Part shown: one piece after another, positions 1 to 31,787 of the stretch
Layout: the number at the start of each line of letters is the position of its first letter
Position numbering within the stretch: the stretch's first letter is position 1
DNA from: a virus
IMG/VR virus record: IMGVR_UViG_3300010368_000056
Span: 1-31,787 of that record
Reading direction: 5' to 3' (one strand)
DNA: 31,787 nucleotides
Notes under the pieces: model-generated
What the model was told of the DNA's origin: nothing
The model's database searches: none
Seen by the model: only the letters and a program-made list of their open reading frames with translations
Translations under genes and position numbers: made by a program

Positions 1-156
1 CAGGTTCTTGGTTGGGTCTACAACAGCTTGATCGAAGGTGATGAAACCGCCGATGAAGCCAAAGCTCGCGTTGAGGCCAACCGTACTGCTAAAGTACAAG
101 GCCAAATTGACCGCGCTGCGACAACCGCTTCAGGAACCCCTTGGGCTGCTGAATAA
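1..156 (+). CDS. C-terminal end of a virion gene (partial)
   Basis: The reading frame is open from base 1 to the TAA at 154-156 and gives 51 residues, ending in GTPWAAE. The start lies before the window. The fragment is hydrophilic and alanine-rich, with a helical middle (ADEAKARVEANRTAKVQGQ) and no motif I recognise. It is followed by a 29-base gap holding a good ribosome binding site (AAAAGGAG) for the next gene. Its place just before the lysis genes and the structural block suggests a virion protein, but that is inference from position only. Confidence 0.6.
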   Translation, partial: QVLGWVYNSLIEGDETADEAKARVEANRTAKVQGQIDRAATTASGTPWAAE

Positions 157-185
157 CTTTAACCTCAATTTAAAAGGAGATCACG

Positions 186-416
186 ATGGCTGAGAAACAA
201 ACAAAAACCGTCACGATCAACGGCACTGACTACACTGAAGACCAACTGACAGATCAGCAGAAGGTTATGATTAACCACGTTGCTGACTTGGACCGAAAGA
301 TGGGTTCTGCCCAATTTAATCTGGATCAACTCGCTGTCGGCAAGCAAGCCTTTATGGATATGCTTGCAAAGTCTTTGGAAGAGTCTGAAGAAGCTCAAGA
401 GGTAGCGGCACAATAA
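186..416 (+). CDS. small phage protein, DUF6447-like
   Basis: The 76-residue protein starts at an ATG placed 7 bases after AAGGAG. It opens with a short strand segment (TVTINGTDYT) followed by a long amphipathic, probably coiled-coil helix. The pattern 'TVxINGTxYxxxxLxxxxK, then a helix ending near the C-terminus' matches, from memory, a small family of phage proteins labelled DUF6447 whose function is unknown. There is no signal peptide or membrane segment. Its stop overlaps the start of the next gene (TAATG), so the two are translationally coupled. The family call rests on recall; the coding call is firm. Confidence 0.75.
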   Translation: MAEKQTKTVTINGTDYTEDQLTDQQKVMINHVADLDRKMGSAQFNLDQLAVGKQAFMDMLAKSLEESEEAQEVAAQ

Positions 417-649
417 TGGAAATGAACGCGCTCATAAACTTAGGCTTAACCACTGCAATCGGTGGTTTAGGTTGGTGGATAAAAGCCCAACATGCCGAAC
501 TTGGGCGCGTTCAAATTCTCTTGAATAAAACAAGGGAAGAGATGGCAAAAGAATACGTCAATAAACTAGACGGTGCTTCAACTATGAGTCAAATTGTCGC
601 ACGGTTTGACCGACTTGAAGAAAAAATAGATCGCTTAATGGAGCGATAA
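416..649 (+). CDS. membrane-anchored coiled-coil protein of the lysis region
   Basis: This is a 77-residue protein. Residues 5-22 form one hydrophobic segment (LINLGLTTAIGGLGWWI) and the rest is a charged coiled coil with heptad-like spacing (IVARFDRLEEKIDRLMER). The topology, an N-terminal anchor with a soluble helix, is common among accessory proteins beside phage holins and among i-spanin-like proteins. The start overlaps the previous stop by one base. It lacks the lipobox or proline-rich stretch that would make a spanin call convincing, so I leave the function open. Confidence 0.75.
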   Translation: MEMNALINLGLTTAIGGLGWWIKAQHAELGRVQILLNKTREEMAKEYVNKLDGASTMSQIVARFDRLEEKIDRLMER

Positions 650-650
650 C

Positions 651-815
651 ATGCTTTGCACGCTTGTATTCATAGGATATGGGCATGTATTCGTGAACGG
701 CTACGGAAGCTGGTTTTATAAAGCCTGTCATTATCAATGTGACGGCATGTATAACAAGCGCGTTTATCGCGTTGATCCTGATTATTATTGCCCAAGGAGC
801 TTTCGTGAAGCATGA
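651..815 (+). CDS. 54-residue four-cysteine protein
   Basis: A short gene begins with the ATG at 651 directly after the previous stop and ends with TGA at 813-815. That stop overlaps the ATG of the next gene at 812 (ATGA). The protein has a hydrophobic N-terminus (MLCTLVFIGYGHVFV) and then the pattern C-H-Y-Q-C-D-G ... YYCPRSF, giving cysteines 3, 26, 30 and 47. The CxxxCDG...CP arrangement recalls small exported phage proteins with disulfides that sit in lysis cassettes. If the N-terminus is a signal or anchor, the cysteines would lie in the periplasm. Tight overlap on both sides is the main evidence that it is real. Confidence 0.6.
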   Translation: MLCTLVFIGYGHVFVNGYGSWFYKACHYQCDGMYNKRVYRVDPDYYCPRSFREA

Positions 816-1279
816 TAGAAGTTTTAGCCTTAGCAGGCGCTGTAACTAAAATAGCTAGTGGCATTAGTAGTGCCGTTCAAGCTGGCAAAGACGTAAACAG
901 TCTTATGCCGCATTTTGGAAAATTAGCAAAGCTAGAAGCTGACATAGCTGTTGCGGAATCGGGCAAACACAAAGGGCCACTTGGAAGACTAACTTCCAGT
1001 GAGGAAGAAGGATTTGCCATTGCTCAGGCAAAAATGGCGCACAAGGAAGCTATGGAAACCCTTCGCAGCCATTGCCGCTTATATGGACCACCGGGCATGT
1101 GGGACTTGGTTGTACGCGAGCAGGCTGAAGCAAGAAAACGCCAGAAAGAAGCCTTAGAAGCCCAAGCTGCTGCTAGAGACAGATTGTTCTGGGGTGTTTC
1201 ATTGGCGTTGGGCGTTACAATTTTTGTGGCAGGAACCGTAGCGATGATATGGGGAGTAGATAAGCTGGCGAACGGGTGA
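812..1279 (+). CDS. coiled-coil protein with a C-terminal membrane anchor
   Basis: The 155-residue protein has an N-terminal amphipathic helix (residues 1-32), a central helical region with the segment GPPGMWDLVVREQAEARKR, and one strong membrane segment near the C-terminus (about residues 125-149). It resembles a family I recall from marine podoviruses that lies between structural and lysis genes: an A/G-rich N-terminus, a Y-GP-W motif and an E/K/R-rich helix. Members have no proven role. The start is coupled to the upstream gene by an ATGA overlap. The TGA at 1277-1279 overlaps a GTG start for the next small gene. Confidence 0.75.
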   Translation: MIEVLALAGAVTKIASGISSAVQAGKDVNSLMPHFGKLAKLEADIAVAESGKHKGPLGRLTSSEEEGFAIAQAKMAHKEAMETLRSHCRLYGPPGMWDLVVREQAEARKRQKEALEAQAAARDRLFWGVSLALGVTIFVAGTVAMIWGVDKLANG

Positions 1280-1410
1280 CTTTATACAAGAACAAACTAG
1301 GAAAATACGTTGTATGTGACAAAGCTGGAAAAATTGTTATAATAACGCATCACAGCGGAATAGCAAAAGCGTGGTTAGAGAAAGGAAAACGTGATGGCAA
1401 CAAAACTTGA
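1276..1410 (+). CDS. 44-residue small protein
   Basis: A GTG at 1276-1278 overlaps the previous stop in the form GTGA. The frame stays open to TGA at 1408-1410 and encodes a basic 44-residue protein (YKNKLGKYVVCDKAGKIVII then HSGIAKAWLEKGKRD). The strand-strand-helix look, with the sequence 'SGIAKAWL', is like several small phage proteins, but I do not recognise a family. It overlaps the next start by 17 bases and contains that gene's ribosome binding site (AAAGGA, 1381-1386). There is no clear ribosome binding site of its own, so translation would depend on coupling. It fills an otherwise empty 111-base gap. Confidence 0.5.
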   Translation: MTLYKNKLGKYVVCDKAGKIVIITHHSGIAKAWLEKGKRDGNKT

Positions 1411-1588
1411 CGAGTGGAAAGTTCTGCCGCGTCTGATGATGCTGGTGACAACCATTATGTATATACGTTGCCTAGAGTGGGCATTATCTCAACCTGACCT
1501 ATCGGTATCACAGGCGGGTCTAATATCAGTCGTAACTGGAGCCTTCACGGGATCGTTCGGCATATGGATGGGTAAGGAGTCTAAGTAA
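1394..1588 (+). CDS. two-TM small membrane protein, holin candidate
   Basis: This is a 64-residue protein with two hydrophobic segments: about residues 11-31 (PRLMMLVTTIMYIRCLEWAL) and 40-60 (GLISVVTGAFTGSFGIWMG). Two close TM helices with short charged ends (K/E at both termini) are the form of a class II holin. I take the ATG at 1394 over the GTG at 1391 because AAAGGA at 1381-1386 is then 7 bases upstream. The stop overlaps the next start (TAATG). The next gene is a stronger holin candidate, so this one could be a holin, antiholin or pinholin. Confidence 0.75.
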   Translation: MATKLDEWKVLPRLMMLVTTIMYIRCLEWALSQPDLSVSQAGLISVVTGAFTGSFGIWMGKESK

Positions 1589-1971
1589 TGTTACAATCAC
1601 TCATAGGTCCGGTAGCAAACCTCGCGGGGTCTTGGTTACAAGGCAAAGCTGACAAGAATGCAGCATCCGCAGAGTTGAAGCTAACTGAGGCGAAGGCGAA
1701 AGCTCAGATATTATTGTCTGAAAAAACAAGCGTTGCCGACTGGGAACGCATTATGGCAGAGGGTTCTAAATCAAGCTGGAAAGACGAATGGTTCGTAATT
1801 GTCCTGTCAATTCCCCTTGTTTTAGCATTTATTCCGGGAACAGAAGGCTGGGTTGATAAGGGATTTGAACAGCTTTCCAAAGCGCCCGATTGGTATTTTT
1901 ACAGTTTAGGTATCGCAATTTCAGCGAGTTTTGGTGTACGCGGAGCAACCGCAATGTTTAAGAGGAAATAA
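1588..1971 (+). CDS. holin, GTA_holin_3TM-like
   Basis: The 127-residue protein has an N-terminal helix starting with a hydrophobic LIGPVANLAGSWL. A lysine- and alanine-rich helix follows, and then SSWKDEWFVIVLSIPLVLAF, a second hydrophobic segment, and WYFYSLGIAISASFGVRGA at the C-terminus. The motif 'SWKDEW, hydrophobic IPLxLAFIP, WY, then a third hydrophobic stretch ending in SFGxR' is characteristic of the GTA_holin_3TM type (Pfam family recalled as PF11351) found in alphaproteobacterial gene-transfer agents and phages. It would sit in the inner membrane and release the endolysin. It is coupled by overlap to both neighbours. Confidence 0.85.
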   Translation: MLQSLIGPVANLAGSWLQGKADKNAASAELKLTEAKAKAQILLSEKTSVADWERIMAEGSKSSWKDEWFVIVLSIPLVLAFIPGTEGWVDKGFEQLSKAPDWYFYSLGIAISASFGVRGATAMFKRK

Positions 1972-2324
1972 TGGAAAATGTTAAATTACCGATAGCTTTA
2001 GTCGCTGCAATGGCAGTTCAATTAGCAGGAGGCGTTTGGTGGGTATCTCAACAGGCATCAACCATATCTGGGCTAGAAGAGACTGTAAGCCAGTTAGGGT
2101 CACGCATGGCTATAGAAGACAATATAAACCTCAAGAGAGATGTAGAATCTAACGCTTCTGAACTAAATCACGCGTTCGAAGAGATTGATGATCTGTGGGA
2201 TGAGCTTGCAGGACTGATGACGACCATTGGTGCTATTAACAGTATCAAACAGCGTGTGGCTGTTATGGAAAACGATCTAAAGTATATAAATCGAGATCAT
2301 AACGGCATGATAGGCGGCAGATAA
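1971..2324 (+). CDS. membrane-anchored coiled-coil lysis-region protein
   Basis: Of 117 residues, 6-25 form a hydrophobic N-terminal anchor (PIALVAAMAVQLAGGVWWV) and the remaining roughly 90 form a long acidic coiled coil. An N-in, C-periplasmic anchored helix next to holin and endolysin genes is what an i-spanin or holin-associated protein looks like. No overlapping o-spanin with a lipobox is visible, so I do not call it a spanin. The ATG overlaps the previous stop by one base (TAATG). Confidence 0.75.
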   Translation: MENVKLPIALVAAMAVQLAGGVWWVSQQASTISGLEETVSQLGSRMAIEDNINLKRDVESNASELNHAFEEIDDLWDELAGLMTTIGAINSIKQRVAVMENDLKYINRDHNGMIGGR

Positions 2325-2325
2325 A

Positions 2326-2520
2326 ATGGAGCAAACCATTGGCACATTCAACGGCACTAAAAACGTGGAAGTAAACACAGTTGCTGGTCAGGGGGATGTC
2401 CAAGCTGGTATAGAGTTTATATATCACATGCGAGAACATCTAGTTGATGTGGCTGTGGCTACCGTTTTTGGACTCGTTATTTACGGGTTAGTTTTGTTTA
2501 TGAAAGCGAAAATCAAATGA
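2326..2520 (+). CDS. single-TM small membrane protein
   Basis: A 64-residue protein has a polar N-terminal half (TIGTFNGTKNVEVNTVAGQG) and one membrane segment at about residues 38-58 (LVDVAVATVFGLVIYGLVLFM) followed by a basic tail (KAKIK). It begins one base after the previous stop, and its TGA overlaps the endolysin ATG (ATGA). It is the last of five proteins with predicted membrane segments in front of the endolysin. Its role is unknown; a holin or antiholin role is possible from context only. Confidence 0.7.
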   Translation: MEQTIGTFNGTKNVEVNTVAGQGDVQAGIEFIYHMREHLVDVAVATVFGLVIYGLVLFMKAKIK

Positions 2521-3155
2521 GTAAAGCAATGAAAGCCTTACAGAAACGCTGTGGAGTAAGCCCAGATGGGGCTTTTGGCCCCACTACAGCAAAGGCAATT
2601 AGCAAGCATTATGAGCTATCGCCAGAGCGTGCGGCTCACTTGCTTGGTCAGTCTGCGCACGAGAGCGGATATTTTAAGCTAACTGAAGAAAATCTTAACT
2701 ATTCTGAAGACGCATTAAATCGTGTATTTGGTCGTTATTTTGGTCAAGGCAAAGAAGACGCGTCAAAATATGCGCGTAATCCTCAAAAAATTGCCAACTA
2801 CGTTTACATGGATGAGCATAGGTCAAAGGGTGGCGCTCTTGGAAATGTTGAAGAAAATGACGGCTGGGCATTTCGAGGCCGAGGATTTTTACAATGCACA
2901 GGCCGTACAAACTACCGAAAGTTTGCATCCGAGATGAGGTTGCCAGATGTAATGAAAGACCCTGATCTTGTAGCTACAGAGTACGCATTTGAAAGCGCAT
3001 ACTGGTTTTTTCAGCGTAATGGACTCTTTAAAATTGCAGATACAGGCGTAAACGATGATGTAATCACAAAAATCACGCGCCGTGTGAACGGTGGGACTCA
3101 TGGCTTAGATGACCGATTGGAGAAGACTAAAAAAATATATGCTTGGCTGACATAA
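2517..3155 (+). CDS. endolysin, GH19 chitinase-like, with peptidoglycan-binding N-terminus
   Basis: This 212-residue lysis enzyme would cut the peptidoglycan glycan chain. Residues 7-28 (LQKRCGVSPDGAFGPTTAKAI) match the short repeat of PG_binding_1 domains. The rest is GH19-like: AHESGYF at 47-53 contains the expected catalytic Glu49, EENLNYS follows at 57-63, and ANYVY, NDGWAFRGRGFLQCTGRTNY and a late VNGG segment complete the fold. In GH19 enzymes the general acid lies in the HE(S/T) motif and a second acid follows about nine residues later; Glu57 or Glu58 fits. It closes the lysis cassette and begins inside the previous gene (ATGA). Confidence 0.92.
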   Translation: MSKAMKALQKRCGVSPDGAFGPTTAKAISKHYELSPERAAHLLGQSAHESGYFKLTEENLNYSEDALNRVFGRYFGQGKEDASKYARNPQKIANYVYMDEHRSKGGALGNVEENDGWAFRGRGFLQCTGRTNYRKFASEMRLPDVMKDPDLVATEYAFESAYWFFQRNGLFKIADTGVNDDVITKITRRVNGGTHGLDDRLEKTKKIYAWLT

Positions 3156-3260
3156 ATTGTTCGGCTTATTTTTTAAAAACTGATGATTTCTACAATTGTT
3201 CGGCTTAAACCTAACTCTGGCGTAAACTGAACAATTGTGTATAATCTTCACATCAGGAGA
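3155..3260 (+). promoter_or_regulatory. promoter/operator region of the virion operon
   Basis: Just after the endolysin stop there are two direct copies of AATTGTTCGGCTTA (3155-3168 and 3194-3207) and one GAACAATTGTG (3229-3239), all parts of the palindrome CCGAACAATTGTTCGG. The third abuts a perfect -10 box, TATAAT at 3240-3245, preceded by TG. No -35 hexamer is recognisable at 16-18 bases, which suggests a promoter that needs an activator. The ribosome binding site AGGAGA at 3255-3260 sets the start of the next gene at 3267. The two upstream sites would lie near -90 and -53 relative to a start at about 3252, positions used by activators. Confidence 0.6.
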
Positions 3261-3266
3261 TTTGTG

Positions 3267-5381
3267 ATGCCGCTAACCAAACTTCAATTTCGTCCCGGTA
3301 TCAACCGTGAAACCACTTCTTACTCGAATGAAGGTGGGTGGTTTGACATGGACAAAGTTCGGTTTAGGTTTGGTTATCCTGAGAAAATTGGTGGTTGGAT
3401 AAAAGAGTCTACAAACGCATTTCTAGGCACATGTCGCGCTTTGCACCCTTGGATTGCGTTAGACGGCTCCAACTTCCTTGGCGTAGGAACTCACCTCAAG
3501 TATTATATCAACGAGGGTGGTGCATATAACGACATAACGCCTATTCGCGTGACCACGGCGGCAGGAGACATTACGTTCTCCGCAAACGCAAACACATTAA
3601 GTGCTGGCATTACCGCTGTAACTGACACAATCCCATTAACGTCAGCAAGTGGCTTTCCTGCTTCTGGAAGAATAAAAATAGGTAGTGAGATTATTACCTA
3701 TGCACTTGTATCAGGCAATAATCTTACTGGTTGTGTAAGGGGCGTCAACGATACAGTAGCCGCGTCTCACTCTTCTAGCGCAGCCGTTACATGCGCGACT
3801 TTAATTGTAACAGATGCAGACCACGGCGCTCTTGAGAATGATTTTGTAACGTATTCAGGTACGGCAACTCTCGGTGGCAATATAACGGCTGATGTTCTTA
3901 ATCAAGAATACCAAATCACGCACATTATAAACGTCAATAGCTATCAAATAGAAGCTCGTACTGTAAGCACAATTGGAAGCATAACAACTACAACTGGCTT
4001 AAACCCTACATATGTATTCGCAACAACCTCAGATAGCGGCAATGGGGGTAGCTCTGTTGTTGGCGCGTACCAGATCAACACTGGTCTTGATACAACAATC
4101 GTAGGCACTGGTTGGGGCGCTGGTACTTGGAGTCGTGGGACTTGGGGTTCTGGGGCGTCTTTGGCGACATCTGGTCAAACACTTCGCATATGGTCACATG
4201 ACAACTTTGGTGAAGACCTTCTAATAAATGTTCGTGATGGAGATATATTCTATTGGGACAAAACAAACGGATTAGCGAATAGAGCGGTTGAGTTAGCGTC
4301 TATAGCGGGTGCTAATAAAGTTCCTACAATAGCAAAACAGGTTCTTGTTTCTGATCGTGACCGCCATGTTATCGCATTTGGGTGCGACTCAGAATTAGAA
4401 CCCGGAGTGCAAGACCCCTTGTTAATTAGGTTTTCTGATCAAGAAAACATTCTTGACTGGCAATCCCTTGTAGATACAACCGCGGGTGATTTGCGCATTG
4501 GTTCAGGGTCAAAGATCATTACAGCCGTAGAAACAAGACAGCAAATACTTGTGTTTACGGATGTATCACTACATGCAATGCAGTTTCTTGGGCCTCCGTT
4601 CACGTTTGGCATAAACGCTATTTCTGAAAATATCACAATTGCAAGCCCGTTAGCGGCTATTGCAGTTGAAGATAACGTGTACTGGATGGGCGCAGAAGAG
4701 TTCTATGCTTACGGTGGTGCGGTTCAACGTATCCCATGTTCAGTTCGAGATTATGTCTTTACAAACATTAACAATGATCAGTTGGAAAAGGTGACGGCTG
4801 GCTTAAATACTGCATTCTCTGAGGTTACTTGGTTCTATCCATCTGCATCAAGCACTGAAAACGATAGCTATGTTACCTACAATTATGACCAGAAAATCTG
4901 GTATTATGGCCTAATGAACCGCACATGTTGGCTAGATAGAGGAGTTAACAACGATCCTCTTGCGGCTTCAACAGACCATTATCTTTATTTTCAAGAGATC
5001 GGATTTGATGACGGAAGTACATCTCCTGCGAGTGCCATTACCTCATATATTGAGAGTAGCCAAATGGACTTGGGAGAGGGTGATCAGTTCGCATTTATGC
5101 GCCGTCTAATACCTGATCTGACGTTTAGAAACTCTACCGCTCCATCTCCACAGGCCACTATGACCCTAAAAGTCAGAAACTTTCCCGGCGGAAACTACCT
5201 GTCGTCTGACGCTCGCACAGTTGTAAAAACAGCGAGTATCCCGGTTGAGCAGTTTACAGAACAGGTATTTGTTCGGCTTAGAGGTAGGTCATTTGCGTTC
5301 AGAATAGAAAGCGAAGACACTGGAGTGGGTTGGAGATTGGGTTCTCCTCGCGTTGATGTTCGACCTGACGGGAGACGTTAA
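3267..5381 (+). CDS. large virion structural protein, probably tail/head-tail
   Basis: This 704-residue protein starts MPLTKLQFRPGINRE at the ATG at 3267, six bases after AGGAGA; the upstream GTG at 3237 would overlap the -10 box and is rejected. The opening PGINRETT...GGWFDMDKVRFRFGYPEKIGGW is, from memory, typical of a widespread marine phage structural family. The body is rich in beta-strand, Gly, Thr and Ser, with many short W/Y-containing turns, as in beta-propeller or beta-helix tail proteins. Residues about 75-180 look like an inserted Ig- or carbohydrate-binding-like segment. It heads the virion operon and overlaps the next gene (TAATG). A role in stabilising or closing the head-tail joint is possible but not shown. 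Confidence 0.8.
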   Translation: MPLTKLQFRPGINRETTSYSNEGGWFDMDKVRFRFGYPEKIGGWIKESTNAFLGTCRALHPWIALDGSNFLGVGTHLKYYINEGGAYNDITPIRVTTAAGDITFSANANTLSAGITAVTDTIPLTSASGFPASGRIKIGSEIITYALVSGNNLTGCVRGVNDTVAASHSSSAAVTCATLIVTDADHGALENDFVTYSGTATLGGNITADVLNQEYQITHIINVNSYQIEARTVSTIGSITTTTGLNPTYVFATTSDSGNGGSSVVGAYQINTGLDTTIVGTGWGAGTWSRGTWGSGASLATSGQTLRIWSHDNFGEDLLINVRDGDIFYWDKTNGLANRAVELASIAGANKVPTIAKQVLVSDRDRHVIAFGCDSELEPGVQDPLLIRFSDQENILDWQSLVDTTAGDLRIGSGSKIITAVETRQQILVFTDVSLHAMQFLGPPFTFGINAISENITIASPLAAIAVEDNVYWMGAEEFYAYGGAVQRIPCSVRDYVFTNINNDQLEKVTAGLNTAFSEVTWFYPSASSTENDSYVTYNYDQKIWYYGLMNRTCWLDRGVNNDPLAASTDHYLYFQEIGFDDGSTSPASAITSYIESSQMDLGEGDQFAFMRRLIPDLTFRNSTAPSPQATMTLKVRNFPGGNYLSSDARTVVKTASIPVEQFTEQVFVRLRGRSFAFRIESEDTGVGWRLGSPRVDVRPDGRR

Positions 5382-5677
5382 TGTCAAGAAACCTAAACTT
5401 ACCATTCTTTCCATTACCCCCTGACGACTACAACAAAGAGTATTTTGCTGAAGTTTTAAGGTCATATTCGACGTATTTGCAAAATATGCAAAACCCCGGA
5501 GAAGGCCGAAATACCTTTACAGTGTTTACAAACCTTCAAACAGACGATTCTGGATTGGAGGACGGCACTGTTTTTAACCACGGTGGACAATTGCGGGTTC
5601 CTGTAGCCCACTCTCCATACGTTCAAGGCTCACAAGCGACAGGCTCTGTCGGTACAATAACGGTGACAATATCATGA
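5381..5677 (+). CDS. conserved small virion-region protein
   Basis: The 98-residue protein starts MSRNLNLPFFPLPPDDYNKE and has a helical segment (YFAEVLRSYSTYLQNMQNPG) and a beta-rich C-terminus ending in GTITVTIS. Proteins of this shape, a proline-rich start, one helix and then strands, regularly follow the preceding structural protein in marine phages, as I recall. It may be a small tail or fibre-attachment component. It overlaps both neighbours by a few bases (TAATG upstream, ATGA downstream). No enzymatic motif is visible. Confidence 0.75.
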   Translation: MSRNLNLPFFPLPPDDYNKEYFAEVLRSYSTYLQNMQNPGEGRNTFTVFTNLQTDDSGLEDGTVFNHGGQLRVPVAHSPYVQGSQATGSVGTITVTIS

Positions 5678-5904
5678 CTGATACAATTATTACTATGGAT
5701 AACGGCTCAACTTGGCGTCCTTCTGGGAGCGTCGATACAGTTCATTGCGCAAATTGTGAAAATGTTGTAGATACAAAAGAAGAAATTGCGTCCTATCCCA
5801 ATGGAAACTGCCCAGATTGCGGCGAAAATTGGACAGGATCGGAAAAAAGAAGTACAAATGTTCAGGTTACTATGCCTGAATCTATTTCTGGATCGACACT
5901 CTAG
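5674..5904 (+). CDS. small zinc-ribbon protein
   Basis: A 76-residue protein carries two CxxC knuckles, HCANCENVV and NCPDCGENW, spaced about 22 residues apart, which should bind one zinc ion in a rubredoxin-like ribbon. The rest is polar and low in structure. It sits inside the virion operon (ATGA overlap with the previous stop), where a DNA-binding role is less expected. It could be a minor virion part or an assembly factor. The 52 bases after it hold CTCTAGTATTTTTGAGGAAG, which resembles the leader element found elsewhere in this window but without a clear -10 box. Confidence 0.75.
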   Translation: MTDTIITMDNGSTWRPSGSVDTVHCANCENVVDTKEEIASYPNGNCPDCGENWTGSEKRSTNVQVTMPESISGSTL

Positions 5905-5956
5905 TATTTTTGAGGAAGATTTGGTAACTTGGGATAAGTAATAAGAGGTTAGTATA

Positions 5957-7366
5957 ATGCAGGACATGGCACGCTACGGAAGAAATGGTGATACACGCAT
6001 GGCACACCTGACTCCGGGTGAGACAGTTGTGCCTAGAGAAGTTCTTCGACAGAATCCAAAAGTTGCTCGTGGATTGGGTAAAGCATTTCAGGATGCAGGC
6101 TCTGATCCGCGTCGATATGTTGTGGGTTCAGGTCAGAATAGCATTAATCCTGTAACTGGAAAGCCAGAGTTTTTCTTTGATAAAATCCTTCCATTCTTGG
6201 GTAACTTGGTTTCGAACCCTGCGGTGCAAGGCGCAATTGGAAACGTTGCACTTAGAAAATTACAAGGTAAAGATGTTTCGTTAAGGGACGCTTTGCTGGG
6301 TGGCGCAATCGGTGGTGGACTTGGGGCTATGTCTGGACGAGGTACAGGTGTACCGTTTTTGGATAATATGCTAGATGCTGACCCCGGAATTGTAAACAAA
6401 TTGACTAGCGGCGGCAGTTCTACTGTTGGCTCACTAAGCAACGCTGAAAGTTTTGGTCAAAACCTTGCTAAAAAACAACTACAGGATGCTGTAAGTCCTA
6501 AGCGTGCTGAAGGTCTTATGGGCATTGGCGAGTTTTTTGACACTAATCCTGATAGCGTTATAGGTAAAATGCTAAACACAAAATTTGGCGAATCTATAGC
6601 AATGGGCCTTGGCTCTCAGCTACTAGACAGCCTGTTCAGCGAAGACGTAGACCCTGATCCATATGGCAACAGAGCGCGTTTTGAACGTGGCGCTGGAGAA
6701 GGCCCAATTAGTTTGAAACCGCGACCCTTACCTGATCGTCGTGTTCCTCAATACGCTAAGGGCGGCGCAGTTGAGCCTCAGTATTATAACCAAGGTGGCC
6801 CTGCTTACTCACTAGCCAAACGTAACTACGATAGAAACGACTACACTTACGACTTCAGTGATTTTGATAATGATCCCCTGACTATGAGTAATGTAACCAA
6901 CATGCTCAGACACCAAACTGGTCTTAGACCTTTTGAGGGTGATGACTTGAACCGCTACGACTTTAACCGTGATGGTAAAGTTGACCAACTAGATACTGAT
7001 GGGGTTATGAAGAACATAGTGGGAATGGAAGACGGAAGCAAAAACTACTTCCTCGCAAGTCGGCCTTATTACGGGACTGAACCTGTTGCGGATGCACCCG
7101 TAGACAATATGCCAATACCAGATCAAGGCATGACCATAGGCGGTCCTGCACAGTTTAATGATGGCGGCGCAGCTTACTATCCACGAAGAAATGGCGCAAT
7201 AATGCCTAGCGAGGGTTCTGGGACAAAAGATGATGTCCCTGCGATGCTAACCGCTGGAGAATTTGTAATGACCCGCGGTGCGGTAAAAGGTGCTGGAAAC
7301 GGCAACTTGAATAGCGGTATTAATAAAATGTACGGCATGATGGACCGACTAGAGAGGAAAGCGTAA
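5957..7366 (+). CDS. virion protein with paired TPGE-like motifs and an EF-hand loop
   Basis: This 469-residue protein has two related motifs near its ends: MAHLTPGETVVPREVL (residues 15-30) and a C-terminal DDVPAMLTAGEFVMTRGAV. Both are typical of a structural family I recall from marine phages. Residues 112-132 are glycine-rich (LLGGAIGGGLGAMSGRGTG) and may touch membrane. Residues 335-346, D-x-N-x-D-G-K-V-D-x-x-D, form a complete EF-hand/dockerin-type calcium loop with all six liganding positions filled. The middle is rich in Y, D, N and G. The ATG at 5957 is 8 bases after AAGAGG. The last base of its stop is the first base of the next ATG. Confidence 0.8.
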   Translation: MQDMARYGRNGDTRMAHLTPGETVVPREVLRQNPKVARGLGKAFQDAGSDPRRYVVGSGQNSINPVTGKPEFFFDKILPFLGNLVSNPAVQGAIGNVALRKLQGKDVSLRDALLGGAIGGGLGAMSGRGTGVPFLDNMLDADPGIVNKLTSGGSSTVGSLSNAESFGQNLAKKQLQDAVSPKRAEGLMGIGEFFDTNPDSVIGKMLNTKFGESIAMGLGSQLLDSLFSEDVDPDPYGNRARFERGAGEGPISLKPRPLPDRRVPQYAKGGAVEPQYYNQGGPAYSLAKRNYDRNDYTYDFSDFDNDPLTMSNVTNMLRHQTGLRPFEGDDLNRYDFNRDGKVDQLDTDGVMKNIVGMEDGSKNYFLASRPYYGTEPVADAPVDNMPIPDQGMTIGGPAQFNDGGAAYYPRRNGAIMPSEGSGTKDDVPAMLTAGEFVMTRGAVKGAGNGNLNSGINKMYGMMDRLERKA

Positions 7367-9339
7367 TGAGCGACCCAACCACAAGTATAGCCATACGCCA
7401 ACTCCCTGCGTATATGCAGGAATACGATGAGGCGTTACTCGGACAAATATTCGGTGTACCCGATGAAGACGGCGTTCTTCAGGGCGGTATTATGGATGCG
7501 GAAGCGTATCCAGACTTATTTAAAGTTCCTGATTATGTTCAAGCTGGTGAAGACCCGCTCCAAAGTGCTGTTTACCAAACCTTTGACACTCCTGAAGAGC
7601 GTCAAGCGTTTATGGATCGCGCCAACACATACTTCATGGATGCAGAGGGAAAGGCTCGCTATCTTCCAGATGCCGCTGATCAGTTCGACACGGGCGCAGG
7701 TACTATTGCAGATGCCCTTACTGATTACTTTCCAGATGCCCAGACTTACATTGATGCTGGTACAGGTGGCGTAGACGCAAAAAGCATATACGACACTGCT
7801 CTTTCAGGCGCGAAAACTCGTGCGGATCAAGGAACTCAAGCATTCGACGCCAAAGCAAGGGCTGATGCTCTATACGGCGATGCTCGCTCATCTATCGAAG
7901 GTGGTCGTGATGTGTTTGGCGTAGATAAAACAGCTTATGACGCCGCACGTTCAGGAATAGCCAGTGGGCAAGGAACGTTTGGTGTTGATGAGGCAAGTCT
8001 TCGCAAAGGCACAGGTGACTATCAACTTAGCGGTGGATTAGGCGAAGCTCGTGACGCTTTGAAAAAGGCTGGCGAAGGTGAGTTTGGGGCGCGTGAAGCG
8101 TTCGAGCGTGGCACGGGTCGTGCATTTGAACTAGCAGAACAAGGTTTAGGGGCTTTTGATCCAGCTTCCGCAACACAAGCGTTTATGGACCCTTACAAGG
8201 CTCAAGTCGTTGATGCGGCAATGGATAGAATTACCCGTGAGGGCGCAAAACGCCGTCAAGGTGACACAGCAAAAGCAATAAGCGCAGGCGCATTTGGAGG
8301 CTCTCGTGCAGGCGTACAAGCCGCAGAGACTGCTCGTGCAATCGAAGAAACAAAACAAAACACAGTAGCCAACTTGATGTCGCAAGGATACGACAAAGCG
8401 TTGGCAAGTGCGATGGCAACTGACGAATCGGCTCGCAAGCGTGCATTGCAAGCATCTGGCTTGACAGGTGAGCTAGGCGCTCGTGGTACAACCATTGAGC
8501 AAAAAGCGTATGAAGATGCGGCACAGCGTGGATTAGCTGCGGCTGGAACGTCTGCTGGACTTTCACAAACTGAAGAGCAACTTCGTCAGAAAGCATTCGA
8601 GTCAGGTGCATCACGCACCATAAATGCCGAACAAATGATCAACAGCGCAAGGCAAAAAGCGTTTGAAGATGGCAAGGCGCGTGGCCTTACAGGTGCGCAG
8701 CTTGAAAGTTCAGTTGCTCAGGCAGTTGAGAACGCCCGTCAAAGCGCATTTGAGTCTGGCGAAAAGCGTCAACAAACTGCTGGGACGGCTCTTGGCTCAT
8801 TAGCTGGATCACAACTTACTGCTGAAGGAAGCGCATTCCAAGACGCTGAAGGTCGTATGTTAAAAGCGGCTGACATGTATCGTAGCATGGGTCTATCAAG
8901 CGCAGAAGCGCAAGCTCGTGCGAAAGAGGACGAAAACAAACGCAACCTTGAAGCAGGTCGTTTAACTGGTGGCTTAGGATCGGCAGTTGGCAATCTCGGT
9001 ACGGCAGAAGCAAATATCGGTAAGGGCTACGGCGCGTTGGCTGGAACTTCCGCTGACATTGGTACTGCCTACGCTGGCATGGCTCCCGCTGATCTTAACT
9101 ACATGTACGGCATTGGTGGTAAACAGCGCGAGTACGATCAACAGGCTAAAGAGTTCGAACGTCAGAACCAGCTTGGATACACTCAAGAAGTTCTTGCGCC
9201 TTACAGCTACGCTCAGAACTTCCTGACTGGCGCTCCATCCGCTTCAATGTACGGTGCTTATACACAACAACCGTCACAAGCCCCCAACCCATTCCTTCAA
9301 GGTGTAGGCATGTATGCTACCTACCAAGGCGCACAATAA
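7366..9339 (+). CDS. large helical internal virion protein
   Basis: This 657-residue protein is alanine-, glycine- and glutamate-rich and almost wholly helical after residue about 130. It contains many diverged repeats of the type 'AFExGxxR...A' (for example KAFESGASR, KAFEDGKAR, SAFESGEKR), spaced at about 20-35 residues. Such long helical repeat proteins behind tail genes are typical of internal or ejected proteins of short-tailed phages, and could also be scaffold or tape-like. The N-terminal 110 residues are different, with many D/Y/P turns. The C-terminal 60 residues are aromatic and glutamine-rich. No lytic domain is visible. Confidence 0.75.
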   Translation: MSDPTTSIAIRQLPAYMQEYDEALLGQIFGVPDEDGVLQGGIMDAEAYPDLFKVPDYVQAGEDPLQSAVYQTFDTPEERQAFMDRANTYFMDAEGKARYLPDAADQFDTGAGTIADALTDYFPDAQTYIDAGTGGVDAKSIYDTALSGAKTRADQGTQAFDAKARADALYGDARSSIEGGRDVFGVDKTAYDAARSGIASGQGTFGVDEASLRKGTGDYQLSGGLGEARDALKKAGEGEFGAREAFERGTGRAFELAEQGLGAFDPASATQAFMDPYKAQVVDAAMDRITREGAKRRQGDTAKAISAGAFGGSRAGVQAAETARAIEETKQNTVANLMSQGYDKALASAMATDESARKRALQASGLTGELGARGTTIEQKAYEDAAQRGLAAAGTSAGLSQTEEQLRQKAFESGASRTINAEQMINSARQKAFEDGKARGLTGAQLESSVAQAVENARQSAFESGEKRQQTAGTALGSLAGSQLTAEGSAFQDAEGRMLKAADMYRSMGLSSAEAQARAKEDENKRNLEAGRLTGGLGSAVGNLGTAEANIGKGYGALAGTSADIGTAYAGMAPADLNYMYGIGGKQREYDQQAKEFERQNQLGYTQEVLAPYSYAQNFLTGAPSASMYGAYTQQPSQAPNPFLQGVGMYATYQGAQ

Positions 9340-9350
9340 AGAGGTAAATC

Positions 9351-11372
9351 ATGGCTCTTCTGAACCCATTAGAAAGACAAAAACAAGCATACGAAAATTA
9401 TGCCAACAATCCTGACAACAAAGGTTTAGGGGCTGAACTCAAAAGTCTTTTTGCGGGTGAAGGCCCAGAGGCCGCAGGTACTATGATAAACATCCCCGCT
9501 TACGATGGAGGCTTTGGGGCAGGCGGAAGAATGGCTACGTTTATGGAGCTTGCTGAAAGTGGCTTATTGCCTGATGATCTTTTAGAACAATACATGGATC
9601 AAACATCTGGTTCTGATGATTTAAATGTTTTAATCGAGGGATTAGTGCAAGACGACCGTGGGTTTTTTGGAGGCGGGGGGCAATTAGTTTCTCCTAGTGG
9701 TGTTCGATTTAGTCCCGCTCAAAGCAGGGCTGAAGAAATATCTTCTTTAGAAAAGGCTCGCAGAGAGATACAAGACAATGCCTTTAAGACAGACCCGATT
9801 GGAAACTTAAATCAAAAGGCTTTGCTTGAAAAGCAAGCCGCTGAAAGCGACATAGCGGCTCGTGAGGCTTTAGGCGAAGAGGCAGTATTCCAGCCCTCAG
9901 CACTTGATGAAATAGGTAGCATACTTTCCTCCCTAGACAATACAGAGACACAAGCTGCTGAAACGTCTGTCGAGGAATCAACTGACGGAATAGAAGAAAT
10001 TTTAAAAGAAATAACAGGCGGTGGGCGCGGAACAGTTGTAGAAAAGCCCGGTGAGCGGAAAGCTTACATGGACGGTGCATCTTCCGCTAACCAAAAAATC
10101 CTTAGCTCCATAGACCCCGTTCTTGTAAAATCTTTAGAAGAATCTTACGGGGAAAGCCTTACAAGTGAAAATTTAAATGATGCTTTTGCTGCGGCGATGA
10201 AAGACAGGGAAAGTGCTTTAGGAGAAACTCCTCCTCAAAAAGAATCAAAATCTGATGCTTTGGAGCGTTACAAAAAAGAATTTGAAGAGGCCACCGGAAT
10301 AGACGCAAGTGGTAAAGTAGATAAAAGCCGTGCGCTTATGGCTTTTGGACTTGCATTGATGCAAAATAAAGCTGGCAAAGGATTTAATGTCGGGAAAATG
10401 CTACAATCTGTAGCCTCTGCTGGGGAATCAGCATTACCTGCCTTGGATAAGGCGACAGCAGACGCTAAAGCTGCTAGAATTTCAGCAGGGAAATATGCGC
10501 TGCAACAGATAAAATCTGATGAAGACGCGTCCAAAGCAATCGAGGCATCTAATAGAGCATTAAAGAAAGAGCTTTATTTAAAAGACTTAGATTACGCTAA
10601 TGAGCGTAGATTGAAGATACTGGAAGCTCAGTTGGAGGGCGGTAGTAAACTTACTGAAGCCTTAAAAAACACAGAACAGCAATCTTTAAGAATTGGTGCT
10701 CAAGAAATAAAATTAGGTAGAGGTCAAGACACAGAGTTTGGAAGTAGAACAGTTTGGTCTGATCCCCTTATAGATTCAAGAGAAGTGGCAAGTGCCTACA
10801 AAAAAACCGCTCAAGGAATGGATACGCTTCAGGAAATGGAGGGTCTTCTTCTGGATATGAAAGACCTTGGATCAGATAGCTTTGGCGGCACAGCAGGAAC
10901 AAAAATACTATCTCGACTTATAGAAGTTGGAAACTCTATGGGTATGGATTTGAGCTATCCAAGTGGTGACGAAGTTAGCATACCTTCGCAAATTGAAGTC
11001 TTGCAAAGAAGCGTTTTAGCTAGATTTAAAAAGTTCCTTACTCAAGAAACAGGGAACGGCATTTCCAATGTTGACGTTAGTGATATTAAAGCGGCGTTAG
11101 GAAACTTTGAGACATTTGGAGATATAGACAAAGCTGTAATGTCTGTTCAGACAATGCAAGAATTATTTAAATCGTCGCAACAAACATTAGACCCTATCGT
11201 GGATACATTTTTGGATCGCCGTCAATATAGGGGTAATGAAGAAGGCGAGTACCAATATGCCGAAGTTTTGAAAATGTTTGACAAAAGTTTTGGAGATGTG
11301 AACTACATTAACTTTACTGAATCTGTTGACGATAATGGCGTTAAAATAAAAGACTACGATATAAGGGGCTAG
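9351..11372 (+). CDS. large virion-associated protein, unknown fold
   Basis: A 673-residue protein starts 11 bases after the previous stop with a good ribosome binding site (AAAGAGG). It is acidic and mainly helical, with a low-complexity acidic stretch around residues 150-260. A longer helical domain follows (ALMAFGLALMQNKAGKGFNVGKML and onward), and the C-terminal domain of mixed character begins at about residue 460. I recognise no catalytic motif. Order and size suggest one of a trio of internal virion proteins together with the genes on each side. Confidence 0.7.
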   Translation: MALLNPLERQKQAYENYANNPDNKGLGAELKSLFAGEGPEAAGTMINIPAYDGGFGAGGRMATFMELAESGLLPDDLLEQYMDQTSGSDDLNVLIEGLVQDDRGFFGGGGQLVSPSGVRFSPAQSRAEEISSLEKARREIQDNAFKTDPIGNLNQKALLEKQAAESDIAAREALGEEAVFQPSALDEIGSILSSLDNTETQAAETSVEESTDGIEEILKEITGGGRGTVVEKPGERKAYMDGASSANQKILSSIDPVLVKSLEESYGESLTSENLNDAFAAAMKDRESALGETPPQKESKSDALERYKKEFEEATGIDASGKVDKSRALMAFGLALMQNKAGKGFNVGKMLQSVASAGESALPALDKATADAKAARISAGKYALQQIKSDEDASKAIEASNRALKKELYLKDLDYANERRLKILEAQLEGGSKLTEALKNTEQQSLRIGAQEIKLGRGQDTEFGSRTVWSDPLIDSREVASAYKKTAQGMDTLQEMEGLLLDMKDLGSDSFGGTAGTKILSRLIEVGNSMGMDLSYPSGDEVSIPSQIEVLQRSVLARFKKFLTQETGNGISNVDVSDIKAALGNFETFGDIDKAVMSVQTMQELFKSSQQTLDPIVDTFLDRRQYRGNEEGEYQYAEVLKMFDKSFGDVNYINFTESVDDNGVKIKDYDIRG

Positions 11373-11377
11373 TAATT

Positions 11378-14263
11378 ATGGGTTCTGTTTCAGTTCAAAC
11401 AGATAGTGGGGTCATGAGGTTTCAGATTGCAGGAGACTCACCTACAGCTATCGAAAAGAGCAAAATACAAAGAATTGTTATGAGTGAAAGACCAGAACGT
11501 AAGTCTCGGATTGAACGATCTCAATCAGGTCAAGAGTTTGATACAGAAACTGGCATTACGAACAACAAGCTAAGGCGACAACTTGCTGGCGCTGAAACTT
11601 CTGGAGAAGAAGAAAAAGTCCTTGGTCGCTTTGGTTTTAGGGAAGGTGACTATACTAGAGATAATCGTGGAAATTTAGCGATTACTCCAAAAGGCGCACT
11701 TTTGCTTGGCATAGAAACTGACAAGCCTATCATGATTGACGAAAGTGGATTTAGCCTGTCTGACTTGCAAGACTTTGTGGGCGCTGCGGGTGAGGAGATA
11801 GTAGGTGGTATCGGTGGCGCAATAGCTGGACAAGCCGCGATTCCTATTCCAATTTTAGGTGCTGCAATAGGTGCTGCAATAGGTTCTGGTAGCGGAAAAT
11901 TATTAGAAGAAGGCGTTGAAACCTTACGGGGGACCCAAGAGCAAACACTTGGTGAGGTTGGTAAAGATGCGCTAATCGAAGCCGCTATCGCAGGGGCTGG
12001 TGAAGGTATATTTGGTCTAGTTGGCAAATCTTTTGGAGCGGTTACAGGTCGTGGAAGAGCGGGAAGTAAGCTCGCCCCTGAAACTCAAAAAGAAGTCGCA
12101 GAGGCTATAGACTCAAATTATAAACCGTCACTATCGGCTATGGGCGCAAATTCTATTGTAGCCAGACAACAGGCTATGTCTGAAAAAGCTCTTGGTACGT
12201 CAGCGCGGTTACGACAAAATCACGAACAAATCATGCAGGACTTGGGAAAGCTGCGTGCTTATGGCGCTGATGGCGGTGTTGACATTGATGCTACGGCTGC
12301 AATCTTAACGAATGCTGTGGAATCAGGAGACACTGCTCTCTTGCAGGCAGAAAAAAGCACAATGACTAACTTGATTAAGCACATGGATGACATTGCTGTT
12401 CAGATAGGTAAGGCCGCGAATAAGGACGAGTTGTTAAATGCTGACATACAAAACGCTTTTGTTGGCGCATATAAGGCTTTTGATGACAAGGTAAAAGAAA
12501 AGTTTGCTAACCTCGAAAACCTCACAAATAGTGCTGTTGGAGATACTGCGCTTTTCAACACTCGCGGATTGAAAGCTGACGCCAAATTGGAGCTTGATAG
12601 ACTAATAGCGGCTCGTTCTGGCAATTTGGGAAAATCTCGTGAAGCTGTAGATGAGTTAATGAAGTTGCCTGATGATGCTTCATTCACGCAAGTTTATAAA
12701 GCTCGAAAAAATCTTAATGACACTTGGATGGGCAACTACGGCTCTGACAGCGTTAAAATTATGAAGGATAAGTTCCTTAACAAGCTAGATGACTTCATAT
12801 CCCCCAAATCTGTTAACAACGCTATGAATCGAAAAGCTGCTTCCGACTTAACAGCAGCGGATAAGAAACTTTTTAGAAATGTAGCTAAGGAAATACCAAA
12901 ACTTCGTAGCTTTTTTAAGGAGGGCATGAACAGTTTTGAAAAAGTTTCGGATGCTGCAAGTATAAAAAGTTTACAAAGTGTCGTCAAAGGCGAAAAAGAA
13001 TTAAACCCTAAAGGTGCTTATGGTCGTTTTATACAAAACGATAATCCAAAACTTCTTAAAGACGCAAAAGAGGTTTTAGAAAAAAATTTAGGACGAGACG
13101 CTTTTGATACTTTACGAGAGCGTTCTGCGGCTGAGTGGTTGCGCAAAACGATGCGTGAATCAGGGTCAACTTTGGATAGCTCTAAAAAGTTTAGTGGTAG
13201 CAAGTTCAAGCAAAAACTAGAAGATTTAGGTGGAACAGCCGAAGAATTGTTCGGCTCTAAAGTATCTGAAGTTCGAAAGCTTGCAGATCAAATGGACTCT
13301 TTGTCCTTAACTCGCGTAGATCAAAGCGTTATAGATGATTATTTAAATGCGGGTGGAAATGAAACTGGCGTTGATTTGCTTCGTAATATTAAAGACGCGA
13401 TGCAGGAAAAGGCCCAGTTTGACAAAGCAGCTATTGCTAGGAAACTTCGCGCTGGGTCATTAATGCCAGAAGAAGCGGCAGATTTATTAGCAAGTCCATC
13501 TGTAAAAGGTAATGACATTACTAAATTGTCAAAGTTTTTTCAAAACAAGCCAGATGAACTAGCCGAACTACAGTCATACTACATGCAAAATCTAATTGGA
13601 GATTTCGAGCATACATTTATGACAGACAAAAAAGCATTTAGACTTTTATCTGACCGCTTAATAAAAGCTGAAAAGTCTGGCAAATTAAGAGCTTTATTTC
13701 CTGAAGCCGAAGCTGATTCTATAGCACTATTCGGAAGAAACATGAAAGTTTTAGGGTCATCGGCTGAAGGCGGTGATCTTGTTGCCGCGAACATTGCAGC
13801 CAATCCATTAGAAAATATAGGAACACTTGCTCGGCTTAGTATGGTCGGAAGATTTCTATCAACTGGGCCATTCTATACATCTTTTGCGGCTAGGTACGGA
13901 AAAGAAGCAGCAAAAGAAAAAACTAAAGCTGGCAAAATGCAAGTATTTTTAAAAGTTTTGAATGATACTTCTGCGTCTTTTGCCAAACAACAAGGCACTA
14001 GAGAGATTGTAGATACTTATAGCTCAATGAAATCAGGAGCTTCTGAAATAGCAAATGATTTTAAAAATCAACTTCAATCTGATCGAAGGTCCCCGGCAGC
14101 ACCTCGTGTAAACCGAACAAGTGTTCCGGTTCCAAGTGTTGAACCAGTTTCTGAAATGCCCTCTGTAGCAGCCGCGAATCAAACACTTAGAGAAAGAGCG
14201 CGAGAAAACCCAGCAGTGGCCTCGACACTACTAGGTGGCTTGGGTAACGCTGGCTTACTCTAG
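11378..14263 (+). CDS. very large internal/ejection-type virion protein with glycine-zipper segment
   Basis: At 961 residues this is the largest protein in the window. Residues 137-175 form a glycine-rich hydrophobic stretch (GGIGGAIAG ... ILGAAIGAAIGSGSG) like glycine zippers that insert into membranes. The rest is lysine- and alanine-rich and helical. The C-terminal 100 residues are disordered, with P, S and R. A membrane-inserting segment in a large late virion protein fits a DNA-ejection protein that helps cross the cell envelope. No transglycosylase or peptidase motif is seen. Its TAG stop shares bases with the stop of the opposite-strand gene (CTAG, 14260-14263). Confidence 0.75.
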   Translation: MGSVSVQTDSGVMRFQIAGDSPTAIEKSKIQRIVMSERPERKSRIERSQSGQEFDTETGITNNKLRRQLAGAETSGEEEKVLGRFGFREGDYTRDNRGNLAITPKGALLLGIETDKPIMIDESGFSLSDLQDFVGAAGEEIVGGIGGAIAGQAAIPIPILGAAIGAAIGSGSGKLLEEGVETLRGTQEQTLGEVGKDALIEAAIAGAGEGIFGLVGKSFGAVTGRGRAGSKLAPETQKEVAEAIDSNYKPSLSAMGANSIVARQQAMSEKALGTSARLRQNHEQIMQDLGKLRAYGADGGVDIDATAAILTNAVESGDTALLQAEKSTMTNLIKHMDDIAVQIGKAANKDELLNADIQNAFVGAYKAFDDKVKEKFANLENLTNSAVGDTALFNTRGLKADAKLELDRLIAARSGNLGKSREAVDELMKLPDDASFTQVYKARKNLNDTWMGNYGSDSVKIMKDKFLNKLDDFISPKSVNNAMNRKAASDLTAADKKLFRNVAKEIPKLRSFFKEGMNSFEKVSDAASIKSLQSVVKGEKELNPKGAYGRFIQNDNPKLLKDAKEVLEKNLGRDAFDTLRERSAAEWLRKTMRESGSTLDSSKKFSGSKFKQKLEDLGGTAEELFGSKVSEVRKLADQMDSLSLTRVDQSVIDDYLNAGGNETGVDLLRNIKDAMQEKAQFDKAAIARKLRAGSLMPEEAADLLASPSVKGNDITKLSKFFQNKPDELAELQSYYMQNLIGDFEHTFMTDKKAFRLLSDRLIKAEKSGKLRALFPEAEADSIALFGRNMKVLGSSAEGGDLVAANIAANPLENIGTLARLSMVGRFLSTGPFYTSFAARYGKEAAKEKTKAGKMQVFLKVLNDTSASFAKQQGTREIVDTYSSMKSGASEIANDFKNQLQSDRRSPAAPRVNRTSVPVPSVEPVSEMPSVAAANQTLRERARENPAVASTLLGGLGNAGLL

Positions 14264-14475
14264 TCTTCGATAACAGAAGCCAGACCACCAATTCCTGAAC
14301 TAGCAGGCAGCGTGTAGGAAGACTTGACATTACGATTGATGTTTTCGTATGTTTCTTCGATCATGCGTGCAAGCTGTCGTCCTATTGCACGATCCTCATG
14401 ATCCGCGATGGCAACCAGTTTGTCGTAAGCGTCTATAGAAACACCTACGGATTTATATTTTCCGGGGTTTGGCAT
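14260..14475 (-). CDS. ribbon-helix-helix DNA-binding regulator
   Basis: This 71-residue protein starts MPNPGKYKSVGVSID, from an ATG at 14475 placed 6 bases after AAGGAG; longer in-frame starts upstream lack a ribosome binding site. YKSVGVSID is the DNA-contacting strand of a ribbon-helix-helix (CopG/Arc-like) fold. YDKLVAIADHEDRAI is helix A and GRQLARMIEETYENI is helix B. Such proteins act as dimers or tetramers on operators. It is the only leftward gene in the left 23 kb, has its own promoter inside the neighbouring gene, and lies between the virion and replication operons. It is therefore a good candidate for a switch or autoregulator, by inference. Confidence 0.75.
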   Translation of the reverse strand: MPNPGKYKSVGVSIDAYDKLVAIADHEDRAIGRQLARMIEETYENINRNVKSSYTLPASSGIGGLASVIED

Positions 14476-14494
14476 TGGAGTCTCCTTCCCATAA

Positions 14495-14869
14495 ATGACC
14501 TTTTCACCTGTATATAATCCCAAGCGGCGTGGGTCAAGACCCAAATACGGAAACAAAAAGGTAACTGTGCAAGGCATTAAGTTTGATTCGAAATGGGAAT
14601 CGGAGCGGTATCTATATATAAAGTCACTCGAACGAGCAGGAACGGTCAAAGACCTTGAGTTACAAGTTCGTTACAACCTAATCGTTAATGACCAAAAGAT
14701 ATGTGCATACATTGCTGACTTCCGCTACAAGCGCGAAGACAAAGACGGCGTGTGGCATGAAATTGTCGAAGACGCCAAGGGCGTTGAAACGCCTGAGTTT
14801 AAGCTGAAAAAGAAGCTCATGAAGGCTTGTCTTGGCATTGAGATATTTCTTTCTAAAAAAAGTTCTTGA
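14495..14869 (+). CDS. DUF1064 phage nuclease, PDDEXK-like
   Basis: The 124-residue protein follows the DUF1064 pattern closely: KYGNKKVTVQGIKFDSKWESERYL at 17-40, DLELQVRYNLI at 53-63, YIADFRY at 72-78 and EIVEDAKG at 89-96. DUF1064 is a phage family related to PDDEXK endonucleases and thought to resolve or trim recombination junctions. Likely catalytic residues are Glu35 or Glu37, Asp75 and the E-D-x-K at 92-95. The ATG at 14495 has only a distant GGAG (14477-14480), so translation may be weak. It is divergent from the regulator gene and 63 bases before the replication operon's next gene; the promoter of that operon overlaps its last codons. Confidence 0.85.
   Translation: MTFSPVYNPKRRGSRPKYGNKKVTVQGIKFDSKWESERYLYIKSLERAGTVKDLELQVRYNLIVNDQKICAYIADFRYKREDKDGVWHEIVEDAKGVETPEFKLKKKLMKACLGIEIFLSKKSS
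14509..14537 (-). promoter_or_regulatory. promoter of the ribbon-helix-helix gene
   Basis: On the minus strand a TTGACC -35 box (14537-14532) is 17 bases from a TATACA -10 box (14514-14509). Transcription would start near 14502, about 27 bases before the ATG at 14475. The promoter lies within the first codons of the divergent DUF1064 gene, so regulator binding here could affect both. On the other strand TATAAT at 14513-14518 is also present but has no -35. Confidence 0.6.
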
Positions 14870-14910
14870 CACCAACCCACACCATATGGTTATAGTTGGG
14901 ACTCTAGTAA
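14866..14910 (+). promoter_or_regulatory. promoter of the replication operon with shared elements
   Basis: TTGACA at 14866-14871, an 18-base spacer and TTATAG at 14890-14895 form a sigma70-like promoter. The spacer holds CCACACCATATGG, the reverse complement of the ATATGGTGTGG box found in the 28706 promoter. TCTAGTAA at 14903-14910 begins 7 bases after the -10 box, the position of the transcription start, as at four other promoters here. Confidence 0.65.
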
Positions 14911-14932
14911 CTCAAAGCGGAAAGGAATGGAC

Positions 14933-15334
14933 ATGAACAGTCGTGAGCTATTCGAGCGTCGAGACGAACTCAAGCACGTTATCAGTGAGATGCGCCTTGA
15001 ACTCAAAGACGTTGAAGAACAACTATCAGATACATTTTTGCCAGTAGCGCGAGACATTTTGCGTTCGCATGGCAAGGACTTTGGCACTGCGCAAATCGCA
15101 GAAGGCAACCAAAGGCTAAAGGTCACTGTGGGCAAGAAGGTCACATGGGATCAGGACAAACTGCGTGACACGTTAAACAACATGTCGCCAGAGAACGCCA
15201 AACATTACGGCAAGCTGACGTTCGCCGTAGAAGAGCGTAAATTCACAGCGGCTCCTCCTGCAATTAAGGAAGAGCTTGAAGAGTGTCGCACTGTTCAAGT
15301 GGGAACAGTCAAAGTAGAGGAGTTAGAGCAATGA
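14933..15334 (+). CDS. coiled-coil protein preceding the Sak4-type ATPase
   Basis: The protein starts MNSRELFERRDELKHVISEM at the ATG at 14933, 6 bases after AAAGGA; the ATG at 14927 is in frame but touches the ribosome binding site. Residues 1-35 are a coiled coil. A strand segment follows (QRLKVTVGKKVTWDQDKL) and then LTFAVEERKFTAAPPAIKEELEECRTVQVG. The 'VKVTxxKxVxWDxxKL ... Y/F-V-E-x-K-Y ... P ... ARTVxxG' pattern recurs in proteins beside AAA-type recombination ATPases in phages; I recall it as an unnamed DUF. It probably assists the recombination or replication complex. Its TGA overlaps the next ATG (ATGA). Confidence 0.75.
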   Translation: MNSRELFERRDELKHVISEMRLELKDVEEQLSDTFLPVARDILRSHGKDFGTAQIAEGNQRLKVTVGKKVTWDQDKLRDTLNNMSPENAKHYGKLTFAVEERKFTAAPPAIKEELEECRTVQVGTVKVEELEQ

Positions 15335-16194
15335 CTCTACAAATCATTACAGCAGATCAGCGTATGGCTGAGAAAAAAGGTCATAAGATTGTGGTGTGTG
15401 GTCAGAGCGGTGTGGGTAAAACCACACTTGCTCGAACCCTCAACCCGTCAACAACGTTGTTTATGGACTTGGAGGCAGGCGATGCCGCTATCGAAGGACA
15501 TCCTATTGACGTTGTTCGTCCTCGAACATGGATGGAATGCCGTGACCTCGCGTGCTTCTTAGGCGGTGCAAACCCATCACTCTCTGACGATCAACCATAT
15601 AGTCAGTCGCATTATGATTATGTGGCTCAGATGTATGGCGATACCTCAGAGGTGTGGCAGAAGTACGATACGTTGTTTGTGGACTCTATCACCGTGGCAG
15701 GGCGTTTGTGCTTCCAGTGGTGCTTACAGCAACCAGAAGCGCGTTCTGAGCGGTCTGGTAAGGTCGATACTCGCGCAGTCTATGGAATGCACGGGCGCGA
15801 AATGATGTCGTGGCTCACTCACATCCAACACATCCGATCAAAGAACGTGATCTTTGTTGGCATCTTGGATGAAGTCACAGACGATTATGGTCGCAAGCAA
15901 TATAACCTTCAAATCGAAGGCGCAAAAACTGGCAGGGAATTGCCCGGAATTGTTGATGAAGTTATCACTATGGCTATTCTGTCAGGTGATCATGGGCAAT
16001 ACAGGGCGTTTGTGTGTCAACCTCTTAACGAATGGGGCTATCCAGCCAAAGACCGTTCTGGAAGACTAGACACTCTTGAAGAGCCGCATCTTGGAAAATT
16101 GATTGAAAAGATGAATACTGGCTCACCATTAACCGACAACGATCTTACGTTTGTCGATCCATCAACTCAGACTTCTAGCGAAGGAGAAGCATAA
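15331..16194 (+). CDS. Sak4-type RecA-like recombination ATPase
   Basis: The 287-residue protein has Walker A GQSGVGKT at 24-31, a second acidic strand LFMDLEAGD at 43-51 and Walker B TLFVDS at 114-119. The whole follows the AAA_24/Sak4 pattern of phage RecA-like single-strand annealing ATPases. These enzymes work with a single-strand binding protein, and the next gene is one. I chose the ATG at 15331, which overlaps the previous stop; an in-frame start at 15283 lies deep in the upstream gene and gives an unrelated extension. The C-terminal 30 residues are polar and disordered. The two genes downstream are coupled by TAATG. Confidence 0.85.
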   Translation: MTLQIITADQRMAEKKGHKIVVCGQSGVGKTTLARTLNPSTTLFMDLEAGDAAIEGHPIDVVRPRTWMECRDLACFLGGANPSLSDDQPYSQSHYDYVAQMYGDTSEVWQKYDTLFVDSITVAGRLCFQWCLQQPEARSERSGKVDTRAVYGMHGREMMSWLTHIQHIRSKNVIFVGILDEVTDDYGRKQYNLQIEGAKTGRELPGIVDEVITMAILSGDHGQYRAFVCQPLNEWGYPAKDRSGRLDTLEEPHLGKLIEKMNTGSPLTDNDLTFVDPSTQTSSEGEA

Positions 16195-16811
16195 TGTTAA
16201 ATTTTAATAATGTACCCGTAGATGAAAACCCACAGAACCAAGAGTTCACACTGATCCCGAACGGAACAATCGTTCGTGCCGTGATCCTTGTTCAAATGGG
16301 AGACATCGAAATCCCTGAGTTCGGTCAGGGCGCATGGTTCAAGAAATCACAAAGCACATCGGCTAAGTGGATGAACCTTGAGTTCACAATCATCGGTGGC
16401 GAGTATGATCGCCGCAAGTTCTGGCACAGCGTATTTGTCGATGGTGACAAGCTAGGCCAAAGCGGTATGCCTCTTGCAAAAGAGATTGGGCTACGGACGC
16501 TCAAGTCGATTGTTGAAAGCGCACGCGGTATTGATCCCGCAGATATGTCGCCACAAGCACAGCAAAACCGCAACATCAGCGGTATGATGGACTTGAGTGG
16601 CATGGAGATTTGTGCCAAAGTAGGCATCAAGAAAGGCACGAACGGCTATAAAGACAGCAACCAGTTGTTAGCCGCAATCACGCCGAACAGTAATGATTTT
16701 CTGCCTCAAGGTAGCATCCCAATGCAGCAAACATCCGTTGCATCTAATGTTGCCGCACCACAAGCTACTGCACAATCAAGCGGTGCAGTTCCTTCTTGGG
16801 CGCAGAAATAA
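16194..16811 (+). CDS. single-stranded DNA-binding protein, DUF669-like
   Basis: In this 205-residue protein, residues 1-110 are beta-rich with an OB-fold feel (FTLIPNGTIVRAVILVQM ... WMNLEFTIIGGEYDRRKFW). These match the phage DUF669/SSB-like proteins that sit after Sak4 ATPases. ISGMMDLSGMEICAKVGIKK at about 130-148 supplies further strands. The C-terminal 40 residues are a Q/A/S-rich linker ending PSWAQK. It would coat single-stranded DNA and recruit the ATPase and the primase-helicase. Its start overlaps the preceding stop and follows AAGGAG. Confidence 0.8.
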   Translation: MLNFNNVPVDENPQNQEFTLIPNGTIVRAVILVQMGDIEIPEFGQGAWFKKSQSTSAKWMNLEFTIIGGEYDRRKFWHSVFVDGDKLGQSGMPLAKEIGLRTLKSIVESARGIDPADMSPQAQQNRNISGMMDLSGMEICAKVGIKKGTNGYKDSNQLLAAITPNSNDFLPQGSIPMQQTSVASNVAAPQATAQSSGAVPSWAQK

Positions 16812-16908
16812 TCTAGCGGCAGGGCCATTCCGCGCCTGCTAGACCACGGATAGGGGGGCCGTGGGCCGCGAACCCCCCAACTTACTATTCTAGCAAATAG
16901 GTATAAAT
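16812..16908 (+). other. structured intergenic leader before the helicase gene
   Basis: This 97-base gap holds three overlapping inverted repeats: CTAGCGGCAG with CTGCTAG, CCACGG with CCGTGG, and GGGGGG with CCCCCC. There is no T-run, so it is not an obvious terminator. It ends in TACTAT immediately followed by TCTAGCAAA (16889-16897), a variant of the initiation element found at other promoters, then ATAGG and the ATG at 16909. It may reset expression between the SSB and helicase genes by RNA structure or by a weak internal promoter. Confidence 0.45.
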
Positions 16909-18603
16909 ATGTTACTCAGACCTTATCAGGAGGTTGCTGTATCTGACGCTTGTAAAGCGTTGGACAAGCACAACAACACATTAATCGTAGCACCGACAGG
17001 CGCAGGGAAAACAATCATGTTATCCGCGCTAGTTGGCAAACGGCACAAAAAGGGCAAGCGCGTTCTTGTCCTACAGCACAGAGACGAATTGGTTTCCCAG
17101 AACAAAGAGAAGTTCGAGCGCGTAAACCCTTTAATCTCTACAAGCATCGTCAACGGCACAGTCAAGCACTGGGAAGGTGATGCAGTATTTTCTATGGTTC
17201 AAACGATGTCTCGTGATCGTAACCTTAGAGACAGACCCTTATTCGATATGGTTGTGATTGACGAAGGCCACCATGCCGCGGCTCCAACATACACCAAGGT
17301 AATCGACGCAGTTCTCAAAGACAACGAAAACGCAGAGATTGTGGGCTTTACAGCTACACCAAATCGCGGTGATGGCAAAGGATTGCGCGGAGTATTCAAC
17401 AACTGCGCACACCAAATCGAGTTGGCAACCCTAATCCGCGAAGGCTTTCTTGTTCGCCCTAAAAGCTATGTGATTGATTTGGGCGTGGGTGATCAACTTG
17501 ATAGGGTCACAAAGCGCGGCAAAGAATATGACATGGAAGAGGTCGCCGCGATTATGGATCGCAGTGTGATCAACGAACGCATTGTGGATGAATGGAAAGA
17601 CAAAGCAGTCGACAGAAAGACTGTCGTGTTTTGTTCAACCGTTCTACATGCCGAACATGTTTGCGAAGCATTCTTACGCGCTGGTATTCGCGCTGACTTC
17701 GTAACGGGCGAAACACCTAAAGAAGATCGCGCTGAAATGCTTCACGATCTGGAGTTCGGTGATCTGCAAGTTGTGGTAAACGTCATGGTTCTAACAGAAG
17801 GATTCGACGCTCCACCTGTGGCGTGTGTGGTTCTTACGCGCCCATGCTCACAAAAGGGTACAATGGTGCAGATGATTGGTCGTGGACTGCGCATCGTCGA
17901 TCCTGAGATTTATCCAGACACAATCAAAACAGATTGCATCGTTATGGATTTCGGTACGTCCATCATTACGCATGGCGCACTGGACGAAACAGCAAACTTA
18001 GACGGCGCAGAGAAAAACGCAGGCGGTGACGCACCAACAAAAGTGTGTCCAGAATGCGAAAGCGAAGTCGCATCCAATACGAGAACCTGTCCGATATGCG
18101 AACATGTGTTCGAGTTACGCGAGAAGAGCGAGCTAATCGACTTCGTAATGACTGAGTATGACCTCATGCAACTGTCGCCTTTCATGTGGATTGATCCGTA
18201 TGGCACAGGCACTGTGATGATGGCTACAGGCTTCAATGGCTTCTCTATGGTAGGCAAGATAGGAAATTACTGGGTTGCTATCGTAAAGGCGCAGAATGGG
18301 CGTGCTAGGATCGTTTCCATCGGTGAAAAGGTGCAAGCTATGTCAGCGGCAGATGATTTCCTAAGAGAGATCGAAGACAGCACTGCCGCGAACAAATCAA
18401 AGCGGTGGTTAAACCAAGCGGCAACACCAAAGCAAAAACAGCTTTTGCGTAACAATGGTGTGCAAGTAAGCGAGATGGATTTCTCGTGGACTAAGTACAA
18501 AGCCGCATGTTGTTTAGGGTACTATTTTAATCGCACACAAATTGATAGACTGATCGCAGATAACTGGAAAAAGATAACGGGAGAAGACTATGGAAAGGTC
18601 TGA
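16909..18603 (+). CDS. SF2 DNA helicase with C-terminal zinc finger
   Basis: This 564-residue protein is a DEAD/DEAH-type superfamily 2 helicase of the restriction-subunit (UvrB/Res) kind. An RPYQEVA Q-like motif lies at 4-10, Walker A APTGAGKT at 28-35, DEGHH at 118-122, FTATP at 147-151, TEGFDAP at 296-302 and the arginine-finger motif QMIGRGLR at 321-328. Two knuckles, CPEC at 380-383 and CPIC at 394-397, form a zinc finger, followed by about 165 residues with a WLNQAATPKQKQLL segment that is common in phage helicases of this type. It would unwind DNA for replication or recombination. It overlaps the next gene by 14 bases. Confidence 0.92.
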   Translation: MLLRPYQEVAVSDACKALDKHNNTLIVAPTGAGKTIMLSALVGKRHKKGKRVLVLQHRDELVSQNKEKFERVNPLISTSIVNGTVKHWEGDAVFSMVQTMSRDRNLRDRPLFDMVVIDEGHHAAAPTYTKVIDAVLKDNENAEIVGFTATPNRGDGKGLRGVFNNCAHQIELATLIREGFLVRPKSYVIDLGVGDQLDRVTKRGKEYDMEEVAAIMDRSVINERIVDEWKDKAVDRKTVVFCSTVLHAEHVCEAFLRAGIRADFVTGETPKEDRAEMLHDLEFGDLQVVVNVMVLTEGFDAPPVACVVLTRPCSQKGTMVQMIGRGLRIVDPEIYPDTIKTDCIVMDFGTSIITHGALDETANLDGAEKNAGGDAPTKVCPECESEVASNTRTCPICEHVFELREKSELIDFVMTEYDLMQLSPFMWIDPYGTGTVMMATGFNGFSMVGKIGNYWVAIVKAQNGRARIVSIGEKVQAMSAADDFLREIEDSTAANKSKRWLNQAATPKQKQLLRNNGVQVSEMDFSWTKYKAACCLGYYFNRTQIDRLIADNWKKITGEDYGKV

Positions 18604-18859
18604 AACATTAGACACAGCTAAAGAATATGTCACCAAAGACCGCGCCGCAACACATGGTGATATGGAATCAAACCTGACAACCATAGCAAATCTCTGGTCA
18701 ATTTATCTGGACACGCTAATCAAGCCGCATGACGTAGGGGCTATGATGGCTATGCTTAAAATTGCTCGCATAAAATCCAACCCTCAAAATACAGATAATT
18801 GGATTGACGGCTGTGGCTACTTGGCGTGTGGCAACGAATTGTCTAATAAGGAAAGTTAA
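18590..18859 (+). CDS. DUF6378-like phage protein
   Basis: An 89-residue helical protein contains AKEYVTKDRAATHGDMESNLTTIANLWSIYL, then PHDVGAMMAMLKIARIKSNP and NWIDGCGYLACG. The order 'THGD, N, LWxxYL, DVxxMMxxLKxAR, DxWxDxxGYxACG' is the pattern of the phage family recalled as DUF6378, whose function is unknown but which often lies in replication operons. The histidine, aspartate and arginine spacing is slightly reminiscent of MazG/HD-type nucleotide enzymes, but I would not claim that. The ATG is 6 bases after GGGAG, and its stop overlaps the next start (TAATG). Confidence 0.8.
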   Translation: MERSETLDTAKEYVTKDRAATHGDMESNLTTIANLWSIYLDTLIKPHDVGAMMAMLKIARIKSNPQNTDNWIDGCGYLACGNELSNKES

Positions 18860-19167
18860 TGCCAAGATTCGAAATGTATCTTTTTATGGTTGAGACTGAT
18901 CAGGGCAAAGTAGAAAGCTCTGAGTCCGAAATTGTGTGTTGGGTAAAAAACAGCAACGACATGCAGGAAGTTCAGTCTGTGGCTAATGAGATCATCAACG
19001 ACAGGATCGAAGAGGCAGATAATACGGTCATGTTTGGGAGCGCAAGCATTATGGTTCACGGCGAAGAAGTTCTCAATTTGGGCTTCAGAAATAATGAGCT
19101 TGACCCAAACCAGATAAATAAAGTTATAGATTTATTTTCAATCGAAGAAGAGGAGACAATACATTGA
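18859..19167 (+). CDS. small acidic protein of unknown function
   Basis: The 102-residue acidic protein has alternating strands and helices: FEMYLFMVETDQ, then a helix EVQSVANEIINDRIEE, then VMFGSASIMVHGEEVLNLGF. The first half has a ferredoxin-like strand-helix-strand outline. There is no recognisable motif. It starts on the previous stop (TAATG) and its TGA overlaps the TTG start of the next gene. Being in the replication operon, it is probably a modulator or accessory factor, by position only. Confidence 0.7.
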   Translation: MPRFEMYLFMVETDQGKVESSESEIVCWVKNSNDMQEVQSVANEIINDRIEEADNTVMFGSASIMVHGEEVLNLGFRNNELDPNQINKVIDLFSIEEEETIH

Positions 19168-19391
19168 ATGACGTAACAACAGCGCCAAAGCCCATGAAGG
19201 AGTTGGCACATATACTCGGTAAGTTCGGGTGGGATAAAAGGTTTTGTGACCTCACCGAAGAACAAGTCCAAACATTGATATTTGGAATACAAGAATCACA
19301 AAAACTAGCAGCGGAGATTGAAATTGGAACCCTCGAAGACACTTACTTTAAGTCAACAGGCACTTGGCCCTCTACTTCAATCCCATTCTAG
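19164..19391 (+). CDS. small protein with a TTG start, unknown function
   Basis: The TTG at 19164 overlaps the previous stop (TTGA) and lies 9 bases after AGAGGAG. An ATG at 19194 is in frame but has no ribosome binding site, so I keep the TTG. The 75-residue product contains LGKFGWDKRFCDLTEEQVQTLIFGIQESQ, a helix-turn-helix-sized helical core without a recognisable DNA-binding motif. It ends just before the nuclease gene, with TAG at 19389-19391. Confidence 0.65.
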   Translation: MNDVTTAPKPMKELAHILGKFGWDKRFCDLTEEQVQTLIFGIQESQKLAAEIEIGTLEDTYFKSTGTWPSTSIPF

Positions 19392-19392
19392 G

Positions 19393-20106
19393 GTGGATCA
19401 TGTAGCAGAAAGCATCAAGGAAGCCGTGGACAAGGCTATCGTTTCTAACGAAACAAAGAGGGAGCGCAGAAAATACATTGGTGCGTCCAGTATTGGCGAT
19501 GAATGCTCGCGCAAAATACAATACAGATACCTCAACTACCCAATAGACCCTGACAAAGCGTTTAGCGCCAAGACACTGCGCATCTTTCAGTTCGGGCATG
19601 AGATTGAGGATTACGCCGCAAAGTGGCTGAAAGACGCTGGTTTCGATCTAAGAACGGAAGATAAGGATGGAGGCCAGTTCGGGTTCTCAATCGCAGATGG
19701 TGAGATACGCGGTCACATAGATGGCGTGATCTGTGGTGGTGATGTCGATATGGGCTACCCCGCACTGTGGGAATGCAAGTCAGCTAATGACAGCAAGTTT
19801 AAAGGCTTTGTGCGTCACGGTGTAGAAAAGGCGAACAAAACATACGCAACTCAGTTAGCGTTGTACCAGACATATATGGAGCTAACCGAAAACCCTGCGT
19901 TGTTTACAGTAATTAATAAAAACACCTCAGAAGTGTATTATGAGCTAGTGCCGTACAATAAGGCTTTGGCTCAAGAAGCAAGCGACAGGGCGGTGAATAT
20001 CTTGACGGCATCAAAAGCTGGTGACATTCTACCTCGTATCGCTCAAAGTAAAGATTTCTTCCTGTGCAAGTTCTGCGAATTTCGTGAAACTTGCTGGAAT
20101 GGGTAA
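19393..20106 (+). CDS. Cas4/RecB-like PDDEXK exonuclease with four cysteines
   Basis: The 237-residue protein has the RecB-family nuclease order: GHEIE at 68-72, HIDG at 108-111 with Asp110, WECKS at 126-130 (Glu127 and Lys129), and TYATQLALYQ at 150-159. Cys38 in the N-terminal SSIGDECSRK and the C-terminal CKFCEFRETC (Cys225, 228, 234) are placed as in Cas4 and AddB, where four cysteines hold an iron-sulfur cluster. It probably trims DNA ends to feed the Sak4 ATPase. I place the start at the GTG just after the upstream stop; a TTG at 19324 with GGAG seven bases upstream would add 23 residues. Confidence 0.85.
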   Translation: MDHVAESIKEAVDKAIVSNETKRERRKYIGASSIGDECSRKIQYRYLNYPIDPDKAFSAKTLRIFQFGHEIEDYAAKWLKDAGFDLRTEDKDGGQFGFSIADGEIRGHIDGVICGGDVDMGYPALWECKSANDSKFKGFVRHGVEKANKTYATQLALYQTYMELTENPALFTVINKNTSEVYYELVPYNKALAQEASDRAVNILTASKAGDILPRIAQSKDFFLCKFCEFRETCWNG

Positions 20107-20107
20107 A

Positions 20108-20145
20108 AAATATGGGACGCGCTTGGTCGGCGGCATCCCATATTT
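20108..20145. repeat. long inverted repeat before the primase gene
   Basis: AAATATGGGA (20108-20117) and TCCCATATTT (20136-20145) are perfectly complementary and flank an 18-base GC-rich loop. There is no T-run after it, so a terminator is unlikely. It lies 30 bases before the primase-helicase start. It could be a hairpin controlling translation or processing of the mRNA, or a structured single-strand site used in replication. Confidence 0.6.
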
Positions 20146-20175
20146 AGTAGTAAAGTTGTGGATAGGGACAAGATA

Positions 20176-22398
20176 ATGAATGTTTTAAATTTTGGCAAGA
20201 CGCCCAGAGAGGTAACAGAGAGAATTTCAAGAGAAGTTCCCCGTAGTGTCCAATTGAGCGCACTAATCGAAACGTTTCCTCAAGGGGTACAGCGTGGCAA
20301 AGAGTTTTTCATCGGATCATTGCAAGGCGAAGCAGGGCAATCACTGCGCATAAACATTGATACTAGCAGTCCTTGGTTCCTGACAGGCAAAGATTTCGAA
20401 TCAGGTGATGGCATCGGGGGCATTTGTAAGGTATTTAAAGAAGCACGCGGGTATTCCCTATCTGAATGCGTGGATTACTTCAAAGATTACATCTCAGCAG
20501 ACTACGTTGCTCCGCCAGAAAACATTGTTAAGCCGAACAATCCAGTTAACTTTTCCGTATTGGCGACTCCTCCGCCCCCAGCAGTGCAGCCAGAACCCGA
20601 ACAAAAGCGTACAATCAGTCCCAGTACACCGTTCGAAGACGAATATTCATACACTGATGCTGATGGCGTGGTTCTCGTAACAGTTAGAAAATACTTTGAC
20701 CGGGATGCAACTGGAGAAATTGTTCGGGATAGTGCTGGCAAACCAAAGAAACAATTCCGTCAGTTCATGGATGGTCGCCAAGGTATTCCTGAACCCAGAC
20801 CATTATACAATATCCCGAACGTTTTAAGTGCGAACACAGTTATCTGGGTCGAAGGCGAAAAGTGCGCGGATGCTCTAACACAGCTAGGATATACAGCGAC
20901 TTGTACCATCGGTGGTGCAGGTATGCTGTCTGAAAACACAGCCAGTAAGTTTGACTTCACGCAACTGCGCAACAAAGATTTGGTCTTATGGCCTGATAAC
21001 GATGAGGCAGGCAAGAAATTAGCTCGGATTGTAGAGGCACAAGCCAAAGAAGCGGGTGCGAAAAGCACACTAACTCTGCAAATTCCTGCGACAAAAGAAG
21101 AAAAGTGGGACGCCGCAGACGCTATTGATGAGGGCTTTGACATTGATAAGTTCATCAAGTCACAGAAGAGCAAAGTCAAAAAGCCAATCTCCCTGCTAGA
21201 CGAAAGCCTGTTGATCGACAAATACTTTGTCGGATCACCACCTCAGCAACATTTCTTGGTGGGTGACACCATTCCGCTCGGAGTTCCCGCGGTGTTTGCC
21301 GCGGCAGGCGATAGCGGCAAAGGCATGATGACACTCGATTTGGCAATGAAAGTCGCATCGGGCGCATCTATGCAAAGCGCATTCGGTGGCCTCGTCGCAG
21401 AGCATGGTGATGTTATTCTAATCACAGCGGAAGACGATAAAGACGAAATGCACAGACGTATCTCGCGTCTTGATCCACAGAAATACCGCGAGCATTACGA
21501 TCACCAACTGCGCATCTTGCCATTGCCTAACCTCGGCGGCGTGTTCCCAATCATGCAGAAGTTCGACAGTAGCTACCTGATGGGCGCAGAGTTCGAGCGC
21601 ATCTATGAGCAAATGCTTGAGCTATCGAACCTAAAGCTAATTATTATTGACCCTATGGCATCGTTTGTTCACGCAGATGTAAACGCTGATCCCGCGGCAG
21701 GAGCCGCATTCATGGGTCTGTTGGCGCAAATGGCAACCGAAACAGGCGCAACAGTCATGGTCAATCACCACATGGCGAAGATCAAAGACAACGATCCAGT
21801 TAAAACACCTGAGCAAGCTCGTAACCTCATTCGGGGTACATCCGCTATTGTTGATGGCGTGCGTTGTGCCTTCTCTGTTTGGTCTGTTGACGAAACAACA
21901 GGCAAGCAGCGGTGTAAAGATTTGGGCATAGAGTACACAAGAAACGGTGTGTTCGATGGCGCTGTCGTAAAATCAAACGGGCCAGCCAATCGTGACATAC
22001 GACACTTCATTCGTAACCCGAACACTGGTCTTTTAGAAGATCGCTCCGTCGATATTAGATCGCTCGCGCTGTCCCATACTGTCCGTCAACGCATGACGCA
22101 CATTGTTGATTTCGTTCGCATGAGAGAAAACGAAGGACGCGCAGTATCTCAAGGCGGTGTGCATGATGGCATATACGCCGCTATCCATGAATCAAGTTCT
22201 CCAGAGCCATGCGCAATATACCTGAAAGGCGCAGGCAGAGAGTCAACAATTAAATCCGCAGTAACGGATGCTTGCGAAGCTGGGCTGATTCGTAAGTACA
22301 CAATGACGGCAGGCGGGTCTGAAAAGTGGCTGGGAACTATGGATGGGCCACTATCTCGTGGCGAATATGAAAGAGAAACGGGCCGGGATAACATATAA
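20176..22398 (+). CDS. TOPRIM primase fused to RepA-like helicase
   Basis: This 740-residue replicative primase-helicase has a TOPRIM core, VEGEK at 225-229 and PDNDEAG at 273-279, preceded by a DNA-binding N-terminal half with a proline-rich linker (about 130-150). The C-terminal half is an AAA_25/RepA-type ATPase, with AAAGDSGKGM (Walker A) at 375-384, LITAEDD at 415-421 and LIIIDPM (Walker B) at 488-494, ending in a winged-helix-like tail. It would synthesise primers and unwind the fork. I take the ATG at 20176, with AGGGA 8 bases upstream, rather than the GTG at 20158. A terminator follows. Confidence 0.9.
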   Translation: MNVLNFGKTPREVTERISREVPRSVQLSALIETFPQGVQRGKEFFIGSLQGEAGQSLRINIDTSSPWFLTGKDFESGDGIGGICKVFKEARGYSLSECVDYFKDYISADYVAPPENIVKPNNPVNFSVLATPPPPAVQPEPEQKRTISPSTPFEDEYSYTDADGVVLVTVRKYFDRDATGEIVRDSAGKPKKQFRQFMDGRQGIPEPRPLYNIPNVLSANTVIWVEGEKCADALTQLGYTATCTIGGAGMLSENTASKFDFTQLRNKDLVLWPDNDEAGKKLARIVEAQAKEAGAKSTLTLQIPATKEEKWDAADAIDEGFDIDKFIKSQKSKVKKPISLLDESLLIDKYFVGSPPQQHFLVGDTIPLGVPAVFAAAGDSGKGMMTLDLAMKVASGASMQSAFGGLVAEHGDVILITAEDDKDEMHRRISRLDPQKYREHYDHQLRILPLPNLGGVFPIMQKFDSSYLMGAEFERIYEQMLELSNLKLIIIDPMASFVHADVNADPAAGAAFMGLLAQMATETGATVMVNHHMAKIKDNDPVKTPEQARNLIRGTSAIVDGVRCAFSVWSVDETTGKQRCKDLGIEYTRNGVFDGAVVKSNGPANRDIRHFIRNPNTGLLEDRSVDIRSLALSHTVRQRMTHIVDFVRMRENEGRAVSQGGVHDGIYAAIHESSSPEPCAIYLKGAGRESTIKSAVTDACEAGLIRKYTMTAGGSEKWLGTMDGPLSRGEYERETGRDNI

Positions 22399-22423
22399 GC
22401 CGACGATTTGTTCGGGTTAATAA

Positions 22424-22456
22424 GTTAACTGCCGGGCCTCCCCGGTTAACTTTTTT
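22424..22456 (+). terminator. rho-independent terminator of the replication operon
   Basis: GTTAA (22424-22428) pairs with TTAAC, and CCGGG (22432-22436) pairs with CCCGG, with a three-base bulge and a CCTC loop. Six Ts follow at 22451-22456. It lies 25 bases after the primase-helicase stop and directly before the next promoter. TTGTTCGGGTTA at 22408-22419, just upstream, is a copy of the window's operator half-site. Confidence 0.85.
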
Positions 22457-22457
22457 C

Positions 22458-22503
22458 TTGATTGTCGTGGGAGTATATGGTACATATACCAAGTTCTAGT
22501 AAA
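22458..22503 (+). promoter_or_regulatory. promoter of the 22514-23324 operon
   Basis: TTGATT (22458-22463), 17 bases, TACATA (22481-22486). The near-palindrome TATATGGTACATATA spans the spacer and -10 box and may be an operator. TCTAGTAAA (22495-22503) begins 8 bases after the -10 box and runs into the AAAGGAG ribosome binding site, as in the other promoters of this type. Confidence 0.6.
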
Positions 22504-22513
22504 GGAGATTGTT

Positions 22514-22741
22514 ATGATTACAACGTTTGAACACAAGCAACCAACGCTGGAGGCGGCGCAGGAAATGGTTGGAGGTATGGTCGAGATGGTTCGATCACCA
22601 ACAAATCCTGACATTCAAATCCTCGTTAATGAAGAGGGACTGCTAAAAGGTCTGCCCTTCAATGAAGAAGCAACTGAGCTATGTGGCACAGGTATCGTCG
22701 GGGACGCAGTGATCCTCAAGGGTGATGCAAGATGGACGTAG
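22514..22741 (+). CDS. DUF3846-like small protein
   Basis: The 75-residue protein has the DUF3846 pattern: a strand, a helix leading into GGMVEMVRSP, ILVNEEGLLKGLPFNEEATELC, then GIVGDAVIL. DUF3846 proteins are small single-domain phage and plasmid proteins of unknown function. It has a strong ribosome binding site (AAAGGAG) and its own promoter, so it is likely made in quantity. Its last 10 bases overlap the next gene. Confidence 0.8.
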   Translation: MITTFEHKQPTLEAAQEMVGGMVEMVRSPTNPDIQILVNEEGLLKGLPFNEEATELCGTGIVGDAVILKGDARWT

Positions 22742-22899
22742 ATACCGTTGTTGTATTTGAAAGAATAAAGCGGTGCATAAGCACTGCAAAACTAGAAGCT
22801 AAAAAGGGTCACAATAGCCCCGTTCTTCAAAGAATGGAGGAGATTGAGGCCCTTTTTGAAATACTAGAAAGGAAAGTTAATGGATTATCGGATGTATGA
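22732..22899 (+). CDS. 55-residue helical protein
   Basis: An ATG at 22732, inside the end of the previous gene, opens a frame to TGA at 22897-22899. The product is a charged helical protein (VVVFERIKRCISTAKLEAKK ... RMEEIEALFEILERKV), probably a coiled coil. It carries the ribosome binding site of the next gene in its last third and overlaps that gene by 20 bases. Without it there would be an unusual 138-base gap in a packed operon. I recognise no family. Confidence 0.55.
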   Translation: MDVDTVVVFERIKRCISTAKLEAKKGHNSPVLQRMEEIEALFEILERKVNGLSDV

Positions 22900-23185
22900 A
22901 GAACTCTATAAAGAGCGTTGGGAAAAGCAAAACATCATAGATAAGGCTATAAACCCCAAACTTGAGCTTGCACATAAGAGAGTAAAGCGAGACGAACTAA
23001 ATAAAATCAACGGAAAGCTAGGTGGACGGCCTAAAATGCCACTGTCCAAAGACGCGGAAATGTTAGACAAGCTACTGAAAAAAGAGCTATCATTAAAAGA
23101 CGCGGCTGACATAATGTCTATAACTGTAGATAAACTACGGGGAATTAAAAAAAGATATAGGCTTCCTAGACATGAATCTGATTGA
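22880..23185 (+). CDS. small helix-turn-helix protein
   Basis: This 101-residue basic protein has an N-terminal helix (YRMYEELYKERWEKQNIIDK), a loop GKLGGRPKMPLS, and a C-terminal helix-turn-helix-like unit. There LSLKDAADIMSI forms the first helix and turn, and VDKLRGIKKRYRLP the second. The GGRPxxP loop is common in DNA-binding linkers. It follows AGAAAGGA at a good distance. It may be a transcription regulator of the early genes; the site it binds is unknown. Confidence 0.7.
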   Translation: MDYRMYEELYKERWEKQNIIDKAINPKLELAHKRVKRDELNKINGKLGGRPKMPLSKDAEMLDKLLKKELSLKDAADIMSITVDKLRGIKKRYRLPRHESD

Positions 23186-23324
23186 GCTACAAGAAGAAGG
23201 TATGTTTCAAAAGAGACTTGAAAAAAATCTCTGCCCTAAGTGCGCTTTACCACTTAAAGAAACACAACTAGAAAACAGCAAGGTCGTGCATGAGTGCGAA
23301 GTTTGCAAACTTACTGTAGGTTAA
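23172..23324 (+). CDS. 50-residue zinc-ribbon protein
   Basis: A short gene overlaps the previous stop by 14 bases and ends at TAA 23322-23324. The product has LCPKCALPLK and HECEVCKLTV, two CxxC knuckles about 21 residues apart, which is a standard zinc ribbon. Small zinc ribbons of this form in phages often act as transcription or translation modulators. It has no strong ribosome binding site, so translation coupling with the previous gene is likely. It is the last rightward gene before the convergent leftward arm. Confidence 0.7.
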   Translation: MNLIELQEEGMFQKRLEKNLCPKCALPLKETQLENSKVVHECEVCKLTVG

Positions 23325-23330
23325 GCTATC

Positions 23331-23431
23331 GTGCGGATGACCGTGACAGTTAAACTGTGGCGCAATTTGGTAGCACGAACCAACAAAAACCATACCCGTG
23401 TTAGCGATTGTTAATATAAAGTCATCCGCGC
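23331..23431. other. structured element between convergent genes
   Basis: GTGCGGATGAC (23331-23341) and GTCATCCGCGC (23421-23431) form an 11-base stem (one wobble) enclosing about 80 bases. Inside lie ACAGTTAAACTGT (23346-23358, 5-6 bp arms) and TTGGT (23367-23371) with ACCAA (23379-23383), a 5-bp stem with a 7-base loop. The result is a multi-branched, roughly tRNA-sized shape. It sits between the stops of genes at 23324 (+) and 23452 (-). It may be a bidirectional terminator without T-runs, an RNA-processing site or a small structured RNA. Confidence 0.45.
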
Positions 23432-23451
23432 AAAACCTTTAACAAAAAGAT

Positions 23452-24297
23452 TTAGTAAAAACTAGCGAATTGTTGGGGTTGACCCATGCTTTGTTGACCA
23501 TATTGCTGTGGCTGATACGGGTTCGACATACCGCCGTAACCGCCATATCCACCCATGCTTTGACCCATTCCATAACCACCGAATTGTTGCGGCTGCGGTT
23601 GCTGCTGCTGATACGGATTTTGATACGGCTGATATTGTGGCTGCGGCATTTGATATTGCTGCTGCGGAGCCTGCTGCATACCATAACCCCCATAGTTGTT
23701 CGGGTTAGGCTGCTGCATAAAGTTTGGCTGCTGCATCGGGACTCGGTTATATTGGTTATATCCACCACGCGGGACTGGCATCTGCTGGTAAGGATTGCGC
23801 TGGGGTTGTTGCGGAAACCCGCCAAACATTCCCATTCCAGTCGGGCGCATACCACCAAGCCCCATTCCCATTCGGGGCTGTTGCATACGTTGCATCTGCT
23901 GTTCCATCTGCTGAATACGATAATCCTTGTATCCACCAGTGCCTTCAAACGCAGTGCGTAACTCGTTCAAACGATCAAGCTGTTCTTGTTGAGGAGCCAT
24001 AGATTTCTGATATTCCATCAACGCCTGATACTGCTCGTTACCCTCAAAAGGATTAGCGGGTTGAGCTAAAACTTGTGCAGGGCGAGAGGCTGTCGGGCCT
24101 TGAGTCAAAGGCATTTGACCAAGCTGATTTAAAAACGGATTAGCGGGTCGGGGTTGAGAAGCCTGACCGCCACCCAATTGCTCTCGGTACTTCTGGAGCA
24201 TGGAGCCAAGCCCACCCATAAAATTACTGTCGTTACGAGATTGGGCGCTTGAAAGGTCTTGCCTAAAACTATCTGCGAAAGGTGAAAGCGTAGCCAT
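23452..24297 (-). CDS. glutamine/proline/glycine/tyrosine-rich disordered protein
   Basis: The 281-residue protein has a helical N-terminal half (residues 1-120, with QYQALMEYQKSMAPQQEQLD) and a C-terminal half of low complexity: repeats of Q, P, G, Y, M and N such as PQQQYQMPQPQYQPYQNPYQ and GGYGMGQSMGGYGGYGGM. The composition is that of prion-like or phase-separating proteins. It has a dedicated promoter and operator upstream, and it is the last gene of the leftward arm. It is not a shadow: the low complexity lies in this frame and the ATG follows CGGAG by 7 bases. The function is unknown; a scaffold, virion or condensate role is possible. Confidence 0.75.
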   Translation of the reverse strand: MATLSPFADSFRQDLSSAQSRNDSNFMGGLGSMLQKYREQLGGGQASQPRPANPFLNQLGQMPLTQGPTASRPAQVLAQPANPFEGNEQYQALMEYQKSMAPQQEQLDRLNELRTAFEGTGGYKDYRIQQMEQQMQRMQQPRMGMGLGGMRPTGMGMFGGFPQQPQRNPYQQMPVPRGGYNQYNRVPMQQPNFMQQPNPNNYGGYGMQQAPQQQYQMPQPQYQPYQNPYQQQQPQPQQFGGYGMGQSMGGYGGYGGMSNPYQPQQYGQQSMGQPQQFASFY

Positions 24298-24306
24298 TTC
24301 ATTTCT

Positions 24307-24353
24307 CCGAATAAACTTATTCGGGTTATATCACCTTTCCTTCATTCGATCAA
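24307..24353 (-). promoter_or_regulatory. promoter plus palindromic operator of the disordered-protein gene
   Basis: On the minus strand TTGATC (24353-24348), 17 bases and TATAAC (24330-24325) make a promoter inside the end of the previous gene. Directly after the -10 box lies CCGAATAAACTTATTCGG (24307-24324), a perfect 8+2+8 palindrome covering the transcription start and touching the ribosome binding site. It is closely related to the CCGAACAATTGTTCGG motif seen elsewhere. A bound protein would block this promoter. Confidence 0.65.
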
Positions 24354-24540
24354 CTGCCCGATCACCCATGTAAGCATCAACAACCAGCAGGAGAAAAATC
24401 GGTAAATCATCTGGGTTTATGCCTAACCCGAATAAAAGTTCGCAAACCAAGTTGCGCGAGTCAGCTAAAGAAAACTTTTCCGGTAGTTTTTGAAGAAGAT
24501 CACTAATGATCTCCTCCGTTTTTTCGGGATCAAGACTCAT
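24331..24540 (-). CDS. small acidic helical protein
   Basis: A 69-residue protein (SLDPEKTEEIISDLLQKLPE ... LVCELLFGLGINPDDLPIFLLLVVDAY) is made of three or four helices; the third is hydrophobic (PIFLLLVVDAYMG) but ends in charged residues, so a peripheral rather than membrane location is likely. The ATG overlaps the previous stop (ATGA). I do not recognise it. The promoter of the next leftward gene lies in and just after its last codons. Confidence 0.65.
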   Translation of the reverse strand: MSLDPEKTEEIISDLLQKLPEKFSLADSRNLVCELLFGLGINPDDLPIFLLLVVDAYMGDRAVDRMKER

Positions 24541-24773
24541 TTCAAATCCTTCGGTCTAAGTTTTGGTCTAACCAAATCATGCGAAGCCTCCTCAGTAACA
24601 TAACACCTCATCATCATGTCATTGCCGTACAAGCCGAGCAAGTGATTATATAACGGATCAACTTTGCTCAACGCGCTCTGGCAATGGCGCTCAGTCTCAA
24701 ACCAAATGCGGGTTTCCATGTCGTTGTTCTGTAACTTGTAATCAATGATAAGCACAGTAAAGAACTCAATCAC
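24537..24773 (-). CDS. conserved small phage protein of unknown function
   Basis: The 78-residue protein starts at GTG 24773, overlapping the previous stop as GTGA; an earlier in-frame ATG at 24800 lies inside the upstream gene. It contains METRIWFETERHCQSALSKVDPLYNHLLGLYGNDMMMRCYVTEE, and the pattern 'RIWFExExxCQxAxxxxDPLY ... MxCxxT' recurs, as I recall, in short phage proteins. The first 14 residues are hydrophobic (IEFFTVLIIDYKL). No function is known. Confidence 0.7.
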   Translation of the reverse strand: MIEFFTVLIIDYKLQNNDMETRIWFETERHCQSALSKVDPLYNHLLGLYGNDMMMRCYVTEEASHDLVRPKLRPKDLK

Positions 24774-25057
24774 TTGCTCACCCCCAACTTCTTCATCCAA
24801 TTCACAAGAACCTGATAGCTCTTTAAACCGAGTAAATCTGCCGCCTCGTACAGAGTCGGGGCTTTCTCTAAAGCTCTGCTCACATAATCACGCTTAACCT
24901 CCTCAATCGCGGTCATAACGTCAAACCCTTTGTCCTCCTCAAAGCGATCAAGGGGCAAAAGCCCCTCAACCTCGTCCTTGATATTTTCTAAATCAGACTG
25001 CGTTCGAACCTCGTCTAAGCGGTCAAGCAAGTAGCGGAATGTTGGCTTCTCATCCAT
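24770..25057 (-). CDS. Fis-like helix-turn-helix protein
   Basis: The 95-residue protein has an acidic helical N-terminus and a C-terminal AIEEVKRDYVSRALEKAPTL followed by YEAADLLGLKSYQVLVNWMKKLGV. This is the layout of the Fis/NtrC-type HTH_8 domain: a long helix, A-x-x-LG turn, then a recognition helix ending in LG. Fis-type domains bend DNA or act as transcription factors. I use the ATG at 25057 (a GTG at 25060 is equally spaced from GGAG). It is preceded by a 24-codon gene with overlaps on both sides. Confidence 0.75.
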   Translation of the reverse strand: MDEKPTFRYLLDRLDEVRTQSDLENIKDEVEGLLPLDRFEEDKGFDVMTAIEEVKRDYVSRALEKAPTLYEAADLLGLKSYQVLVNWMKKLGVSK

Positions 25058-25131
25058 CACCAATCACTCCCAAACACCTTGCGAAAAACCTCGTCAAGCA
25101 TCTTGTCCATATCCTTCTTACTTATCTTCAT
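25057..25131 (-). CDS. 24-residue microprotein between overlapping genes
   Basis: An ATG at 25131 overlaps the stop of the gene before it (ATGA). The frame runs 24 codons (MKISKKDMDKMLDEVFRKVF then GSDW) to a TGA that shares its last base with the ATG of the next gene (TGATG). It fills the 70-base gap exactly. The product is one amphipathic basic helix with K/D/M/F. Perfect overlap at both ends is strong evidence for coding, though such a short gene could also serve only to carry ribosomes forward. Confidence 0.55.
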   Translation of the reverse strand: MKISKKDMDKMLDEVFRKVFGSDW

Positions 25132-25652
25132 GCGGCTTTCTCCTCTTCACCCCTCAAGACTGTAGACATTTCCTCAATGTGGTGAACACTAACGCCATAC
25201 GCCTCAATGCAACCACGGTAACGATTAAGCCAACGCGCCAAATCAGCCGCGGCCTGCCTACGCAACTCAGAGCGAGATTCTTCGCTTTCTGGATCATATG
25301 GCACATAACCACCACCCGTCCTACGACTAGACATAGGACTGATAAAAGCAGGGGCTTCATAGCTTATCGCTGTCGCCAACTGACTAACATCAACCTGCTC
25401 AACTGGTGGAATGTGAACTTGAATACGCAAACCACTAATCAATTGACGCGCCAAGCCCATGCGATATTGTCTCGCGGCCTCTTCATCACCCGAACCAAAA
25501 AACCTATCATAACACCTATGTTCGGGCTTGCCCTTTAACCAATCTGTAAACTCATCTACCTTAAACATATTACGACCAGTTTCAGCGAGATAGTTATCAA
25601 CTATCTCCTGACGTTCATCTTTATTCCAAACTGAATCAATTCTATCTTCCAT
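25128..25652 (-). CDS. conserved phage protein, unknown function
   Basis: The ATG at 25652 is 7 bases after GGAG; a TTG at 25664 lies inside that site. The 174-residue protein has an N-terminal helical section (WNKDERQEIVDNYLAETGRN) followed by MFKVDEFTDWLKGKPEHRCY and DRFFGSGDEEAARQYRMGLA. A strand-rich middle (IQVHIPP) and an arginine-rich helix ending in HHIEEMSTVLRG complete it. The 'W-KD-IVD-YL, F-DWL-P-H-YD-FFG' pattern looks like a phage and alphaproteobacterial family with no assigned role, from memory. A palindrome overlaps its ribosome binding site. Confidence 0.75.
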   Translation of the reverse strand: MEDRIDSVWNKDERQEIVDNYLAETGRNMFKVDEFTDWLKGKPEHRCYDRFFGSGDEEAARQYRMGLARQLISGLRIQVHIPPVEQVDVSQLATAISYEAPAFISPMSSRRTGGGYVPYDPESEESRSELRRQAAADLARWLNRYRGCIEAYGVSVHHIEEMSTVLRGEEEKAA

Positions 25653-25660
25653 TTTACTCT

Positions 25661-25704
25661 CCAATTTAATTTAAATTGGTGGGAAATCCGCATGATCTCC
25701 CACC
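25661..25704. promoter_or_regulatory. 19-base palindrome plus hairpin at the ribosome binding site
   Basis: CCAATTTAATTTAAATTGG (25661-25679) is a perfect palindrome with one central base. On the minus strand it ends in TTGG, the first bases of TTGGAG, the ribosome binding site of the gene at 25652. Right beside it GGTGGGA (25678-25684) pairs with TCCCACC (25698-25704). Both could act as RNA switches, an operator, or the end of the repeat region upstream. Confidence 0.55.
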
Positions 25705-26005
25705 GTGTTCGCCGCAACAAATGTCACCAAGAACAGCCGGACCCGAACCAAACACGCCAAGCCGAACCAAGACCGCCATAACGAACCGAACCGCACGAAG
25801 CCAATCCCAGCCTATCCGAAACCGCCAGAACCCACCGAACCGGAACATACCGTCCACATCGCTCCAAGCCTAAACAAGACCGCCAGAACTTATCGAACCA
25901 TAACGGACCATACCCCGCCGAACCCCGCCGCATGTTAACCGCCTTACCTTGTCGATCAGATGGACATAGGCAATGCCCACCTGTAATGCTTGCCAAGCGC
26001 ACCTC
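25705..26005. repeat. noncoding region with CCGAACC and CCGCCAGAAC repeats
   Basis: No convincing gene lies here. From 25741 to 25925 the sequence is built from short units rich in GAACC. CCGAACC or a close variant recurs many times, and three larger units begin with CCGCCA (25773, 25822, 25880), two of them reading CCGCCAGAAC followed by GAACC and ACATACC or ACCATACC. Spacings are 49 and 58 bases. Frames across it on either strand give W/R/G- or P/R-rich products without a ribosome binding site. The rest to 26005 is unremarkable. Confidence 0.6.
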
Positions 26006-26779
26006 CTATGCTACCATTCTACGGGCGCGTTCTTCTTCCAAAAAGCCCATCAAATCCGCTGTCATATCATCAGCATGTTCGGGATAATCCATCGCATACT
26101 TCTGCTCTTCCATCGCATTCTTCGTAATGCGCTTCCAATCGTCCTTGTGATCTTTCCAATTTGGCAAACCCTCGCCAGTCACGGTAAAGCACCCATATGC
26201 TCCTCGACCCTTTTCCTGACGAAAATCTCCCAAACCAATGATCGTTCCCGCGTTCTGCAACAACGTAAACACATCAGTCGCAGTTAAAGTCGGCATCACA
26301 AAGTTAATCTTAACTTCCGCGCACCACTCCTTCAAATAAGCCCTCGTTCGCATGTCGGGGGTCTTGTTAATATCTGCCATGCGAACCGTGTCGATCTTTA
26401 AATATGGCTTGCCGTAAATTTCCATTTCTAAATCGGGCAAGAAAATCAAACGCTGAACATTGGTCTTCGCAACGCCCTTTGTCTCAATAGCCGCCGTAGC
26501 CATAGCTTGCTTGATAGCCGCAGGGGGGAAATACAAATGCGTTTTCCCATAGCTTTTTTTATAAACAGAATCTCTGAACTCTTGTTCGGGGTTGTGCTTA
26601 ATTTCACGCCGTTGCGCCGTGGTTTTTTTAGCTCCTCCAATCAACAAATCACGCTTCGCCTTCAAGCTCATCGAATTGTAATAAAAAGGTGTCGAGCCAA
26701 CCAAACGCAACTTGATTTCACCATGCTTTAGCGCCGTTACCATAGCGCCTTCTGTTTGTGTAGTTTTCTTAATAGCCAT
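26006..26779 (-). CDS. possible RAMP/Cas7-like nucleic-acid-binding protein
   Basis: The 257-residue protein starts after a strong GGAGGAAACA ribosome binding site. It opens with strand-helix units (GEIKLRLVGSTPFYYNS), has FRDSVYKK and HLYFPPAAIKQAMATAAI, two conserved aromatic or basic stretches, and IIGLGDFRQEKGRGAYGCF at about 181-198. The last motif, a glycine-rich loop with FR/WRP-like residues followed by G-x-Y/F-G-x-F, resembles the G-loop of RAMP-fold proteins such as Cas7. Phage proteins with this loop are widespread and unassigned, as I recall. It probably binds single-stranded RNA or DNA. The fold call is inference; the coding call is firm. Confidence 0.7.
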   Translation of the reverse strand: MAIKKTTQTEGAMVTALKHGEIKLRLVGSTPFYYNSMSLKAKRDLLIGGAKKTTAQRREIKHNPEQEFRDSVYKKSYGKTHLYFPPAAIKQAMATAAIETKGVAKTNVQRLIFLPDLEMEIYGKPYLKIDTVRMADINKTPDMRTRAYLKEWCAEVKINFVMPTLTATDVFTLLQNAGTIIGLGDFRQEKGRGAYGCFTVTGEGLPNWKDHKDDWKRITKNAMEEQKYAMDYPEHADDMTADLMGFLEEERARRMVA

Positions 26780-26993
26780 TGTTTCCTCCTGTGGCTTCTT
26801 CTTCTAATTCTACTTCACCATAGCCCGAACAAGTCTCGCAATCCTCCATTCGGGTATCCAAATAACCTACATCGCGGTTGAAGTTATGCGGTACAGCATA
26901 CTCAACCTCAACACGCCCATCACCATCGCAATCGGGGCAAGAAGTCATTGCACTCTCAAGCAAATCCTCCATCAAACCTTTAACCTTTCCCAT
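26769..26993 (-). CDS. DnaJ-type zinc-finger protein
   Basis: The 74-residue protein contains CPDCDGDGRVEVE and CETCSGYGEVELE, two CxxCxGxG repeats separated by about 25 residues, as in the zinc-finger region of DnaJ. It lacks the J domain. Stand-alone DnaJ-like zinc fingers occur in phages as protein-folding or RNA-binding accessories, function unknown. It is the first gene after the 27007-27052 promoter and overlaps the next gene by 11 bases. Confidence 0.8.
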   Translation of the reverse strand: MGKVKGLMEDLLESAMTSCPDCDGDGRVEVEYAVPHNFNRDVGYLDTRMEDCETCSGYGEVELEEEATGGNNGY

Positions 26994-27006
26994 CGGGAAC
27001 TCCTTA

Positions 27007-27052
27007 TTTTACTAGAATAACCCTACATAACAAATCTTATGTTCGGGGTCAA
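27007..27052 (-). promoter_or_regulatory. promoter of the 26993-26006 unit
   Basis: On the minus strand TTGACC (27052-27047), 17 bases and TATGTA (27029-27024) form a promoter. TCTAGTAAAA (27016-27007) starts 7 bases after the -10 box, then AAGGAG leads to the ATG at 26993. The spacer begins CCGAAC and overlaps one TTATGTTCGGGG repeat. Confidence 0.65.
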
Positions 27053-27081
27053 CAACTAAATAAGAAAAATTATGTTCGGGG
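27037..27081. repeat. paired TTATGTTCGGGG repeats, 33 bases apart
   Basis: TTATGTTCGGGG occurs at 27037-27048 and 27070-27081. The 33-base spacing is about three turns of DNA, so proteins bound to both would face the same side. The first covers the -35 box and spacer of the 26993 promoter; the second lies near -60. They are likely operator or activator sites. The core TTCGGG is the half-site of the window's recurrent palindrome. Confidence 0.55.
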
Positions 27082-27147
27082 CGGATTATAATCGGGATTT
27101 AAATCCGTTTTGTCATCGGGGGGAACTCGCCCAGAAGCGCAAGGCAT

Positions 27148-27231
27148 AAAAAACCCCCCGCTGTTGCAGTGCGTATCCTAGCCGAGCGGGGGAAAGTCGT
27201 AAGGCAAACAACAGGCGAAACGCTGTTTGCG
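27148..27231 (-). ncRNA. candidate small RNA, about 84 nt
   Basis: On the minus strand a promoter TTGTAA (27265-27260), 17 bases and TATTCT (27242-27237) is followed by a start near 27231. The RNA would fold as GCAAACA (27230-27224) with TGTTTGC (27210-27204), a 7-bp hairpin. It would end in AGCGGGGG/CCCCCGCT (27085-27092 equivalents at 27155-27162 and 27185-27192) with a 22-base loop and six Us, a rho-independent terminator. A second, longer pairing joins 27199-27211 to 27251-27263 with 13 bp; it lies partly upstream of the start and excludes the first hairpin in any longer transcript. Transcription from the previous terminator would be needed to form it. Confidence 0.4.
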
Positions 27232-27269
27232 GGTCAAGAATAGCAGACACTTGTTCGCCTTACAAACGC

Positions 27270-27292
27270 AAAAAAGGGCGGAAGAACCGCCC
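27270..27292 (-). terminator. terminator after the 27300 gene
   Basis: On the minus strand GGGCGG (27292-27287), a five-base loop TTCTT and CCGCCC (27281-27276) are followed by six Ts (27275-27270). It starts 8 bases after the stop of the 27521-27300 gene and ends the leftward operon that begins at 28706. Confidence 0.85.
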
Positions 27293-27299
27293 CTGTTTG

Positions 27300-27521
27300 T
27301 TATTTTAATCCGAGCAATTTCCTTACCCAGTGTTTTTTGACTGCTTCGGGGGGCGCTTCTTTATTCTTGCCCTTCAGAACAACAATCCTATTCGTAACGC
27401 TTGGCATTGTTCTATTCATAGTTGCCGCAATCATCCTGACCTTAAAGCCCTTATCGACCATATCAAGTAAGGCGCTGTCGTCGTATTCAGTCCACTTCTT
27501 ATACGTTCTTTTCTTAGTCAT
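27300..27521 (-). CDS. small SANT/Myb-like helix-turn-helix protein
   Basis: The 73-residue, very basic protein carries KWTEYDDSALLDMVDKGFKV then RMIAATMNRTMPSVTNRIVV. This is the W-x3-D/E-x3-L-x3-V-x-G pattern and a second helix ending in RT-x-SV-x-x-R, as in Myb/SANT-like or GcrA-like DNA-binding helices. The C-terminal tail is lysine-rich. It has a good ribosome binding site (AGGAGAG) and is the last gene before a strong terminator. A phage transcription regulator is the likely role. Confidence 0.75.
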   Translation of the reverse strand: MTKKRTYKKWTEYDDSALLDMVDKGFKVRMIAATMNRTMPSVTNRIVVLKGKNKEAPPEAVKKHWVRKLLGLK

Positions 27522-27546
27522 AATCTCTCTCCTAATTTTTTAAATG

Positions 27547-27693
27547 TTACCACCACTCAACAACAACCCCAGTGATCCAAAGGCCAACCAAAGCAACGCA
27601 AGCAACAGCAATGAAAACATCCTCTTTATCAATGCTTTTTAAATCGCGCTCCATATCCTCAAGCATTGCAATCAATAAATCTTTCTTATCCAT
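27547..27693 (-). CDS. 48-residue single-TM protein
   Basis: The ATG at 27693 shares its first base with the previous stop (TGATG), and the frame runs to TAA at 27549-27547. The product is MDKKDLLIAMLEDMERDLK..., an acidic/basic helix, followed by a membrane segment VFIAVACVALVGLWITGVVV and a WW end. One-helix inner-membrane peptides in early phage operons often change host membrane functions, but the target is unknown. Confidence 0.6.
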   Translation of the reverse strand: MDKKDLLIAMLEDMERDLKSIDKEDVFIAVACVALVGLWITGVVVEWW

Positions 27694-27881
27694 CACGCCG
27701 CCCCTTCAATTTCACCAAGCGCACGTTTAAGCGCACGCTTAATGCGTTTCGATCTATCGGGCAGAATAAGCGCATCTAAGCCCTCAATCAGCCACTCAAT
27801 CTCAGTCTCAGTCACCGACACTTGCGCGGCAGGGAGTAAATACACCCCGCCGTCAATGTTTGTTTGTTGTAAAAATCTCAT
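27693..27881 (-). CDS. small protein of unknown function
   Basis: A 62-residue protein contains GGVYLLPAAQVSVTETEIEW and LIEGLDALILPDRSKRIKRALKRAL. It has a strand-rich start and an amphipathic basic helix at the C-terminus. I recognise no family. The start overlaps the previous stop (ATGA) and the stop overlaps the next start (TGATG), consistent with a tightly coupled operon. Confidence 0.65.
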   Translation of the reverse strand: MRFLQQTNIDGGVYLLPAAQVSVTETEIEWLIEGLDALILPDRSKRIKRALKRALGEIEGAA

Positions 27882-28021
27882 GCGTCCTCCCTCTTTCGCT
27901 CAACAGGAATTAAAAATTTAGCGTGCACATAGCCGCCAGACATAGAGCTAATTGCGTAATGATTCGGGCAAGTTTTCAGCCAAGCCAAGAACTCTTCTAA
28001 GTTTTCAACTTGACCACTCAC
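27878..28021 (-). CDS. 47-residue small protein with a GTG start
   Basis: GTG at 28021 overlaps the previous stop (GTGA), and the TGA at 27880-27878 overlaps the next ATG (ATGA). The product has a helix QVENLEEFLAWLKTCPNHY, then AISSMSGGYVHAKFLIPVE, a plausible helix-strand-strand mini-fold. A good overlap on each side and a plausible protein composition support it; no family is recognised. It fills what would otherwise be a 136-base hole. Confidence 0.6.
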   Translation of the reverse strand: MSGQVENLEEFLAWLKTCPNHYAISSMSGGYVHAKFLIPVERKREDA

Positions 28022-28419
28022 GCCGCTACCTCCTCAGCTTCAGACAACGCAACGCGTAAACAATAATCATCAAGGCCAAAATCTTTGTAGCCGTCCTCAA
28101 TCATTTTGTAATAGCCCCCGTTCGGTGGACTTGTTCGGCTTTTGTCGTTCATCTCGTAAACGATCCAGTCCGTGTTGATCTTGCGCCTGTTGTATAAGTG
28201 CGGATAACCCTCCAACTTGTCCAACGCACGCAAGCAATCGTGTGTGATCTCCCACAGCACAACAGGACAAATGCTGTCCATGTCGGGTACAATATCAGCA
28301 ACACCGCGGAAAACTAACCGAGTGTCGGGCAGGTAAAACCCGCCCAACGGTTTAGCCTTCGGGCAACGCACCTTCATTGCGTCCCTGTTCGTGTTCATTC
28401 CATATGCCATATATAACAT
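28018..28419 (-). CDS. gamma-glutamylcyclotransferase-like (GGCT/AIG2) protein
   Basis: The 133-residue protein starts LYMAYGMNTN, the Y-G-x-N substrate loop at the N-terminus of the GGCT fold. It has LGGFYLPDTRLVFRGVADIV, then LWEITHDCLRALDKLEGYPH, where LDKLEGYP supplies the catalytic Glu70. It ends YKMIEDGYKDFGLDDYCLRV, the usual C-terminal part. These enzymes release 5-oxoproline from gamma-glutamyl amines or peptides. Its ATG overlaps the previous stop (TAATG). It lies about 2.4 kb from an amidoligase gene; amidoligases and GGCT-fold enzymes are known partners. Confidence 0.85.
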   Translation of the reverse strand: MLYMAYGMNTNRDAMKVRCPKAKPLGGFYLPDTRLVFRGVADIVPDMDSICPVVLWEITHDCLRALDKLEGYPHLYNRRKINTDWIVYEMNDKSRTSPPNGGYYKMIEDGYKDFGLDDYCLRVALSEAEEVAA

Positions 28420-28706
28420 TATGCCACCTCCATTTCATACTGTAGCAAGTCTTCAACATGTTCAGCCAACTCGCGCCAATTTACTTGGCTCATAGCGTTG
28501 TTGACCAAATCAGTCACAAGACCATTTTCGGGCGTCTCTTCATCCAAGAAACCCTCAACAACATAATCACGCAACTGATCGTGATTAACCTTCTCAAGCA
28601 ACTCGCCCTCGCGGAACTGCTCAAGGAAATACTCGTTGTAGCTGTCAGAAAACCACAAGTTTACAAGCCACGTTTCGTAGTTTGTCCATCCGTTATATTT
28701 AGTCAT
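28419..28706 (-). CDS. DUF7249-like phage protein
   Basis: The 95-residue acidic protein begins MTKYNGWTNYETWLVNLWFSD, a strong signature (GWTNYETWxVxLW) of a small phage and archaeal-virus family that I recall as DUF7249. The rest is helical with many E and D. There is no known function; such proteins are usually expressed early. It is the first gene of the leftward operon, with a strong promoter and leader 15-60 bases upstream. Confidence 0.8.
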   Translation of the reverse strand: MTKYNGWTNYETWLVNLWFSDSYNEYFLEQFREGELLEKVNHDQLRDYVVEGFLDEETPENGLVTDLVNNAMSQVNWRELAEHVEDLLQYEMEVA

Positions 28707-28720
28707 CTTATATACTCCGT

Positions 28721-28765
28721 TTTACTAGATGTCCCACTTATACCCACACCATATAGGCGCGTCAA
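28721..28765 (-). promoter_or_regulatory. strong leftward promoter of the control region
   Basis: On the minus strand TTGACG (28765-28760), 17 bases and TATAAG (28742-28737). The spacer is CCTATATGGTGTGGG, the box shared with the 30144 promoter and, reversed, the 14866 one. TCTAGTAAA (28729-28721) starts 7 bases after the -10 box and is followed by ACGGAG. Confidence 0.75.
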
Positions 28766-28807
28766 GCAAAAAAGGTAAAAAAAATTATGTATTGATTTTA
28801 AACGATA

Positions 28808-28970
28808 TTTTACGTCAAAAAAAAGCGCGTCAAAAGTTGACGTAGTTGACGTAATGTTGATTATTAAACAATATCAATGGTTTGCAAGTTTACGTCAACT
28901 ACGTCAAAAATCTGATTTGACGTAGAAAATGCAATAAAATCAATAGGTTATTTTACGTCAACTACGTCAC
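28808..28970. repeat. ACGTCA iteron-like array in the divergent control region
   Basis: ACGTCA occurs forward at 28812, 28892, 28901, 28955 and 28964, and in reverse (TGACGT) at 28838, 28847 and 28918. Three sites are double: TTACGTCAACTACGTCA-type units at 28836-28854 (reverse), 28889-28906 and 28951-28970, each with hexamers 9 bases apart. The rest of the region is very AT-rich. It separates the leftward and rightward promoters. It could be an operator cluster, a replication origin with iterons, or both. Confidence 0.8.
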
Positions 28971-29010
28971 CCCCTATAAGGGGGGGTATATACCCTACCC
29001 CCCTTGATGT
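28952..29010 (+). promoter_or_regulatory. rightward promoter and GC-rich leader of the terminase gene
   Basis: TTTACG (28952-28957), 17 bases and TATAAG (28975-28980) form a promoter whose spacer contains both ACGTCA hexamers of the last double site, so a bound protein would repress or replace RNA polymerase. Downstream, CCCCCTATAAGGGGG (28970-28984) is a hairpin and GGGTATATACCC (28984-28995) a perfect palindrome, followed by CCCCCC. These may fold in the 5' leader of the terminase transcript. Confidence 0.55.
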
Positions 29011-29114
29011 AATTATTGATGATGCGATTAATGTTTAAGGTATGGGAACTGTTGGGCTTGCATGGGTTGCCCGTTGTCGGTATTGTAAAGGCAAGAGCAA
29101 GACAAGGAATGACA

Positions 29115-29639
29115 ATGCCCAAGGTTGGTGAACAAGTCGAGAAGGGTGTGAAGCGTCTTACGCCCCCACAACAAAAGTTTCTTGATAACTACATTCACAA
29201 GGATATGACGCAGACGGGTGCGGCAAGAGCCGCAGGATATAAAAACCCGAACGTGTCAGCCGTACAGCTTCTCAATCACCCACGGGTGAAAGAACGCATG
29301 GAAGAAATGCGACAAGAGCTAGAAAGCAAATACGGCGTGTCCGTAACCAAATCTGTTCGGGATATGCAAAGGCTCAGAGATGAAGCATGGCAGGCAGGGA
29401 ACTTCGGGGCCGCAATCAAGGCAGAAGAACTGCGCCTGAAGGTGACTGGACTCATGGTAGCCCGTAGCCATGTAACGCACGAAAATGTGGACAACCTCAC
29501 ACGGGATCAGATCGTTGAACAACTGCAAGAGTTTATGGCTCGCGCTAAAGATCGCATGATTGACGTAACACCAACAGAAAATCCCACAGAATCCGAACAA
29601 ATCCCTATAACAGATTATAACGGCGAAGCCGTAAAATAG
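29115..29639 (+). CDS. terS: terminase small subunit
   Basis: The 174-residue protein is a Terminase_2-type small subunit. LTPPQQKFLDNYIHKDMTQT (15-34) is followed by GAARAAGYKNPNVSAVQLLN and PRVKERM, the usual helix-turn-helix with 'G-x-A-x-A-A-x-x-A-G-Y' and a 'L-x-x-P-x-V' end. A coiled coil follows (residues 60-115). It would recognise the packaging site and load the large subunit. I chose the ATG at 29115, 6 bases after AAGGA; an ATG at 29109 touches that site and an in-frame extension to 29016 has no ribosome binding site. No large subunit follows it in this window. Confidence 0.85.
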   Translation: MPKVGEQVEKGVKRLTPPQQKFLDNYIHKDMTQTGAARAAGYKNPNVSAVQLLNHPRVKERMEEMRQELESKYGVSVTKSVRDMQRLRDEAWQAGNFGAAIKAEELRLKVTGLMVARSHVTHENVDNLTRDQIVEQLQEFMARAKDRMIDVTPTENPTESEQIPITDYNGEAVK

Positions 29640-30099
29640 CGCGTGCGCCCCATGTGGGGTGGCTGGCGGGGTCGTAGACCCCCCAAAAACGCCCCCAGAA
29701 CGCCGAAGCGTACCTGTTCGGGGTTCGGGGTGCCAAACTTGTTCGGGATGACTCACAGCGCAGCCCAGCAGCTTTTTAAAAATCAGGAAACGCAGCCAGC
29801 GATTCGGGCCGCAGCGAGTCTGCTCGGACCATAACCCGACAAATTGTTCGGGTTCGGGGTTCATGATTCAGGCTGCACGGGAATCATCGGGCTGCAACTT
29901 CCGGGCAGCTAAAGATTCGGGGCCGGGTGTTTGCAGCCGGGGAGAACAACCCGATGAATTGTTCGGGTTCGGGTTCCGGGCAATAGCTGCCGGGTGATTC
30001 CGCCGGGCCGCAGCCTCCGGGTAGAGATGACTCCGGGTCGCAGCCAGCCCGGAGAGTCACAACCCGAACAATTGTCCGAAAGCTGCCGGGCCGCTGCGT
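29640..30099. repeat. GC-rich repeat region with three regularly spaced palindromes
   Basis: After the terminase gene, 460 bases contain no plausible gene. Three copies of an 18-base near-palindrome, CCCGAACAATTGTTCGGG type, lie at 29835-29852, 29950-29967 and 30063-30080, with centres 115 and 113 bases apart; a shorter TTGTTCGGG occurs at about 29738. Between them are TTCGGG, CCGGG and GCAGC/GCTGC words, and hairpins such as GGGGTC-GTA-GACCCC near 29670. The units look like a diverged tandem repeat of about 114 bases. A packaging (pac/cos-like) or regulatory role is possible. Confidence 0.65.
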
Positions 30100-30133
30100 G
30101 GTGCTGCGAGTCAGCAGCGCCGAATCTTTTTTT
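30100..30133 (+). terminator. rho-independent terminator after the repeat region
   Basis: GGTGCTGC (30100-30107), loop GAGTCA and GCAGCGCC (30114-30121) form an 8-bp stem with one wobble, followed after five bases by seven Ts (30127-30133). If transcripts from the terminase promoter reach it, the whole repeat region is part of their 3' end. Confidence 0.75.
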
Positions 30134-30143
30134 AATTTACCTG

Positions 30144-30189
30144 TTGACATACTATATAGTGTGGGATATTGTGGGAGTATTCTAGTAGA
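30144..30189 (+). promoter_or_regulatory. promoter of the 30201 gene
   Basis: TTGACA (30144-30149), 17 bases and TATTGT (30167-30172) form the best sigma70 promoter in the window. The spacer is TACTATATAGTGTGGGA, with the ATATRGTGTGG box; GTGGGAGTAT follows the -10 box. TCTAGTAGA (30181-30189) starts 8 bases after the -10 box and runs into GAGGAG. Confidence 0.8.
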
Positions 30190-30200
30190 GGAGAGAGAAG

Positions 30201-30497
30201 ATGGAGACAATCACGCTGGAGTTACCTGACCACTGGGCAACCGCACTGTTCTATGATGACACGAGCGGGTTCGAGTATGAAGACGACACGCAGTTCCAAG
30301 CCTTTTGCGACTGGGCAGTTAAAAACTACGGGACGAGCGAACCAGTAGACAAAGAAGAAGAAGGACACTTCGCAACGTATCATGACGCCAAGCAGTTTGG
30401 TGTTTTAGCCTGCAACGTCAGCACTTACACTTTCTTGGTCGGGAGCGGCAACCCGACAACGAGCGCAATGACAACACTTGCGCACACAATGAAATAA
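30201..30497 (+). CDS. small acidic phage protein, DUF6926-like
   Basis: This 98-residue protein starts METITLELPDHWATALFYDD and has ATYHDAKQFGVLACNVSTYT near its C-terminus. The order 'LPxxWxxxLxYxDxSG, then FxxYHDAxxxGVLACxVxxYTFL' matches a small phage protein family I recall as DUF6926, of unknown role. It stands alone between its own promoter and the next gene's terminator, so it is a single-gene transcript. The ATG follows GAGGAGAGAG. Confidence 0.7.
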   Translation: METITLELPDHWATALFYDDTSGFEYEDDTQFQAFCDWAVKNYGTSEPVDKEEEGHFATYHDAKQFGVLACNVSTYTFLVGSGNPTTSAMTTLAHTMK

Positions 30498-30500
30498 ACA

Positions 30501-30548
30501 ATCGGGCTTCGGGGTTCGGGCTTTCGGGTTCGGGCTTCGGGGTCGGGG
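30501..30548. repeat. short tandem array of TTCGGG
   Basis: Five TTCGGG copies lie at 30508, 30515, 30523, 30529 and 30536, at 6-8-base spacing, followed by TCGGGG. They directly follow the stop of the 30201 gene. The array is too short to encode anything and may bind the same factor as the palindrome half-sites. Confidence 0.65.
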
Positions 30549-30646
30549 TATAGTATATATACATAGGTATATATACCTATATATACACACATATATACAC
30601 ACACATACACATGCGTTCCTTATAAATATAAAAAAACCGTTTTTCG
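30549..30646. repeat. TA/CA-rich low-complexity stretch with an 18-base palindrome
   Basis: ATAGGTATATATACCTAT (30563-30580) is a perfect 18-base palindrome, flanked by TATA and ACACA runs to about 30608. It is easily melted DNA, and could be a DNA unwinding element, a polymerase slippage site or a short operator. I see no gene here. Confidence 0.5.
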
Positions 30647-30672
30647 CGCTGGATTTTTCCAGCGTTTTTTTT
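30647..30672 (+). terminator. terminator after the 30201 gene region
   Basis: CGCTGG (30647-30652), loop ATTTTT and CCAGCG (30659-30664) followed by eight Ts (30665-30672) form a strong rho-independent terminator. It separates the 30201 transcript from the amidoligase gene. Confidence 0.85.
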
Positions 30673-30699
30673 GGCGCGGCGCTGGTCTGAAATCATAAG

Positions 30700-30803
30700 C
30701 CGAACAATTGTTCCAGATATTCCCATAAAATCTCTTGTCTTATGGGATAAAATGGTGCATAAACTAGGTATAGGGCGACAGCTTTGCCCTACAATCTAGT
30801 AAA
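30700..30803 (+). promoter_or_regulatory. operator, hairpin and leader of the amidoligase gene
   Basis: CCGAACAATTGTTCC (30700-30714) is a near-perfect copy of the window's palindrome. Downstream TTGTCT (30735-30740) and CATAAA (30759-30764) are a weak promoter pair with an 18-base spacer. TAGGGC (30771-30776) pairs with GCCCTA (30786-30791). TACAAT (30790-30795) and TCTAGTAAA (30795-30803) then precede AAAGGAAG, so the leader element is kept although the promoter differs. Confidence 0.5.
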
Positions 30804-30818
30804 AAGGAAGTAAAAACA

Positions 30819-31787
30819 ATGACTTACACATTTGGAATAGAAATCGAAACAAGCGGCGCAAATATCGCAATAATAAAAAACGCGTTTGATCGTGCCGAAA
30901 TTCGCGGCTGTGATGTAAAACCCGATGGCACGCCGCGCGTTGACGCCGAAATAGTTTTACCACCATTAGCGCCATGTGATTTCGCATTCGATTATATCAA
31001 GAAAATTTGCCGCGTTCTTTCAGACGTTGGCGCGAACGTGAATTCGTCATGCGGTTTGCACGTTCACATTGGCAATGCGCCGCTTAACGATAGCACGCAC
31101 GCCGTTCGCTTTTGTGGCGATAGCATCCACTCACGCGCCACCACAGGCCGATACATCACAGGCGCATATGGCGAGCCAATGGATTTTATCGCGGTACAAG
31201 ATATTATGCGCCGCTATACGCGCCAACAAGATGCGGTCAATTCAATGTTCCCTAGATCAAGAACAGACAACCGCTATTGCTCGCCATTAAGCACGCGCCG
31301 TATTGAGAACGCTTCAAACATTAGCGAATTGACGTTCGGCAAATTCACGACGATTAATTTGCAAACATGGTCACGCGGCACAATTGAATTCAGACAAGCG
31401 TCTGGAACAATAGAAGCCGACAAAATTATCAATTGGGTCAAATTCCTTTTAAACCTTGTTGACCATACCAACGCCAACCGCGTCGAAAATGGCAACCGAA
31501 CAATTGTTACTGATACGCCAGAGCAACCATTCAGACGCGGCGCACGCGTTGGCGTTCAATATACAATGATGCGCTCAGACGGTGGCGCGACTACACAGCA
31601 AATAATGGATGCGACAGGCTGTAGTGAACAGCGCGTTCGCGCCGCGGTTTCTGAAATACGTTCACGCGTTGGCGATGCGGCTGTTGTCACTAACACGCAA
31701 CAAGCGAATGGTGCGCGATATGGCGATGGCACGCACCATACAAGCTATACGGTTTTATTCTCTTTCGAGACTGAAGGAAGCGGCGCG
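30819..31787 (+). CDS. amidoligase family enzyme with C-terminal winged-helix (partial)
   Basis: The frame is open to the window edge; 323 residues are visible. FGIEIE at 5-10, CGLHVHIG at 78-85 and GTIEFRQASGT at 187-197 are the motifs of the glutamine-synthetase-fold Amidoligase_2 family (recalled as PF12224), ATP-dependent COOH-NH2 ligases. After a linker, residues about 256-283 (ATTQQIMDATGCSEQRVRAA and onward) form a helix-turn-helix, followed by strands (TSYTVLFSFE), a likely winged helix. GCGC-rich codon use differs from neighbouring genes and suggests separate acquisition. The ATG is 8 bases after AAGGAAG. The C-terminus lies outside the window. Confidence 0.85.
   Translation, partial: MTYTFGIEIETSGANIAIIKNAFDRAEIRGCDVKPDGTPRVDAEIVLPPLAPCDFAFDYIKKICRVLSDVGANVNSSCGLHVHIGNAPLNDSTHAVRFCGDSIHSRATTGRYITGAYGEPMDFIAVQDIMRRYTRQQDAVNSMFPRSRTDNRYCSPLSTRRIENASNISELTFGKFTTINLQTWSRGTIEFRQASGTIEADKIINWVKFLLNLVDHTNANRVENGNRTIVTDTPEQPFRRGARVGVQYTMMRSDGGATTQQIMDATGCSEQRVRAAVSEIRSRVGDAAVVTNTQQANGARYGDGTHHTSYTVLFSFETEGSGA

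Follow-up and report, generated by a model that had tools for sequence, protein, structure and literature searches.

Upstream of the small terminase gene terS in the 31,787-nucleotide stretch of viral DNA analyzed here (hereafter the window), the hexamer ACGTCA recurs within a short AT-rich tract, raising the question of what this cluster does and which protein reads it. Eight exact hexamers lie within 28812–28969, starting at 28812(+), 28838(−), 28847(−), 28892(+), 28901(+), 28918(−), 28955(+), and 28964(+). The whole window contains 25 ACGTCA hexamers against 12.9 expected, an expectation that corresponds to 0.07 per 170 bp, and the probability of at least eight arising there by chance is approximately 1e-14. 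The array region is 32% GC, compared with 46% for the window. The eight sites, including three double sites in AT-rich DNA, had been noted in a preliminary description that offered either a repressor operator or a replication origin as their function, and the count, arrangement, and base composition are confirmed here. Most probably, the cluster is the core of a phage replication origin whose ACGTCA iterons are read by a fused primase-helicase-initiator, with both binding and origin activity predicted from comparison of sequences.

The whole origin-like element spans 28806–29012 and comprises the iteron array, two IHF-consensus sites, and a GC palindrome, a layout that is kept in relatives. 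Each of the three double sites is an exact copy of the 17-mer TTACGTCAACTACGTCA; they lie at 28838–28854 (−, the inverted copy), 28890–28906 (+), and 28953–28969 (+), the last abutting the palindrome. Two single ACGTCA sites complete the set, one at 28812–28817 (+), exact in 28/28 non-redundant relatives, and one at 28918–28923 (−). A ninth site, GCGTCA at approximately 28827–28832 (+), carries one mismatch, and its slot holds an exact ACGTCA in most relatives. On the far side of the palindrome, at approximately 29002–29010 (−), lies a degenerate tenth iteron, TTGATGTAA, with counterparts in relatives that differ by motif class (for example, TTGGAGTAG alongside ACTCCA repeats and CTCATGTAA alongside ACATGA repeats). 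The combination of short repeats, fixed spacing, and AT-rich DNA by which iteron origins are recognized is present in the array.

The IHF consensus WATCAANNNNTTR occurs four times in the window, and two of these occurrences, both perfect, fall within the array: site 1 at 28872–28884 (+, TATCAATGGTTTG) and site 2 at 28938–28950 (+, AATCAATAGGTTA). Both slots are kept in the 29 non-redundant relatives described below. Slot 1 has no mismatch in 22 and one mismatch in 7 (0.4% and 4%, respectively, in shuffles), and slot 2, which is also kept in other motif classes, is exact in 24/29, with one mismatch in the remainder. Across these relatives, the fixed positions of the IHF sites are 95% conserved versus 65% for the N positions. 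To the right of the last double site, the GC palindrome block CCCCCTATAAGGGGGGGTATATACCCTACCCC (28970–29001) displays a C-run/TATA/G-run palindrome, CCCCCTATAAGGGGGGG. A palindrome of at least four Cs and at least four Gs is found in every motif class, approximately 145–171 bp upstream of terS. As single-stranded DNA, the block was predicted to fold into a hairpin no better than its shuffles (z −1.0 and −0.3), and an Rfam search returned no match.

In the preliminary description, the array was placed between divergent promoters, with one double site overlapping the rightward one. The leftward early promoter (TTGACG-N17-TATAAG, 28737–28765, −; −35 box 28765–28760, −10 box 28742–28737), which has a TTGACA-type counterpart in relatives with other motif classes, lies outside the array. 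The supposed rightward promoter over the last double site corresponds to no more than the TATA center of the palindrome, and a plausible terS promoter (TTGCAT-N17-TATTGT, 29058–29086, +) is located downstream of the array. Cumulative GC skew, suggested earlier as a check on replication start, has its minimum at the element in 7/7 near-complete genomes (within 1.2% of genome length), but this support is weak, since the skew switch coincides with the switch in transcription direction.

Scanning IMG/VR with the 17-mer retrieved 90 stretches, approximately 77 of which are similar to the window and show the array with nearly the same spacings; 29 remained after removal of near-copies. The other 13 contigs do not resemble the window and probably matched by chance. 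In the 29 non-redundant relatives, the site columns are 97% conserved, a value due in part to selection of this set by the 17-mer itself, and the palindrome block 85%, compared with 57% at the third codon positions of terS and 46% in the leader adjoining the palindrome. A blastn search against phage records gave no match. A second set, free of this selection bias, was chosen by terS (the best 80 of 300–600 relatives in IMG/VR), and most of its members also have the layout, with or without ACGTCA. The stretch upstream of terS covered in L120, L121, L123, L131, L140, and L141 contains no such element. These six are close terS relatives with a different gene upstream of terS, and their origin may have moved elsewhere.

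Many of the 80 terS-chosen relatives contain no ACGTCA at all, but retain the spacing, both IHF boxes, and the palindrome. The earlier expectation of finding the array at the same locus in close relatives held to the extent that its absence was not observed there, although some relatives fill the same layout with a different motif. In the terS-chosen set, the replacement repeats are ACGTTA, ACGGTA/ACAGTA, ACCGGA, ACTTCA, ACATGA, TGACAAT, and ACTCCA/AGTCCA. A repeat-independent scan, using an IHF box plus GC palindrome as its signature, added an AGGCAA class and identified the element also in phage contigs that lack a related terS, with repeats such as GGTGCA, AACCTTCGCA, AAGTGGGCC, AACTTG, AAACCC, GTTTCTCA, and CGATTGTTACC. 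Chance matches, namely the microvirus-like contig L220 and a second palindrome in each of L089 and L090, were set aside. Applied to 84,980 bacterial and archaeal genomes (GTDB), the same scan gave 21 matches, none with a repeat array; it thus acted as a negative control and indicated no host, and the element is therefore apparently a phage feature.

A reader of the array should change where the repeats change, and the protein that does so is the primase-helicase encoded at 20158–22398 (+), which was missing from the candidates named earlier. This 746-residue protein combines Toprim_2 and RepA-like AAA_25 domains, as assigned by Pfam and PHROG, and residues 355–577 match the RSF1010 RepA structure (PDB entry 1g8y; E 8.5e-8). 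Its C-terminal domain (residues 641–746; 22078–22395, +) was modeled with AlphaFold2 at a pLDDT of 78.6, and the order of helices and strands is that of a winged helix, with a predicted recognition helix at residues 695–707 and key residue Lys699. A Foldseek search with this model gave no significant match, and the weak ones were mostly winged-helix proteins. Between close relatives of different motif class, helicase residues 1–640 are mostly 55–95% identical, whereas residues 641–746 are only 17–42% identical. We propose, from this co-change with the motif, that the C-terminal domain reads the array.

Co-variation extends to single residues. Among 45 distinct C-termini whose contig also carries an array, a collection dominated by ACGTCA members, residue 699 is Lys in 34/35 cases paired with “ACG” arrays (ACGTCA, ACGTTA, ACGGTA) and in 0/10 of those paired with other arrays, where Asn, Ile, Leu, Gly, Glu, or Arg is found instead. 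The exception, L064, combines Ser699 with ACGTCA repeats. On two backbones (L295; L202/L143), a change from ACGTCA to ACTTCA is paired with a change from Lys to Asn at this position. Phylogenetically independent contrasts, on a tree built from the protein minus its C-terminal domain, agree in 6/6 cases (p 0.031), only six being strongly supported. Given the helicase core, motif distance correlates with recognition-helix distance (partial Mantel r 0.38, p 0.0015). When 364 windows, each 23 residues long and drawn from seven protein families, were compared, the eight highest-ranking were all in the primase-helicase, from residue 561 onward, with the best TerS window at 0.27. The exact contact residues are uncertain, since windows in residues 561–640 correlate as well as the recognition helix. 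Neither of two small proteins suggested earlier as binders behaves in this way: the Fis-like protein shows a partial r of 0.02 with the motif, and the SANT-like protein is present in only a minority of relatives.

The primase-helicase gene is not adjacent to the array in the window's phage group, lying approximately 6.5 kb away. In several unrelated phage contigs, however, the same element directly follows a primase/RepA-like helicase gene. In phages with a Prim-Pol/AAA_25 protein, it begins no more than approximately 30 bp from the primase-helicase stop codon and contains GGTGCA repeats, IHF boxes, and usually the palindrome; in L494, a member of this lineage, the repeats have shifted to GTGCAGG and the C-terminus is altered. 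Repeat arrays also lie immediately 3′ of the primase genes of two cultured phages, the Rhizobium phage RHph_Y3_1 (L387:9760–9960, CGTTCCCA/TGGGAACG) and AcaML1 (L388:8220–8321, TCTGACGG), whose primases are approximately 30–34% identical to that of the window over part of their length. In these two, the origin idea could be tested. Together, the iteron-like geometry, the IHF sites, the joint switching of motif and domain, and the position after primase-helicase genes lend support to the earlier guess of a replication origin.

Initiation at the element may proceed as follows. The primase-helicase would bind the ACGTCA iterons through its winged-helix-like C-terminal domain, and host IHF, if it occupies its two consensus sites, would bend the DNA such that the three double sites meet beside the GC palindrome. 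The helicase could then be loaded at the AT-rich stretch or at the palindrome and unwind the DNA there, and the fused primase would begin synthesis, so that replication would start at the element. As to the palindrome itself, our guess is a role in unwinding, as a cruciform, or as a primase start site.

The location of the element invites two other explanations. With early genes running leftward on one side, terS running rightward on the other, and sites oriented as they are, it would suit a regulator: a phage repressor or some small DNA-binding protein of the early genes could bind the array as an operator and so switch divergent promoters between early and late transcription. Such a function is improbable, given that the array covers neither the leftward promoter core nor the likely terS promoter, that no HTH_3 repressor of the CI/Cro type was found in any of seven near-complete genomes, that the Fis-like protein does not track the motif, and that no divergent promoter pair accompanies the element in other lineages, where it comes after a primase-helicase gene; the earlier suggestion of a repressor operator is not sustained. 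A secondary regulatory role is possible, since an array-bound initiator could also repress nearby promoters. Alternatively, the element could be a packaging start of the pac or cosB type, in which TerS binds the repeats, IHF bends the DNA, and the palindrome is the cut site. In the window's group, terS begins 105–300 bp downstream of the element, and some other lineages also have the element close to terminase genes; its sites and IHF boxes follow one another much as in lambda cosB. TerS (29115–29639, +; Terminase_2, E 7e-10) does not follow the repeats, however: residues 1–75, including the HTH, are identical in L103 (ACGGTA), L116 (ACGTCA), and L111 (ACGTTA), in L158 (ACTCCA) and L160 (ACGTCA), and in L178 (AGGCAA) and L179 (ACGTCA). 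This identity of the DNA-binding region across motif classes rules out TerS as the array reader and, with it, makes a packaging start distinctly improbable.

The ends of the contigs bear on packaging as well. The near-complete relatives are 54–60 kb long, and G005 closes into a circle of 54,491 bp through a 127-bp overlap. There are no unique ends at the element of the kind that a cos site produces, since near-complete contigs read through it with scattered ends and G005 is circular. A 1.1-kb end overlap in G004, which suggested at first that this contig ended at the palindrome, proved to be an imperfect, strain-variant overlap. A recombination or partition site, either attP-like arm sites with IHF or a centromere, was also considered, and mixed direct and inverted sites with IHF boxes are likewise a feature of attP. 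This is the most improbable of the alternatives: a tyrosine integrase (PF00589), as would accompany attP, was found in 0/7 near-complete genomes, and the 21 matches among bacterial and archaeal genomes provide no sign of integrated copies.

As a replication origin with its initiator, the system resembles several known ones without coinciding with any. In its way of working, it resembles both the IncQ replicon and the phage P4 alpha protein with its ori/crr repeats, sharing with the latter a Toprim-type primase and a helicase in one protein, with a C-terminal winged helix (predicted here). The P4 alpha helicase is of a different class from the RepA/RecA-like AAA_25 helicase found here, and the two helicases do not belong to one family; IHF sites, a GC palindrome, and widely different specificity among close relatives further distinguish the present system. 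The RepA-family helicase, as reflected in the match to 1g8y, is shared with IncQ plasmid RSF1010, which employs RepA helicase, RepB′ primase, and the iteron binder RepC. The IncQ initiator recognizes origin iterons (PMC4234260). In contrast to RSF1010, the functions here are fused in one protein with no separate RepC, and the iterons are 6–9 bp in mixed orientation rather than long direct repeats.

The likeness to lambdoid O and its origin lies in a phage initiator that acts on iterons with type-specific origin recognition (for O–ori complexes, see PMC7466680). In lambda, however, the origin lies inside gene O and the host helicase is used, whereas here the initiator includes helicase and primase. 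In its way of evolving, the system recalls the RepA/ori pair of the Vibrio cholerae satellite PLE, in which the RepA_N DNA-binding domain co-varies with the origin iterons and repeated module swaps have been demonstrated experimentally (PMC8263062). The PLE initiator domain is unrelated, and PLE is a satellite rather than a phage, with three iterons of approximately 30 bp and two specificity groups versus many here. In Gordonia phages, too, replication initiators have been noted to undergo domain replacement (PMC10684548). A search of open-licence papers found no description of the present element.

With evenly balanced confidence, we suggest that iterons, two IHF boxes, and a GC palindrome constitute a widespread phage origin architecture in which specificity has been repeatedly exchanged by swapping or re-mutation of the winged-helix domain of a fused primase-helicase. 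Several lineages together would then show approximately 15 motif types or more, and bases and residues would be linked by a readable code in which, for example, G goes with Lys699 and T with Asn699. The likely driver of this exchange would be escape from nucleases that target the origin, from satellites, or from co-infecting relatives. Since scaffold and specificity evolve separately, the hundreds of metagenomic contigs amount to a natural swap experiment on how a DNA-binding domain changes its target. Abundant uncultured marine phages gain a recognizable replication origin and a probable reader protein, and it becomes testable whether phages diversify their origins in order to evade cross-talk, satellites, or origin-targeting defenses, as has been shown for PLE and ICP1. 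The signature of IHF box and GC palindrome, being independent of the motif, can be used to locate origins in unannotated phages.

Several features of the surrounding DNA were observed in addition. To the left of the element, the gene for a GGACT/AIG2-like protein (28018–28419, −; Pfam E 2e-7) is one of those retained most widely across motif classes, and a 73-residue protein (27300–27521, −), present in some relatives only, is similar to a portion of the T5 D5-like transcription regulator family (PHROG 323, E 4e-9). To the right, between terS and the next gene, 29640–30200 and 30500–30830 contain GC-rich short repeated words and long TATATA/CACATA runs, and appear hypervariable among close relatives. 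An open frame of amidoligase-type resemblance, starting MTYTFGIEIETSGA, occupies 30950–31787 and extends past the window end; in L224, a leftward gene similar to it adjoins the element.
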